A stretch of DNA of 64,000 nt from SAR92 clade bacterium. GTDB taxonomy: Bacteria > Pseudomonadota > Gammaproteobacteria > Pseudomonadales > Porticoccaceae. Positions 1-64,000 of this stretch are shown piece after piece; within the stretch, counting starts at the first letter, position 1; every line of letters begins with the position of its first letter. Made by a program: the position numbers and the translations under genes. The notes below the pieces were generated by a model that saw nothing but the letters and a program-made list of their open reading frames with translations, was not told the origin of the DNA and did not search any database. The stretch covers positions 1-64,000 of the forward strand of contig SHBP01000007.1 in the NCBI GenBank assembly GCA_004211905.1, given 5' to 3'.

Positions 1-1
1 T

Positions 2-763
2 GATAGTCGCGGTGTTGCCAAGGTTACTTTGAATAACCCAAGCAAGCATAATGCATTCGACGATTATATGATCAACCAACTTTCCAATGCTTTTACAGCC
101 ATTGCAGAAAACTCTGACGTACGGCTAATGATTTTAGCCTCTGAAGGACAAAGCTTTTCAGCAGGTGCCGACCTCGACTGGATGAAGCGCATGGCCGCAT
201 ATTCCTACGAAGAAAACTTAGAGGATGCAAAAGCCTTGGCTGGAATGCTAAAGATGCTAAATGAAATGCCCCAGCCCACTATCGCTCGCGTACAAGGTGC
301 TGCCTTTGGCGGAGCTCTTGGATTGATTAGCTGTTGCGATATAGCGGTAGCCGCAACAACAGCAACCTTTGCTCTTAGTGAGGTTAAAATTGGTTTGGTA
401 CCAGCAACCATAAGCCCTTATGTAATAGCGGCTATTGGAGAACGCTATGCAAAGCGTTATTTTATGACTGCAGAACGCTTTGATAGCAATACTGCTCTGC
501 AAATGAGCCTAGTTCATGAAACAGTTGAAGAGCAGCAATTGGACAAAAAAATAGAACAAGTTGTCTGTTCAGTGCTCAACAATGGTCCTGAAGCTGTCGC
601 TGCTGCCAAACAGCTCATTTCCACGGCGAGCGGCAAGGCTATCGACTCTTCCTTGATTGAACACACCTGTGAGGTAATTGCCGGCATTCGGGTAAGTGCT
701 CAGGGACAGGAAGGCTTAAGCGCCTTTTTAGAGAAACGACAGCCCAACTGGTTAAAGGACTAA
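2..763 (+). CDS. liuC: Methylglutaconyl-CoA hydratase (enoyl-CoA hydratase family), 5' end outside window
   Basis: Crotonase-fold enzyme expected to hydrate 3-methylglutaconyl-CoA to HMG-CoA in leucine catabolism. The reading frame is open to the left edge (the window begins inside a codon run reading D-S-R-G-V-A-K-V-T-L-N-N-P), so the true start lies upstream; the TTG at 29 is an internal Leu codon. The segment FSAGADLDWMKRM is typical of the LiuC branch, and the oxyanion-hole region AAFGGALGL follows it. The C-terminus ends in the usual crotonase trimerisation helix (SAFLEKRQPNW). It lies 7 bp upstream of the biotin carboxylase subunit, and HMG-CoA lyase follows, the usual liuC-liuD-liuE order. 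The specific substrate is inferred from this context; the fold itself is clear. Confidence 0.9.
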   Translation, partial: DSRGVAKVTLNNPSKHNAFDDYMINQLSNAFTAIAENSDVRLMILASEGQSFSAGADLDWMKRMAAYSYEENLEDAKALAGMLKMLNEMPQPTIARVQGAAFGGALGLISCCDIAVAATTATFALSEVKIGLVPATISPYVIAAIGERYAKRYFMTAERFDSNTALQMSLVHETVEEQQLDKKIEQVVCSVLNNGPEAVAAAKQLISTASGKAIDSSLIEHTCEVIAGIRVSAQGQEGLSAFLEKRQPNWLKD

Positions 764-770
764 CCCCAGC

Positions 771-2675
771 ATGTTTAAAAAAATACTTATTGCTAATCGC
801 GGTGAAATCGCCTGCCGAATTATTAAAACGTCAAAAAACATGGGGGTTGAAACCGTAGCTGTCTACAGTGACGCTGACCGTGACGCACTTCATGTCAAAA
901 TGGCGGATCAGTCTATCTATATAGGCCCATCTCCCGCCAGCGAGTCTTATCTAGCGATTGAAAAGCTCATTGCCGCTGCATTGGAAAGCGGCGCTGAGGC
1001 AATCCACCCTGGCTATGGGTTTCTGTCCGAAAACGCCGACTTTTGTCATCAGTGTGGGAAACACGACATTACATTTATCGGCCCGCCTCTCGAAGCCATC
1101 ATGTCTATGGGTTCAAAGTCTGCGGCCAAGACAATCATGGCAAAAGCCGGTGTACCTCTCATCCCCGGCTACCATGGCGACAATCAAGACCCCAAGACTC
1201 TAAAAAAGGAAGCAAATATATTAGGCTACCCTGTTTTACTCAAAGCGGCAGCTGGGGGCGGTGGCAAAGGGATGCGTGCAGTCCAGACTGAGGCTGACTT
1301 TGATCAAGCGCTGGATGCGGCCAAACGAGAGGCTATGAGCAGCTTTGATGATGACATTATGCTGGTCGAGAAGTTGGTGCTTCAGCCACGCCATGTGGAA
1401 ATTCAAGTATTTTGCGATAGCCATCAAAATGCCGTTTATTTGTTTGAGCGAGATTGTTCCCTTCAGCGACGTCACCAAAAGGTCATTGAGGAGGCCCCTG
1501 CACCGGGAATGACAGAAAAGCTTAGGCAAAAAATGGGTGAGGCGGCAATCAAAGCCGCACAAGCTATTAAGTACGAGGGTGCGGGCACGGTTGAGTTTTT
1601 GCTTGATAGTCGCGGTGAATTTTTCTTTATGGAGATGAATACTCGCCTACAGGTAGAGCACCCTGTCACAGAAATGATTACAGGGCAGGATCTTGTCGCT
1701 TGGCAACTAAGGGTTGCAGCAGGTGAACCTCTACCCTGCCCTCAGGACGAGTTATCCATTACTGGGCATGCCTTTGAGGCACGAATTTATGCCGAGGATC
1801 CTAATCATGACTTTTTGCCAGCAACTGGCACACTAAAGGTTCTTAATCCTCCTGCGGAAAATAATTATGTGCGGGTTGATACTGGTGTCGTTGAAGGAGA
1901 TAAAGTCAGTATCTATTACGATCCGATGATTGCTAAGTTAATTGTATGGGGCAATGATAGAGCTCAGGCGTTGAACCGCTTAACTGATGCACTTGCCAAA
2001 TATCGTGTTACTGGTGTAACAACGAATATTGGCTTTCTGTATAACTTAGCTACCAGTACCGCATTTCGGGGTAGTGCCGTCGATACGAGTTTTATTGAAC
2101 AAAACCATGACGAGATATTCCGCCTGCGGGATGCTGATATTGAGTATGCCGCTCCTTTAGCTGCATCAGCGGTGATGAATTTACGTCAGGGACAAGCAGT
2201 AAAAACCGCACAAAGGTCCTCAGACCCCAACTCACCTTGGCATCTAACCACAAGCTGGGGACTGCCCAAACCTATGCTCGGGTTACAAATACAACAGAGT
2301 GAGCGCTACATAGCGGCAACTAATCTCACTAATTTATCTAACAGCAAGCTGATGGTTACGGACGAGGGATTTGATCTGTTTACCCCGGAAGGTTATTTCA
2401 ACTGCAGTGAGATAAAGCCTGACTTGGGTATGGACAACCAAAATGCAGTTAACGGTAGCCTAAAAGCGCCAATGCATGGCTCTGTTGTAGATCTTTTAGT
2501 AGACGTCGGTGATATGGTCAAAAAAGGTGACACTTTAGTCGTCATGGAAGCAATGAAAATGGAACATACGATAGTCGCTCCAGCCGACGGCACAGTTAGT
2601 GAGTTCTTCTTTGAAAAAGGGGCTCTAGTGGAGAGTGATGTTACACTTCTCGCATTTGAGGCTAATGATTTATGA
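771..2675 (+). CDS. liuD: Methylcrotonyl-CoA carboxylase, biotin-containing alpha subunit
   Basis: Carboxylates its own biotin with ATP and bicarbonate, then passes the carboxyl group to 3-methylcrotonyl-CoA through the LiuB beta subunit (not in the window, presumably upstream). The 634 residues show a biotin carboxylase N-domain (KILIANRGEIACRI at residue 3), an ATP-grasp domain with the glycine loop AAAGGGGKGM, the MEMNTRLQVEHPVTE catalytic segment, a biotin carboxylase C-domain and a C-terminal biotinyl domain. The biotin motif is EAMKM with Lys596 as the biotinylated residue. Propionyl-CoA and acetyl-CoA carboxylase alpha subunits look alike; position between liuC and liuE supports methylcrotonyl-CoA. 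The last codon overlaps the start of the next gene (ATGA), suggesting translational coupling. Confidence 0.93.
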   Translation: MFKKILIANRGEIACRIIKTSKNMGVETVAVYSDADRDALHVKMADQSIYIGPSPASESYLAIEKLIAAALESGAEAIHPGYGFLSENADFCHQCGKHDITFIGPPLEAIMSMGSKSAAKTIMAKAGVPLIPGYHGDNQDPKTLKKEANILGYPVLLKAAAGGGGKGMRAVQTEADFDQALDAAKREAMSSFDDDIMLVEKLVLQPRHVEIQVFCDSHQNAVYLFERDCSLQRRHQKVIEEAPAPGMTEKLRQKMGEAAIKAAQAIKYEGAGTVEFLLDSRGEFFFMEMNTRLQVEHPVTEMITGQDLVAWQLRVAAGEPLPCPQDELSITGHAFEARIYAEDPNHDFLPATGTLKVLNPPAENNYVRVDTGVVEGDKVSIYYDPMIAKLIVWGNDRAQALNRLTDALAKYRVTGVTTNIGFLYNLATSTAFRGSAVDTSFIEQNHDEIFRLRDADIEYAAPLAASAVMNLRQGQAVKTAQRSSDPNSPWHLTTSWGLPKPMLGLQIQQSERYIAATNLTNLSNSKLMVTDEGFDLFTPEGYFNCSEIKPDLGMDNQNAVNGSLKAPMHGSVVDLLVDVGDMVKKGDTLVVMEAMKMEHTIVAPADGTVSEFFFEKGALVESDVTLLAFEANDL

Positions 2676-3586
2676 CCTATCCTGAGAAAGTAAAAGTTGT
2701 CGAGGTTGGCCCTCGCGATGGCCTACAAAATGAGAAAACAGCTCTTGATACCGAGACTAAACTGCACCTGATCAGTCAGCTAGCTGATGCAGGACTTAAA
2801 AACATTGAGTCTGGTAGTTTCGTCAGCCCTAAGTGGGTACCTCAAATGGCTGGGAGTGATGAGGTTTTTGAAGCGATAAACAGTCATATCCAGCCTATTT
2901 ACCCAAACACGATCTTTAGCGCATTAACACCTAACGATTTTGGTATGGATCGAGCCATAGAATGCGGCGTCAAAGAAGTGGCCGTTTTCGCTGCGGCTTC
3001 TGAGAGTTTCAGTCAGAAAAACATCAACTGTTCTATTAAAGAAAGTCTAGAACGCTTCGTGCCTGTGATGACAAAAGCTCACAAAAGTAACATTCCTGTG
3101 CGCGGCTATGTCTCTTGTGTTTTGGGGTGTCCCTACGAAGGTTTAATTGCCCCCCCTCAGGTAGAAGCAGTTACACAGGAACTTTTAGACATGGGCTGCT
3201 ATGAAGTCTCTCTTGGTGACACAATTGGTATTGGAACACCCGCATCTACGTCTAAACTTTTGACTAGATTGTTAAGCAGTATTCCAACAAGCAAGCTAGC
3301 GATGCACATGCATGACACCTATGGCCAGGCTCTGGCCAATATCTTAATCTCTCTACAAATGGGTATTTCAGTCTTTGATAGCGCCGTCGCTGGGTTAGGG
3401 GGTTGCCCTTATGCTAAGGGCGCTTCCGGCAATATTGCGACTGAGGATTTAATCTACATGCTTGACGGTTTGGCGATCGAACATGGTGTGGATATGCAAA
3501 AACTATTAAAGGCAAGTACTACGATTTCACTTAAACTAAACCGAAACAATGGATCCAAAGTTTCTCGTGCTTATTCATCCCCATAG
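2672..3586 (+). CDS. liuE: Hydroxymethylglutaryl-CoA lyase
   Basis: Cleaves HMG-CoA to acetyl-CoA and acetoacetate, the last step of leucine degradation. The 304-residue TIM-barrel protein has the N-terminal metal and substrate motif EVGPRDGLQNE, the metal-binding HMHDTYG segment and the lyase signature GLGGCPYAKGASGN with catalytic Cys245. Length is normal for bacterial HMG-CoA lyases. The start ATG overlaps the liuD stop by 4 nt. The gene is the last of the visible Liu operon; the next gene on the same strand starts 71 bp later and is functionally unrelated. Related synthase/lyase families lack the C-terminal cysteine motif, so the assignment is firm. Confidence 0.93.
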   Translation: MTYPEKVKVVEVGPRDGLQNEKTALDTETKLHLISQLADAGLKNIESGSFVSPKWVPQMAGSDEVFEAINSHIQPIYPNTIFSALTPNDFGMDRAIECGVKEVAVFAAASESFSQKNINCSIKESLERFVPVMTKAHKSNIPVRGYVSCVLGCPYEGLIAPPQVEAVTQELLDMGCYEVSLGDTIGIGTPASTSKLLTRLLSSIPTSKLAMHMHDTYGQALANILISLQMGISVFDSAVAGLGGCPYAKGASGNIATEDLIYMLDGLAIEHGVDMQKLLKASTTISLKLNRNNGSKVSRAYSSP

Positions 3587-3657
3587 TTAAACGAACTTTT
3601 TACTCAGTCAATGTTCGCATATACTCAACATCGTCTAGCACAACCCTAGGTCTACTA

Positions 3658-5355
3658 ATGCACACTTTAGTCATCTATTTAAGATTGACCTTAATTACAG
3701 CGATTTTTATGACCCAACCTGTCTTGAGCCAAATCCTAGACGCTAAATCACTAAATAGTGACAAGGATGGGCAAGCTATTTTAATTGAGGGGTCAGGCAC
3801 CTATCACCGTCAGATATCCACCGATCAGTCAGTCGCACAAAACTTTTTCGACCAAGGGCTGAGGTATGCTTGGGGTTTTTACTTCCCAGAATCAATAGCG
3901 TCCTACCAGCGGGCCGCTATGAGCGATCCCACACACCCAATGATCTACTGGGGACTAGCCCACGCAATGGGCCCAAACCCAAATAGTCGATATTCAGGGA
4001 TGCCTGATGATCCTAAATCTGAGGGTTTAAGAGCCATAAAAAAAGCACTCAAGTTAATCCAAAATGCCAGCGTAATCGAGCAGGATATGATTAAAGCCCT
4101 GTTTGTCCTGTACGACAAAGACTCCATTAGCGATGACCATCAACGGGATCTGGCTTATATCCAAGCGGCCAAACAATTACAAAAAAAATACCCTAATGAC
4201 CCTGACATCGCATCCCTTTACGCCGCCTCATTTATGAATGTAGGTCGCTGGAATTACTGGAAGCACGATGGATCACCTGTTGGAGACACGGGGAAGATTG
4301 CCGAAATGCTCGAACGAACTCTAGCTTCACACCCAGATCACCCTGGCGCGAATCATTTGTATATTCACCTTATGGAAGCCTCAAGGGAGCCCCAGCGTGC
4401 ATTAGATTCAGCTAATCGGCTTGCAGCGACCATGCCAATGGCCGGTCATATGGTGCATATGCCATCGCATATCTATATCCGAGTAGGCCAATTTGAAAAA
4501 GCCGTAGCTAGTAATGTGGAATCTCAAAAAGTAGACAAAGAATTCTTAGAAATATGGGGTGATCGACCTTTGCCTAATCTTGGAACATACCCTCTATCAG
4601 CCAAGATTCATGCACCTCATGCTATCGACTTCATTAAGTATGCCGCCTCTTTTCAGGGTAATTACGAAACTGCAATTGATGCTGCAACTAAACTTGCGAG
4701 CAAAATTAGACCTGAGAATGCCAAATATGGACGAAACCAGAAGCGCCTATCAGGTGTTTGCTTAGTCAACAAAATGTTTGGCCGATGGGACAAAATTATA
4801 GGTAGTCAACCTATCGCATTCGGCACACCATACCTCGATGGTATCTGGAGCTACTGTATTGGCAGCGCCTACCTTGCAAAAGGAGACGTAGGCTCAGCCC
4901 GTCAAGAACTTGGAAAGATATGGAAAATAATTTCGCTGTCAAATATCGATCAATATCAAGTTGGTCCAACACCAGTATCATCTATTCTTCGAATCGCGGC
5001 CCTGGGACTTTCTGGTGAGATTAAACAAGCCAGTGGCGATATCAACTCAGCAATCCTAGATTATGAAGCTGCTGTAGCGATAGAGGATAAAAATGGTTAC
5101 ATCGAACCACCGGACTGGCCCCAGCCCATGCGCCATTATCTTGGTGCCGCTCTTCTAGACGCAGGGAGAGCAAATGAAGCTGAAGCAACCTATCGCGAGG
5201 ATCTTGACTGGCATCAAAATAACGGCTGGGCGCTGTTTGGTTTATGGCAGAGCCTGGCTGCACAAGGCAAGGCTCAAGAAGCCAAAAGTGTGTATGAAAG
5301 ATACGAGCATGCCTGGCGCAATGCCGATACTAAATTGGCACGATCACGCTTATGA
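3658..5355 (+). CDS. Secreted or periplasmic TPR-repeat protein of unknown role
   Basis: 565 residues starting with a hydrophobic N-terminal segment (residues 5-24, ending near VLSQ) that looks like a signal peptide. The rest is helical and repeat-like: a segment FFDQGLRYAWGFYFPESIASYQRAA near residue 65, HPGANHLYIHLMEAS near residue 225, and a C-terminal tetratricopeptide pair where paired helices recur (residues about 440-560). It resembles the large tetratricopeptide proteins of marine bacteria that carry a conserved WGLAHAMGPN-type motif. No catalytic residues are recognisable. A TAGG element about 8 nt upstream of the ATG could serve as ribosome binding site. It follows liuE but shares no obvious pathway with it. 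Confidence 0.75.
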   Translation: MHTLVIYLRLTLITAIFMTQPVLSQILDAKSLNSDKDGQAILIEGSGTYHRQISTDQSVAQNFFDQGLRYAWGFYFPESIASYQRAAMSDPTHPMIYWGLAHAMGPNPNSRYSGMPDDPKSEGLRAIKKALKLIQNASVIEQDMIKALFVLYDKDSISDDHQRDLAYIQAAKQLQKKYPNDPDIASLYAASFMNVGRWNYWKHDGSPVGDTGKIAEMLERTLASHPDHPGANHLYIHLMEASREPQRALDSANRLAATMPMAGHMVHMPSHIYIRVGQFEKAVASNVESQKVDKEFLEIWGDRPLPNLGTYPLSAKIHAPHAIDFIKYAASFQGNYETAIDAATKLASKIRPENAKYGRNQKRLSGVCLVNKMFGRWDKIIGSQPIAFGTPYLDGIWSYCIGSAYLAKGDVGSARQELGKIWKIISLSNIDQYQVGPTPVSSILRIAALGLSGEIKQASGDINSAILDYEAAVAIEDKNGYIEPPDWPQPMRHYLGAALLDAGRANEAEATYREDLDWHQNNGWALFGLWQSLAAQGKAQEAKSVYERYEHAWRNADTKLARSRL

Positions 5356-5440
5356 TAAAAACACATATAGCAACCGCTCTTACTTATTAAACTATTGATT
5401 ACTATAATGACCACCTTAATACTCACTTGGAGTAACGATA

Positions 5441-6208
5441 TTGACTGCATTTCGACCCTGTATTGATCTGCATGAAGGCAAGGTTAAACAAATTGTCGGG
5501 GGCACCCTTTCAGATTCAGGCGCTGATACAAACTTTGAAAGCGAATATACAGCCGCCCACTACGCCGCCCTCTACAAAAAACTTGATCTTCAAGGTGGAC
5601 ATATAATTTCCCTTGGCGCCAATAATCAACATGCCCTAACTAACGCCCTATCTACTTACCCTAAGGGCTTGCAAGTTGGTGGCGGTATAACTATCGGCAA
5701 TGCCCAGAGATATTTGGAGGCAGGCGCATCTAAAGTTATCGTAACTTCACATTTATTTGAGAATAGTCAGTTCTCATGGGAACGGCTATCCAATTTAAGT
5801 TCTGAGGTAGGAGCCCATAATTTGGTCATAGATCTAAGCTGTCGTCGAACCAACATGGGGTGGATGGTTGCAACCAATCGTTGGCAAACTATTACAGATA
5901 CTCTTATTGATGCTCAATTGATCAACGAACTGCAACCCTACTGTGCTGAATTTTTAATTCATAGTGCCGATGTGGAAGGTTTACAGGCTGGAATAGATAG
6001 GGATTTAGTCAGCCTATTAGGTCAAGCAGTCTCTATACCTACAACATACGCGGGGGGAGCAACATCAATAAGTGATCTTGATCTGGTAAACACCATATCT
6101 GAGGGCAATATTGATTTAACAATCGGCAGTGCACTGGATATATTTGGTGGGTCAGGAGTTACCTTGAAAGACTGTGTTGACTGGAATCACAAAAACAGTA
6201 TCAATTAA
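5441..6208 (+). CDS. hisA: Eukaryotic-type HisA (ProFAR isomerase)
   Basis: Isomerises ProFAR to PRFAR in histidine biosynthesis. The 255-residue half-barrel protein follows the yeast HIS6 pattern rather than ordinary bacterial HisA: N-terminus RPCIDLHEGKVKQIVGGTL, then the LQVGGGI phosphate loop, VIDLSCRRT, FLIHSADVEGL, YAGGA and SALDIFGG near the C-terminus. Ordinary bacterial HisA begins with an IPAIDL-type strand and lacks the DIFGG ending. The start is TTG at 5441, preceded by GGAG with 8 nt spacing; an in-frame stop lies just upstream and no ATG is available. The gene stands alone, away from any his operon, and ends at a convergent terminator. The eukaryotic-type subfamily does occur in scattered bacteria, which suggests an old transfer. 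Confidence 0.87.
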   Translation: MTAFRPCIDLHEGKVKQIVGGTLSDSGADTNFESEYTAAHYAALYKKLDLQGGHIISLGANNQHALTNALSTYPKGLQVGGGITIGNAQRYLEAGASKVIVTSHLFENSQFSWERLSNLSSEVGAHNLVIDLSCRRTNMGWMVATNRWQTITDTLIDAQLINELQPYCAEFLIHSADVEGLQAGIDRDLVSLLGQAVSIPTTYAGGATSISDLDLVNTISEGNIDLTIGSALDIFGGSGVTLKDCVDWNHKNSIN

Positions 6209-6235
6209 TCCTTCTAGGCGAAGGCATACCACCTG

Positions 6236-6278
6236 AAATCCACCTTAAGGTTTTGACGCATGCCATTAAGGTGGATTT
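6236..6278. terminator. Bidirectional hairpin between convergent genes
   Basis: Perfect 13-bp inverted repeat: AAATCCACCTTAA at 6236-6248 and its complement at 6266-6278, with a 17-nt loop. It lies between the ends of the HisA gene (plus strand) and the reductase gene (minus strand). Neither side has a long T-run, so termination efficiency is uncertain. Confidence 0.6.
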
Positions 6279-6288
6279 GATTAAGCTA

Positions 6289-7464
6289 TTAGCTCTCTAT
6301 GGTAAATGTTAGGCCTGCATTTGCTTGTAGTCGATCAATTAGCTCTGCACCCATTGCTGGGGCTGTTGTCCATATCCCTCCAGACGCTAACTGCGGATTT
6401 TTTACTAAGCACATAGCACTCTCTGCAATCATTTTTGACGTAGACCCGTAGCCTGGATCTCTATCGCCTTTAACGCTAATACGCACAGACCTGCCATCCG
6501 AATGCTCACCCACCATTAATACGTCATAAAAACCGTTTTCACGCTCTTCTTTAGTAGGTCCTTCTCCAGGTTGAAGCGTACTCTTGGCCATTGAGTTATC
6601 TTCAGTAACAGCTTTAGCTATAGCTTCACCCTTGTCACCTGGCCCTGTAACCATCATCTCATCATAAACAAAATCTTCACCGTACTGATGCCCAAGAAGC
6701 ATATTTGAGCGGTGAACATTTTTAGTATTAATGCTTGCCATGACAAAAGGGGCAATCCAACTTTCTATGGCCTCATCATATTCAGGTTTATTCCCCAAGG
6801 GTTGATCCGCCCCCTGAAATCCTGATGTAAGAGAGAATGGGTTGCGTAATACTGAAATTAAGTTTTTGTCCCTGCCAGCGGCCGCCATGGTCTCCCTGAA
6901 GCTAGCCAGCGTTCCCCCTGACATTGTTCCTTTCATAGACCGTACCCGCCCTTTTACTCTCGGCACCATGCTACCAAGGGTTTTTTCGGCATGCTGCTGC
7001 AAGAAAAATACACCCAAATCAAAAGGAATAGAGTCAAAACCGCAAGAAAACACAATGCGTGCGCCACTGGCTTTTGCGGCCTCGGAGTGCTCACCTATCA
7101 TTTTATGCATCCATGCTGGTTCGCCACAAAGATCAACATAATCGGTTCCAGATGCAGCACAGGCTGCGACAAGCTCATTACCGTAAAGTTGGTAGGGTCC
7201 AACCGTTGTTAGCACAACCGATGCACTATTGACCATATTATTGATGGAATCTAAATCATCCGCATTAGCCACTACCAAAGGCACACTCTTAGCAATACCC
7301 ATCTCATCTCTGACCGCAGTCAATTTGTCTATACTGCGTCCGGCCATGGCCCATTTTACATCGCCATCCACGCCATATGTCTGGTTTAAATATTCAGCCA
7401 CCAAGCGTCCGGTAAAGCCTGTTGCTCCATAAACTACGATATCTATTTCTCTATTAGTCTTCAT
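6289..7464 (-). CDS. Saccharopine dehydrogenase-like / trans-acting enoyl reductase family protein
   Basis: 391 residues. The N-terminus DIVVYGATGFTGRLVAEYL is a Rossmann NADP-binding start (GATGFTG). A second conserved block is VVLTTVGPYQLYGNELVAACA, then TDYVDLCGEPAWM and FSCGFDSIPFDLGVF, all characteristic of the family that includes mycobacterial trans-acting enoyl reductase and human SCCPDH. The real reaction is unknown; members are linked to lipid metabolism rather than lysine metabolism. The gene stands alone between a convergent HisA gene and a divergent acyltransferase gene. The 221-bp divergent region upstream (7465-7685) must hold both promoters; I see no operator there that I can defend. 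Confidence 0.8.
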   Translation of the reverse strand: MKTNREIDIVVYGATGFTGRLVAEYLNQTYGVDGDVKWAMAGRSIDKLTAVRDEMGIAKSVPLVVANADDLDSINNMVNSASVVLTTVGPYQLYGNELVAACAASGTDYVDLCGEPAWMHKMIGEHSEAAKASGARIVFSCGFDSIPFDLGVFFLQQHAEKTLGSMVPRVKGRVRSMKGTMSGGTLASFRETMAAAGRDKNLISVLRNPFSLTSGFQGADQPLGNKPEYDEAIESWIAPFVMASINTKNVHRSNMLLGHQYGEDFVYDEMMVTGPGDKGEAIAKAVTEDNSMAKSTLQPGEGPTKEERENGFYDVLMVGEHSDGRSVRISVKGDRDPGYGSTSKMIAESAMCLVKNPQLASGGIWTTAPAMGAELIDRLQANAGLTFTIES

Positions 7465-7685
7465 AAAAATCCTTTATTGGTAGTCGAATTAATTGCTGAG
7501 CGGGATAATCTCAAAGTGGGTTAAACTATGCAAATAAACAGAGCTTTAAAAGAGTTTTTTATCAATTTGCGGTCAATAATCAGTAACATGAAGCTTTCAT
7601 ACTAGAATATTAATAGGTACGTGCTAACACTAGCGCTTACCTCCCCAACTGTGTGAAAATTGATCTGTAACCTAATGGGGATCTC

Positions 7686-8564
7686 ATGACGGGTCAACTA
7701 AATAACAATTTAAATTCTGAATTCTCCAATTATATTCAGGACAAACCTACTATTTCTTATGTGCAGCCGACCGATCCTTGGTTAGTGCAAAAGTTCATCT
7801 CTGGAGTAGAGATCCTTTTCGGACGTAAAAAGCTTGAGTCCATCTACGATGACCTAAAGAAACAACCGTTTGATGTTCGATCATTTTTCACAGCGACACT
7901 AAAAGCAACTCAGATTGAAAGTTGTTACGATACTCAAAAGTTGAATGCACTTTCAAAAAAAGGGCCCTTGGTCTTCGTGGCCAATCATCCTTTTGGCGTC
8001 GTGGATGGCTTAGTTCTTTGTGACATCGCTATCAAAGCGCGAGGCAACTTTCGAATCCTAATTAACTCATTGCTGTGTCGCGACCGGGATCTTGCGCCCT
8101 ACTTCTTGCCCATTGACTTTCACGAAACAAAAGCTGCAGTTAAGAATAATCTTCGCACTAAAAAATTGGCTCAGGAGTGCCTAAAAGAAGATATTCCGTT
8201 ACTCATCTTTCCCTCTGGGTTTGTTTCCACCGCAGATCGTAAAGGTTTTGGAACAGTAGTAGACGCACCCTGGACAACGTTCGCAGCTAAGTTAATTCGC
8301 GATGCTCAGGCCACGGTGGTTCCAGTTCATTTTGCGGGGCAAAATAGTCGCATATTCCATGTAGCCTCGCATATTAGCGAGCCCTTACGTATGGCGTTAT
8401 TATTAAAAGAAGCAAGCAACAAATTTGGCTCTACAATCAATGCAGAAATTGGTAATCCCTTGCCTTGGTCAGATTTAGAAAGTATTGGTGGTCGTCAGGA
8501 ACTTACAACCTATCTGTATAACCAGGTTAGATCCTTAGCCTCTCCAAAGGAAATTACTAGATAA
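7686..8564 (+). CDS. Lysophospholipid/glycerol acyltransferase family protein
   Basis: 292 residues with a PlsC-like acyltransferase core. The catalytic motif I (HX4D) appears as NHPFGVVDG near residue 99, and the acyl-acceptor loop as IFPSGFVST near residue 178, with a VVPVHFAG strand after it. It therefore probably transfers an acyl chain to a lysophospholipid, glycerol-phosphate or related amine lipid (OlsA-like enzymes share this variant motif). There is no clear transmembrane helix, so it is likely a peripheral membrane enzyme. The ATG is preceded by a GGGGA ribosome binding site. Its 3' end overlaps the convergent small gene on the other strand by 8 bp. Confidence 0.82.
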   Translation: MTGQLNNNLNSEFSNYIQDKPTISYVQPTDPWLVQKFISGVEILFGRKKLESIYDDLKKQPFDVRSFFTATLKATQIESCYDTQKLNALSKKGPLVFVANHPFGVVDGLVLCDIAIKARGNFRILINSLLCRDRDLAPYFLPIDFHETKAAVKNNLRTKKLAQECLKEDIPLLIFPSGFVSTADRKGFGTVVDAPWTTFAAKLIRDAQATVVPVHFAGQNSRIFHVASHISEPLRMALLLKEASNKFGSTINAEIGNPLPWSDLESIGGRQELTTYLYNQVRSLASPKEITR

Positions 8565-8763
8565 CCTGCACGATTAAAGCGATTCCTACGGCAAGACCTA
8601 AAGAGTACAAAAATATTTTAAGAATAGAGAATTTCCGAGTGGACCAATCAATCCGGTCATCTCGGTCGGTTTGCCTTGATGATGCCTTAAACCGACCAAG
8701 ATAAAAGAAGACGGCCAAGGAAATAACCGCCATAGAACCAAAAATGAGAGAGTTCGCATCCAC
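8557..8763 (-). CDS. Small two-helix membrane protein, unknown
   Basis: 68 residues, start GTG. Two hydrophobic segments (about residues 5-22 and 47-66) flank a charged, basic/acidic middle (FKASSRQTDRDDRIDW), as expected of a small inner-membrane hairpin protein. The GTG shares its first base with the last base of the stop codon of the upstream Bax-inhibitor-like gene, so the two are very likely translated together. No family is recognised. The 3' end overlaps the convergent acyltransferase gene by 8 bp. Confidence 0.6.
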   Translation of the reverse strand: MDANSLIFGSMAVISLAVFFYLGRFKASSRQTDRDDRIDWSTRKFSILKIFLYSLGLAVGIALIVQVI

Positions 8764-9563
8764 TACCGGCTTCTCAATTTCGCCAATAATCGTAACATTT
8801 CAAGATATAGCCATATGAGCGTAACCATCAAAGAGAATGCGCCAAACCACTCCATGTACTTAGGTGCGTCCATCTCTGAACCCTGCTCTATGAAATCAAA
8901 ATCTAAAACCAAATTAAGAGCCGCTATGGCCACCACAAACAAACTAAAGCCAATCCCAAACAAGCCGTTAGAATGAATAAAGCCAATACCACCTGAACCA
9001 AACGCGTTCATTAGCATGCTGACAAGGTAAAGCATACCAATGCCCATAGTGGCCGACGCCACCATTAGTCGAAAGTTCTCAGTAGGTTTAATGATCCCTG
9101 TTTTATAAAGGAATAATAATGAAGCCAAAGTGCCTAGAGTGAGGCCGACGGCTTGAATGACGATACCGGGGTACTGCATTTCAAAAATACCTGAAATCGC
9201 TCCCAAGAAAAGACCCTCGGCCACGGCGTACATTGGTGCTGTAATCCCAGCCCACTGTTTTTTAAATATGGTTACTAATGCGAGGATGAAACCGAAGATC
9301 GCACCGCCAATTGCCATCGGCATGACCGCCCCAGGATTACCACTTTGGAAAAATAGATTCCACGTATATGAGGCTGATAAAACCACCAACGCAAGCAAAA
9401 TACCCGTTTTGTTTACAGTCCCTTGCAACGTCATCGTACTCGATGCAGTTGCTTGTATTCCCGAAGCTGACGATGCACGCTGAGAAACCGAACTAAAAGT
9501 AGTTGCTTTTAAGGCTGGATTTCCCGAGCGCCCAAACATATTTAGGGCTTTGTGGTTTGACAT
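8763..9563 (-). CDS. Bax inhibitor-1/YccA-like seven-helix membrane protein
   Basis: 266 residues from the ATG at 9563, chosen because GGAG lies 6 nt upstream and the protein then begins MSNHKALNMFGRSGNPALKATTF, the usual start of the Bax1-I-like bacterial family; the frame is open 34 codons further upstream but without family resemblance. Residues 1-60 are cytosolic and rich in Ser/Ala; about seven hydrophobic segments follow. The VAEGLFLGAISGIFE segment and the LDFDFIEQGSEMDAP loop with the membrane-end acidic residues are typical. The role in bacteria is not established (calcium leak and protease regulation have been proposed for relatives). It is coupled to the 68-residue membrane protein downstream. 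Confidence 0.85.
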   Translation of the reverse strand: MSNHKALNMFGRSGNPALKATTFSSVSQRASSASGIQATASSTMTLQGTVNKTGILLALVVLSASYTWNLFFQSGNPGAVMPMAIGGAIFGFILALVTIFKKQWAGITAPMYAVAEGLFLGAISGIFEMQYPGIVIQAVGLTLGTLASLLFLYKTGIIKPTENFRLMVASATMGIGMLYLVSMLMNAFGSGGIGFIHSNGLFGIGFSLFVVAIAALNLVLDFDFIEQGSEMDAPKYMEWFGAFSLMVTLIWLYLEMLRLLAKLRSR

Positions 9564-9703
9564 AAGAATCTCCATGATTGACGTGCCAAAAGTATAACGC
9601 AAAAGGCCAAATATTAGTCTAGAAATTGATGTCTTTTCTAGACTCTGAGTACAAATACCAAACAAAATCTAGCGTCTGCGGTTAAAAAAAGCAGCGATGT
9701 AAC

Positions 9704-10171
9704 TTAATGTAAGGAGATATCAGTTTCCTCACCATATATCTGCGCAGTATCACTTTCAAGCCTATAGGTTATTATCAAACTTTCAACACACCTGTAGAGA
9801 AACCCAAGATTGTGCTGAAGTTCAGGGTAGTTTGCATTACCCTCTGAGAGCTCTCTCTCGAGACGTTTAATGGTACACCAATAAACATTTCGTGCTTCAT
9901 CAACTTGTCCAACTTTAAGCAAAGTATAAGCCAATAGTACAGAAGACGAAGACATCAATTCGTATGTCTGTCTTGGGTCCTCAACTTTTGAGGTCAGCAT
10001 GATATCTGAGGTTTCAAACGCGCAGCCTATATGAGGCAAAGCCTCTGACCATAAGCATTGATCATAAAATGATTGAGCTGTATCAAAAGCTATACCCCAA
10101 AAGGCCTTCGCTCTTGTGGGTTCATTCAGTAAATGTTCCCGATGCGTTTTGCATAAAAATCTCATATTCAT
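9704..10171 (-). CDS. Hypothetical helical protein, possibly Fur-region regulated
   Basis: 155 residues, soluble, rich in helix-forming and aromatic residues. The pairs FDTAQSFYDQCLWSEALPHIGCAFETS and LLAYTLLKVGQVDEARNVYWCTIKRLERE look like degenerate TPR helices, but I do not recognise a named family. The ATG at 10171 has a GAGG element 8 nt upstream. The gene is divergent from a 37-residue membrane peptide, and the shared 155-bp intergenic region holds a good sigma-70 promoter overlapping a Fur-box-like sequence. Iron control of this gene is an inference from that arrangement only. Confidence 0.6.
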   Translation of the reverse strand: MNMRFLCKTHREHLLNEPTRAKAFWGIAFDTAQSFYDQCLWSEALPHIGCAFETSDIMLTSKVEDPRQTYELMSSSSVLLAYTLLKVGQVDEARNVYWCTIKRLERELSEGNANYPELQHNLGFLYRCVESLIITYRLESDTAQIYGEETDISLH

Positions 10172-10256
10172 TAATGGTCCCTCTTAACTTTTTCTGTCCC
10201 TATATCTCACTAAACGCTCAGACGGTTTTCGTCTTTACTTATACGAAGAATAATAA

Positions 10257-10298
10257 TTGACTTAAAACCAAATGTAAATGATAATGATTCGTATTACG
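10257..10298 (+). promoter_or_regulatory. Sigma-70 promoter with overlapping Fur-box-like operator
   Basis: TTGACT at 10257-10262 and GATAAT at 10280-10285 with exactly 17 bp between them form a near-consensus promoter reading toward the 37-residue ORF at 10327. The -10 element is also the start of GATAATGATTCGTATTACG (10280-10298), which by my hand count matches the 19-bp Fur consensus at 13 positions, including the complete left GATAATGAT half. Fur bound there would cover the -10 and block transcription. Confidence 0.55.
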
Positions 10299-10326
10299 AT
10301 AATTGACACAAACCGACGAGGAACGC

Positions 10327-10440
10327 ATGAAAAAGAACAATCTAAGACTAAATATTAGCTACAAAATTATACGAGGTCTTCTCGTAACATCACTTGTCTT
10401 TTATGTTTACTACTATAGCTGGATCCTACTGTACCCATGA
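10327..10440 (+). CDS. 37-residue single-helix membrane peptide
   Basis: Short gene: ATG at 10327 with GAGGAA 4 nt upstream, stop TGA at 10438-10440. The peptide starts MKKNNLRLNISYK, a basic N-terminus, and continues into an aromatic, hydrophobic helix (GLLVTSLVFYVYYYSWILLYP), so a single inner-membrane span with the N-terminus inside is likely. The near-consensus promoter and the Fur-box-like site just upstream are the main argument that it is real. No family is recognised. It could belong to an iron-transport or cytochrome accessory group, but nothing adjacent proves this. Confidence 0.55.
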   Translation: MKKNNLRLNISYKIIRGLLVTSLVFYVYYYSWILLYP

Positions 10441-10503
10441 AACAGCTTCACTATATTACTTCTGACATTTTGCTGAGGCTAACGACCTTAATCAACCTCG
10501 CAC

Positions 10504-10525
10504 AAAAAAGGGAGCGTATGCTCCC
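10504..10525 (-). terminator. Rho-independent terminator of the downstream membrane-protein gene
   Basis: On the minus strand the sequence reads GGGAGC-ATAC-GCTCCC followed by six T. This is a canonical intrinsic terminator 20 bp after the stop of the gene at 10546-10941. Confidence 0.8.
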
Positions 10526-10545
10526 CCTCCTGAACTCTGTTTTGC

Positions 10546-10941
10546 CTATTTAGTTTGCCATATTTTTCCAAAAAGCATAATTGCAACCACTAGCCACCAT
10601 CCGGCCATAATCGGATTGCTAACAAGACTCATTTCAGGGACCCCTTCTACGCCCCAATCTGCAATGAAACGAACAGCATTAGCGCTCGATGCACCCATCT
10701 GAGCCAAGGAATGCGCTGTACTTTGAAGATTCAACGTCAGCAATGCTGAAACGGTTAATCCATTAAAAATAATGCCCGCCGAGAAAAGCGACAACAGCAC
10801 TCTATTCATCATTGGATCTTCATTCTTCAATAGATTGGCAGCTCTAAACGCAACCCATAAGATGAAAAACACGCCTGCTTGATACAAAGCGTTTGATATC
10901 AAAAAGCTTGAAAGTACACTCCAAATTTGAAACTCGTCCAT
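10546..10941 (-). CDS. Hypothetical inner-membrane protein
   Basis: 131 residues with hydrophobic stretches at about 11-35, 46-70 and 108-127, giving three or four membrane spans. A polar loop (QSTAHSLAQMGASSANAVRFIADWGVEGVPEM) lies between the second and third. The ATG has AGAGGA 7 nt upstream, and a clean intrinsic terminator follows the stop, so this is a monocistronic unit. I recognise no family or catalytic motif. The upstream region 10942-11151 contains only AT-rich sequence and presumably its promoter. Confidence 0.65.
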   Translation of the reverse strand: MDEFQIWSVLSSFLISNALYQAGVFFILWVAFRAANLLKNEDPMMNRVLLSLFSAGIIFNGLTVSALLTLNLQSTAHSLAQMGASSANAVRFIADWGVEGVPEMSLVSNPIMAGWWLVVAIMLFGKIWQTK

Positions 10942-11151
10942 TTTTATTTCCTCTTATTTTATTAATAGTTTTAGGTATGTTTTTAAATGACTGGTTAATA
11001 ATTTCTTACAACAGCCATAAAACTATAGTACAGATTTATACACTTATGGGTAAATTTACAGCGTTATACATATTACGGTACGAATCAAGTGTAAGCATAA
11101 GCCCAAGCTGACTTGTTGGTCCCGCAAACTTTTGTCTGTAAACTATGACCA

Positions 11152-11901
11152 ATGTTGGACTTTAGTTTCTTTACAATTCTGTGGGCATCTATCGCTTTTA
11201 TTATCTGTCTTTGCTTGTTTTTTATAACAGCACCTTATGGAAGGCACATTAGAGAGGGTTGGGGTCCATTGATTCCAGCTAGACTAGGCTGGATTTTAAT
11301 GGAATCGCCATGTGTGATCTTAGTTATCGGCTATGCCGCACTGGTCAGGCAGGACTTGCTACCCGTCCACCAAATCTTTTTACTCATCTGGTTAATCCAT
11401 TACACCCATAGAACATTGATATATCCAGTTGTCATGAGGATAACAAACCCTAAAATGCCGCTCAGTATCGCCCTGACTGCATTGTCATTTAATATTATTA
11501 ACGTCACTGTTCAATGTTTCGGTATCTTCTATTTCACCCAATACTCTGTAGATTGGATGCAGAGTTCCCCATTTGTACTCGGGTTGTCCCTTTTTTGTGT
11601 CGGTATGTTTATTAACATTAAGTCTGACTATATTGTCGCGGCACTAAAAAAAGAAAGAGGGCCTGGTTATCACATTCCTGATAAATTCCTGCACAAGTAT
11701 ATTGCTTCGCCCAATTACTTTGGTGAAATTATCGAATGGGCTGGCTGGGCTATGCTCACTTGGAGTGTTTCGGGCGTTTTGTTTCTAATTTGGACTATAG
11801 GCAATTTGTTTCCAAGGGCACTGGCTAATCACAGATGGTATCGTGAGAACTTTGACAACTATCCTAAAGAAAGAAAAGCCATCATTCCCGGTGTTATTTA
11901 G
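11152..11901 (+). CDS. 3-oxo-5-alpha-steroid 4-dehydrogenase (steroid 5-alpha-reductase) family membrane protein
   Basis: 249 residues, six or seven hydrophobic segments. The C-terminal third carries the family signature: KYIASPNYFGEIIEWAGWA, then the NADPH-binding ending ALANHRWYRENFDNYPKERKAIIPGVI with the conserved His and the Y-P-K-x-R-KAIIP block seen in steroid 5-alpha-reductases and enoyl reductases. The protein probably reduces a conjugated double bond in a hydrophobic substrate; whether that is a steroid, a polyprenol or a fatty chain cannot be told. Its stop overlaps by 4 bp the stop region of a convergent reductase gene. Confidence 0.8.
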   Translation: MLDFSFFTILWASIAFIICLCLFFITAPYGRHIREGWGPLIPARLGWILMESPCVILVIGYAALVRQDLLPVHQIFLLIWLIHYTHRTLIYPVVMRITNPKMPLSIALTALSFNIINVTVQCFGIFYFTQYSVDWMQSSPFVLGLSLFCVGMFINIKSDYIVAALKKERGPGYHIPDKFLHKYIASPNYFGEIIEWAGWAMLTWSVSGVLFLIWTIGNLFPRALANHRWYRENFDNYPKERKAIIPGVI

Positions 11902-12902
11902 AGTAAATCGAAGTCCTTCAGTTGTTGCGCAGTATCGATGATAGAGAGCTCCGCCTTCATGGGTTTCCAACCTAATAAGCTCCTAGCTTTTGAACTAGAA
12001 ACATCTCTTCGTTTTCCGATCATTGGGATCATTAATGCTAGATCCTTTCTAAAAAGGGCCACGATCTTCATTAGCCACTTAGGGAATAAAATCTTTGGTG
12101 TTTTATTAAACCCTGCGTCCCTCAGAATAGCCGCAACCTCATGAACCCATAGTTCTTTTTCAGACACTATAATCCTCTCACCATCAGCACCACTACTCTC
12201 CATGGCAAGAATATGAGCAGAGGCAACATCTCTGACATCAACAATTCCTATATGTATCTTAGGAGTACCTGGCACTGACCCGCTAATCATGCTCTTTACA
12301 AGTGAATTTGATGTTCCTACATCCTGAGATAAAGACGGCCCCATTACCAAAACTGGATTTATCACTGTTAAACTAAAGTCTGGATTCTCCATCTCCATAA
12401 ACTCCCAAGCAGCAAGCTCAGCCATGGTTTTACTTTTAGCATAGAAGCTAATTCCAGGTTTATTAGGGTTCGACCAATCCTCTTCACTAAAGGATTCCTG
12501 CCTATCATTTAATGTCTCATGAATAGCAGCAAAAGATGAGGTTAGTATGACTTTTTTTACATTGTGCTTCTTAGAAAATTTTAATGCTCTCTGAACACCT
12601 TCTACCGCAGGTTTAACGAAAAAATCCTCATCCTCGTCAGTCAAGACGAAGGGAGATGCCACATGCAGTACATAATTGCAGTCACTAATAGCCGAATCCC
12701 ATCCACTATCCCGGTTAAGGTCGACTTCAAAAAGAGATAAATGTGTGGTGGGTGTGTTATTACGCTCTAATGAGTCTAATACTTCAGCCTGCCTATCTAG
12801 TGATCTCAAAGTACCATTGACTCTGTATCCACGGTCCAATAATTGTTTAATGCAATGCAAACCTATAAAGCCCGTCGCTCCGGTTACCAAAACCTTTTCC
12901 AC
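11898..12902 (-). CDS. NAD(P)-dependent epimerase/dehydratase, dihydroflavonol-4-reductase-like
   Basis: 334-residue extended short-chain dehydrogenase. The N-terminus VLVTGATGFIGLHCIKQLL gives the GxxGxxG dinucleotide site. HVASPF, LTSSFAAIHE (catalytic Ser), and YAKSKTMAELAAW with the YxxxK pair near residue 155 complete the active site. The pattern HVASPF plus SFAA is shared with dihydroflavonol reductase, cinnamoyl-CoA reductase and bacterial aldehyde reductases of this branch; the true substrate is unknown. It is convergent with and overlaps (4 bp) the steroid-reductase-like gene. The 184-bp region on its other side (12903-13086) shows no gene I can support. Confidence 0.85.
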   Translation of the reverse strand: MEKVLVTGATGFIGLHCIKQLLDRGYRVNGTLRSLDRQAEVLDSLERNNTPTTHLSLFEVDLNRDSGWDSAISDCNYVLHVASPFVLTDEDEDFFVKPAVEGVQRALKFSKKHNVKKVILTSSFAAIHETLNDRQESFSEEDWSNPNKPGISFYAKSKTMAELAAWEFMEMENPDFSLTVINPVLVMGPSLSQDVGTSNSLVKSMISGSVPGTPKIHIGIVDVRDVASAHILAMESSGADGERIIVSEKELWVHEVAAILRDAGFNKTPKILFPKWLMKIVALFRKDLALMIPMIGKRRDVSSSKARSLLGWKPMKAELSIIDTAQQLKDFDLL

Positions 12903-13086
12903 TTAAAGACTCCTAAAATTTAATAAATACAGGTCACGTGTTCATAATATATCTTTTGCAAACATATCTCTCTTTTGGGTATCTCACAAAGGTATGTGAC
13001 GAGCTTGAAAGCTCAGGTTGAAGAGAGTTGAGTATTGCACACGACCAGTTAGAAAGGATCAGAAAGTTCTGTTTAGCGTGATAGAC

Positions 13087-13449
13087 TTAGCGTGAAGGAA
13101 CCTCTTTCCAAACACTGTCAGCAGTGAACTCTACCGATACAATGAACTCATGAGCCGTCCAATGTTCAATCATACTGAGCAAGTACTTCCCCCCTACTTT
13201 CTTGTATAAATGATACTGCTGCCCAACTCTTGGAACGAAATTATAGGATGAACTAAAGACAAGCTCATTCAGTTCTGCAAGCCTTCTTATTGAGTCATAT
13301 TCTCTATTCAACAACTCAACGGCATTCTCAAAGTAGTTTTTTGTTAATGATCCACGCTCTGATAGAAACAGTTCAGTATCAGGCATAACTATTGCGGGAG
13401 AACTTGATGTAGTCCCATAAGGCAAAAGTGCTTTTTTTATTTCAGCCAT
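13087..13449 (-). CDS. DUF2452-like protein
   Basis: About 120 residues counted from MAEIKKALLPYG (ATG at 13449); the frame stays open to an ATG at 13482, and neither start has a convincing ribosome binding site. The segment LPYGTTSSSPAIVMPDTE, then LNELVFSSSYNFVPRVGQQYHLYKK and a LLSMIEHWTAHEFIVSVEF ending, resembles the DUF2452 family (a short protein of unknown function common in marine bacteria and also in animals). I rest this on recall of the Y-x-F-x-P-x-x-G-x-x-YHLY pattern. The gene lies just outside the tRNA-Pro island, 131 bp from its right-hand repeat as read on the minus strand. Confidence 0.6.
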   Translation of the reverse strand: MAEIKKALLPYGTTSSSPAIVMPDTELFLSERGSLTKNYFENAVELLNREYDSIRRLAELNELVFSSSYNFVPRVGQQYHLYKKVGGKYLLSMIEHWTAHEFIVSVEFTADSVWKEVPSR

Positions 13450-13579
13450 AGGGCTTTGCTCATGTATCCAAGGGTATAGCATTCTGTACGCTAAACGCGC
13501 ACTCTTTGGATGAAGTTGAAACAGAAATAACGATTCGGATTGCTTTTTGGGTTAAACCATAAATACGAGATATTGAAAA

Positions 13580-13622
13580 TTGGTCGGGACGGCAGGATTT
13601 GAACCTGCGACCACTACACCCC
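13580..13622 (-). repeat. Distal attachment-site copy: 3' fragment of tRNA-Pro
   Basis: 43 bp identical to 25581-25623, the 3' end of the intact tRNA-Pro gene: CCA end, T-arm and part of the anticodon arm. The match stops inside the anticodon-loop C run (four C here, five in the tRNA), then AGTGT resumes before the sequences diverge. The copy lacks the D-arm and 5' acceptor strand, so it cannot make a tRNA. Confidence 0.85.
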
Positions 13623-13734
13623 AGTGTTATGATATTCGTTTCTTTATAAATCAATGACTTACGAAACTTTCTGCCCAGAAGTTGTTTCGCAAGTGCATTA
13701 CACTGAGGTGATATTTATCAGTAATCAAGCGATA

Positions 13735-16700
13735 CTATAAACTCGGCTTCAACATAGCTAAATGAGCCTCGATATCTTCTGCAGACGTTCTAGTCGCATC
13801 TCCCGCAACCACACCGTTAATTAGCGTATCGCCCTCTAAGCCGAACAAGTAGCGAAGAGTGAGTAGTCCATCAGTAAGAGCGTCTATCTCGCCATTACCA
13901 TCGATATCAGCAAGATCACCAAGAGTTTCGATGCGAGATTCAATTTCCACTGATTCAGTGAAGACAGCATCAGAAGCAATCGTCCCCGTTACTAATGCAT
14001 TTCCATCTAATCCAAACATCCCCCTAAGCAGAAGAAGTCCATCTGTCAGAGCGTCATACTGGCCATTTCCGTCGATATCTAGCGACCCGGACGGGATTGT
14101 CCCCGCCAAGAACTCATCTAAGGCCGAAACGCCATCATTATCTTGGTCACTTGTCGCATCTGAAGCATCATTTGGATTTAGCCCATACGTAGTTTCCCAG
14201 GCATCAGGCATGCCATCAGAGTCACTATCAAGTGAATAAACTGAATTATTGGGGAAGGCATCGGAGTTATCGCCTGTTCCATCACTATCACTATCTACTG
14301 TCTCAGTTGCATCATTAGGAAAAGCATCCGCATTATCTCCAACGCCATCTGAGTCCGTATCTTGACTCTCAGTGGCATCTAGTGGGAATGTATCAGCTCC
14401 ATCTGCAACATTATCTCCATCGTCATCCGTATCAGCATTATTGCCAATACCATCTGAATCTGTATCGATACTCTCTGCTGCATCAAGTGGGAAGGCATCA
14501 TTCTCATCCGATACACCATCATCATCATCATCATCATCTGCAACCATTCCCAACAATAGGCATTCGGAAGGGCAGTTATCAGGTATGCCATCAGAATCGG
14601 TATCAATAAGTCCGTTGAGTCCTATTAGCGGGTATGCATCTGTGATATCAGGCACACCGTCATTATCATCATCCGGATCACTGTTATTTCCGATACCGTC
14701 GCCATCAGTATCTATAGATTCAGTTAAATCATTTGGAAACGCATCCTCATCATCGGCAACTCTATCTCCGTCAGTATCATTGAGGATTGTAATTGTCACC
14801 TGAGCGTTACCGCTATCAATGGTGCCATCATTAGCTAAAAACTCAAAGCTATCGGCTTGGGCATTAGAGTCGTTAGACAGATAGATCGAGGTTTCTAAAA
14901 GAGTATCACCGACAGTAAATGGATTTTTATAACTCACCGTAAATGACTGCAACCCTGATGAGACGGTGGCATAGGCTTTAGTTTCATCGACTGACGGGAT
15001 AACATAATTGATTTCTTGATTGCCAGATGAGCTTAATAAAACTGGGGCAGAAGGATCGCTGATATTGACCATTCGAGGACCCACACGTTGAGATGTGGCA
15101 AGGTATGCCGTTAAGCCATTATTTGATATTTCAACGCTTCGCACAAAGCCAATATTAGTAACTGAGGCAATAAGAGCAGGACTGCTAGAGTTATCTACAT
15201 TAAAAACCTTTAACCCAAAATATCCATCTGCGACATAAAGCGTCGAGTTATCCTCTGATAAAGCAAGGGAATAAACCTCACCATGCGTATCCATACTATT
15301 TAGCAGGGTGAGCGCTGTTGGCTCGCTAATGTCGAGAACAGTGAAGCCCTTGAAGCCATCCCCAACATAAGCCCACTTATAGTCTGAGGACAGGGCGATA
15401 CTTTGAGCATCTCCGGGTGTGAGGAGGGTTGCGACGGCTATAGGATTCACTGGATCGCTAATATCAACTCGACTGACACCTGACAAGTGCGCAATATAGG
15501 CATAGTTCCCGTTGGCGGATAGAGCGATATCATATACTGACTCGCCAATAACGGCCGAGCTAACCAGAGTGGGGTTAAGTTTATCCGATACATTAATTAT
15601 TTTAAATCCAAGCGTACCGTCCGCCAAGAAAATAGTCTGTTCATCTTGTGAAAGGGTCGCTGATCTGGCCAGACCATCAGTATCTAGCACCGAAACTACG
15701 TCTAGGGCACCGGAGTCACTAATACTAATTAGCTTCAAACCGTCATTGCCATTGGCGACATACGCAGTTTTTTGGTCACGAGATAAGGCCAAGTCATAGA
15801 TTCTTACGTCAGATGCATAACTAGACTCCGGTTCAACCGATATATTTTTATAAAGCGAACCTGACGTTGGAGATTTAGTTAGCCGCATTGTTAGCTTATC
15901 CAGGTCAGCATCCTCACCCGATAGCGTTATTCGCTTGGGAATGCCTCTGATAACATCAACGTTTTGAGTAGCTGCGATCGGAGATTGATTTGGGTAACTA
16001 CCAAGCTTGATAATTGCTACACCGGAGAATCCAGCGGCAAGACCCTCCTTCGCAAGCTCGGTACCATCCGCAGATAAAATTGAGAAAAAGGTATCTACTT
16101 CTCCATTATCATTAATCCAGCCATCTCCAAAGCTATCGTACATATTCAATGGATAGCGACCGTCTCCAATACAGGTAAATAATAAGAGCTCCGCTCCGCC
16201 ACTCAGAAGGGGAATATCTGGATCATTGCCCATCAGGGACCAACTAATTTCATGGGGCCAAGGATTTTCTCCAGCCACAGAAACAAAACGTCCAGAGTTT
16301 GGGCAGTTGGTCATCACACTATTCACCGATGAGATAATCCTATGAATATCAGCTACGTTTTCAATGAACGATGACAGTCTGATGAAGGTTAAATATTGAT
16401 CGATGTAGCTTGGGGTAATCTCATTTAGGACGCTTACAGCTTCGAGATCAGCTAAGGTTAGGTTGGCAGTATCGCTGGTTAATGCAGCCGCTTCTATTTT
16501 AATAAGCGAAGTGTCATAGGCCACGGTGGCATTACAATCCTCGTTGGGTATTATCATAGAGACCCCATTTGAAATATCTGTACCTGGCCAATCTAATTTA
16601 CCTGGACAATAACTGACGATCTTAAGCTCCCTGTTTAAACTGAAGGCATCTGCTCCAATATTCGGCCGATCACCTAAAAAGCTCACAACAATAATGCTGT

Positions 16701-19700
16701 TGTATGAAAAAGATCCTGCTCCAATATCATTAATATTGGCACCCAAAGTAAGCCCCCCTAAAGAATTTTTATAGAAAGCGTAGTCTCCGATTTTCGATAT
16801 AGTCCCTGGAAGTGTTACTGAGGTTATGCCGCTATCAGCAAATGCATGATTCGAAACCCCGGTGATGGGAGAACTATTAATTTGCTCCGGTATGACTAGA
16901 TCAGAGGGGCATGGGCCAACACAGCCAGTAATTGTTAGTGTCTCATCGCTGTTTTCAGTATAGGTCCAGGTGCCATCATTATTAATAGAATCAGAAATAG
17001 ACACAGAGATTGTCGCCTGATTGCTATCCAGAGCCCCATCATTTACTTTGAAGACAAAATTATCAGTTCCAGGTCCATTCGACGGGCTGGTGTAATAAAG
17101 CTGAGGTGTAGTTATTTCCCCCGCCGTTACGGATTTCCTCTCTACACTGAATATCTCTAATCCTCCCGGTACAGACATTCCAGAGGCATAACTATAACGG
17201 TAATTAGAGTTATATAATGTGTCTCCCGCGGCAGACAACGTAAGTCCACTAGAATTTCCAAGTGTTGGAATGGTATCGATTAGAATAGGGTTTTTAGCAT
17301 CTCTGACATCTATAACCTTAACACCTGCAGTTTCCTCGCCCAGATAAATCGTACTTCCATCCGGAGACAGCGTTAACATATTAGGTGAACCCGCGCTATT
17401 ATAGAGATCTATAAATAAATTCCCCATTGGCTTTGGGTCAGTAGGGTCACTGATATCAATAATCACAAGACCGAAAGCCGTTGATGCTATGTAAGCTATT
17501 TTTTCGTCAGATGAGAGGACTAATGAGCCTGAGTAGCCACCAAAATTGTTTCCCAAGAGATCAATTTGAGTGGACACAGCACCTAGTTCGACAGGTGCAG
17601 AGGGATCACTTACATCGACGCTTTCTAGGAAATACCAATCAACAAGATAGAGTGTATTTCCATCTGCTGATAGAGCCGCATCGCTGATCGCGCCATAGCT
17701 AGAGAAAGTACTTAGCAAGCTTGGGTTACCTAGATCACTGACATCAATTATCTGTAATTGAGATGAGCGATCAGACACAAATGCAGTCTTCTCATCGAGC
17801 GAAAGAACAACACTCTTTGCCTGGCTTGGCGTATCATATTTGCCTAGCGGCTGAATGTTTGTAAGGTCTGATACATCGAATATTATAAGCCCTTCATTAC
17901 CTTGGGTTATAAACAGCGTGTTTTCATCTTTTGATAACACACCTCCTAAGTACTGTTCGTCGCGGCCTTCAAAATTTGATACCTCTGAGACAAAGGTAGG
18001 GTCTGAAGGATTACTAACATCGAGTAACCACAGATAGCAACCTGCAGAAAAAGCATGATCTTCGTCATCGAACAGGATCAAATCCCATGCAAATGAACAT
18101 GCATCTGGGGTCAGATCACGCTTAGCCCAATCTCCTAATTTTTCTCCCGAGAAAGCCTCTAATGTACCCGATGGATTGCTCGCTAATTCGTAGGACAATG
18201 GGGATCGCTCAGGATCTGCTCCGCGTAGGCCTATTAAAATCTCTTGCCCGGAGAGCGCTGTTAGAGATTGCTCGAAGGCAACCGGTGGATAATTCTGAAC
18301 GGCGACACCAGAGTCAGTAGTTATTTGAAGAGCGAAATTGTTGAGGCTACCTGCTCCAACATTCGTGAAAAAATTGCTTACCGTAAGTACCCAGTCTCCC
18401 TTCGAGGGTTGCTCATTAAACTGACTCAACGCGTCTTTTTGAGGCTTTTGACGGCCAGTAATTATCGGTACAGAATTTCCAGCTCCACAGCTGAAGTCAT
18501 CACCTTGATCATCAAAGATAGCGCTGATGCCAGAGCTTTGCCCACAGCCAGGTTGTTCAATTAGTGTGACAACTGTATTAGAGGGTGACGTTAGTGTGAT
18601 TTTTAAGAAGTTAACATTGTTTATGGTCATATCAAGTAATACATTAATGTCGCTGATTCGACCGTTTTCAGGGACTGATAGTGTGGATGTGTAAACACCA
18701 ATAAAAGGCTCTGCAGGAATAATTAGAGGAAGTTCTTTAGCTGATACAAAGTCAGGTGTTGTAAAGTTACCCACATCACCATATGTCCCGCTAGTACAGC
18801 GATTTAACGGGGAAACCCGCCAATAGTACTTAGTATCTCCTTCCAGGCCGTTGATCTCGAAGGAAGCCTCTGCAATGACAGCGTTATAGATTAATTCACT
18901 AAAGCTCTCCTCAGTTGATACTTCAATTCGATATTGATCTGCATTTATATCGGCCTTCCATGTTAGTGTCGCTTTTAGTTTCTCTGTGACGCTATCTTTA
19001 GAGGGACTTAATAATTTAATGGGGGAAAACTCAGCTTGATAGGCTTTAATATTGAGCACTTGAGATTGCGATCTGTTGTTTGATGTCGCATCGATATTAA
19101 TGGGATACGTGCCCGCTAAGATGTCAGCCCCAGCGGTAATGGTGGCACTAATCACTGTTCCATCAGCGGAGACACTCGCGGGTGAGAACCCAACACTTAA
19201 TGCCGTGGGAAGATTGCTGGCTGACAGCAGCACAGTATCGGCATACTCCGGTGAGGTTCTATATGTCAATGATGCGACAGTACTCTCAGCGCTACAAACT
19301 GTGTAGTCATATTGCTGAGCAGATAGAATGATATCTTTTCGAGTTAGAGAGAAGTTCTCGTTACTGATAGCATAAAAAATGTTGTTGTTATTGGGTTGGA
19401 TTCTGATGCGAGCTTCTGATGTTGCAAAGTCAGGCATCGTTACGTCATGGCTTCCATCATTATCCACATCGCTTGCCAATGTATAGGGGAATGTAAGGCC
19501 ACCATCTACCGACAGGGTAATTGTGACCTTGTCAGCTAGCATCGGGGCTAGATTTGTCCCCGCAATATTCCAGGCAACAGTGTGAGCCTCATTTGCTAAA
19601 TACATCAGGCCGTCTGCTGGTGAGGTGACACTAAAGGAACCACCCTGGTCAACAACGCTTACCTTCATCGTTTTTTGTGCAATTCCGCCTCCACCAACCG

Positions 19701-21375
19701 CATTATCCCGCACAGTAAAGCCAAAATTTAAGTCTCTCGGTACAGAGGATAGTGTTTCCCATGTTGACAAAGTGTTGGGGTTCTCAAGCGTTAGGTTCCC
19801 AGAGAGCACGCTGGACAGTTTAGGCATATACCTTTCACCGGCGCTGCTAGGAGATAGAGATCGGAAATTAGCGCCGCTAAGATTTTTCGGCCCAAAGCTA
19901 GTATCAGTGACAACTCCATCATCAATCTGTTCCCACGTGTAGCTGAGCACATCATCACTGTCCTCATCCGTAGCGCTGCCACTCAAAATATAAGGGGTCA
20001 GAATAGGTACAGTTCGATCCGGTATATCCTCAACAACAGGGAGGCTGTTCTCATTTGGCATGTCAACGTGACAACTCTGGTTTTGCAGGTAGGCTAGTGT
20101 TTGCTCGATGCTCACATAGTGGAAATATTCATCGCCCTGGAGGGCTACGTTATTTGAGCCAGTAATACCCGCATAACTCATTACCGTTGTCCCGCTGCCC
20201 GGCTCAACATTCTTACCCGTCCCCTCTGAGCGGTCGGAGAATGTATGGTTCGCGCCCACCTGGTGTCCGATCTCATGGGCAACAAGTTTTGTAAAATTAG
20301 AGCCCTCAGGTTGCAGCGAGTCTGACCATGCGCTTCCTTTAGATTTGTTATCACAAAAACCACCAATAGCACCTGCATAACCACATCCGCCAAAGCCACA
20401 GCTTATTGCACTAAAGATATGACCATGATCATAGTTAGCAGACCCAATTACGGCATCTAAATTAATCTGTAGCTCACTACTTAACGCACCCTCACTATCG
20501 GTATAAGGGTCCGTTGCTGGGTCTGTGTAAATAATAAGGTCATTGTTATCTACCAATTCAAGAGTGATACCAAAGTCGCGCTCAAAGATCGCGTTCACAT
20601 GAGTGAGCGTGGCATTTATTCCCGCCAGTGCGCCGGCGACAGTGCCACCGTGATATCTTGTGTACTGGCCATTAGTTGATACAGCGAGGCGGTATTTTGT
20701 GAGCGTGCTCGCATTAGAAAATTTACTCTGGTTCTCGTAGATTCTAGAAAAACTGCTATTAGTCAATCGGTTACTGGCTGGATTAATAGTTACTGAATTA
20801 GTCGGGGTAGTACAAATGAAACCATCTCGAGATTTAACAGCTTCAGTAAGGTCTGCTACAGCGTATGTGTTAGTGCCTCTAATCTTTTCAATAGTGACTT
20901 TTTCTGGCCGAGTACTACTGGTAATAGCAGCCTGTATACCCTCCGGCGCAAGACTAAAATGGATTTTCTGACTGGCGTCGTTTACTGCAACCCCAATGAA
21001 TGCACTAATTTCAGGAAATTTAGCCGCCAAGATTGGGGAGAAGTTTGATTTTTCTTTCACATCAAACGCTATCATTTCTCCAAATGCGTTAGGGAAATAG
21101 ATAATATTTTGTTTTTTAGCTAGTCCAATTTTTGATCTCAGAGCAGTCTGCAAAATGGATGTATCCAGGGACACAACGAGACCTGAAGGTGTTGTCGAAC
21201 CAATGGTATTTTTGGACAATATTAGAGGATCATTATTTTCTGAAGACCAATAAGCAAAGTCTTGATTATCATCCCAAATTCGCTCTACTTTTTCGTTGCT
21301 ATAAGCTGGGACAATTACAATAAAGGGAAGTATTAAGATAACTATTTTTGTGGCGCCACTAATATTTTTAAACAT
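13735..21375 (-). CDS. Giant secreted reprolysin-like metalloprotease with propellers, thrombospondin-3 repeats and dockerin-like end
   Basis: 2546 residues. In order: signal peptide (about 1-27, ending PAYS); prodomain-like part; metzincin catalytic domain with HEIGHQVGANH at 367-377 (three zinc His and the catalytic Glu) and the Met-turn TTVMSYAG; Ig/fibronectin-like domains; a proprotein-convertase P-domain-like segment (about 890-1030); a seven-repeat LVIVD propeller (about 1090-1415); a BspA-type leucine-rich stretch (HAFADSGITSVTLPGTI, about 1490-1590); a second seven-repeat propeller (about 1850-2140); Asp-rich thrombospondin type 3 repeats (about 2200-2390); and two EF-hand-like dockerin-type repeats (DIDGNG-x-DALTDGLL). 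It should be exported, calcium-stabilised and adhesive or proteolytic. It starts 23 bp after the stop of the related 1279-residue gene. The target is unknown. Confidence 0.85.
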   Translation of the reverse strand: MFKNISGATKIVILILPFIVIVPAYSNEKVERIWDDNQDFAYWSSENNDPLILSKNTIGSTTPSGLVVSLDTSILQTALRSKIGLAKKQNIIYFPNAFGEMIAFDVKEKSNFSPILAAKFPEISAFIGVAVNDASQKIHFSLAPEGIQAAITSSTRPEKVTIEKIRGTNTYAVADLTEAVKSRDGFICTTPTNSVTINPASNRLTNSSFSRIYENQSKFSNASTLTKYRLAVSTNGQYTRYHGGTVAGALAGINATLTHVNAIFERDFGITLELVDNNDLIIYTDPATDPYTDSEGALSSELQINLDAVIGSANYDHGHIFSAISCGFGGCGYAGAIGGFCDNKSKGSAWSDSLQPEGSNFTKLVAHEIGHQVGANHTFSDRSEGTGKNVEPGSGTTVMSYAGITGSNNVALQGDEYFHYVSIEQTLAYLQNQSCHVDMPNENSLPVVEDIPDRTVPILTPYILSGSATDEDSDDVLSYTWEQIDDGVVTDTSFGPKNLSGANFRSLSPSSAGERYMPKLSSVLSGNLTLENPNTLSTWETLSSVPRDLNFGFTVRDNAVGGGGIAQKTMKVSVVDQGGSFSVTSPADGLMYLANEAHTVAWNIAGTNLAPMLADKVTITLSVDGGLTFPYTLASDVDNDGSHDVTMPDFATSEARIRIQPNNNNIFYAISNENFSLTRKDIILSAQQYDYTVCSAESTVASLTYRTSPEYADTVLLSASNLPTALSVGFSPASVSADGTVISATITAGADILAGTYPINIDATSNNRSQSQVLNIKAYQAEFSPIKLLSPSKDSVTEKLKATLTWKADINADQYRIEVSTEESFSELIYNAVIAEASFEINGLEGDTKYYWRVSPLNRCTSGTYGDVGNFTTPDFVSAKELPLIIPAEPFIGVYTSTLSVPENGRISDINVLLDMTINNVNFLKITLTSPSNTVVTLIEQPGCGQSSGISAIFDDQGDDFSCGAGNSVPIITGRQKPQKDALSQFNEQPSKGDWVLTVSNFFTNVGAGSLNNFALQITTDSGVAVQNYPPVAFEQSLTALSGQEILIGLRGADPERSPLSYELASNPSGTLEAFSGEKLGDWAKRDLTPDACSFAWDLILFDDEDHAFSAGCYLWLLDVSNPSDPTFVSEVSNFEGRDEQYLGGVLSKDENTLFITQGNEGLIIFDVSDLTNIQPLGKYDTPSQAKSVVLSLDEKTAFVSDRSSQLQIIDVSDLGNPSLLSTFSSYGAISDAALSADGNTLYLVDWYFLESVDVSDPSAPVELGAVSTQIDLLGNNFGGYSGSLVLSSDEKIAYIASTAFGLVIIDISDPTDPKPMGNLFIDLYNSAGSPNMLTLSPDGSTIYLGEETAGVKVIDVRDAKNPILIDTIPTLGNSSGLTLSAAGDTLYNSNYRYSYASGMSVPGGLEIFSVERKSVTAGEITTPQLYYTSPSNGPGTDNFVFKVNDGALDSNQATISVSISDSINNDGTWTYTENSDETLTITGCVGPCPSDLVIPEQINSSPITGVSNHAFADSGITSVTLPGTISKIGDYAFYKNSLGGLTLGANINDIGAGSFSYNSIIVVSFLGDRPNIGADAFSLNRELKIVSYCPGKLDWPGTDISNGVSMIIPNEDCNATVAYDTSLIKIEAAALTSDTANLTLADLEAVSVLNEITPSYIDQYLTFIRLSSFIENVADIHRIISSVNSVMTNCPNSGRFVSVAGENPWPHEISWSLMGNDPDIPLLSGGAELLLFTCIGDGRYPLNMYDSFGDGWINDNGEVDTFFSILSADGTELAKEGLAAGFSGVAIIKLGSYPNQSPIAATQNVDVIRGIPKRITLSGEDADLDKLTMRLTKSPTSGSLYKNISVEPESSYASDVRIYDLALSRDQKTAYVANGNDGLKLISISDSGALDVVSVLDTDGLARSATLSQDEQTIFLADGTLGFKIINVSDKLNPTLVSSAVIGESVYDIALSANGNYAYIAHLSGVSRVDISDPVNPIAVATLLTPGDAQSIALSSDYKWAYVGDGFKGFTVLDISEPTALTLLNSMDTHGEVYSLALSEDNSTLYVADGYFGLKVFNVDNSSSPALIASVTNIGFVRSVEISNNGLTAYLATSQRVGPRMVNISDPSAPVLLSSSGNQEINYVIPSVDETKAYATVSSGLQSFTVSYKNPFTVGDTLLETSIYLSNDSNAQADSFEFLANDGTIDSGNAQVTITILNDTDGDRVADDEDAFPNDLTESIDTDGDGIGNNSDPDDDNDGVPDITDAYPLIGLNGLIDTDSDGIPDNCPSECLLLGMVADDDDDDDGVSDENDAFPLDAAESIDTDSDGIGNNADTDDDGDNVADGADTFPLDATESQDTDSDGVGDNADAFPNDATETVDSDSDGTGDNSDAFPNNSVYSLDSDSDGMPDAWETTYGLNPNDASDATSDQDNDGVSALDEFLAGTIPSGSLDIDGNGQYDALTDGLLLLRGMFGLDGNALVTGTIASDAVFTESVEIESRIETLGDLADIDGNGEIDALTDGLLTLRYLFGLEGDTLINGVVAGDATRTSAEDIEAHLAMLKPSL
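13738..14238 (-). repeat. Shared C-terminal cassette, copy in the 2546-residue gene
   Basis: Codes for the segment from DSDSDG-x-PDAWETTYGLNPNDA through the dockerin-like repeats to the end. It is clearly similar at DNA level to 21402-21903 in the same orientation; around 14160-14205 long runs are identical to 21820-21870. Points to duplication of a C-terminal module or of the whole gene. Confidence 0.75.
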
Positions 21376-21398
21376 TTTTATAGTATCTCAACTTGAAT

Positions 21399-24300
21399 TC
21401 ATAGTTCGGGTATCAAAGCTTTTAGATGAGCCTCAATCTCTACCGCGGTTGTTCTGGTCGCATCAGAGGCCACTACTCCAGCAATTAAGGTGTCCCCTTC
21501 TAAACCAAACAAATACCTCAATGTCAGCAAGCCATCTGTAAGGGCATCTATTGTGCCATTGCCATCGATATCTGCTAAATCACCCAGCGTTGCTATGCGG
21601 GACTCAATATCAACTGATTCTGTATAAGCCGCATCAGACGCTACGGTGCCTGTTACCAATGCACTACCGTCTAATCCAAACATTCCTCTGAGCAAAAGCA
21701 GTCCGTCTGTAAGGGCGTCATAACGCTGATTTCCATCAATATCGATTGAGTTAAAGGGGTGTGTATTTGCGAGGAATTCGTCTAGGGCAGAGACACCATC
21801 GTTATCCTGGTCACTTGTCGCATCTGCAGCATCATTTGGATTTAGCCCATACGTAGTTTCCCAGGCATCGGGTATCCCATCGCTATCGGAATCTTGAGAG
21901 TAAAGGTTGTTCTCTGGATAAGCATCATTATTATTGGCAACACCATCATCATCAGAATCGTTTGTTGGATCTAAAGGTGAGCTATCATTTTCATCAGCAA
22001 CACCGTCACCATCATCATCGGTATCCATTGTATTAAATATTCCATCGCTATCAGTGTCGATATCCTCAGTTCTACTCACGATTGAAGACAAAGATATATT
22101 AGTTCCATTAAATCTAGACCACATAGCCTCAACAAACGGTCCGTCCATTGCCATCGTAGGCCAAAATGCGGTTTCGCTATCAAAAGATAAATCTACAGGA
22201 GTCGTCCATGAAGAACTTGTGGTTGACTTGCTGCTGAATTGAACGACATTGTGGATACCATTGGAGCGTACCCAAGTAATACCAACTGAACCATTGGTGC
22301 GATCATCAACGTCAAGGCTAGGTAGCTTAGCGTGCTGTCCAGCAACTGACAGTGGGATAGGGGTGCCCCAGCTAAGTTGCGCATCCATTTCAGCTGCATA
22401 TACACGGAAGTCAGTACCATCGAATGCATACCAAGTCGTTACAGCTCTATTATTGGACAAGAAAGCAACTGTTTTTCGGTCAAGCTCAACTGACCTGTTG
22501 AACGCATCATGACCATTTGCTGAGAGTTGAGTAATTGATCCCAGCGTGCCACCCACCTTTTGTCTATAGCGCGCCATGATGTTACCTTTGGCTGCAAGTT
22601 TCTCTCCAGCTACTGCGTCAGCTTGCCGCCATGTGATTATCGCATTTCCATTAATATCTAATGCGGACTCGGCAAAGCCACCATGCAGAGTCTGATTGAT
22701 ATCTGAATAAGTTTCCACATCTCCCCATATCTCGGTATCAGCATCCCTATAACGGCCCTTTATTGCGAAGGCTCCATTGCCTGATATTTGCTGCCACGTA
22801 ACTAAAATATCGCCATGTGTGTTTATGCTTACCGATGGATCCTCTATTGCGGTAGTTCCATCGATCAGTGAAAGCGCAGTAGCCCATGAGCCCTCTATAT
22901 TTTTGTAACCAAACATAACAGACGGTGGCAAATTCCCGCTAGAGGCATCCTTGCGGCTCAGCCAAACTGCAGCTGCAACACCTGATTTATTCATAGTAAG
23001 ATCAGAGCGATAATTATTTCCTGTAGAAGAAAGAGAAATTGTGTTCGGCGTACCCCATTGGCTACCATTATGACTGACAACCTCTATACCCTTTCCACTT
23101 GACGGTTCCCATAAAGCGAGGGCATTACCGGCTTCATCAATTTGTATTTGGTGCGCAGCCACGGAATTACCACTTGCTGTAGGAAAAGATGTGGTAGCTC
23201 CCCACACGCCATCTGCTCCTTTGTAAGAAAGTTTTGCCTGCCCATCCCCAGAGCTACCATCTTCCCATATTGCAGCAGATGCCGATGTGCCATCGGGTAA
23301 CGAGGATAATCCAAGTGTAGGGAAAATCCCATGTTGATATGGAGATGAACCAGAATCTGGTCCAGCAGCAATATTCTCCCAAACTCTTGGGATATTTGTG
23401 GATACTGATCTAGAGTCAGGGGATATTGAAGACTTATGTTTTCTTTGGACGTAATTAGCGGCGTAAGAATCTATTCCCGGGGCATTAGTATCGATGATTT
23501 CATTTCTCTCCAGCCAGTCCCTTAAAGCAGTGGAGAACAGTCTTCCATAGGTTGGGGTGTTTAATGTGAATGATTGCTCTGTTAAGAAGCGGCCCTTATT
23601 TTCATACCCGAGCTCATTTGCATAAGGAATCCAGGTACTCATATAACTTCGCTCTGGATTGCTATGGTCGAGTCCTGTGTATCCAATAAATGATTGATCT
23701 GAGAGCTCAAGATCCATGACGGCTGGTGGCCAAGTCCCCGCAACATGTTTTATTCCAATGACATGACCAAGTTCATGTATTAGCACAGCAAGCGGGCTTT
23801 TATATGCGTCGATAACCACGGTCGCGCCGTTTCTCGATGACAGAGTCCCATTTAAAAATGTGGTACCAGTTACGTTGACCCAATCACTTAATCGGGCAAA
23901 AACAAGATTAATATGTCCTTCGCGGGCAACAGGTAGGTTAGCAAAGTCATACAGGATGGCATCGGTTCTCTTTGTTTCGACATACTCGGGTGAGTAAAAC
24001 GTTGAGATTGCAGCCAATTCAAAACCATCCCAGTGATCGTTACTGTAAAGCTCAAAGTACTCTGAGTTTACAGAGGCCAGCATATCCCTTATTTCTTGTT
24101 CGGTGGGCGTTGGCTTCTCTTGTGTCCCGTCTCGCAGTGTCCAGCAACCACAATCAAGTGTGATGTCATTAGTTATAATGATGGCATTAATTTTGACAGC
24201 CTTTGATTTGTCATTGGCCACAGGAATACTCTTGTAAGGGAGAACTTTAATTTCAGTATCCAACTCATAATGCCCTATTCCTCCAACTAGTCCATCAACC

Positions 24301-25238
24301 ATGTCTTCGCCCCACAAATCTTGACATTTCCTAATGCAGTAATCGTCGTCGTACTCCCCAAGTGGCGTTACAGCTATGTAGTACTTTCCAGTAGATGGAA
24401 GACTACTCAATATCCTTGCATTTCCGAAGGGTACGAATCCCTCATCACTTACAATTAGGTCAAAATTCTGATCAAATAAAAACAACTTTCCAGCAATAAA
24501 GCCCTCTCTATCACTGGGAAACGGCTCTATTATATCTAGCTGGATTTGCACAAAGTCATCTTTATTGGCAGTAAATGTCCAGACATCGACATTATTAGCT
24601 CTAGTTAAATGATCTTCATTTTTGATTCGCCAAAGACTGGTATCTTTATTAAAACCAGGGAGTTGTTCATACGCTAAATTTCGAATATCAGGGAGCTTTT
24701 CGAAGGGTGTAATCAATAATTGCTGTCCACTTGTATTAGTCACGGCTAGAGCAAACCCACCATGATCATTTCGGTAGCCATTTACTCTGAGTGTAAATAT
24801 TCCTGTTTCACTGGCTGTCAGGGTGTGTGGAAGGCAGCCTGGGTCGCTATCCCGCCAATAGCATTCATTTCCACTCGCAGACCTCTGCATTTGTCTTCGC
24901 ATCATTGCAACAGAGCCGTCTGGATTAAAAATTTCTAAAAAGGGCTCATTCAATTGTTGGGGACTACCGCCCACATTTATAGGTTTCTGTGAAACATTTG
25001 CCCGATATAAGTCAAACGTGTAATCGCTCCCACCGGTAAGGGCTACGGTAAAATATTGGCTTTGGTATTCTTTTCTTACAAAGCCATATTCTGGGTAGAG
25101 TTGAAGCTGGTCGCTGCTAACTCTCGAAGACGCGGATACTTCATTCGTATTGGTAAAGGCAGAAGAAGATAAAAAAACAAGGGCTGATAATATAACGAAT
25201 TTGACACAGTATTGCGGAATACTTAAACGTGAAGCCAT
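21399..25238 (-). CDS. Secreted metzincin-type metalloprotease with thrombospondin-3 and dockerin-like C-terminus
   Basis: 1279 residues. A signal peptide (about 1-30, FVILSALVFLSSSAFT) precedes Ig-like or PPC-like beta domains (FTLRVNGYRNDHGGFALAV). The catalytic site is HELGHVIGIKH at 488-498, matching the metzincin HExxHxxGxxH, followed by the Met-turn-like AVMDLELS. Residues about 640-1045 form a repeated beta domain with WxxxDG and LS-type strands, perhaps a propeller (sialidase-like repeats such as SINTHGDILVTWQQ and DINGNAIITWRQ). From about 1058, thrombospondin type 3 repeats (DTDSDGIFNTMDTDDDGDG) lead into two dockerin-like EF-hand repeats ending at PEL. It is the promoter-proximal gene of the island operon. 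The substrate is unknown. Confidence 0.85.
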   Translation of the reverse strand: MASRLSIPQYCVKFVILSALVFLSSSAFTNTNEVSASSRVSSDQLQLYPEYGFVRKEYQSQYFTVALTGGSDYTFDLYRANVSQKPINVGGSPQQLNEPFLEIFNPDGSVAMMRRQMQRSASGNECYWRDSDPGCLPHTLTASETGIFTLRVNGYRNDHGGFALAVTNTSGQQLLITPFEKLPDIRNLAYEQLPGFNKDTSLWRIKNEDHLTRANNVDVWTFTANKDDFVQIQLDIIEPFPSDREGFIAGKLFLFDQNFDLIVSDEGFVPFGNARILSSLPSTGKYYIAVTPLGEYDDDYCIRKCQDLWGEDMVDGLVGGIGHYELDTEIKVLPYKSIPVANDKSKAVKINAIIITNDITLDCGCWTLRDGTQEKPTPTEQEIRDMLASVNSEYFELYSNDHWDGFELAAISTFYSPEYVETKRTDAILYDFANLPVAREGHINLVFARLSDWVNVTGTTFLNGTLSSRNGATVVIDAYKSPLAVLIHELGHVIGIKHVAGTWPPAVMDLELSDQSFIGYTGLDHSNPERSYMSTWIPYANELGYENKGRFLTEQSFTLNTPTYGRLFSTALRDWLERNEIIDTNAPGIDSYAANYVQRKHKSSISPDSRSVSTNIPRVWENIAAGPDSGSSPYQHGIFPTLGLSSLPDGTSASAAIWEDGSSGDGQAKLSYKGADGVWGATTSFPTASGNSVAAHQIQIDEAGNALALWEPSSGKGIEVVSHNGSQWGTPNTISLSSTGNNYRSDLTMNKSGVAAAVWLSRKDASSGNLPPSVMFGYKNIEGSWATALSLIDGTTAIEDPSVSINTHGDILVTWQQISGNGAFAIKGRYRDADTEIWGDVETYSDINQTLHGGFAESALDINGNAIITWRQADAVAGEKLAAKGNIMARYRQKVGGTLGSITQLSANGHDAFNRSVELDRKTVAFLSNNRAVTTWYAFDGTDFRVYAAEMDAQLSWGTPIPLSVAGQHAKLPSLDVDDRTNGSVGITWVRSNGIHNVVQFSSKSTTSSSWTTPVDLSFDSETAFWPTMAMDGPFVEAMWSRFNGTNISLSSIVSRTEDIDTDSDGIFNTMDTDDDGDGVADENDSSPLDPTNDSDDDGVANNNDAYPENNLYSQDSDSDGIPDAWETTYGLNPNDAADATSDQDNDGVSALDEFLANTHPFNSIDIDGNQRYDALTDGLLLLRGMFGLDGSALVTGTVASDAAYTESVDIESRIATLGDLADIDGNGTIDALTDGLLTLRYLFGLEGDTLIAGVVASDATRTTAVEIEAHLKALIPEL
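21402..21903 (-). repeat. Shared C-terminal cassette, copy in the 1279-residue gene
   Basis: Partner of 13738-14238. It encodes the same WETTYGLNPNDA thrombospondin-3 junction and the same paired DIDGN-DALTDGLL repeats. Differences are mostly silent or conservative. Confidence 0.75.
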
Positions 25239-25333
25239 CCTTACACTCTCTTTTTTTTATTATTTAAGGGTAATAGCAAGCTTTTAAGCTGACGATAGTA
25301 TACTTAATAGTCCTATTCACAATAGAATTATAA

Positions 25334-25603
25334 AACTCAGGTGGACAACTAGCACCGAAGGGTCGGCAAACAAAATTGGCTGCAACATTATTAAAGAATG
25401 CAGGGAATACAAATAAACAAATCAAAGAGATTATGGCTCACGAATCTATCAACACTACACTAGATTACATGAACCCCGATGATCACCCTTTGAAACCGTT
25501 ACTATACACATCTGATTTTTGTGCAATTTTTTGTGCAATTTTTGTGCAGTTAGTAACTACTATCAACGAAAACCGCGTGGTTGGTCGGGACGGCAGGATT
25601 TGA
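25334..25603 (+). pseudogene. C-terminal remnant of a tyrosine-recombinase integrase
   Basis: The frame from the stop at 25331 encodes GRQTKLAATLLKNAG, then KQIKEIMAHESINTTLDYMNP. This matches the end of the phage-integrase catalytic domain: the box II Arg neighbourhood, the HESINTT region and the nucleophile Tyr of LDY. There is no start and no N-terminal two thirds; sequence upstream is not integrase-like. The frame then runs through the short repeats into the tRNA-Pro gene, stopping at 25603; similarity to integrases ends near 25510. Its position next to the tRNA attachment site fits the enzyme that once inserted the island. Confidence 0.75.
25516..25549 (+). repeat. Three tandem TTTTTGTGCA repeats near the attachment site
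   Basis: TTTTTGTGCAA at 25516-25526 and 25528-25538, and TTTTTGTGCAG at 25539-25549, spaced 12 and 11 bp, about one helical turn. They lie between the integrase remnant and the tRNA. Their place and spacing fit arm-type integrase or excisionase binding sites; no equivalent is seen at the other island end. Confidence 0.5.
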
Positions 25604-25623
25604 ACCTGCGACCACTACACCCC
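25581..25623 (-). repeat. Proximal attachment-site copy within tRNA-Pro
   Basis: Identical 43 bp to 13580-13622. It begins one base beyond the CCA end and stops within the C run of the anticodon loop, so integration restored a full tRNA gene on this side. Confidence 0.85.
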
Positions 25624-25658
25624 CAGTGTAGTGCGCTACCAGGCTGCGCTACGCCCCG
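25582..25658 (-). tRNA. tRNA-Pro, anticodon GGG
   Basis: 77 nt with encoded CCA. The minus strand folds as a full cloverleaf: acceptor CGGGGCG paired with CGTCCCG (one G-T), D-stem GCGC/GCGC, anticodon stem CTACA/TGTAG around the loop CTGGGGG (anticodon GGG at positions 34-36), five-base variable region, T-stem GCAGG/CCTGC with loop TTCAAAT. It reads proline codons CCC and CCU. Its 3' end serves as island attachment site. Confidence 0.95.
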
Positions 25659-25722
25659 ATGAGAAGATCGCAATCATACAGTTAAAGTGGTTTTTTGCAA
25701 CTCAAACTATACCTAAAAAGTG

Positions 25723-26076
25723 CTAACTTAACTCTTTCAGAACATCCTCTAACTCAGAGATGGTTTGATCAATTAGTTGCTTGTAAGGGGTCTGTTCTTT
25801 TTTGGAAGGCGTGTCATCAAGCTTCTGCTTTGCACCACCGATTGTAAACCCTTGTTCATACAGTAATGAACGGATCTGACGGATAAGAACAACATCTTGA
25901 CGTTGATAATAGCGCCTATTGCCCCTGCGCTTAACTGGCGTTAGGCTGGGGAATTCTTGTTCCCAATAACGTAAAACGTGTGGTTTAACTCCGCAGAGCT
26001 CGCTCACTTCACCAATCGTAAAATAGCGCTTGCCTGGAATTGCGGGTAATTGATTGTTGTTACTTGGTTCCAGCAT
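25723..26076 (-). CDS. MerR-family transcriptional regulator downstream of ihfA
   Basis: 117 residues from the ATG at 26076 (a TTG three codons earlier is possible). A winged helix-turn-helix follows: [27 protein letters not shown], then [37 protein letters not shown]. This is the small MerR protein nearly always found directly after ihfA in Gammaproteobacteria; it lacks an effector domain and metal-binding cysteines. Its function is not known. The start lies 17 bp inside the ihfA 3' end, so the two are co-translated. Confidence 0.88.
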
Positions 26077-26359
26077 AGGTCTCAACTCGTGCTTTCAATT
26101 TTTGACCTGGTTTGAAGGTAACGACACGTCTAGCCGAGATAGGAATCTCTTCACCTGTCTTAGGATTTCTGCCAGGTCTGCTCTTCTTATCTCGAAGTTC
26201 AAAATTACCAAACCCTGAAATCTTGACCTGATCATTATTTTCTAGGGCCAAGCTGATCTCACCATAGAACATTTCGACAATTTCTTTAGCTTCACGCTTA
26301 TTAAGCCCAAGTTCATCGAACAGCATCTCTGCTAAATCTGCTTTGGTTAGTGCACCCAT
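26060..26359 (-). CDS. ihfA: Integration host factor alpha subunit
   Basis: 99 residues. DNA-bending nucleoid protein that pairs with Ihf[27 protein letters not shown] begins the helical dimer core; the beta-arm contains [23 protein letters not shown] with the intercalating Pro of the RNPKTG tip; then [12 protein letters not shown]. The ATG at 26359 is preferred over the TTG one codon before. It lies 41 bp downstream of pheT in the usual pheST-ihfA order. Confidence 0.96.
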
Positions 26360-26400
26360 CAAATAATACCTATTTCAATCCTTATGTGAGGTAGTTTCTA

Positions 26401-28785
26401 TTACTTTCTTAATTCAGCGCCGCATGCTTTACCTACGTCTGCGACTACATTGTCAATCCAGCGATTTATTTCCTCATCCGTAAGAGTGCGGGAAGCATGT
26501 TGAAACGTCAAGCCCAAAGCAATGCTTTTTCCTTTATTATCAACATCTTTGCTCTGATATACATCAAATAACTTTAAATCAATTAAATGTTTTCCAGCTG
26601 CATTTCTAGCACAGTTAATCAGACTACTCGCTTCCACTGAAGCATCAACCATAAAGGCGAGGTCTCTCTTAACTTCGGGAAACTTGCTTACATCTGCATA
26701 ATTAGGAAGTCTAACTTCTGCGATCTTGTCTGAGATCACTTGAAACAGATAAACCGGCAAGGAGAAATCCATATGCGCTTGGACCTTAGGATGAAGCTGC
26801 CCTATCCATCCAATTTGAACACCCTTTCTTAAGATTTTCGCTGATTGCCCTGGATGTAGCGCTGGATGCTCGCAAGCCTCAAACGTGAACTCCTCGGATA
26901 AGTTCGTATTAGCTAATACCGATTCAAGGTCACCCTTAATATCGTAAAAATCGACCTTTTCTTTGCTTCCAGTCCAGCCACTAGGTGTTCGTGATCCACA
27001 AATCAATCCGGCCAATGCGGTGCTTTGAGACAGCCCTAGCTGTTCTTTTTTAGAGGGTATAAAACATTGTCCAACTTCGAATATTCGTATTCTTGTTTGC
27101 TGTCGGTTAAGGTTATAGCTAGCTGTAGAGAGCAACCCCGGCCACAGATTGGTCCTCATGGCTGCCATGTCTGATGAGATAGGATTAGCAAGGCGAACTG
27201 GTTTAACATCCGGGTCAACCATATTCTGCAAATCTGGATCGACAAAGCTATAAGTAATGACTTCTTGGTAGCCTCGGCTAATTAGCTGAGATCTAAATAA
27301 ACTAGGTTCTTCAATACTCTCCGGGTTCGGCTGAAGGTCCAATGCCATCGTCGGAGTTGATGTGGGAAGATTGTTATAACCGTAGATTCGGGCCACTTCT
27401 TCTATTAAATCTTGTTCAATTGCTAGATCAAACCGCCAGCTCGGCGAAGTCCAAGTAGCCGCACTAGCATCTCTCTTCACTAAGGTCAGCCCTAATCTCG
27501 TGAGCATACCGTCAACATCATCAGGGGAAATTACTACACCCAATTGCTGGGCTACTCGCTCATCTCGAAGTGTAATTTCTTGTAATTGCGGTAGGTCTGG
27601 AGTGCTTTCTTCTACAATTAAAGGTCCAACTGATCCGCCGCAAATCTCTAGCATTAACGCAGTTGCACGCTCAATAGCGGCTATCTGGAGATCTGAATCA
27701 ACACCTCTTTCAAAACGATGGGAAGAATCCGTATGCTTGCCGTAGTGCCGCGCTTTACCCGCAACAGCAAGAGGATTAAACCAAGCACTCTCAAATAGGA
27801 TATCAGTTGTTTCATCCCCCACTGCAGAATCAGCACCCCCCATAATGCCCGCCAACGCCAACACTTTCTTATGGTCTGCTATCACAAGGGTATCTTGACT
27901 AACTTTAACCTCAGTATCATCAAGCAGAGATAAGGACTCATCCTTACCCATTCGAACAACAATACCTCCGTCAATCTTGGTTAGATCAAAGGCGTGCATC
28001 GGTTGCCCAAGCTCAAGTAGCACGTAATTAGTAACATCTACCGCCGGACCAAGGCTTCGTATGCCGCTTCGACGCAGTCGCTCTTGCATCCATTGAGGGG
28101 TGGTCTGAGAAAGATCAAGATCACGCATTATGCGTCCGACATACCGTGCGCATCCGTTGGGAGAATCTATTCTCACAGGGATTACGTCTGCTATGGTCTC
28201 TGCAACAGGTGCACAAGGCTCACTACACACATCAAGCTTATTAAGTACGCCTACCTCCCGTGCCATACCTCGGATACTTAAACAGTCCCCTCGATTAGGC
28301 GTGAGATCAACTTCGATAATCGCGTCATCCAAGTCAAGATATTTAACCAAGTCGACACCTACACTAGCATCAGAGGGCAATTCCCATAATCCGCTGGCAT
28401 CATCTCCCAGACCAAGTTCATCCTGCGCGCAAAGCATACCGAAAGATTCAACACCTCGAAGTTTAGCCTTCTTGATTTTAAAGTTGCCGGGTAAAACTGC
28501 GCCCACAGTAGCAAATGGAACCTTAATCCCGACACGGGCATTAGGGGCCCCACATACCACCTGAGTCTTTTCATCTCCACCAACCACATGACAAACTCTT
28601 AATTTGTCAGCATCAGGATGCTGTGCCACATCAACTATTTCACCGACGACTACACCCGATAACGATGGTGCTGCATCTTCTACCCCATCTATTTCAAGTC
28701 CTGCCATGGTGACCTGAGCAACCAATTCTTCTGTAGACAGAGCTGGATTTGCAGATTGGCGCAACCAGGATTCACTAAATTTCAT
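26401..28785 (-). CDS. pheT: Phenylalanyl-tRNA synthetase beta subunit
   Basis: 794 residues, the usual bacterial length. The N-terminus MKFSESWLRQSANP is followed by an OB-fold tRNA-binding domain (residues about 39-150), B3/B4 editing domain (about 210-370, LELGQPMHAFDLTKI, GGIVVRMG), B5 (about 400-475), the catalytic-like core and a C-terminal ferredoxin-fold anticodon-binding domain (SKFPEVKRDLAFMVD to the end). With PheS it forms the alpha2-beta2 enzyme that charges tRNA-Phe and clears Tyr-tRNA-Phe. The gap to pheS is 13 bp. Confidence 0.97.
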   Translation of the reverse strand: MKFSESWLRQSANPALSTEELVAQVTMAGLEIDGVEDAAPSLSGVVVGEIVDVAQHPDADKLRVCHVVGGDEKTQVVCGAPNARVGIKVPFATVGAVLPGNFKIKKAKLRGVESFGMLCAQDELGLGDDASGLWELPSDASVGVDLVKYLDLDDAIIEVDLTPNRGDCLSIRGMAREVGVLNKLDVCSEPCAPVAETIADVIPVRIDSPNGCARYVGRIMRDLDLSQTTPQWMQERLRRSGIRSLGPAVDVTNYVLLELGQPMHAFDLTKIDGGIVVRMGKDESLSLLDDTEVKVSQDTLVIADHKKVLALAGIMGGADSAVGDETTDILFESAWFNPLAVAGKARHYGKHTDSSHRFERGVDSDLQIAAIERATALMLEICGGSVGPLIVEESTPDLPQLQEITLRDERVAQQLGVVISPDDVDGMLTRLGLTLVKRDASAATWTSPSWRFDLAIEQDLIEEVARIYGYNNLPTSTPTMALDLQPNPESIEEPSLFRSQLISRGYQEVITYSFVDPDLQNMVDPDVKPVRLANPISSDMAAMRTNLWPGLLSTASYNLNRQQTRIRIFEVGQCFIPSKKEQLGLSQSTALAGLICGSRTPSGWTGSKEKVDFYDIKGDLESVLANTNLSEEFTFEACEHPALHPGQSAKILRKGVQIGWIGQLHPKVQAHMDFSLPVYLFQVISDKIAEVRLPNYADVSKFPEVKRDLAFMVDASVEASSLINCARNAAGKHLIDLKLFDVYQSKDVDNKGKSIALGLTFQHASRTLTDEEINRWIDNVVADVGKACGAELRK

Positions 28786-28798
28786 TTACCACCCCAGT

Positions 28799-29818
<1,020 letters not shown>

Positions 29819-29856
29819 TCACTTTAGCATTCTATAGGGTCTATCTTATTCCTGAT

Positions 29857-29893
29857 AAAAAAATAGGGAAAGGGCTAAAGCCCATTCCCTATT
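29857..29893 (-). terminator. Strong intrinsic terminator/attenuator between rplT and pheS
   Basis: On the minus strand AATAGGGAA-T-GGGC, loop TTTA, GCCC-T-TTCCCTATT, then a run of seven T. The 14-position stem has one T-T mismatch. It could end the infC-rpmI-rplT transcript or act as the pheST attenuator, as in E. coli; I find no convincing Phe-rich leader peptide before it. Confidence 0.85.
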
Positions 29894-29955
29894 CTATCTG
29901 CTGAGGAACTCACTGCAAACAAGCGGTAAGTTTGATCTCTCAACTGAGGCTATTA

Positions 29956-30312
29956 CTACGCCAGGGCAGCTTTGGCCTGATTAACAACTGCGCCAAAAGC
30001 AGCTTTATCATGCACTGCCAAATCGGCGAGAACACGACGGTCAAGCTCAATACCTGCCTTACTAAGACCATTAATCAGTCTGCTATAGGACAACCCTTCC
30101 ACTCTAGATTGTGCGTTAATACGGGCAATCCATAACCGACGGAATGTACGTTTCTTCACACGACGGTCACGATAGGCGTATTGACCTGCTTTTGTTACTG
30201 CCTGAGTCGCAACGCGATAAACTCGACTGCGGGCTCCGTAGTAACCTTTTGCTTGCTTTAGAACTTTTTTGTGTCGGCGATTAGCTTCAACACCACGTTT
30301 TACTCTAGCCAT
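29956..30312 (-). CDS. rplT: Ribosomal protein bL20
   Basis: 118 residues, highly basic. [30 protein letters not shown] at the start, then [20 protein letters not shown] and [11 protein letters not shown]. Binds 23S rRNA early in 50S assembly and in many relatives represses the rpmI-rplT mRNA. It follows rpmI by 31 bp. Confidence 0.98.
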
Positions 30313-30343
30313 TTTATTCTCCCACCAATATTAGTTGTGTGAT

Positions 30344-30538
30344 TTATACATTACGTAACATGCGATCTACCCGAGGCTTATCCGCAGCATTGAGAATGCT
30401 GGTGCCACGCAATTGACGCTTACGCTTTGTAGTCATCTTGGTGAGAATATGGCTTTTGTGTTGGTGCTTATGCTTATAACCAGAAGCCGTTTTTTTGAAG
30501 CGTTTTGCAGCTCCACTATGAGTCTTACCTTTTGGCAT
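30344..30538 (-). CDS. rpmI: Ribosomal protein bL35
   Basis: 64 residues: [20 protein letters not shown] start, then [19 protein letters not shown], which is the usual bL35 core. It lies between infC and rplT, the conserved order. The 90-bp gap to infC may hold part of the L20 regulatory structure; I cannot identify it by eye. Confidence 0.98.
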
Positions 30539-30628
30539 TTCGTTTCTCCAATTGTAGTGAGGTTAAATGACAAGAAGATACGCCCGGACAGCCTGCCAAA
30601 AAATGTGGCTGAACGCGGGTCGCGTTAG

Positions 30629-31156
30629 TTACTTCTTCTTGCTGCGTGGTGCTAGTACCATGGTCATTTGACGACCTTCCATCTTAGGGTACTGCTCCAC
30701 CTGGGCGAGTTCGGTAAGATCCGCTTCGACACGTTTCATCATTTCCATACCAAGCTCTTGGTGAGCCATTTCACGTCCACGAAACCGCAGAGTGACTTTG
30801 GCTTTATCACCATGTTCCAAAAACCGAACCAAATTACGCAATTTGATATCGTAATCACCCTGATCGGTTCCGGGTCGAAATTTCATTTCCTTTACTTGTG
30901 TCTGTTTCTGTTTCTTTTTCTGTAACGCAGCTTTCTTCTTTATATCAAAGACATGTTTACCGTAGTCCATTACTTTACAGACTGGAGGTTCGGCATCTGG
31001 TGAAATCTCCACCAAATCCAAGGTCTCTTTCTGAGCTGTTTCCAAGGCTACTTCAAGGCTTACAACACCAATCTGACTTCCGTCTGACGCAACCAGCCGT
31101 ACTTCGGCGGCAGTTATATCGTCGTTAAGACGAGCCCGTTTACTGTCTTTTTTAAT
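30629..31156 (-). CDS. infC: Translation initiation factor IF-3, AUU start
   Basis: 175 residues when started at the ATT at 31156-31154. The protein then begins with the family N-terminus ([26 protein letters not shown]) that a start at the first ATG (31045) would lose. Two domains follow: the N-domain to about residue 80 ([12 protein letters not shown]), a Lys-rich linker ([17 protein letters not shown]) and the C-domain ending RSKKK. GGAG at 31168-31165 lies 8 nt from the ATT and overlaps the end of thrS. In E. coli the AUU start lets IF-3 repress its own synthesis; the same is expected here. Confidence 0.95.
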
Positions 31157-31168
31157 ACGCTTTACTCC
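31154..31168 (-). promoter_or_regulatory. infC: infC ribosome binding site and AUU start codon
   Basis: GGAG (31168-31165), 8 nt, ATT (31156-31154). The SD sits inside the last codons of thrS (the GAG-TAA end), so infC translation is tied to the thrS 3' end. Confidence 0.85.
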
Positions 31169-33090
31169 GTTTCAACAAAAACACGCCCACGGCGTTCAGA
31201 GGACTCTGTAAATAGAGAATTAACTTGCTCCAAAGGCATGCTACCCAGGTCTTCTCCATCGCGAGTTCTGACTGATACCGTGCGCGACTCTTTTTCTTTA
31301 TCACCTACAACGAGAATGTAAGGAACTCGTTGCATTGAATGACCGCGGATTTTAAAGCCGATCTTCTCGTTTCTCAAGTCACAAATGACTCTAAATCCGT
31401 TATTTTGCAATGATTTGGTCACTTCTTACGCATATTCGGCCTGAGAATCGGTAATATTGATTACCGCAGCCTGTTCTGGCGCTAACCAAAACGGAAAAGC
31501 GCCCTCATAATTTTCAATTAAAATACCAATAAATCGCTCAAAAGATCCCAATATTGCCCTGTGTAACATCACCGGAGTTTTACGACTTCCATCCTCAGCC
31601 ACATATTGGGCATCCAATCGGCCCGGCATTGAGAAATCAACCTGTACTGTTCCCAACTGCCAAACTCGCCCGATGCAATCTTTCAGCGAAAATTCAATTT
31701 TAGGCCCATAAAAAGCTCCTTCTCCGGGCAACTCCTGCCACGGTAATTCTTTTGCATCCAAAGCATCTGCCAAGGCCTTTTCAGCGCGACTCCAATCTTC
31801 ATCGGATCCTACTCTCTGCTCTGGGCGTGTGGACAGTCGATAAATAATTTCATTAAATCCAAAATCAGCGTAGACCTCATGTAAGAAGTCAATAAACTGA
31901 GCAACTTCAGGCTGGATTTGATCTTCAGTGCAAAAAATATGCGCATCATCTTGGGTAAAGGAGCGCACTCTCATTATTCCATGGAGCGAACCAGAAGGCT
32001 CATTGCGATGGCATGAACCAAATTCAGCCAGACGCAGAGGCAAATCACGGTAACTCTTCAATCCTTGATTAAACACCTGTACGTGACAGGGGCAGTTCAT
32101 TGGTTTAATCGCATAATTCCGATCATCAGTTGAGACTGTGAACATGTCATCACTGAATTTGTCCGCGTGACCAGATTTCTCCCAAAGACTGAAATCGACA
32201 ATTTGGGGAGTTTTTATTTCTTGATAACCTTTTTCAATCTGCTTTTCACGCATGAATTTTTCAATTGTATTGTAGATACTCCAGCCCTTGGGGTGCCAGA
32301 AAATCGACCCTTGAGCCTCTTCTTGCATATGATACAAATTTAGCTTCTTATTAATTTTTCTATGATCTCGCTTTTCGGCCTCCGCCAGGCGATTTATATA
32401 AGCCTTTAGCTCTTTCTTATTAGCCCAAGCAGTACCATAAATGCGTTGCAACATTTCATTACTGTTATCTCCACGCCAATAAGCACCTGCTACCTTAGTT
32501 AGTTTAAAAACAGCAAGCTTGGCTGTGGAGGGAACATGGGGTCCTCGGCAAAGATCAATAAAGTCTCCCTGACGATACAAACTAATCGGCTCATTCGTAG
32601 GAATGCTTGTAATGATTTCAGCCTTATAATTTTCTCCAATGCTCTTGAAAAAGTCTGCAGCCTCATCCCGGCTCCACTCTTCTCTGGAGATAACGAGATC
32701 CGACTTAACCAATTCGCTCATGCGAGCTTCAATAGCTTCCAGATCTTCAGGGGTAAATGCACGCTCAAACGCAAAATCATAATAAAAACCATCTTCAATA
32801 ACAGGTCCAATAGTGACCTGTGCTGAAGGGAAAAGTTGCTTAACTGCCATAGCCATAAGATGGGCAGTTGAATGGCGAATAATAGAAAGAGCTTCATCTG
32901 AACGATCTGTCAGTATAGAAACTTCAGCATCAGCGTCGATTAGATATGATGAATCAACTTCACGACCGTCTACGACGCCGGCTATAGTCGCCTTAGCTAA
33001 ACCCGGGCCAATATCTGCGGCAACGTCAATAACTGATACGGGCGCCTCAAATGCTCGCTGAGAACCGTCAGGAAGGGTAATAAGGGGCAT
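31162..33090 (-). CDS. thrS: Threonyl-tRNA synthetase, interrupted by an in-frame TAA
   Basis: Ends of the gene span 643 codons, matching the usual ThrRS length of about 640. The start is ATG at 33090 ([14 protein letters not shown]), with GGA upstream; an in-frame upstream extension of 14 codons is not family-like. The TGS domain, editing domain ([14 protein letters not shown]), class II core (NCPCH zinc motif, [14 protein letters not shown], motif 3 region [17 protein letters not shown]) are intact. After ITDSQAEYA comes TAA (31428-31426); the very next codons resume in the same frame with [11 protein letters not shown] and [24 protein letters not shown], the anticodon-binding domain. The second part also has its own GTG at 31422. 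Essential enzyme, so either sequencing/assembly error, readthrough, or two chains. Confidence 0.9.
31426..31428 (-). other. thrS: In-frame UAA codon inside thrS
   Basis: Minus-strand codons around it are GCC GAA TAT GCG TAA GAA GTG ACC AAA. One base change from CAA, AAA or GAA would give sense; no frameshift is involved. A GTG start candidate lies 3 nt after the stop, without a strong SD. Confidence 0.9.
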
Positions 33091-33276
33091 AACAGAGTCC
33101 TTTTCAGTGGTGACCCCTACCAAAGGCCACATGATTTATACATTTAAGGCGGCATTTTACTCTCTACACACTCAGTTACAAGGACTTGTTGGCGTTTTTT
33201 GATGTAAAGATGAATCTTGCAATTGCCGTTAAATAACCCTATAAACCCCAATCATAGAAACTAAAAACTAGACGCC

Positions 33277-33732
33277 ATGTTCAAAATTTACGTCGATGCC
33301 GATGCATGCCCCACAGTCATCAAAGAAATTCTCTATCGAGTATCACAGCGCACGAGTATTGAAGTCACTTTAGTTGCCAACCAACCTCTTGCAACTCCGC
33401 GTATCCCAACTGTTAAGAGTATTCAGGTTGGATCAGGATATGATGTTGCTGATGATCATATCGTAAAATTAGTAGAAGCTAATGACCTGGTCATTACAGC
33501 AGATATCCCACTTGCATCAGAAGTTATTGAGAAAGGCGGCATGGCTCTTAATCCTAGAGGAGAACTTTATACTTTAGGAAATATTAAAGCACGTTTAAAC
33601 ATGCGTGATTTTATGGACACTATGCGCTCTAGTGGCTTGCAAATTGGTGGCGGGCCACCACCCCTGAGTCAAAAGGATAGAATGGCTTTTGCTAACGCAT
33701 TAGATCGCTACATCGCAACCCATCAAAAATAA
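33277..33732 (+). CDS. yaiI: YaiI/UPF0178 (DUF188) family protein
   Basis: 151 residues. [19 protein letters not shown] with the DADACP motif, [42 protein letters not shown] and a C-terminal [21 protein letters not shown] are all family hallmarks. The fold is PIN/NYN-like, so a nuclease role is possible but unproven. The gene is divergent from thrS across a 186-bp region that must hold both promoters. Confidence 0.92.
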
Positions 33733-33875
33733 CACCGGAAAACTGTGACTTTAATCACAGTTCAAAGGTTTGTTTACCAACATCAGAAATTAATCGATTA
33801 TTCTATCGACCTTAAGGAGTTCGACGTCTCTAATGGCGCTCGCAGTTAACCACCATACGAAAGGGACCGTCTATC

Positions 33876-34265
<390 letters not shown>

Positions 34266-34287
34266 TGATTGTCACAGTAATAAAAAA

Positions 34288-34310
34288 GGGCATCTCTGAT
34301 GCCCTTTTTT
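34288..34310. terminator. Bidirectional intrinsic terminator
   Basis: GGGCATC-TCT-GATGCCC at 34288-34304, with six T after it and six A before it, so it works in both directions. It ends the repeat-protein gene and the convergent redoxin gene. Confidence 0.85.
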
Positions 34311-34358
34311 ATTGGCTCAGCAGAAGTTATCCGAATGCTTATCCTGCAACTAAGACTG

Positions 34359-34676
34359 CTACAATGAACTGCTTTTTTCCTGCAGTAATCGTCTAATTTG
34401 AGCTGTAGTGAATGGCCAACCCTTTTCTGAACCATCTGGAAAAACCACAACAGGGATTCGAATTGCGTAGGCCTCTTCGAGATCCTTGTTGCCGTGAATG
34501 CTTACCTCAAGCAGCTCCCAATCTTTCTCAATAACCAGTGGATTAAGCATCGCTTTTGCCCGATGACAAAGATGACAATTCGATCCTGTTAAAAGCGTAA
34601 GTTGATTGATCATATGTTTGCGCCTACAAAATTCAATAAAATCGAGATTAGAAGTAGAGCCCTTAGACTCACTCAT
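34359..34676 (-). CDS. Glutaredoxin-like (DUF836-type) thiol protein
   Basis: 105 residues from the ATG at 34676, which overlaps the LysR stop codon as ATGA; an internal ATG at 34613 (MINQLTLLTGSNCHLC) would give a family-sized 84 residues. The redox motif CHLC is followed by HRAKAMLNPL and a cis-Pro segment RIPVVVF, then GWPFTTAQIRRLL. Small thioredoxin-fold proteins of this kind are widespread in Gammaproteobacteria and of unsettled role. The overlap with the regulator gene suggests co-transcription. Confidence 0.75.
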   Translation of the reverse strand: MSESKGSTSNLDFIEFCRRKHMINQLTLLTGSNCHLCHRAKAMLNPLVIEKDWELLEVSIHGNKDLEEAYAIRIPVVVFPDGSEKGWPFTTAQIRRLLQEKSSSL

Positions 34677-35554
34677 GCTACATGTGTCAATAACCATTGA
34701 TGGAACGCCCTAACGGCAGGCTGTTTCAGGTTCGCAGGGGGGCAAACAAAATGGTAAGCATTACTAGAAACGAGCTCATGATCAAATAAGCGAACCAACC
34801 GACCAGACTGGATATGATCCGCAACGAAGGGTGATGATCCCAATGCGACGCCCTGCCCATCCAATGCTGCTTGGATCAAAACATTAGTATCATCAATAAT
34901 TGTGCCTCTATGGGCATTAACGCTAACTGCGCCCTCCTGATTTAACCAATCTTCCCATCCTTTATAATTAGCGTCATGCAGCAACGGAAATGCGGCTAAA
35001 TCCAAGGGCTGTTTAATCATTTTTCTTTTGATTAGTAACGAAGGACTGCACACTGGGAAAAAATCTAAATATATCAGAGGAAAGCATTCAACATCCTCCC
35101 ATTCGCCCCCACCATAAGTTAGCGCTACATCAACATCCTCATTTCGAAAATCAACTGGCTTACTCGAATGAGATAAATTCAAATCAATATCAGGATACAT
35201 ATCACGAAATTGCTTTAAGCGAGGAGAAAGCCATTTTGCGGCAAAGGATGGAGCTAACCTGACCTTGAGCATCTGACGGCCAAAATTTTGTCTAATATTA
35301 ATAATGGCTTGTGCAATCTCGTCAAAAGCAGGCTGCAGTATCGTGTGCAGCTCTTGGCCCTCTTCAGTCAATGATAATCGCCGATGCAATCGAGTAAATA
35401 ATTTAGTACCGAGATAAGCTTCAAGCGATTTAATTTGATGGCTTACAGCAGCCTGAGTTACACATAGCTCCTCTGCCGCTACAGTGAAGCTTAGTGATCG
35501 CGCCGAAGCTTCAAATGCTTTTAAACTATTCAAGGGGGGTAACTTTCTTCCCAT
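34673..35554 (-). CDS. LysR-family regulator, GcvA-like
   Basis: 293 residues from MGRKLPPLNSLKAFEA (ATG 35554); the frame is open 15 codons further, not family-like. Helix-turn-helix: ARSLSFTVAAEELCVTQAAVSHQIKSLE. The two-lobed co-inducer domain follows (LAPSFAAKWLSPRLKQF to the end). The LNSLKAFEAxAR start puts it in the GcvA-type branch. It is divergent from the methyltransferase/dehydrogenase genes, which it most probably controls with a methylated amine or derived product as inducer. Confidence 0.88.
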   Translation of the reverse strand: MGRKLPPLNSLKAFEASARSLSFTVAAEELCVTQAAVSHQIKSLEAYLGTKLFTRLHRRLSLTEEGQELHTILQPAFDEIAQAIINIRQNFGRQMLKVRLAPSFAAKWLSPRLKQFRDMYPDIDLNLSHSSKPVDFRNEDVDVALTYGGGEWEDVECFPLIYLDFFPVCSPSLLIKRKMIKQPLDLAAFPLLHDANYKGWEDWLNQEGAVSVNAHRGTIIDDTNVLIQAALDGQGVALGSSPFVADHIQSGRLVRLFDHELVSSNAYHFVCPPANLKQPAVRAFHQWLLTHVA

Positions 35555-35597
35555 GCGCACAGCTCTTCTATATCTATACAAATAGCTACTATTTAAC

Positions 35598-35612
35598 ATT
35601 AGAATATCTAAT
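35598..35612. promoter_or_regulatory. Palindromic T-N11-A LysR box
   Basis: ATTAGA-ATA-TCTAAT, a perfect 6-bp-arm palindrome containing the LysR-type T-N11-A pattern. It lies between the divergent regulator and methyltransferase genes, 44 bp from the regulator start and 110 bp from the methyltransferase start. Confidence 0.55.
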
Positions 35613-35721
35613 CTTTAAAGTAAAAAATTTCAATTGATACTGGATGGTTAAAACCACCAAAATAACGAAAAAGTCTGATACTAATAATCTTCAAAGCCCA
35701 CTAGAGGTTCGGAGTACCAAA

Positions 35722-37269
35722 ATGACAAAAAGATCTGGCGGCCGAAAGGCAAGAATTATTGAACGAAAAGCACCTCTTCCAAACAATGAGAAGCCCGTAC
35801 TCCCGGGGGAAATTGGAGGTACATACCAACCTTTAAAACAGAGCGACATGCTCGCTATCCATGAGAATATTTTAACTATTTTGGAAACTATAGGCTTTGC
35901 TCAAGCAACACCTCACTGCCAAGAAACCTGCGTTGCCGCCGGAGCAATCATGGGAACAGATGGACGCCTGCGGATGCCTCGAGAATTGGTGCAGCGTACG
36001 CTACAACTCGCTCAACGAGATCTAGTTTTTCACGCTCAGGACCAGAAAAGTGACTTAGACCTCAGTGGACAACGAGTTCATTTCTCCACTGCAGGGGCTG
36101 CAGTGATGGTTGCTGACCCAGTAGCGAATAGTTATAGGGAGTCAAGAGCTCAGGATCTATATGATATGGCACGTATTACTGATAGGTGTGAGCATATCCA
36201 TATGTTTCAAAGAACTTGTGTTCCTCGAGACATTGAAGATCCACGAGCATTAGACCTCAACTCACTGTACTGCTCGATTATGGGGACCACCAAACATGTA
36301 GGTGTCAGTTTCACTGCCGCGCAGCATGTCCAGGATGGTCTGCGTTTACTTCATATTGTCGCTGGCAGTGAAGCTAAGTGGCGTGATCGTCCATTTGTGA
36401 GTATGTCGAACTGCTTCGTGGTTCCTCCCATGAAATTTGCAGAAGAATCTCTCGAGTGTCTGCGTGTGGGAGTGGAAGGCGGCATGCCTATTTTGCTTTT
36501 ATCTGCAGGGCAAGCGGGTGCTACCGCACCAGCGAAATTAGCCGGCGCTGTTTCACAAGCATGGGCGGAGTGCATTGGCGGCCTGATCTATGTTAATGCA
36601 ATACGACCTGGGGCCCCCGCTATTATCGGTACTTGGCCTTTTGTCTCAGACCTTAGGACTGGAGCAATGAGCGGTGGTTCACCGGAGCAGGGATTACTTT
36701 CCGCAGCATGCGCTCAAATGGGCAATTACTTCAATTTACCGACAGGTACTGCCTGCGGAATGACTGATGCAAAACTCCCTGATTTCCAAGCCGGAGCAGA
36801 AAGAGCCTATACCGCGGTCGCCGCAGCTATGGCTGGAGGAAATATTGTCTATGAGGCAGCTGGAATGTACGCAAGCCTGATGGGAACATGCCCAGAAAGC
36901 CTTATAATTGATAATGATGTTCTCGGCGCATGTCTTCGCATGACGAAAGGGATTAATGTAAATGAGGATTCACTTAGCTTAGACGTGATGAAAGATGTAT
37001 GTTTAAACGAGAGAGGTCATTACCTAGGTTCAGACCAAACACTATCTGTCATGCAGAGTGAATATATTTACCCCGAATTGGGTAACCGCTCTAGCCCTAA
37101 CATTTGGATGGAAGAAGGGAAACCTAATCTCGTTGATAATGCTGTAAAACAAAAAAAACATATACTCCAAAATTTCTTCCCTGATCACATCAGCGATGAT
37201 CTTGATAACCACATAAGAAATGAATTTGATATCTTTCTGACGAAAAAAGCGATAGGTAGGTCTAAATAA
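35722..37269 (+). CDS. Trimethylamine-methyltransferase (MttB) family protein, non-pyrrolysine
   Basis: 515 residues from ATG 35722, preferred because GGAG stands 7 nt upstream; the ATG at 35644 lacks a ribosome binding site and adds a basic tail. MttB-superfamily marks: the segment LETIGF near the N-terminus, VHFSTAGAAVMVADP, GTTKHVGVSFT, and the Gly-rich CGMTDAKLPDFQAGAERAY region. No in-frame TAG, so it is the pyrrolysine-free branch, whose known members demethylate glycine betaine or similar quaternary amines in a cobalamin-dependent way. No corrinoid protein gene is nearby. Two dimethylglycine-dehydrogenase-like genes follow, pointing to stepwise demethylation. The precise substrate is unknown. 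Confidence 0.85.
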   Translation: MTKRSGGRKARIIERKAPLPNNEKPVLPGEIGGTYQPLKQSDMLAIHENILTILETIGFAQATPHCQETCVAAGAIMGTDGRLRMPRELVQRTLQLAQRDLVFHAQDQKSDLDLSGQRVHFSTAGAAVMVADPVANSYRESRAQDLYDMARITDRCEHIHMFQRTCVPRDIEDPRALDLNSLYCSIMGTTKHVGVSFTAAQHVQDGLRLLHIVAGSEAKWRDRPFVSMSNCFVVPPMKFAEESLECLRVGVEGGMPILLLSAGQAGATAPAKLAGAVSQAWAECIGGLIYVNAIRPGAPAIIGTWPFVSDLRTGAMSGGSPEQGLLSAACAQMGNYFNLPTGTACGMTDAKLPDFQAGAERAYTAVAAAMAGGNIVYEAAGMYASLMGTCPESLIIDNDVLGACLRMTKGINVNEDSLSLDVMKDVCLNERGHYLGSDQTLSVMQSEYIYPELGNRSSPNIWMEEGKPNLVDNAVKQKKHILQNFFPDHISDDLDNHIRNEFDIFLTKKAIGRSK

Positions 37270-37312
37270 TCAAGACCAAGGAAACTGTCACAACCCATAG
37301 GAATTTTGCAGA

Positions 37313-39736
37313 ATGAAGACCCATGCTCGTGTTGTAATTATTGGTGGTGGCTCACTTGGGGTCAACCTAATGTACCATCTTGCAGAAGAAGGATGGACCG
37401 ACGTGGTGCTAATAGAAAAAGGAGAGCTTACCAGCGGGTCTACATGGCATGCTGCTGGACTATGCACTAATTTCAATGGAAATCATGCGCTGTCAAAAAT
37501 TCATGAGTACACCATTAAACTTTATGACGAGATATTGCCAAAGAAAACTAAACTCCCCTCTTCTTTTCATCGGTGTGGCAGTTTGCGAGTCGGTTACTCA
37601 GAAGTTGAAGAACAATGGTTTCGCAATATAGTCAGCCGCTCGCACAATGTAGGCTGCCAAATGCATTTTATTAGCAAAGAGGAAGCCTCAAAACTAAATC
37701 CTTTTATGAATTTTGATCAGGCTAGATCGATCATCTACACCCCCAATGACGGCCATGTTGATCCGAGCTCTGTAGTAATGCCTCTGTCTCAGCTGTCACG
37801 AGATCAGGGAGCTTCAGTTAGTCGTTTCAATAGAGTGCTAGATATTAATGTTTTAGATTCTGGCGAATACCAAGTTATCACAGAAAAAGGGACTATTATT
37901 GCAGAACATGTGGTTAATGCTGGCGGATGTTTTGCTCCAGAGGTGGGCGCTATGGTAGGCGCACACGTCCCGATTGTTAATCTTGAACACCAATACCTTG
38001 TAACTGATGATCACCCAGATATAGCCTCTTTAATGAAGGAATTACCCGTCATTAGAGACTCGACCGCAGCAGCTTATCTTCGCCAAGAAGGCAAAGGGAT
38101 ACTTATTGGACCTTATGAAACGCGAGGGTCAAAGCCTTGGGCCATTAACGGTATGGATTGGAATTTTGATCGTGAACTTTTCGAAGGCGATTTGTTACGT
38201 TTAATGCCATGGTTAGAACGATGCATGGAATTAATGCCCATATTTAAAGAGGTCGGTATCAAAAGTATCATTAATGGTCCGATCACTCACACCCCAGATG
38301 ACAATCTTTTAGTTGGACCTGCTGCGGGGCTCCGTAACTTCTGGAACCTGTGTGGCGCGAGTATAGGTATAGCTCAAGGTGGTATCGGTAAATATTTGGC
38401 GCAATGGATGGTGCATGGCCAAACCGAACTCAATATGAACTCACTAGATAGTCGTCGGTTTTCCACGTGGGCCGATAAAACCTACTGCATCACACGAGCA
38501 ATCGAGTCCTATGAACGCATGTATGCCTCAGCCTGCCCTAATGAGAATCGTCCGCATGGACGTCCTATTAGAGTAAGCCCCTTGCATACCGTTCTTGCGC
38601 AAAAAGGTGCGGTTCATAGTGTTATTGCCGGCTACGAAAAACCTGGTTGGTTTAAAACCGAAACCATTCAGCATGAGTCTCATAGTTGGGCCCACAATGA
38701 AGCCCATATCGCGGTGGCCAGCGAATGTGAGGCAGTCCAGAGGAGCTGCGGCATTGCTGATCTATCGGGCACGGCAAAATTTCGTATAACCGGTGCTGAT
38801 GCCCATACTTTTTTAGATCATTTATCGAGTAATTCTCTACCATCAAAGGTTGGCCAAATAGTACTAACTCTTTTTCATGCTCCCAATGGGGGCATCATGG
38901 CGGAACAAACGATTAGTCGTATAGGAGATAATGATTATATCCTGATGGGAGCGATCAGTTCCCAGTACAAAGACTACCAATGGTTACAATGGCATAGTCA
39001 TGATTTTGATATCAACATACAAGATATTACCGATTCATGGGGAGGCCTCCTGGTAACAGGCCCTAGGGCCCGCGACATCTTGGAATTGTGTACCTCCGAG
39101 GATTTGAGTAATCAAGCGTTCCCTTGGCTAACCTGCAAGATGATACAACTTGACTCAGCCGAAGTTCTTGCGTTACGGGTGTCATATGCTGGGGAATTAG
39201 GCTGGGAACTCCATATGCCTAACTGGCAGGTTATATCGATCTATGAGACGCTCCAGTTTCATGGGCAACCCTTTGGCCTCAGAGATTTTGGAGGGCAAGC
39301 CTTAAATAGTATGCGAATGGAGAAAATGTATCGCGCTTACGGACATGAATTTACCGAGGAAATATCAGGTCTCGAAGCTGGTATGGATCGATTTGTTAAC
39401 TTAGACCGAAAGTTTGTGGGGTCAGAAAATCTTCATCACCGCTCCGCTGAAGGCTTACAGTCAAAGTTAGCTTACTTGGTTTTTGATGATCAAATCCCCG
39501 CGGAATGCTTTGGTAATGAAGCCGTATTCTGCAATGGTGAGTTGGCCGGCATCGTAACCGGTGGCGCCTATGGTCATCGCACAAATCAAAGTCTTGCTTT
39601 CGCTTATATCAATTCAGGCCTTTGCATATCAGGTCAGCAGCTAACGGTCGACACGTCTCTTGGCTCACGACACTGCCATGTAAGGATGGATGCGATCTAT
39701 GATCCTGAAAACAATTGTCTCAGAGACCAAATTTAA
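37313..39736 (+). CDS. FAD-dependent oxidoreductase, dimethylglycine/sarcosine dehydrogenase-like (first copy)
   Basis: 807 residues. N-terminal DAO domain: VVIIGGGSLGVNLMYHLAEEG (GxGxxG) and GSTWHAAGL, whose His is the covalent FAD attachment residue in characterised relatives. The C-terminal half is a GcvT-like folate-binding domain (GTAKFRITGADAHTFLDHL; VSYAGELGWELHMP; EAGMDRFVNLDRKFVGSE). Such enzymes oxidise N-methyl groups and pass the one-carbon unit to tetrahydrofolate. It lies 43 bp after the methyltransferase gene and 60 bp before its paralogue. Confidence 0.88.
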   Translation: MKTHARVVIIGGGSLGVNLMYHLAEEGWTDVVLIEKGELTSGSTWHAAGLCTNFNGNHALSKIHEYTIKLYDEILPKKTKLPSSFHRCGSLRVGYSEVEEQWFRNIVSRSHNVGCQMHFISKEEASKLNPFMNFDQARSIIYTPNDGHVDPSSVVMPLSQLSRDQGASVSRFNRVLDINVLDSGEYQVITEKGTIIAEHVVNAGGCFAPEVGAMVGAHVPIVNLEHQYLVTDDHPDIASLMKELPVIRDSTAAAYLRQEGKGILIGPYETRGSKPWAINGMDWNFDRELFEGDLLRLMPWLERCMELMPIFKEVGIKSIINGPITHTPDDNLLVGPAAGLRNFWNLCGASIGIAQGGIGKYLAQWMVHGQTELNMNSLDSRRFSTWADKTYCITRAIESYERMYASACPNENRPHGRPIRVSPLHTVLAQKGAVHSVIAGYEKPGWFKTETIQHESHSWAHNEAHIAVASECEAVQRSCGIADLSGTAKFRITGADAHTFLDHLSSNSLPSKVGQIVLTLFHAPNGGIMAEQTISRIGDNDYILMGAISSQYKDYQWLQWHSHDFDINIQDITDSWGGLLVTGPRARDILELCTSEDLSNQAFPWLTCKMIQLDSAEVLALRVSYAGELGWELHMPNWQVISIYETLQFHGQPFGLRDFGGQALNSMRMEKMYRAYGHEFTEEISGLEAGMDRFVNLDRKFVGSENLHHRSAEGLQSKLAYLVFDDQIPAECFGNEAVFCNGELAGIVTGGAYGHRTNQSLAFAYINSGLCISGQQLTVDTSLGSRHCHVRMDAIYDPENNCLRDQI

Positions 39737-39796
39737 AAAGTGATGATTAACGGTAATTTTATCAATAAACACTTTTATTCAGTTGGAGTTTAATCT

Positions 39797-42238
39797 GTGG
39801 CGAAGTTAACTGACCTTCCCGAGAAAGCCGAAGTTGTCATTATAGGCGGTGGAATCATTGGGTGCTCTATTGCCTATCATTTGACCAAGCGAGACATGAA
39901 AGATGTCGTTTTACTCGAACGCAAACAGCTAACTTGCGGAACCACGTGGCATGCAGCCGGACTAGTCAGCATGCTGTGGCCAACCCCTACTCTGACGGAA
40001 CTCGCCAAGTACAGTCATGAGCTCTATGCTCGGCTAGAAGAAGAAACAGGTCAAGCAACTGGTTACAAGCAGATTGGCAGTCTCTCCATTGCCCGCACTG
40101 AGGAACGCTTAGAAGAGCTTAAGCGCCTTGCGTCAGTTGAAGCAGTGTTTGGTGTTGAGGCAGAAATGATTAGCTTAAGTCGGCTAGAAGAGTTGTACCC
40201 AGGTATTAATCCTGATGGCATATTAGGTGCGATGTATATTCGTCAAGACGGCCAAACAAATCCAGTGGACACCACAATGGCTCTAGCTAAAGGCGCACGT
40301 ATGGGTGGTGCCGCTATCTATGAAAATACCAAGGCTGAGGAACTCAGCGTTGAAAATGGAGCAATTGTTGGAGTTCATACTGATAGGGGCTTCTTAAAAT
40401 CATCAACAGTTATAATTTGCGGAGGCATGTGGTCTCGCGACATAGCTAAGAGTGTTGGAGTGGAGCTTCCACTTCATGCTTGCGAGCATTTTTATGTTGT
40501 TACCGAGGAAATGGATGGCCTTACGCCAAGACCTGTTCTGCGGGATTTTGATAAAGGTGTTTATTTCAAGGAAGATGCAGGAAAGATGCTGATTGGCTGG
40601 TTTGAACATAACGCCAAAGGACTGCCGATGGATCGAATTAGTGAGGACTTTTGTTTTGATCAATTTCCCTGTGATATGGAGCATATCGAAGAATATTTAA
40701 TCAGAGGCATGGAGACATTTCCAAAATTTGGTGAGGTAGGCATAAGAACATGGTTTAACGGTCCTGAAAGTTTTACTAGTGACAATCTTCATCTCATGGG
40801 ACCGTCGCCAGAAGTTGAAAACCTTTATGTTGCCTGCGGTCTTAATTCGAAGGGTATAGGAGCCGGAGGCGGTTTAGGTAAATTAATGGCAGATTGGGTT
40901 GTTGATGGTTATCCATCTGGCGACATATCAGAATGCGATGTTACTCGGCATCACCCCTGCCAGCGCACTGACCAATATGTTGCAGAACGCATACCAGAGG
41001 CTTTAGGCCACACCTATGCAATGCACTGGCCCTATTACCAATATAATTCAGCCCGAAACCTTCAACAATCTCCTTTGCATGAAGTGCTAAAGGATTATGG
41101 TGCATGCTTTGGTGAAATTGGAGGTTTTGAGCGACCCAACTGGTTTGCTAAATCTGGACAAAAAGCCGAGTATATATATAGCTACCGACGCCAAAATTGG
41201 TTTGCTAACTCAGCCTCAGAGCACATGGCTGTTCGCGAAACCGTGGGATTATATGACATTTCATCCTTCGGCAAGTTCGAAGTATCTGGCAAAGACGCAC
41301 TCACAACACTACAAACACTTAGTGCGGCAAACATCGATGTCCCTGTTGGCAGAGTGGTATACACCCAGTGGTTAAATCAGAGGGGTGGAATTGAAGCAGA
41401 CCTAACGATTTGTCGTATAACTTCAGATAAATTTTGGGTTGTTACAAGCATAGGCTCATTTAACCGCGACTGGTGGCGTTTAAAAAAGCATGCTCAGGGA
41501 GATACAAAAGTAGAGAATATCAGTGCCGCTTATGCCTGCATGGCACTCCAAGGGCCCTTGTCGCGCCAACTTCTCGAAACTATAGCTGATACCGACGTAT
41601 CCTCCGATTCGTTCCCATTTGGTATAGGACGTCATGCAACTATTGGTGGGATACAATGTTGGCTGCAACGCATTAGCTATGTCGGAGAGCTCGGATGGGA
41701 AATTATGGTTCCGACCAACAATGCGGAAAAACTTTATAAAACTCTTTATCAGGCAGGCAAAGCATTCTCATTACAAAATGTAGGCCTTCATGCGGTCAAT
41801 AGTTTGCGGCTCGAAAAAGGCTTTAGGCACTGGGGTCATGACATAGGTTCACACGACAATCTTCTCGAGGCTGGGCTTAATTTTGTTGCCGATATGACAT
41901 CAGGCGATTTTATTGGCCATCAAGCATTGATCACTCAACGAAATAACGGTTTACCCGAAAGGCGACTCGTCCAGTTCCGACTGGAGAACCCTGATCCTCT
42001 GCTGTACCACAACGAGCCTATAGTGATGAATGGTGAGATCGTAGGCTACCTAACCTCAGGGGCGTTTGGTCATGCAGTTGAACGTTCAATTGGGATGGGT
42101 TATGTCAATGTACCTCTTCTTTCGAACGAGATAATTGGTGCGGCTGACTTTGAGATCGAAATAGCGCTTGAACGTTTCTCCGCACAAGCTAGCCTAAAAG
42201 GATGGTACGACCCTAAAGGGCTAAGAATGAGACGGTAG
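39797..42238 (+). CDS. FAD-dependent oxidoreductase, dimethylglycine/sarcosine dehydrogenase-like (second copy)
   Basis: 813 residues, start GTG at 39797 with GGAG 8 nt upstream. Same two-domain plan as the preceding gene: VVIIGGGIIGCSIAYHL, GTTWHAAGL (FAD-linking His), then a GcvT-like folate domain (YDISSFGKFEVSGKDA; ISYVGELGWEIMVP; EAGLNFVADMTSGDFIG). The two copies are divergent enough to suggest different substrates, for example dimethylglycine and sarcosine. Ends 20 bp before the convergent rlmKL gene. Confidence 0.88.
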   Translation: MAKLTDLPEKAEVVIIGGGIIGCSIAYHLTKRDMKDVVLLERKQLTCGTTWHAAGLVSMLWPTPTLTELAKYSHELYARLEEETGQATGYKQIGSLSIARTEERLEELKRLASVEAVFGVEAEMISLSRLEELYPGINPDGILGAMYIRQDGQTNPVDTTMALAKGARMGGAAIYENTKAEELSVENGAIVGVHTDRGFLKSSTVIICGGMWSRDIAKSVGVELPLHACEHFYVVTEEMDGLTPRPVLRDFDKGVYFKEDAGKMLIGWFEHNAKGLPMDRISEDFCFDQFPCDMEHIEEYLIRGMETFPKFGEVGIRTWFNGPESFTSDNLHLMGPSPEVENLYVACGLNSKGIGAGGGLGKLMADWVVDGYPSGDISECDVTRHHPCQRTDQYVAERIPEALGHTYAMHWPYYQYNSARNLQQSPLHEVLKDYGACFGEIGGFERPNWFAKSGQKAEYIYSYRRQNWFANSASEHMAVRETVGLYDISSFGKFEVSGKDALTTLQTLSAANIDVPVGRVVYTQWLNQRGGIEADLTICRITSDKFWVVTSIGSFNRDWWRLKKHAQGDTKVENISAAYACMALQGPLSRQLLETIADTDVSSDSFPFGIGRHATIGGIQCWLQRISYVGELGWEIMVPTNNAEKLYKTLYQAGKAFSLQNVGLHAVNSLRLEKGFRHWGHDIGSHDNLLEAGLNFVADMTSGDFIGHQALITQRNNGLPERRLVQFRLENPDPLLYHNEPIVMNGEIVGYLTSGAFGHAVERSIGMGYVNVPLLSNEIIGAADFEIEIALERFSAQASLKGWYDPKGLRMRR

Positions 42239-42258
42239 TTCTCCTCCAAACATTAGGT

Positions 42259-44451
42259 TTACATTTTTGCTTTGCGTCCAAATTGCTGGTTGCGAGTGAT
42301 TAACCAAACATTATGAATACGAGGGTTTCTCTCAAAGTCCATATCCAGCGTTTGCGGTGTAATATTCTGACAATTAAATTGGCGTAACGTTAACTCATCC
42401 ATCTTAAATTTACGGAAATTATTTGAAAAAATTAAAGTACCACCCGATGCAAGCTTAGCCATTGAGGATCGAATCAAATCACCATGGTCTCTCTGGATAT
42501 CGAGGACAGAATCCATTTTCTTAGAATTAGAAAAGGTCGGTGGATCAAGAAAAATTATATCGTACTGCTCTTGCTCAGACTCCAACCATTTCATACAGTC
42601 AGCTCGAAGCAACTTGTGTTTGCTAGATCGCAAATTATTTAAATCATAATTACGTTGCGCCCAGTCCAAGTAGGTATTAGACATATCAATACTTAAAGAA
42701 CTGGCAGCTCCAGCAAGAGCCGCCTGCACTGAAGCTGCAGCGGTATAGCAAAATAAATTAAGAAACCTTTTCCCCTTTACCATCTCACCTATCATCGACC
42801 TCACAGGGCGATGATCTAGAAACAATCCTGTATCAAGATAATCAGACAAATTGATTTCAAAAATAGCCTTACCCTCTGACACTGTAAAGGTATCACTTGA
42901 CCCTTCGCTAAGTTTCTCATATTGACTATCACCTTTTTGGCGTCGCCTTTCTTTATAGTAAATCTTGCCAGTGAAATTTACGGAAAACTCTTTGACAGCT
43001 TGTTTAATTTCTCCAAAGCGTTCTCGAGCTACTTTCTCGGATATCGTGCTAGGGGCTACATATTCCTGCACATAAATTGAGTGGTCATAGACGTCTATAG
43101 CGACGGCGTACTCTGGAATATCCGCGTCATACAAACGATAACAACTCACATCAGATTTTTTGCACCAGCTCTCTAGCTTTCGTCTGTTCTTTTTTAGCCG
43201 GTTGAGTACCATCTTAGCGCCTGACGTCAGCGCTTGAGCCGGTGCTGGAGTATTTAGCCTAGCTGCGATTTGCGCTGACTTGGATGTCATATCTTCAAAA
43301 ACCAGTAATTTGCAGGGAATGGTTCCATTGAATAGGCTATATTGCTTTGTCGGAGAGAGATCTGTTTCACGTCCTAGATCTACATTCCCAGTAAACACAG
43401 CGGCCCGCCAGCCATGAAAGTTTTTCTGTAAAACGGCGCCTAACTTTTGGTACAACGGAATTAACTCCTCTACCTCACCTAAACGTGCGCCATAGGGGGG
43501 ATTAGTCAACAACAACCCTCTTTCTGCTGTAGGCTTCCCAAACTGATCTATAGGCTTGTGCGCTAATCGAATATGATCATCAAGCCCAGCATTTTCAATA
43601 TTTTTAGTCGTGAACTCAAGCACCCGCGGATTGGCATCATACCCGCGAATATCTAACTCCAGATTCTCAAGGCCAATTGCCTTTCGCTGATGGGACTCAT
43701 CAATCAAAGTCTGCCAAAGTTCAGCATCATGTTGTAACCACCTCTCAAAACCATAGCGTTCGCGAAGCATTCCAGGTGCTATATCTGCAGCCATCATCGC
43801 CCCTTCAATAATCAATGTACCACTTCCGCACATAGGATCTAACAGAGCCCCACCCTCTGCAGCCATTGCTGGCCATCCGGCCCTTATCAATAAAGCAACC
43901 GCCAAGTTTTCCTTGATCGGTGCACTACCCTGACCAGTACGATATCCCCTGCGATGAAGGCTTTCTCCTGATATATCCAGAGAAACGGAAACGCGACCCT
44001 TGTGCTGCCTAACTTGAATACGAATATCCGGATTTTTGGTATCTACATTTGGGCGCTCACCTTCAATACGGCGAATACGATCAACAATCGCATCTTTAAC
44101 TCGCTGCGATCCGTACATAGTGTTATCAACTAAGCGTGAGGTGCCTATAAAATCTATCGCGATACTTTCAACCGACGAAAAATGCTGTTCCCAAGGAATA
44201 TCATTGCACTCTCGATACAAATCATCCGACTCCTTGAGCATAAAGCTATGTAAGGGCATTAAAATGCGATTAGCAAGGCGCGACCATAGGCAAGCCCTGT
44301 AAGCAAGCTCCAAAGAGCCATGAAAATAAACCGCAGCGACGGTTTCTTTGACCCCTTCAGCTCCCATAGCAATGAGCTCTTCAGACAATAATAATTCTAG
44401 ACCTTTAGGACAGGTGGCTAACCAATCGTTTTGTAAAGATACCTGCGTCAC
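42259..44451 (-). CDS. rlmL: Bifunctional 23S rRNA methyltransferase RlmKL
   Basis: About 730 residues. GTG at 44451 is preferred because AAGGG stands 7 nt upstream and the protein then begins like relatives; an ATG at 44469 is also possible. First half: THUMP domain and RlmL m2G2445 methyltransferase (LLDPMCGSGTLIIEGAMMA; LLTNPPYGARLG, the NPPY motif). Second half: RlmK m7G2069 methyltransferase (GKRFLNLFCYTAAASVQAALAGA; IIFLDPPTFSNSKKM). The fused form is typical of Gammaproteobacteria. Confidence 0.95.
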   Translation of the reverse strand: MTQVSLQNDWLATCPKGLELLLSEELIAMGAEGVKETVAAVYFHGSLELAYRACLWSRLANRILMPLHSFMLKESDDLYRECNDIPWEQHFSSVESIAIDFIGTSRLVDNTMYGSQRVKDAIVDRIRRIEGERPNVDTKNPDIRIQVRQHKGRVSVSLDISGESLHRRGYRTGQGSAPIKENLAVALLIRAGWPAMAAEGGALLDPMCGSGTLIIEGAMMAADIAPGMLRERYGFERWLQHDAELWQTLIDESHQRKAIGLENLELDIRGYDANPRVLEFTTKNIENAGLDDHIRLAHKPIDQFGKPTAERGLLLTNPPYGARLGEVEELIPLYQKLGAVLQKNFHGWRAAVFTGNVDLGRETDLSPTKQYSLFNGTIPCKLLVFEDMTSKSAQIAARLNTPAPAQALTSGAKMVLNRLKKNRRKLESWCKKSDVSCYRLYDADIPEYAVAIDVYDHSIYVQEYVAPSTISEKVARERFGEIKQAVKEFSVNFTGKIYYKERRRQKGDSQYEKLSEGSSDTFTVSEGKAIFEINLSDYLDTGLFLDHRPVRSMIGEMVKGKRFLNLFCYTAAASVQAALAGAASSLSIDMSNTYLDWAQRNYDLNNLRSSKHKLLRADCMKWLESEQEQYDIIFLDPPTFSNSKKMDSVLDIQRDHGDLIRSSMAKLASGGTLIFSNNFRKFKMDELTLRQFNCQNITPQTLDMDFERNPRIHNVWLITRNQQFGRKAKM

Positions 44452-44697
44452 TTCGTTACCCTTTTTCATTACTTCAAGCTATAACCTTAGATTTCCATAT
44501 ACCAAAAACGTCTGAACGAATCTGACAAATATTAGTCTAAAGTTTAGCGTTCTTAAGAAAGCGCATATGATATAGGTGTTTAAACTATTTTGTTTAGAAA
44601 TAAACCATGGTACACAGTCAAGTCAAAGAATTACGCTGTGATATAGTTTTAATCCAATCCTATATTGCATTTGATCTAAATAGAACAGGAGTTGCCT

Positions 44698-44916
44698 ATG
44701 AAGAAACATAAACGAGATCTAGAGCATCGTTCATATGTAAAAGGATATCAATCAGCAATTCAAGGTCGTTCTCTATCCCTTTGTCCATATCAAGAAAATA
44801 CAACAATGGCCTATCAGTGGTGTAGAGGTTGGCGTGAAGGTAGAGAGGATGGCTGGTCTGGATATAACACCGCAACCTGTCAACATAAAGCGGGCAACCT
44901 GATTTTGAACCACTAG
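44698..44916 (+). CDS. rmf: Ribosome modulation factor
   Basis: 72 residues. MKKHKRDLEHRSYVKGYQSAIQGRS, then CPYQENTTMAYQWCRGWREGREDGW is the Rmf core: a GYQxG-like patch, the CPY, and the WxxGWREGRED motif. AGGAG lies 7 nt before the ATG. Rmf dimerises 70S ribosomes to inactive 100S particles in stationary phase. It is somewhat longer than the E. coli form because of a C-terminal tail. The 246-bp region upstream (44452-44697) holds its promoter; I see no other gene there. Confidence 0.95.
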   Translation: MKKHKRDLEHRSYVKGYQSAIQGRSLSLCPYQENTTMAYQWCRGWREGREDGWSGYNTATCQHKAGNLILNH

Positions 44917-44936
44917 CAGTTAATTCAAAACAAATA

Positions 44937-44965
44937 CAGCAACGATAAATTATTTATCGTTGCTG
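44937..44965. terminator. Perfect 13-bp hairpin between rmf and gdhB
   Basis: CAGCAACGATAAA, 3-nt loop TTA, TTTATCGTTGCTG. No T-run on either side. It lies between convergent genes and probably stabilises or ends both mRNAs. Confidence 0.6.
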
Positions 44966-44973
44966 AAAATGAC

Positions 44974-47900
44974 TCAGTTATCCACGGATGCTTGAACCAA
45001 ATTGAGAAGTTCTCTCAGGGCAACTGAAATCATCGCAAAGTCGGACTGAGGTGTCTTGCGTAGATCCTTTATCATGAGTTTCCAGCGGTGAATCAGCTCT
45101 TTTTGTTCTGCTTGCCATTTATTCATCGCAGAAGCGCTATTGGACTCCGTTTTACACAGACAAGCCGTTAATCTTCTTCTCTGACTCTCTAGATCATCAA
45201 CATAGGTTTCTCGAGCGAGATCCTGCCAACGGCTATCTGGCTGCAAATCAACTATTTGTGACATAAACCAGTCCAATGACAAAAACTCTCCTAACTCAAA
45301 ATAGACCTCAGCCACTTTTTGCACTGGCATCTCAAGCTGCAGAGCTGTCTGAACGACGCCCATACTCATAAACATACTGTCATTGGCTGCTAATTGTTCA
45401 GCTAATTCAAGCTCTATCCCCATATCAGTTAGTTCATCTCTCTCATCACTCCAAAGCGTCTTCCACTGATCTTTTTGTAACTGAGGGAGCTCTGCTAACA
45501 GGGTTTGTGTGGGGCTTCCATAGTCTGCAATAAGGGACGCACAATCTAGATTCAGCCTATGATTGCGAAGAAACCAACGGGTCGCTCGGCGCGCTAATCG
45601 TACTAAAATATGTAATAACTCTAACTCTGTGGCTGCAGGTAACCTCGGATTATGCTCTTCAATTTCCTGCCAGAGGCGTTTAAGCCCGAGCACTTCTGTG
45701 ACTACGGTATATGCTCTGATAACATCCTCCGCAGACGATCCAGTAGATTCCATCTGCCTGAAGAAAAAACTAAATCCAACACGATTGACCAAGTCATTTA
45801 CAATTTGATTAATAGCTATTTCATTAGCTAAAGAATGAGCTTCGACTGCCTCACCAAATGTAGACACAAGTTCCTTAGGAAAGTAATTCGTCACCGCACT
45901 CGCAAGCCAAGGGTCACTTAATAGATCAGAGTCAGCTAAAGCCTCTTTCAAAAGCACTTTTGAGTAACAAATTAATACAGATAGTTCTGGTCTAGTCCAA
46001 CTAGGTTGATGCCTATTGATTCTGTCGGTGAGTTGCTCGTCTGAAGGTAAAAACTCTAAATCACGATCAAGTTGACCCTCTTGCTCAAGCCAACTTAAAT
46101 ACCGTTGGTACTCTGAATGATGCTGCTGACTTCGCGCCATCGCCAAGCTAATGGATTTGGTCTGTCTCAGGTTATTGTCTAAAACCAAAGAGGCTACATC
46201 TTCAGTCATCGACTCCAGCAGTGTATTTCTTTCCTGAACGTCTATATTCCCTGCCGCAACCTGTTTATTGAGCAGTATCTTAATATTTACCTCATGGTCT
46301 GAACAATCTACTCCGGCAGCATTGTCGATAAAGTCAGTATTACAGAGCCCTCCCCGAAGACAGAACTCCACTCGCCCACGCTGGGTCATCCCTAAATTCC
46401 CACCCTCACCGACTACCTTGCATTGTAACTCGCGACCATCGACACGCAGTCCGTCATTTGCTCGATCCCCAACCTCTGAATTGTTTTCCGAGGACGACTT
46501 GATATAGGTTCCAATACCCCCATTCCAAATCAAGTCTACTGGTGCCTTCAAAATATAGTTAATGAGCTCTGTTGGGGTTACCTCGTCTGCATCAATGGCA
46601 AATCGATTTTTTATCTCAGGGGTTAAAGTGAGAGACTTGGCACTTCTTGAATAAACTGCGCTGCCCTCTGACATTAGATCCTCGTTAAAGTCTTCCCAAG
46701 TTGTCCTTGGTGTATCAAAAAGCCGCTGCCTTTCTAAGAATGTTGCCTTAGCATCAGGTGAGGGGTCGACAAAGATGTGTAGATGATTAAATGCTGCCAC
46801 CAACTGAATATGTTCAGACAAGAGCATGCCATTACCAAACACGTCTCCACCCATGTCTCCAATACCAACCACGCTGAAGTCTTCAGTCTGGATATCTACT
46901 CCAATCTCATGAAAATGTCTTTGCACAGCAACCCATGCGCCGCGAGCTGTAATCCCCATACCCTTATGGTCGTAACCATTACCACCCCCAGAAGCAAAGG
47001 CATCCCCCAGCCAGAAATTATTTGCTTGAGAAATTTCATTCGCAGTATCAGAAAACGTCGCAGTCCCTTTGTCCGCTGCAACTACAAGATAGGGGTCATC
47101 TCCATCTCGACGAACCACTTCAAGTGGCGGCACTAGCTGTTCGTCAACCATATTGTCACTGATATCGAGTAGCGCCTGTACGTATAGCATGTAACTTGCA
47201 ATACCTTCTTGAACAAAAGCTTCACGTCCCGCCGCCGGGTTAGCTTGCTTAGCAACAAAGCCTCCCTTGGCTCCTGTAGGGACAATCACCGCATTTTTAA
47301 CTTGTTGAGCTTTGACTAACCCAAGTACCTCAGTACGGTAGTCTTCAATTCTGTCTGACCAGCGCAAGCCACCTCTTGCTACTTTTCCTCCCCGCAAGTG
47401 GACTCCTTCAACTCGGGGAGAATAGACAAATATTTCAAAAGCTGGCCGTGGCTTAGGTGCCAGGGTAATTCTTTGGGTAGCTAATTTAACTGAAATATAG
47501 GACTTAAAAGTGCCATCTTCAAAGGTTTGAAAAAAGTTGGTTCGCAACGTCGCCTGCACCAGTTCAAGGTAGCCACGAATAACTTTATCTTCATTGATGT
47601 TTCTAATTAGGTCTAAACCATTTTGTATTTTAGAAACTAAACCAGCTGCTCTCTCAGACTCTCCTTCAGAGGCGTAGCGTGGATCAAAGTAACTCTTAAA
47701 TAAGGCAACTAAATTACGTGTGAGGTCCAAGTGTTTGGAAAGAGTATCCGCAATAAATTCTTGACTGTAAGGAACACTTAACTGTTTGAGGTAACGAGCA
47801 TACAAACGAAGCATTGCAACAGCTCGCCAGTCGAGTCTAGCTCCTACTACCAACCGGTTGAAGCTATCATCTTCTGCATCACCCCGCCACACTCGCAATA

Positions 47901-49830
47901 AGGCATCTTTGAAGCTGTTTTGTACTGCTGAAACATCTACGCCCACATTCAAAGAAAACTCTAAATCAAAGTCTTGCATCCAGATAACATCTTCAGACTC
48001 AGGGGCGATTGGATAGGGATGCTCCATGACTACTCTAAAGCCCAGATTTTCAAGCATTGGTACCATATCTGAGAGTTCTAGAGGCTCGTTTCTGTGAAAT
48101 AGGGTAACCCTCAGATGTTGCTCTAGTTCTTGCTGATCTTGATAGAAATCAATAGCAAGATCATCGCTACCATCAAGGCGATCAAAAAGTGAAATATGCT
48201 GATGAGCATGGTCAGGCCCATAAATCTCTTGATACGCACTGGGGAACGCATTCTGAAAGCGTCTTGATAGAACAGCACCATCAGTCGTACCAAAGGCGCT
48301 AATGGACTGTTCGCTGAAAACATCGCCCCAACTTCTAGTAATCTTTTCAACCACCGCTTGTAGCGTTTCAGCATTAACCTCAAGGTATTTTTTATTTTCA
48401 ATCTTGTAAACTAAACGAATTCTCACCAGCACTGAATCAGGAATGAAGTGTGTGGTCAGCTCACTCTCAATTGCGCCTAGCTCTAGGCCAATTTTCTCCT
48501 CAATCTTGTCTCTGGTATTGGTATTAAAGGACTCGCGGGGTAAATAGACTAAACAGCTAACAAACTTGTTGAAAGGGTCAGTATGAACAAAGACTTTAAC
48601 TACCCTACGCTCATAAATCTGCCAGACTCCAATAGCAGTACCTGCCAATACTTCTCTAGTTACATGTAGAAGTTCATCGCGAGGGTGAGAGTCCAATATA
48701 GTCAACAAGGCTTTGCCATCATGACTTGCTGGATTAAATCCAGAATTTTCCATAACCCAACCAACTTTCTCGCGGAGTATAGGAATGCGCCTGGGACTAT
48801 AGGAATAAAATTGGGCCGTGTAGAGCCCCAAAAACCTTATCTCCCCAACAGGGTCGCCGTCGCTATTAAAGCGTTTAACCACAATATAATCAGAATAGAC
48901 ATTACGGTGTACTTTCGAGCGTTTTGCAGATTTAGTAACCGTTAATATTTGATCATCTTCGTAGAGACTTTTGACACCAGCACTAAGTTCCTCTACCGAC
49001 TCTTTGCGTAAATCACCGCGATATTTTTTAAGTAACCCATAAGCACTACCTGCTTTCTCGCGCAAATAAACGCTCTCGTTTTTTACCTCTAAATCAAACT
49101 CAGCACACCCAGTAAATACAAAATATCCATCATAAATCCATTGCAAGAACGCCAAGGACTCTTCTAGCTGCTCTACCTTAGGAGCATTGGCTTTCAGCTC
49201 TGCCATCAGCAGCTCCAGCCGCAAACGCATGGGGTCGAAACTGTCTACCACCGTAGAGACGTCATCCAACACGAGTGTTAGCTCACGCTGTAACTCTTCA
49301 ATTTCTCTGTCAGATAGTAAATCAACCTCAATAATCATTAATGCTTCGCGGACAGCGTTCTCTACATAATCTGAATGAATACCTTCAATCGTTCCGAGAT
49401 CATTACGCAACGCCCAAACCGGATTGCTTTGCAAGGTGTATATATTTAAGCCCCAGCGATTCAGAGCCATACGCAGTGAATCAACTAAAAATGGCATGTC
49501 ACGCTGGTCAACGTAAATAGTGGTGTAGTGACTAGACCAGCCATCTAGCTCTACGGTTGGATTAAATACTCGAATTTTAGCAGCTGACCCCAGAGAAGTG
49601 GGGCCTGAGGCTTCTAGAAATCGTGGCTCCGCAAAACCATACAAGCCCCATATATTCCAAAAAATATCCTCTGCAGGGCGCTGTAAGTAATCATCATCTG
49701 GATAAAAATGAATTGCATTAGCGGCGAAGTCGTTAAATTGCTTTTGTTTTTTTTTGGTTAACTTTTTTGCCGCAATCTTATTTAAAGACTGAATTAATGT
49801 CTGACGCCGATCATCTTGTTTCACTTCCAT
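44974..49830 (-). CDS. gdhB: NAD-specific glutamate dehydrogenase, large (180-kDa) class
   Basis: 1618 residues from ATG 49830. Long N-terminal regulatory part with ACT-like segments, then the catalytic region: [26 protein letters not shown], the Lys-containing [33 protein letters not shown] (nucleotide binding), [16 protein letters not shown]. A roughly 400-residue C-terminal helical extension follows. It degrades glutamate to 2-oxoglutarate and ammonia, so it belongs to amino-acid catabolism. The first five codons from a TTG at 49845 are probably not translated. Confidence 0.96.
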   Translation of the reverse strand: [1618 protein letters not shown]

Positions 49831-50065
49831 GGGAACAATTTGCAACCTTTTTACGTTTTTGAAGTCTGTAATGTAATAGCGATCAAATTTCTGCTTCTAA
49901 GGTAACAAATTGCTTGGACTCTGTGCAAAAATATTAGGCATTTTTAAAAAATAAACTGGTAAAATCTGTTCATAGCAGGAATTGAACAATGTTTGTTTGT
50001 TTTCTGCATAGCTATTAAAATCGACCCCTCATCATGTAATTCAGACACTATAGTAGAGGTAACTT

Positions 50066-51019
50066 TTGCAACAAAACATCGCGCAACTCAGAGAATGGCT
50101 AGCCAATAAAATCGTCGGTCAAGAGCATCTAATCGAGCGCCTAATGATCGCTCTTCTTGCCGACGGCCACCTTCTTGTAGAGGGAGCACCTGGTCTAGCA
50201 AAAACAAAAGCCATAAAAACTCTATCCGAGGGTTTAGAGGCCGACTTTCATCGGGTTCAGTTCACCCCAGATCTGCTTCCAGCGGACATCACTGGAAGTG
50301 ATATTTATAGACCGCAGCAGGGAACCTTCGAATTCCAAGCGGGCCCTCTATTTCACAATTTAGTACTCGCCGATGAAATTAATCGAGCACCAGCCAAAGT
50401 TCAGTCTGCTCTTTTGGAAGCTATGGCAGAGCGGCAAATCTCAGTGGGCAAGAATACTTACCCACTGCCCGATTTATTTTTAGTGATGGCCACTCAGAAT
50501 CCCATAGAGCAAGAAGGTACATACCCTCTGCCAGAGGCTCAAATGGATCGCTTTCTCATGCATATATTAGTGGACTACCCTGCCCCAGAGACTGAGCGGG
50601 CCATACTTGCCCTATCAAGGCAAGAGGCACTCAATGACGCTGGTACTGGCATTGAGCCTCTATCCCAAGAAACATTATTTGCAGCGCGGCAGGCTGTTAA
50701 CCAAATTCATATGACAGAGGCCGTCGAAGAGTATTTGGTACAGCTTATTTTGGCAACACGAAACTCAGAATCCTATGGCGGTGACTTGGCTCAATGGCTC
50801 GACTATGGCGCTAGTCCACGGGCAACAATTGCTCTTGATCGTTGCAGCCGATCTTTAGCCTGGATGGAAGGTCGCGACTTTGTGACTCCCGATGATATTA
50901 GAGCTGTTGCCCATGACGTATTGCGACATCGTCTAATATTAAGTTTTGAAGCTGAAGCCAGCGGGATTATGGCAAATCAAGTAATCGACAAACTACTTGA
51001 TACAGTGCCATCAGCCTAA
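50066..51019 (+). CDS. MoxR-type AAA ATPase
   Basis: 317 residues; TTG start at 50066 behind GAGGT. Walker A GAPGLAKT (residue about 40), Walker B LVLADEINRAP, sensor region LVMATQNPIEQEGTYPLPEAQMDRF and the C-terminal lid DFVTPDDIRAVAHDVLRHRL. MoxR ATPases act as chaperones for protein complexes that contain von Willebrand A domains, as encoded just downstream. First gene of a six-gene operon. Confidence 0.94.
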   Translation: MQQNIAQLREWLANKIVGQEHLIERLMIALLADGHLLVEGAPGLAKTKAIKTLSEGLEADFHRVQFTPDLLPADITGSDIYRPQQGTFEFQAGPLFHNLVLADEINRAPAKVQSALLEAMAERQISVGKNTYPLPDLFLVMATQNPIEQEGTYPLPEAQMDRFLMHILVDYPAPETERAILALSRQEALNDAGTGIEPLSQETLFAARQAVNQIHMTEAVEEYLVQLILATRNSESYGGDLAQWLDYGASPRATIALDRCSRSLAWMEGRDFVTPDDIRAVAHDVLRHRLILSFEAEASGIMANQVIDKLLDTVPSA

Positions 51020-51032
51020 TGAACTAGCGCTA

Positions 51033-51989
51033 ATGAGCCTAATCAATCAAGATCAAACACATCCTGCCACCGCTAATCTGAAAGATATGGTTAGACTGCG
51101 CTATGGAGCGCGGGATCTAACTGGCTTTCCAAAGGTTCAAGCACGTCAGATGCTAGCTGGAGGCCATAAATCTCGTTTTCGCGGACGAGGAATGGACTTT
51201 GATCAAGTGCGTATATATCAACCTGGGGATGATGTCAGGAGCATTGATTGGCGCGTGACTGCGCGCACTCAAACGCCACATACTAAGATTTTTAGTGAGG
51301 AACGAGAAAGGCCTATTTTGGTTATTACTGATTTACGTAGCCCCATGTTCTTTGGAAGTAAAAGACTAAAGTCGGTCGTTGCATGTGAGGTCTCAGCTGC
51401 GCTTGCTTGGGCGGGACTATCTGCTAATGATCGTTCCGGAGGAATAATATTCGGACAACAACACCAAATGGATGTTAAACCCCGTCGGAGCCATCATGCG
51501 GTATTACAATTTATTCATGGGCTCAAAGACTACAGTACTAAATTACTAAACCTGCAGGACCAACAGTCAACTGACCGCTATAGTATGGCTGAAATACTCG
51601 ATGAGGCACGGCATTTTGTTTCACCGGGGAGCACTATTTTTATCGTAAGCGACTTTCACGACATTAATGACGCCTGCGAACAGCATTTGTTTACATTGGC
51701 TCGCCAGGGCAATCTAAATTTATGTCATGTTTTTGATAATATCGAGCTACACCTTCCTCCCCCGTCACTCTATGCGGTCAGTGATGGTACTCAACATACA
51801 CTGCTAGACACGAGTAATGCTAAATTGCGGGAACGTTTCAAACAAGCTTTTGAAGATCGAACCCTGCGCTTAAGGAAAATTAGCGAAAAACTCTCTGCAG
51901 GCCTATTACCTTTTAATACTGACGATACAGTCATGAGCACACTGCGTCGTGCTTATGGCAAAAAACGCAACAGTCGCCGTGGTAACTGA
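51033..51989 (+). CDS. DUF58 domain protein of the MoxR/Bat operon
   Basis: 318 residues from ATG 51033; an in-frame TTG at 50997 would overlap the MoxR gene and is not needed. The family block is intact: HKSRFRGRGMDFDQVRIYQPGDDVRSIDWRVTART, then FSEERERPILVITDLRSPMFFG. DUF58 proteins have a hidden von Willebrand A fold with a changed metal site and always accompany MoxR ATPases. Probably soluble. Confidence 0.9.
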   Translation: MSLINQDQTHPATANLKDMVRLRYGARDLTGFPKVQARQMLAGGHKSRFRGRGMDFDQVRIYQPGDDVRSIDWRVTARTQTPHTKIFSEERERPILVITDLRSPMFFGSKRLKSVVACEVSAALAWAGLSANDRSGGIIFGQQHQMDVKPRRSHHAVLQFIHGLKDYSTKLLNLQDQQSTDRYSMAEILDEARHFVSPGSTIFIVSDFHDINDACEQHLFTLARQGNLNLCHVFDNIELHLPPPSLYAVSDGTQHTLLDTSNAKLRERFKQAFEDRTLRLRKISEKLSAGLLPFNTDDTVMSTLRRAYGKKRNSRRGN

Positions 51990-51991
51990 TC

Positions 51992-52501
51992 ATGCAAGGT
52001 GATCCTCTAGCGGAACTTCGCGACATTCATTTGCCAGATCCTATATCCTGGTGGCCACTTGCCCCGGGTTGGTGGGTTTTAATCATTATATTCGTTGCAG
52101 GCTTAAGTTGGGCTCTTTGGCGGCTGTTAAGATTCTATAACAATAACCTCTATCGACGACAAGCGATGGCGCAGTTATTGGAGATAAAACATGACCTAAA
52201 CCTGAGCTCAACTCAAAGATTAATCATGATTCTGGAAACACTTAAACAAGCCGTTAATAGTGCCTATCCAGACCAGCATTTTAGTAGTCGTGATTTGGCC
52301 GCGTTTTTAAGGTTTTTGCAAGCCAGTTGCAATCATACTGTATTCCAAAATCTACCTATTGATCTTAACTCCCTACTTTATGGCAGGCCTGATGACAGGA
52401 AAGAACATAAAGATCTGACTGAGTCATTCATCAATAGCAGTGCGATCTGGATCAAACAACACTACTCTCAGGATAAGTTGAAGGAAATATCAACATGTTA
52501 A
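51992..52501 (+). CDS. DUF4381 membrane protein of the Bat operon
   Basis: 169 residues. ELRDIHLPDPISWWPLAPGWWVL is the DUF4381 signature; one transmembrane helix follows (about 25-46), then a cytosolic helical tail (RLIMILETLKQAVNSAYPD). It begins 2 bp after the DUF58 stop and overlaps batA by 7 bp. Likely a membrane anchor in the complex. Confidence 0.85.
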   Translation: MQGDPLAELRDIHLPDPISWWPLAPGWWVLIIIFVAGLSWALWRLLRFYNNNLYRRQAMAQLLEIKHDLNLSSTQRLIMILETLKQAVNSAYPDQHFSSRDLAAFLRFLQASCNHTVFQNLPIDLNSLLYGRPDDRKEHKDLTESFINSSAIWIKQHYSQDKLKEISTC

Positions 52502-53490
52502 GCCTTATTTGGCCCTGGGCATTGGCGTTAGCGCCCTTACCTATCATCTACCGTTGGCGTCGCAAACCGGCTGAAACCAACATAAGAGCTCTCAGAGCTC
52601 CAATGCTTACAGCGGCAGCCAGCGGGGAGCAGGTATCCTTAAAAGCGACCACCTGGCGCAACAGACTTTTGTTAATTTTACTCAGTCTATGCTGGCTAAG
52701 CGCTCTACTAGCCATTGCTCGTCCAGTTTATATAGGGGACCCCGTAGCTCTGCCTACAGAGGGACGCGATATTCTTATTGCTGTCGATATCTCCGGAAGT
52801 ATGGAGCGAGAAGATATGGTCATTCGTGGCAAAACCGTTAATCGTCTGATGGCAGTTAAGTCAGTGGTTGGAGATTTTGTAATCAAACGTGCAGGAGACC
52901 GTTTAGGGCTCGTTTTGTTTGGCGAAAAAGCCTATTTACAAACACCATTGACGTTTGATCGAGAAACAATGGAATCCTTATTGCTAGAAGCTCAAATTGG
53001 CTTTGCTGGCAACGGAACAGCGATAGGAGATGCAATTGGGTTATCTGTAAAGCGACTGCAAGACCGACCACAAGATCATCGTATATTGATTTTGATGACC
53101 GATGGCTCTAATAATACAGGCGCTCTTAATCCTGAAGAAGCTGCTAATCTAGCACGTCGAGCTAAGGTAAAAATATACACCATCGGTATTGGCGCAGAAC
53201 GTCAAGAGCAACGTGGGCTATTTGGTCGAACTATAGTAAATCCCAGTGCGGACCTTGATGAAAAAACATTAACTACGATTGCACAGGCCACTGGCGGTCA
53301 ATATTTTCGTGCGCGAGATCCTCAGGAGCTTGCATCAATTTACGAAAGACTGAACCAGTTAGAGCCTATTGAACAGGATGCCGAGACCATCCGGCCTATC
53401 GTTAGTTTATTTCATTGGCCCCTGGGACTAGCATTTTGCCTAAGCTTAATTGTTTTTATGACCAGCCAACGAAAAGGCGAGGTTGGTTAA
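52495..53490 (+). CDS. batA: BatA, von Willebrand A membrane protein
   Basis: 331 residues. Membrane helices near residues 3-18 and 55-75 and one at the C-terminus (WPLGLAFCLSLIVF). The VWA domain (about 90-290) has an intact MIDAS: DISGSM, conserved Thr in LQTPLTFD, and LMTDGSNN. It probably assembles with BatB in the inner membrane and is remodelled by the MoxR ATPase. Bat proteins are linked to aerotolerance and stress in Bacteroides and Francisella relatives. Confidence 0.9.
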   Translation: MLSLIWPWALALAPLPIIYRWRRKPAETNIRALRAPMLTAAASGEQVSLKATTWRNRLLLILLSLCWLSALLAIARPVYIGDPVALPTEGRDILIAVDISGSMEREDMVIRGKTVNRLMAVKSVVGDFVIKRAGDRLGLVLFGEKAYLQTPLTFDRETMESLLLEAQIGFAGNGTAIGDAIGLSVKRLQDRPQDHRILILMTDGSNNTGALNPEEAANLARRAKVKIYTIGIGAERQEQRGLFGRTIVNPSADLDEKTLTTIAQATGGQYFRARDPQELASIYERLNQLEPIEQDAETIRPIVSLFHWPLGLAFCLSLIVFMTSQRKGEVG

Positions 53491-53494
53491 GGTA

Positions 53495-55336
53495 ATGTTT
53501 GAGAATTTGACCGAAATTTTTAATAACTTTCATTTGTTGCGTCCATGGTGGTTCTTGGGCTTGCTTCCTGTTATTGCTGTCATTGGTTTTTATTCTTGGC
53601 GGAAACGCAATGCTGGTAATTGGGAAACTATTATCAATCCAGAGTTTTTACCTTTTCTACTGCAAGGCTCAGAAGGAAAGCACTCCTTAAGCGGTCCCTG
53701 GCTCGTGGCGTTCATGATCACAGCTTGGATATTTTGCTGTCTGAGCCTTGCGGGTCCCGCCTGGCAACAGTTACCTCAGCCTGTGCATAAGCAAGACTCC
53801 GCGTTAGTGGTAGTACTAGATCTTTCTCCTTCAATGTTAGCAGAAGATATTTCGCCAAATCGTCTAGTCAGAGCTCGCTACAAACTGATCGATATCCTCA
53901 CTCAAAGAACCGAAGGTGTGGTTGGATTGATTGTTTATGGTGGAGATGCACATACTGTGTCTCCACTAACAGAGGATAGTAATACCATCGTGAGCATGGT
54001 ACCCATACTTGAACCAAATCTATTGCCCGAAGCTGGTAGTAACGTGGAGGAAGGTCTGGCGAGCGCCATAGACTTGGCTGTAGCTGGTGGTTATCAGCAA
54101 GCCAACATTCTGCTTATCACTGATGGTATTGATAAATCTGCATTTAATAATATTACCCCCATTATCGCAGATGAAGGTAATTATAGGCTCTCAATACTCG
54201 GCGTAGGTACACCCGATGGTGCCCCAATTCCCAGCCCCGCGGGTGGTTTTGTCAAAAAGTCCGGTAATGTTATTGTCGCAAAGCTCAACGTAGGCGCGTT
54301 GAGGAAAATTGCCGCCAACAATGGTGGTTCCTATCAAACGCTAAGCGCCGATGATCGGGATATAGATAATATTCTGGCTGGCATGGACTCACTGCTCACA
54401 AATAGCACACGAGAAACAGATCGTTCTTTCGATCTATGGGATGATCAAGGCTACTGGTTGATACTATTATTGCTACCTGTGTTGTTATTCAGCTTTAGGA
54501 AAGGGTTGGTCGTGGTAGTTTTAATTGCCCCACAGCTGTTCACTGCTCAGCCGGTTGAGGCTTTAGAATGGCAAGACTTATGGCAAACTCCAGACCAGCA
54601 GGCCTCAGAAGCTATGAATGCCGAGAACTATGAGGCTGCTAAAGATCTGTTTGAAGATTCTCGCTGGCGTGGTAGCGCTGCCTTCAAAGCCGAAGACTTT
54701 GACCAAGCAACATCAGATTTCTCTCAAGATGATAGCGCCACTGGAGACTACAACCTCGGTAATGCACTGGCAAAATCAGGGGATCTCGAAGGAGCTATTG
54801 AGGCTTACACTAATGCTCTGAGCAAAGAACCTAAAATGGAGGATGCCAGGTTTAATCTAGATCTGGTTGAGCAGCTGAATGATCAACAAGATCAGGACCA
54901 ACAGAATCAAGAACAACAAGATCAGGACCAGCAGAGCCAAGAACAACAAGATCAAGACCAGCAGAGCCAGGAACAACAAGATCAGGACCAACAGAGCCAA
55001 GAACAGCAAGATCAGGACCAGCAGAGTCAAGAACAAAAAGATCAGGGCCAAGAACAACAAAATCAGGATCAACAAAACGAATCTAATGAAGATCCTGCCC
55101 CGTCTGAGCAAGATAAGCCTGAGGACAAAAATGAACCCGCAACAGAGGAAGAACAAAAAGAAGAGGCTTCTGTTGAAGAATTGAGTGACGAAGAAAAACA
55201 GGAACAAGAAGCGATTGAACGCATACTTCGACGCATCCCCGATGATCCCGGCGGTCTCCTTCGAGCTAAGTTTCGCCACCAAGCGCGGCAACGTAGTCAG
55301 AACCGAAGGCCGCCCACTAACGAAGAGCGCTGGTAA
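53495..55336 (+). CDS. batB: BatB/BatC-like fusion: VWA plus TPR plus Gln-rich tail
   Basis: 613 residues from ATG 53495; a TTG at 53483 with AAGG 5 nt upstream is an alternative. Membrane helices near 15-33 and 65-85; VWA domain (about 88-280) with MIDAS DLSPSM; third and fourth helices near 325-360; then TPR repeats (AMNAENYEAAKDLFEDSRW; NLGNALAKSGDLEGAIEAYTNAL, about 370-455), a 10-residue Gln/Asp repeat array (about 462-520), an acidic Glu/Lys stretch and a basic end (RHQARQRSQNRRP). BatB and BatC are separate genes in many bacteria; here they are one. Confidence 0.88.
   Translation: MFENLTEIFNNFHLLRPWWFLGLLPVIAVIGFYSWRKRNAGNWETIINPEFLPFLLQGSEGKHSLSGPWLVAFMITAWIFCCLSLAGPAWQQLPQPVHKQDSALVVVLDLSPSMLAEDISPNRLVRARYKLIDILTQRTEGVVGLIVYGGDAHTVSPLTEDSNTIVSMVPILEPNLLPEAGSNVEEGLASAIDLAVAGGYQQANILLITDGIDKSAFNNITPIIADEGNYRLSILGVGTPDGAPIPSPAGGFVKKSGNVIVAKLNVGALRKIAANNGGSYQTLSADDRDIDNILAGMDSLLTNSTRETDRSFDLWDDQGYWLILLLLPVLLFSFRKGLVVVVLIAPQLFTAQPVEALEWQDLWQTPDQQASEAMNAENYEAAKDLFEDSRWRGSAAFKAEDFDQATSDFSQDDSATGDYNLGNALAKSGDLEGAIEAYTNALSKEPKMEDARFNLDLVEQLNDQQDQDQQNQEQQDQDQQSQEQQDQDQQSQEQQDQDQQSQEQQDQDQQSQEQKDQGQEQQNQDQQNESNEDPAPSEQDKPEDKNEPATEEEQKEEASVEELSDEEKQEQEAIERILRRIPDDPGGLLRAKFRHQARQRSQNRRPPTNEERW
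54881..55060 (+). repeat. batB: 30-bp tandem repeat in batB
   Basis: About five to six copies of a 30-bp unit encoding Q-E-Q-Q-D-Q-D-Q-Q-S. Copies differ by single synonymous or near-synonymous changes. The unit is a multiple of three. Confidence 0.85.
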
Positions 55337-57082
55337 ATGAGAAGCTATTTTAAAGTAACTATCCAAGTTGTGAGTCTATGTATTTTAGCCCTATTAACTT
55401 CACTAAGTTGGGCTGATTTAACAGCAAAAGTTGACCGTTCAGTGTTGGATAGTAACGAGACCCTTAGGTTAGAAATACGTTATGACGGCCAAGTATTTAC
55501 CGGCGAACCAGACTTTAAGCCTTTATCCAACGACTTTGATGTCTTATCTAATAACCGCCAACAAAGTTACAGCAATGTTAATGGCAAAACTGAATCATTT
55601 ACCGCCTGGACAATACAGCTGCGGCCGAAACGAGCGGGAATATTATTAATTCCATCGATTAGTTTCAAAGGTGATATCAGTAATGCTTTGGAGCTACGGG
55701 TGCGAGCAGCACCTGCAAACCCAACCGCAGCAAACCCAGGTACGCAGCCTATATACACCGAAACTCTGGTGGATAACGATACTGTTTATGTTAACCAGCA
55801 AATTATCTTAACTCACCGCCTGTATACCTCAATTAACTTGAGAGATTACAGTCTCTCTGAGCTAAAAATAGCCAACGCCCTGCTTCATCGTCTAGGTGAT
55901 ACGACCTATCAGAAGGTGCTGAACGGCAGAACTTATTTGGTGTTGGAGGTAAAGTATGCAGTGTTTCCGCAATCTGCTGGGCAGTTAGAGATTCCAAGTC
56001 TGCGTTTTGGCGCCTATGAGGTAAATACTCGGAGTCAATTTGGTGTCTTCAATAATCGTGGCAATCAAGTTATTCGTGACACCGAGTCCGTGCAAGTGAA
56101 TATTGAGGCTCCGCCAAGTCAAACTGCCGGGCTAGGTTGGATGCCGAGTAGCAAAGTTAGCTTAGAGCAACGCTGGAGTGGTGATCTAGAGAATGCTACG
56201 GTTGGCGAGCCCATTACACGTACTGTTACCATCACCGCTAAAGGACTTAGTAGTGCTCAAATTACGCCCTTGGAGGTACTCCAGAGCTCAGATTATCGTG
56301 TCTATCCAGACCAGCCTCAGCTCGATCAATCTCTCTCTAGTGAAGGTTTAACTTCAACGAGGATAGAGTCTTTTGCCTTGGTTCCAAACCAGTCCGGCGA
56401 AATAACCCTACCTCCTATCGAAGTGCGTTGGTGGGACATTAATCAACAGAGAGAGCAAATCTCGCGCTTGCCATCAACTACTCTTCAGGTATTACCCAGT
56501 GTCAGCAATGCAGATGATGGCCTAGCTAATGATGGCGCAATAATTGGCGCTACGGCGCTCTCAGGTAATAATCTTTCTGCTGAAAGCCCGACGATATCAA
56601 AGCCACCTAATTCAAACCTGATCTCTATTTCTTTAGCATTAAATGCAATTCTTGCTTCGCTAATTGTGGCAATGTTAATCGTACGAAAAACTCAAGCCCG
56701 CAGGGAGAACCAGGATTCCTCAATCGAATCTCAAGGCACTGCACTCCAGACACTACGGCAGCAGCTAAAAATAATAGAAGATGCGGCAAAAAGTGATGAC
56801 CTTATGGCGATGCGTGATGCCATTTTAATGTGGGGTAAAACACTATTTGCTGAACGTCCACCAAAGACACTAAAAGCTCTCGCTGTTAGTTTAGAAGATA
56901 AAGATATTGAGCAACAATTTGAGCAACTCGATCGCCAGCTCTTTCAGGACAAAAACACTGATTTACCCGAACTCGATATAAAGTTATTACTGAGCCAAAT
57001 TAAGCATCAATCAACTTTTAGCAGAGGGAGTAGTTCTCGAGATAAAGCGGGTCAAGCACTAAAAGATTTATATCCGACGTAA
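55337..57082 (+). CDS. batD: BatD/BatE-like oxygen tolerance protein
   Basis: 581 residues; the ATG follows the batB stop directly. Signal peptide (about 1-26, VVSLCILALLTSLSWA), then several Ig-like BatD domains: DLTAKVDRSVLDSNETLRLEIRYDG; VDNDTVYVNQQIILTHRLYTS; PTTLQVLPS. One transmembrane helix (ISLALNAILASLIVAMLIV, about 430-450) and a cytosolic helical tail. Thought to present a periplasmic scaffold for the Bat complex. Confidence 0.9.
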   Translation: MRSYFKVTIQVVSLCILALLTSLSWADLTAKVDRSVLDSNETLRLEIRYDGQVFTGEPDFKPLSNDFDVLSNNRQQSYSNVNGKTESFTAWTIQLRPKRAGILLIPSISFKGDISNALELRVRAAPANPTAANPGTQPIYTETLVDNDTVYVNQQIILTHRLYTSINLRDYSLSELKIANALLHRLGDTTYQKVLNGRTYLVLEVKYAVFPQSAGQLEIPSLRFGAYEVNTRSQFGVFNNRGNQVIRDTESVQVNIEAPPSQTAGLGWMPSSKVSLEQRWSGDLENATVGEPITRTVTITAKGLSSAQITPLEVLQSSDYRVYPDQPQLDQSLSSEGLTSTRIESFALVPNQSGEITLPPIEVRWWDINQQREQISRLPSTTLQVLPSVSNADDGLANDGAIIGATALSGNNLSAESPTISKPPNSNLISISLALNAILASLIVAMLIVRKTQARRENQDSSIESQGTALQTLRQQLKIIEDAAKSDDLMAMRDAILMWGKTLFAERPPKTLKALAVSLEDKDIEQQFEQLDRQLFQDKNTDLPELDIKLLLSQIKHQSTFSRGSSSRDKAGQALKDLYPT

Positions 57083-57180
57083 ATAATATAGTCCGTTAGA
57101 ATTAGATCTTGATACTCTTATACTTAAAGAAAAATAAAAGCTTTTGCGCAACCAAAGCTAATAAAAAATAAGGAATTACC

Positions 57181-57501
57181 ATGGATACTGAAGAAAAGAG
57201 CAACCAGCTTGAGCATGAGACCGCACTTAATAATCAAACTCTGTATTGGCAAGCCAATTTGAAACTCCTCGCCAAACTCTTGGTGGTTTGGTTCGCCGTG
57301 TCTTTCGGTTGTGGGATCATTCTTGTCGATTGGCTCGATCAATTTACCATCGCCGGTTTTAAATTGGGGTTCTGGTTTGCTCAACAAGGTGCTGTTTATG
57401 TGTTTGTTGCTCTCATTTTTGTCTATGCGCGACAAATGAAAATATTAGATAGACAGTTTGATGTCGGGGATGATGACAGCAATCAGGAGCCGCAATCATG
57501 A
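57181..57501 (+). CDS. DUF4212 small subunit of sodium/solute symporter
   Basis: 106 residues with two membrane helices (about 39-60 and 70-90). LYWQANLKLLAKLLVVWFAVSFGCGIILVDWLDQF and KLGFWFAQQGAVYVFVALIFVYARQM are the DUF4212 core. AAGGA precedes the ATG. Its last codon overlaps the symporter gene by 4 bp, the usual pairing. Confidence 0.92.
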   Translation: MDTEEKSNQLEHETALNNQTLYWQANLKLLAKLLVVWFAVSFGCGIILVDWLDQFTIAGFKLGFWFAQQGAVYVFVALIFVYARQMKILDRQFDVGDDDSNQEPQS

Positions 57502-59279
57502 GCACGCAAGTACTAACTTATTTGTTTGTGGGCGCATCTTTTGCTCTCTATATAGGGATCGCAATTTGGTCACGAGCCGGATCCACCAAAGACTTTTACG
57601 TCGCCGGTGGTGGAGTGCACCCCGTAGTAAACGGCATGGCCACTGCTGCCGACTGGATGAGTGCTGCCTCGTTTATCTCTATGGCAGGCATCATTTCATT
57701 TATTGGTCGCGATGGTTCGGTTTACTTATTAGGTTGGACAGGTGGCTACGTCCTGCTGGCACTTCTTCTAGCGCCTTACTTACGTAAATTTGGACGCTTT
57801 ACTGTTCCTGATTTTATTGGCGAGCGCTACTACTCCCAGGCTGCACGCATTGTTGCGGTGGTTTGTTTGATCTTCGTTTCCTTTACCTATGTTGCTGGCC
57901 AGATGCGTGGTGTGGGCATTGTTTTTTCTCGGTTTCTTGAAGTAGAAGTGAATACCGGTGTGATAATTGGTATGGCTGTTGTTTTTATGTATGCCGTACT
58001 TGGTGGTATGAAGGGTATTACCTACACTCAGGTAGCTCAGTATTGTGTTCTGATTTTTGCTTATATGGTGCCAGCAATCTTTATATCTATCATGATCACG
58101 GGCAACCCCATTCCTCAGCTGGGCTTTGGTGCTGAGGTTACTGATGGTTCAGGTCTATCAGTGTTGCAAAAGCTCGACGGCGTATTGTTAGACCTTGGTT
58201 TTAGTGCCTATACCGCCGGTAGCAAATCAACCATTGATGTTTTTGCAATTACCGCAGCCCTAATGTTTGGCACGGCTGGACTCCCTCACGTCTTGGTGCG
58301 CTTTTTCACGGTACCCAAGGTGTCTGATGCACGTTTGTCCGCAGGTTATGCTCTTGTATTTATTGCCATTTTATATACTACTGCTCCGGCGGTGGCCTCA
58401 TTTGCACGTCTTAATTTAGTCGATACAGTCCATAATACCGCCTATGATGAAGCTCCAGAATGGTTTGGTAATTGGGAAAATACAGGGTTAATCGCCTGGC
58501 AAGATAAAAATGATGACGGCGTTATGCAATATGGCGCTGGTGCCGCATTATTACCTGCGAAACCGATATTTGATGTTGATGGCACTCGTGGTAGTCATGG
58601 CGAGCGACTGTTAAATAATAAATCCACTGAGTCTGCCAACGAAGTCTATATCGACCGAGACATTATGGTGCTGGCCAACCCTGAGATTGCAGGCTTGCCC
58701 GGCTGGGTGATTGCTCTTGTTGCCGCTGGTGGCGTGGCCGCCGCTCTATCAACGGCTGCTGGGCTGCTACTGGTTATTTCAAGCGCAATCTCTCATGACT
58801 TACTTAAACAGACCCTCCTCCCCAGAATAACTGAGAAACAGGAATTGCTCTATGCCCGCTTAGCGGCAGCCGTCGCGGTCTGTATCGCCGGACTATTTGG
58901 CATCTATCCTCCCGCCTTTGTCGCCCAAGTCGTTGCTTTTGCGTTTGGCCTTGCCGCTGCATCCCTTTTTCCAGCGTTACTTTTGGGTATCTTCTCCAAA
59001 CGCGCCAACAAAGAGGGTGCTATTTCGGGAATGCTAGCAGGCTTAGTATTTACCTTTGCTTACATAGCGTACTTCAAATTTGTTGCGCCAGAACTCAACA
59101 GTGCAGAGTATTGGTTATGGGGTATCTCTCCAGAAGGTATTGGCGCCATAGGCATGTTACTGAATTTTGTGATTGCCATGACAATCAGTCACCTGACTGC
59201 TAAGCCGCCAGCAACTGTCCAAGCACTAGTGGATAATATTCGCATTCCTGGGGGCGCCAAAGCGGCAGAAAATCATTAA
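57498..59279 (+). CDS. Sodium/solute symporter family permease (DUF4212-associated, acetate/small carboxylate type)
   Basis: 593 residues, about 13 membrane helices. GSTKDFYVAGGGVHPVVNGMATAADWMSAASFI is the typical SSS entry, VPDFIGERY follows, and AAALSTAAGLLLVISSAISHDL is the conserved sodium-site helix region. A hydrophilic insert of about 90 residues (about 310-395; includes an EF-hand-like DKNDDGVMQYG) separates helices. The DUF4212 partner suggests the VC_2705-like branch near ActP acetate permease. The substrate is inferred only. Confidence 0.9.
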   Translation: MSTQVLTYLFVGASFALYIGIAIWSRAGSTKDFYVAGGGVHPVVNGMATAADWMSAASFISMAGIISFIGRDGSVYLLGWTGGYVLLALLLAPYLRKFGRFTVPDFIGERYYSQAARIVAVVCLIFVSFTYVAGQMRGVGIVFSRFLEVEVNTGVIIGMAVVFMYAVLGGMKGITYTQVAQYCVLIFAYMVPAIFISIMITGNPIPQLGFGAEVTDGSGLSVLQKLDGVLLDLGFSAYTAGSKSTIDVFAITAALMFGTAGLPHVLVRFFTVPKVSDARLSAGYALVFIAILYTTAPAVASFARLNLVDTVHNTAYDEAPEWFGNWENTGLIAWQDKNDDGVMQYGAGAALLPAKPIFDVDGTRGSHGERLLNNKSTESANEVYIDRDIMVLANPEIAGLPGWVIALVAAGGVAAALSTAAGLLLVISSAISHDLLKQTLLPRITEKQELLYARLAAAVAVCIAGLFGIYPPAFVAQVVAFAFGLAAASLFPALLLGIFSKRANKEGAISGMLAGLVFTFAYIAYFKFVAPELNSAEYWLWGISPEGIGAIGMLLNFVIAMTISHLTAKPPATVQALVDNIRIPGGAKAAENH

Positions 59280-59510
59280 ACTTCCACTAACTGTTAGGCA
59301 TAGATAAGTAGGTTAACTCTTCTTCGAACTACTCAGAAATTTTGATAATTATATTTCATAGTTTCCGGCAGATCAGTTCTAATTTGTTCATAGAAGAGCT
59401 CCAGTAACGCATACGTTTAGCTTTTAATTTGAAACAGAGTCAAAACTTGGCTAAACAACATTATTTGAGTAGCCTTAATCATAGGTTTACAAACTTAAGA
59501 TAGCTTTAAC

Positions 59511-59553
59511 TTGACCCATTTATCTATGTAAAATGCGTCTTAAATTGGGTCAA
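59511..59553. promoter_or_regulatory. Inverted TTGACCCA repeat before the rubredoxin-reductase gene
   Basis: TTGACCCA at 59511-59518 and TGGGTCAA at 59546-59553, 27 nt between, ending 10 bp before the ATG. Both arms continue with TTTA-like sequence, so a dimeric regulator with two sites or a hairpin in the 5' leader are both possible. The rest of the 284-bp gap 59280-59563 shows nothing I can support. Confidence 0.35.
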
Positions 59554-59563
59554 AGGAACGAAC

Positions 59564-61237
59564 ATGAATACCTTTAATATTTGGGAGTGCATAATCTGCG
59601 GCTGGTTATACGATGAGTCTCTTGGCTGCCCTGAGGATGGCATCGCTCCCGGTACGCGATGGGAAGATGTTCCTGAAGATTGGACCTGCCCAGTGTGTGG
59701 CGTTTCAAAACAAGATTTTGAGATGGTTAAAACTGGCCCATCCCCGACTCCGACCCCTACTTCTGCTGCTTCTACCGCTCCGATCACTCCCTCCGCTGAT
59801 CAATCATCAACGATTATAAAAGAAGCACCGGGAGAGGCTCCAACCTTTACAAATTCAGGCGAACCATTCCAGATTTGGGAATGTATTATCTGCGGCTGGG
59901 TCTATGACGAATCTAAAGGATGGCCGGATGATGATATTTTACCAGGTACCCGATGGGTGGATATCTCAGACGACTGGACATGCCCAGACTGTGGGGTGGG
60001 TAAACAAGATTTTGAGATGATTGCTGTTAGTGCACCTGAGAGTGCACAAAGTAAAGTTAAAACAACTGACACTTTGGAGTTGATTGATCAAGATCAGCTA
60101 CCTGTCATCGTTGTGGGCACTGGTCTTGCTGGATATAACCTTGCAAGGGAGTACAGAAAGCTAAATACAACGACACCTTTGATTATGATCACGAGTGATG
60201 ATGGGCGTATGTACTATAAACCCGCTATCTCTACGGGGTATCACACCAATAAAAGCCCAGATCAGTTAGCCACAGCCACGGCTGAAGAGATGGCTCTGGA
60301 ACTTAGGGCCGAAATACAGACATTTAGCTCTATAAAATCTATTGATGAACATAATCAAGTTATTGAAACAACGAGTGGAAAGCTGAAATACGCAAAACTC
60401 GTTCTGGCTACGGGGGCCCGGTGCATTGAATTACCAATCGCCGGCAATGGATTGGAATCAGTGTATTCCATTAATAATTTGATGGACTACTCAACTTTTC
60501 GTCAAGCCATGGAAGGAAAAAAGCACGTGCTTATAATTGGTGGTGGTCTTATTGGATCAGAGTATGCCAATGATCTCATTCAAAGTGGATATGAAGTTAC
60601 AGTTGTTGATCCTCTACCCTCAGTTCTGGGCACTCTGATGCCAAAAGCCGCTTCAGATTCAGTTAAGAATGCTCTTAAAAATGCCGGCGTCCAGTTCCAC
60701 TTTGAAACCGTTGTAGAGAAAATTGAAACTCAAGGAACAGGCATCAAAGCAACCCTTGCCAGCGGTAAGGAAGTAAATGCAGATATTGTCCTATCGGCTG
60801 TTGGTGTGCGACCAGACCTTACTTTGGCTAAAGAGGCAGGTTTACAAACCAACAGAGGTATTATCACCGATAGAAGCCTCAAAACAAGTGCGAATAATAT
60901 CTATGCTCTTGGAGATTGCGCAGAGGTAGATACACAGCTATTGTTTTACGTAGCGCCACTGGTCGAAGGCGCCAAGAAATTAGCGTCAACGATTAATGGG
61001 GATGAACAGCAAGTCTATTACGGCACTATGCCCGTGATTATTAAAACCACCTTGTTCCCTGTAACTGTCTCACCTCCGCCTAAAACTGATGGGCAGTGGC
61101 ATATAGATATAGAGAGCCCTAAGGGAGTCAAAGCTGTGTTCAAGACTCCAGAAGGCGAGCTAGTAGGCTACGCACTCACTGGCGACTGTACAAAGTTTAG
61201 AGATGAGCTAAATGTGTCACTTCGGCCCATAATGTGA
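59564..61237 (+). CDS. Fused rubredoxin-rubredoxin-rubredoxin reductase
   Basis: 557 residues. Rubredoxin 1 (about 4-52: CIICGWLYDES ... DWTCPVCGV) and rubredoxin 2 (about 104-152: CIICGWVYDES ... DWTCPDCGV) each have both CxxC iron-binding pairs. A Thr/Pro-rich linker separates them. From about 178 to the end is a FAD/NADH reductase: VVGTGLAGYNLAREYRKL, TSDDGRMYYKPAIS, VLIIGGGLIGSEYANDLI (NADH site), NIYALGDCAEV. Electrons should flow NADH to FAD to rubredoxin to an acceptor such as an alkane hydroxylase or oxygen-defence enzyme; none is in the window. Confidence 0.9.
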   Translation: MNTFNIWECIICGWLYDESLGCPEDGIAPGTRWEDVPEDWTCPVCGVSKQDFEMVKTGPSPTPTPTSAASTAPITPSADQSSTIIKEAPGEAPTFTNSGEPFQIWECIICGWVYDESKGWPDDDILPGTRWVDISDDWTCPDCGVGKQDFEMIAVSAPESAQSKVKTTDTLELIDQDQLPVIVVGTGLAGYNLAREYRKLNTTTPLIMITSDDGRMYYKPAISTGYHTNKSPDQLATATAEEMALELRAEIQTFSSIKSIDEHNQVIETTSGKLKYAKLVLATGARCIELPIAGNGLESVYSINNLMDYSTFRQAMEGKKHVLIIGGGLIGSEYANDLIQSGYEVTVVDPLPSVLGTLMPKAASDSVKNALKNAGVQFHFETVVEKIETQGTGIKATLASGKEVNADIVLSAVGVRPDLTLAKEAGLQTNRGIITDRSLKTSANNIYALGDCAEVDTQLLFYVAPLVEGAKKLASTINGDEQQVYYGTMPVIIKTTLFPVTVSPPPKTDGQWHIDIESPKGVKAVFKTPEGELVGYALTGDCTKFRDELNVSLRPIM

Positions 61238-61481
61238 AAATTTTGCAGGAAAAAAAGGGATATAGCTCAGCCCAGTTTATAAATTATGCTTTTCAATGTA
61301 GTTCGCAAAAGGATGGGCTGTTAGAAAAACGGAATAACGACAACCTAGAAATTTCGTCATAGAGGTTTCCATCAAGTCTCCGAATCTACTGACAATGCCC
61401 TGCTCTCAAGGCAGGAGCCCAATCGTTAATATGCGGATCACCAAGATTTCAATCATCGTCCAACAAGACTATAAACTTCAA

Positions 61482-62636
61482 TTAAGCAATTGCACCATTG
61501 TCTAATAGGGCATCTATCTCATCTTGTTTATATCCAATCTCTAACAGTACCGCTTGACTATCTGCTCCTATAGCGACTGCCCTAAAGCCTGCCTCCGCAT
61601 TGGTCCGAGAAAAGCGCGGAACTGGAGCTGGCTCCCACACATCGCCATCATCTATAAAGGTTCCCCGTGCAACATTGTGTGGATGTTTTCGGGCCTCCGC
61701 CATGGATAAAACAGGCGCAAAGCATACATCTGATCCTTCAAATATGTCGCACCAGGCATCTCTCGTTTTGGTTTTTATGAGGGCTTCGAGTTTATCCGCC
61801 ATCTGAGGCCATGTTTTTATTGCCCATTGATTCTGCATCCATTCCGCACTTTCAGACTCACTTAACTCTAATAGAGTCACTAGCTCCCTGAAAAACTGGG
61901 GTTCAATAGATCCAATGGAAACGTATTTTCCATCGCTGGTTTCATAAACATCATAAAAGAATGCACCAGAATCCAGCATATTACCCCCACGCTCATCAGA
62001 CCCTATTCCTGCCTGTAATTGAGAATAGAAGAAGCCCATCAAACTTGCGACGCCATCTACGATAGAACAATCGACGACCTGCCCTTGCCCAGACTGCTGA
62101 GTCTCAAGCAATGCACAAACAAGACCAAAGGCCAGCATCATGCCACCACCGCCATAGTCACCTACAACATTTAGTGGAATCGCAGGTTTCTCTCCTTTGC
62201 GCCCAATTGCATGCAAGACCCCAGTAAGAGCAATGTAGTTGATATCATGTCCCGCCGCATTAGCTAAAGGTCCTGTTTGACCCCAGCCAGTCATCCTCCC
62301 ATAAACTAACTTTGGGTTAATTTCTAAACAGACATCGGGTCCCAGACCGAGTTTCTCCATCACACCTGGCCGATAGCCCTCAATTAAGGCATCTGCTGTA
62401 CCAATCAGTTTTCTTGCACAGGCAATTCCCTCCGCAGACTTCATATTGATACAGATGCAGTTCTTGCCTCGATTGTGAACGTCATATTTAGGATTCACTC
62501 CCGCGGTCATCATCTGACCACCAGGTCGCTCTACACGAACTACCTTGGCCCCCATATCTGCTAGCATCATTCCTGCATAGGGTCCTGGCCCTAGCCCCGC
62601 AAATTCAATAACAGTCTTACCTGACAATGGACCCAT
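61482..62636 (-). CDS. CaiB/BaiF family CoA transferase/racemase, alpha-methylacyl-CoA racemase-like
   Basis: 384 residues. MGPLSGKTVIEFAGLGPGPYAGMMLADMGAKVVRVERPGG is a classic start. The catalytic pair of alpha-methylacyl-CoA racemases is visible: GHDINYIALTG (His near 125) and VVGDYGGGGM (Asp near 155). It epimerises 2-methylacyl-CoA thioesters of branched fatty or sterol side chains; relatives transfer CoA. It is on the same strand as the acyl-CoA synthetase upstream, 138 bp away. Confidence 0.88.
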   Translation of the reverse strand: MGPLSGKTVIEFAGLGPGPYAGMMLADMGAKVVRVERPGGQMMTAGVNPKYDVHNRGKNCICINMKSAEGIACARKLIGTADALIEGYRPGVMEKLGLGPDVCLEINPKLVYGRMTGWGQTGPLANAAGHDINYIALTGVLHAIGRKGEKPAIPLNVVGDYGGGGMMLAFGLVCALLETQQSGQGQVVDCSIVDGVASLMGFFYSQLQAGIGSDERGGNMLDSGAFFYDVYETSDGKYVSIGSIEPQFFRELVTLLELSESESAEWMQNQWAIKTWPQMADKLEALIKTKTRDAWCDIFEGSDVCFAPVLSMAEARKHPHNVARGTFIDDGDVWEPAPVPRFSRTNAEAGFRAVAIGADSQAVLLEIGYKQDEIDALLDNGAIA

Positions 62637-62774
62637 ACTATCCCCTCGCTGAGTAATTTAGTTTGATATGTTGAATCACCCTGTTTAATTGTAACAACAC
62701 ACAAAATTATAAACACTATTGGCTTTTTAAAACTGATCGCAGGTGTCGTTCAAAAATAATCTCCATACGTATTT

Positions 62775-64000
62775 CTATCCTTCATCCCAATAACTATCTC
62801 TAAGTGCACGCTTATAGAGCTTTCCTGTGGGTAATCGCGGTAGCTCTGCTTGGTAGTCGATAGATCGAGGTACTTTTTGCCGTGACAAATGCTGGCCAAG
62901 ATACTCAAGCAGTTCATCGGTTAATGTCTGATCTCCCGTTGTGCCATCAATTGGTTGAATCACCGCTTTGACCTCTTCACCAAGGTCGCTATTAGGCACA
63001 CCAAACACAGCAGCATCAGCCACTTTAGGGTGCGAAATCAAAAGGTCCTCACTCTCTTGAGGATAGATATTCACACCGCCAGAAATAATCATAAAAGCTT
63101 TGCGATCCGTCAAAAATAGAAAGCCATCTTCATCCACATAGCCCACATCACCTACCGTAGTCATTTCACCGCTAGGGGACGTGGCCTCAGCAGTCTTTTC
63201 TGGGTCATTGAAATAACGAAATTCTGAGCCATTGGCAAACCAAAGCGTTCCCGGTTCGCCCTTGGGTGAAGGATTCATTTCATCATCTAGAACAGACAGC
63301 TCACCCGCGACAACTTTCCCAACAGTGCCTGGATGTGCCAACCATTCATGGGAATCGCAAACTGCAAAACCAAGTCCTTCTGTGGCGCCATAGTACTCAT
63401 GGATAATCGGGCCCCACCAGTCAATCATTTGCCGCTTAATTATCTCAGGGCATGGAGCAGCCGCATGCACTGCAAACTCCATAGATGATAAATCGTATTG
63501 CTGCCTCTCCTCATCGCTAAGTTTTAGCATACGGCTAAACATTGTGGGCACCAGTTGTGAGTGAGACACCTGATAATGTTCAACTAACCGAAGATACTCA
63601 GCGGGATCGAAACGCTCCATAATGACAACCGTAGCGCCTCGCCGAATCGCCAAATTGATCGCTGCCTGGGGTGCCGAATGGTATAAGGGTGCGGGCGACA
63701 AATAAACCATATCATCTCGGTACCCTAATATGCCCTCCAAGAACTGAAATACAGGTAATACGCTATCTGGGGCCTGACCTGACAAAGGTCGAATAATGCC
63801 CTTAGGCCGCCCAGTAGTGCCTGATGAATAAAGCATGGAGTGCCCTAGCAACTGTTTATCAATCGGAATAGACGGGAGCGCTTCAATAGCTTGAGAATAA
63901 CTAACCATACCCTCAGGTAGGCTCGAACTGTCACTATCGACCACTAACACTATCTCAATATTGGGGCATTCAGCCAAAGCCTCAACTGCCACCTCAAGTT
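62775..64000 (-). CDS. Acyl-CoA synthetase (AMP-forming), N-terminus outside window
   Basis: The visible part is the C-terminal 408 residues; the frame stays open to the right edge, and the GTG at 63992 is internal. AMP-binding motif: MLYSSGTTGRPKGI; then YGATEG, GDVGYVDEDGFLFLTDRKAFMIISGGVNIYPQE and the acyl-adenylate lysine near LPTGKLYKRALRD. Fatty or branched acyl-CoA ligase of the FadD branch; with the racemase next to it, a methyl-branched or steroid-side-chain substrate is plausible but unproven. Confidence 0.9.
   Translation of the reverse strand, partial: LEVAVEALAECPNIEIVLVVDSDSSSLPEGMVSYSQAIEALPSIPIDKQLLGHSMLYSSGTTGRPKGIIRPLSGQAPDSVLPVFQFLEGILGYRDDMVYLSPAPLYHSAPQAAINLAIRRGATVVIMERFDPAEYLRLVEHYQVSHSQLVPTMFSRMLKLSDEERQQYDLSSMEFAVHAAAPCPEIIKRQMIDWWGPIIHEYYGATEGLGFAVCDSHEWLAHPGTVGKVVAGELSVLDDEMNPSPKGEPGTLWFANGSEFRYFNDPEKTAEATSPSGEMTTVGDVGYVDEDGFLFLTDRKAFMIISGGVNIYPQESEDLLISHPKVADAAVFGVPNSDLGEEVKAVIQPIDGTTGDQTLTDELLEYLGQHLSRQKVPRSIDYQAELPRLPTGKLYKRALRDSYWDEG

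Follow-up and report, generated by a model that had tools for sequence, protein, structure and literature searches.

A 12-kb island with two very large protease-like genes at tRNA-Pro(GGG) of a SAR92 clade bacterium, probably composite and decayed

The window, a 64,000-nucleotide stretch of DNA from a SAR92 clade bacterium, carries an insert of about 12 kb at tRNA-Pro(GGG) in which two very large protease-like genes are the only cargo. We propose, with a probability of about 0.7, that this insert is an integrative island, composite and decayed, at a tRNA gene, tRNA-Pro(GGG), that serves as a hotspot. The end distal to the tRNA gene matches a phage and the tRNA-side end matches other genomes, indicating that two elements gave one end each. 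Since these ends are unlike and would stem from two elements, we regard the island as composite. Site-specific integration at the 3' end of the tRNA gene is well supported.

Results

The window belongs to a draft genome of 38 contigs (90.86% complete), which was compared with a genus set of 50 genomes including its own (G000; G numbers denote genomes of this set) and with a class set of 369 genomes. The features of the island and its host neighbours are given in Table 1. A sequence-only reading of the window had placed the far border at a perfect 43-bp copy of the tRNA 3' end, and the two copies are indeed identical. A repeat of this kind is far beyond chance, and 49 bp of the same tRNA end are also the core of a phage attP site. 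The description of the cargo as two giant genes only was likewise borne out. Proteins A and B are encoded by long open reading frames without interruption, on the same strand and 23 bp apart, that fill the interval between the repeats, and each contains an HExxHxxGxxH motif. The stop codon of A lies 16 bp from the phage-type arm and the other end of the operon lies 137 bp from the integrase remnant. GC3 values of 0.378 (A) and 0.365 (B), compared with 0.373-0.436 in four neighbours, do not set the two genes apart in composition. Promoter and terminator scans gave no signal above that of shuffled sequence.

Table 1. Positions of the island features and host neighbours in the window
Feature	Position	Strand	Basis or remark
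DUF2452 gene, host neighbour; adjoins tRNA-Pro at the empty site	13087-13482	-	PF10504
Distal 43-bp copy of the tRNA-Pro 3' end	13580-13622		Exact repeat of 25581-25623
Phage-type attachment site remainder, right arm	13623-13718		87/92 to IMG/VR phage outside the 49-bp core
Protein A, 2546 aa	13735-21375	-	ORF list, Pfam, motif
Dockerin-like two-repeat tail of A	13738-14079	-	
Protein B, 1279 aa, first gene of likely operon	21399-25238	-	ORF list, Pfam, motif
Dockerin-like two-repeat tail of B	21402-21743	-	
Tyrosine-integrase gene 3' remnant, second element, ~140 bp	25376-25515	+	
Left arm of second element with TTTTTGTGCAA-like repeats	25516-25580		
Attachment core at tRNA, 49 bp	25581-25629		Identical to phage attP core; first 43 bp = direct repeat
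tRNA-Pro(GGG), intact, insertion target	25582-25658	-	ARAGORN
MerR-like regulator, host neighbour upstream of tRNA-Pro	25723-26085	-	Named by eye

The proposed insertion at tRNA-Pro was checked by looking for an empty site among relatives, the slot being located by means of the MerR-like gene and DUF2452, and it was supported. In G068 and G009 the order merR - tRNA-Pro - DUF2452 was found on a single contig, with the DUF2452 match 221 bp and 476 bp from the tRNA repeat, respectively; these are empty sites. The nearest relative, G006 (MerR 99%, DUF2452 97%), has the left flank of the window directly abutting an intact tRNA-Pro, the match across flank and core being 656/730. The merR side of G006 lies on a second, unjoined contig, and the overlap of the two contigs spans the tRNA with one mismatch just beyond. 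Neither of the patterns that had been named as contrary to an insertion, the genes without the repeat or the repeat without the genes by vertical descent, was seen, and the body of B occurred in one of the 50 genus genomes, its own.

The sequence 3' of tRNA-Pro was readable in 23 genomes, in which we assigned classes by eye. It was terminator-like in 11, and in two further genomes (G006 and G068) DUF2452 adjoined the tRNA gene. The arm of the second element was found in three (the window, G059 and G015), another arm beside one common cargo in two (G019 and G025), and other sequence in the remaining five (G002, G003, G004, G008 and G029). The contigs of several relatives end at or past tRNA-Pro. 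In G019 (L050), which also has the arm motif, a 17-kb segment extends from tRNA-Pro to a second exact 43-bp copy, the terminator-like flank being shifted to the far side of the segment and DUF2452 lying 2.7 kb beyond; judged by eye, this cargo looks like an alpha-glucan utilisation locus. G025 (L066) shares cargo and arm with G019 and has DUF2452 past them, and no second tRNA-end copy was found within 9 mismatches in the 20 kb examined. In G007 the tRNA-Pro core recurs with 1 mismatch next to a diverged arm, accompanied by still other genes. As a separate observation, element-like sequence flanks the tRNA-Pro core on both sides at about 8700-8810 of contig C5 of G007 (L148), as if two elements lay in tandem.

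The distal border was traced to a phage attachment site. The phage attP is arranged as integrase, left arm, a 49-bp core identical to the tRNA end, and right arm, and positions 13580-13718 of the window match its core and right arm at 135 of 141 positions (87/92 outside the core). Within the arm, a 20-bp motif, TTATAAATCAATGACTTACG, occupies 13644-13663. With at most one mismatch this motif was present in 4 of the 50 genus genomes, always beside a copy of the tRNA-Pro end. One of the four bearers, contig C164 of G032 (L149), is a phage contig encoding a Sak-like annealing protein, a RecE-like exonuclease and an integrase (E 1.7e-41), the last of which recurs at 100% identity in four IMG/VR records. 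When phage records were examined for the sequence near the distal border, the best 10 of 406 matches were tRNA-like only, with none covering 80% of the query. We also considered the motif as a marker of this island family and rejected it because viral contigs often contain it (in at least 120 stretches). The G032 phage contig, which has an attP for tRNA-Pro, encodes in addition a very long protein that matches phrog_14770 (unknown function); the stretch ends within this protein, after 1346 aa.

On the tRNA side, the near border had been described as an integrase remnant with short repeats, which the comparison upheld: the remnant aligns with other genomes and TTTTTGTGCAA-like units occupy about 25515-25548. 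The protein match of the remnant is below the Pfam cut-off (PF00589, E 0.0056, 16.9 versus 27.1 bits), with E 6e-4 against phrog_216. Outside the tRNA, the remnant and arm match G059 at 174 of 208 positions and G015 at 62 of 73, and the remnant matches G027 at 169 of 189. Its identity is firm because the DNA aligns with the same remnant elsewhere (G059, G027). Integrase homology starts at 25375-25376, with one 1-bp gap relative to relatives near the end of the remnant; hence roughly 140 bp of the gene remain. We also considered a second-type remnant beside tRNA-Ala in G027 and withdrew it, as an N gap lies between the two and the remnant side runs into a tRNA-Pro end.

This remnant is distinct from the phage integrase. 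The tRNA-side arm and the phage left arm share nothing longer than 9 bp, a tblastn search of the G032 contig (limit 0.01) gave no match of the remnant to the phage integrase gene, and the best match in four IMG/VR loci (E 0.11) was located elsewhere than the integrase gene. The earlier assumption that both borders come from one element was not supported: the distal border is of the phage attP type, the tRNA side is that of a different integrase element, and the ends of different elements were found at one site. The island contains no intact integrase, and in this respect lacks a defining feature of tRNA islands, a functional integrase. A PF00589 search of the window's own draft genome gave no match, Xer proteins included, and all 14 control genomes were positive. 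Because the Xer proteins were missing too, we do not trust this negative result, which perhaps reflects an assembly or search gap.

Part of the cargo was found at a second tRNA site. Contig C43 of G024 (L402, 1-1700) starts inside an ortholog of A that is 82% identical over the last 547 residues of A (2000-2546) and 83.8% identical in DNA over 1622 columns. A 36-nt 3' fragment of tRNA-Ala(GGC) (35/36) follows 12 bp past the A stop codon, with the relative orientation seen in the window. G024 lacks the phage arm, B was not found in it, and its contig is cut inside A. Two IMG/VR loci (L369 and L370) encode an integrase 44% identical to that of the phage and have a tRNA-Ala end beside the TTATAAATCAATGACTTACG motif, and tRNA-Ala fragments were also found on contigs with second-type remnants in G015 (44/48) and G003 (48/50). 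The G024 arrangement supports the view that the A cargo may have moved between tRNA sites in the past. Of the transferable niche function that had been suggested for the island, past transfer thus gains support from the A ortholog at the tRNA-Ala fragment, and present ability does not: because no intact integrase is left, transferable describes the history of the island.

Protein A has the two marks of an M12B metzincin, an HExxHxxGxxH motif (HEIGHQVGANH at residue 367) and a family profile above the cut-off (Reprolysin_4 of Pfam, E 8.1e-44, 150.2 versus 22 bits). It is composed of an M12B reprolysin-like part, a P-domain, LVIVD repeats, BspA-type LRR, Asp-rich repeats and a two-repeat tail. 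Judged by its family, A is likely to carry out secreted proteolysis. As read from their sequences, both A and B are predicted to be exported and their Asp-rich repeats to bind calcium; TSP3-type NCBIfam matches were below the cut-off. Residues 1-1900 of A had some match in 23 of the 50 genus genomes, many via repeats, and long homologs (38-53%) were found in 11 relatives and as a paralog on contig C1 of the window's own genome.

Among GTDB contigs we found 87 relatives of the first 700 residues of A, of which 80 were kept; according to their record titles 79 of these are flavobacterial, and the other is from the Porticoccaceae; scans of these contigs and of IMG/VR reach close relatives only. 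Five of five flavobacterial relatives tested had a type IX sorting domain over the cut-off (four TIGR04183, one TIGR04131), and a home-made type IX end pattern fitted 67 of 78 complete ORFs. The Porticoccaceae relative, which equals G027 in the tree, ended in a JDVT-CTERM motif just over the cut-off (27.8 versus 27). L285 (Porticoccaceae UWMA-0313), at 9980-18586, encodes a 2869-aa A-family protein with a JDVT-CTERM end in place of the two-repeat tail. In the tree, from which the genus homologs of G003 and G068 were left out (too short or not recovered), the 12 genus rows (A and 11 others, one a duplicate record) formed one clade with SH-aLRT 100 against 79 flavobacterial rows. Within this clade island A is a long separate branch (0.71), and its paralog on C1 groups with the G006 homolog. 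Given this placement, recent import of A from the Flavobacteriaceae is not favoured, and A would be a diverged member of a family already in the genus instead of a fresh cross-phylum import. The flavobacterial M12B proteases with type IX domains resemble A in the N-terminal 700 residues (37-46% identity among the loci listed), whereas additional propeller/LRR parts are present in A, which terminates in Asp-rich repeats and the two-repeat tail.

The zinc motif of protein B, HELGHVIGIKH, is at residue 488, and the similarity of B to Matrixin is weak (0.012 at full length; 5.4e-4 for residues 300-620, 20.3 bits versus a cut-off of 24). It also has weak PPC similarity, Asp-rich repeats and a tail as in A. 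A single-sequence model of the catalytic segment was unusable (mean pLDDT 31.7), so the reading of B as a protease is plausible from its zinc motif. Residues 1-1000 had no match in the 49 other genus genomes (50 searched), residues 22-620 matched only the own genome among 369 class genomes, and searches of GTDB contigs, IMG/VR and plasmids gave no relatives of the B body.

The tails of A and B each consist of two repeats of about 57 residues (DxDGNGxxDALTDGLLxLR...) and are 84% identical to each other. There were 15 tail matches in the own genome, and 32 of the 50 genus genomes had matches. The proteins concerned are large, varied and otherwise different, and the tail may be C-terminal, close to the N-terminus or central in them (for example L151-L159). 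The tail model was confident (95.7) and gave no fold match in PDB or BFVD at E<=0.001. Against Dockerin_1 the tail of A scored 10.4 versus 22.9 bits, below the cut-off, and that of B had no Dockerin match at E<=5. Dockerin matches at E<=1 were found in 13 of 40 tail family members (best 0.001), and the best PDB sequence matches of the tail were to the xylanase Y dockerin (E 0.015). A cohesin search of the own draft genome gave no match, with controls positive in 2 of 14. Like type I dockerins, the tail has a DxDGNG loop followed by a helix. Unlike them, its repeats are about 57 residues apart, the island tails score below the Pfam cut-off, and cohesin was not found in the own genome. The tail may serve as a calcium-binding display or retention module.

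Discussion

In the mechanism that we propose, a phage like that of G032 and IMG/VR, or a related one sharing its attP, would have integrated by recombination of its 49-bp core with the tRNA 3' end, leaving attR at 13580-13718. A second element, whose integrase differed, would have integrated at the same tRNA end and left attL and the 3' end of its integrase gene at 25376-25580. Loss of DNA between the elements would then have removed both sets of machinery while the B-A operon stayed, and the cell would export A and B for use as extracellular or surface proteases. Here we infer the order of events, the element that brought the operon, and the export, expression and substrate of the proteins. 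No relative with both elements and B-A was found among the genomes read, and attachment arms could also have been exchanged as modules, without two insertions.

A different account would need one element only: a single integrase-bearing island whose integrase decayed in place, the phage-like arm being a module that some phages have in common with an island family. The frequency of the 20-bp arm motif in viral contigs suits this account, as do the diverged arms that adjoin the same core and other cargo in G007 and G019. However, the phage match outside the core (87/92) goes well beyond the 20-bp motif, and the integrase remnant does not match at the phage integrase gene. We therefore consider a single island unlikely.

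The host origin of the cargo also has to be weighed. That B and A are old host genes, the repeat being an incidental fragment from a separate insertion, would agree with the presence of the A family in the genus (11 relatives and the own paralog, with long homologs at 38-53%) and with tails and GC3 that look native. We give this very little credence, since G006 has an ortholog of A's paralog but its site is without B-A, a search of the 49 other genus genomes did not find B, and no more than 16 bp and 137 bp separate the operon from the arm and the remnant, respectively. Slighter still is the chance that the assembly joined unrelated pieces at the tRNA gene. Contigs of several relatives do end at this tRNA, but in the window a single contig contains both borders, the operon and the host flanks, and each of the two border types is found next to tRNA-Pro ends elsewhere, in other genomes. 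Thus we retain a composite, decayed island as the preferred reading.

Islands of related kinds have been described. In the part of the report available, the additive flexible genomic island at tRNA-Lys of Methylophilaceae (PMC10872708) represents tRNA-gene islands with variable cargo; as in the window, insertion is at the tRNA 3' end, repeated 3' fragments form the borders and cargo varies among relatives. Unlike that island, the one described here carries nothing but two giant protease-like genes, and one of its borders can be traced to a phage attP. In Shewanella putrefaciens, CGI48 at tRNA-Trp, as outlined in the accessible text (PMC8978831), similarly involves more than one element at one tRNA site, whereas in our island just the ends of the elements survive. 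Tycheposons and hitcher elements, so far as the available portions of the sources describe them (PMC10872708, PMC11389934), share tRNA-bordered cargo and possible helper dependence with our island, which differs in having no intact recombinase. The open-licence literature yielded no paper joining SAR92, genomic island and tRNA, and none joining Porticoccaceae and metalloprotease. The tRNA island and the composite island are known kinds; moderate interest comes from the cargo, from the border matched to a phage and from the possible exchange of tails.

A broader proposal covers the whole genus: phage integrases would act on phage-derived ends and in this way shift integrase-less islands of giant secreted hydrolases between tRNA-Pro and tRNA-Ala, and a protease family that Flavobacteriaceae also have would swap its type IX domain for the host two-repeat calcium-binding tail, which would be the genus's own display or sorting signal. 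We hold this proposal to be rather doubtful. The C-terminal modules of the A family do vary by lineage (type IX domain, JDVT-CTERM, two-repeat tail), so that the idea of tail exchange can be put to the test, and the dockerin-like tail, widespread but with no cohesin detected, poses a separate question. Matching the border to an actual phage means that the vehicle is pointed to instead of guessed. For this marine gammaproteobacterium of the uncultured type, the island would represent protein-degrading capacity that is swapped at one chromosomal slot.
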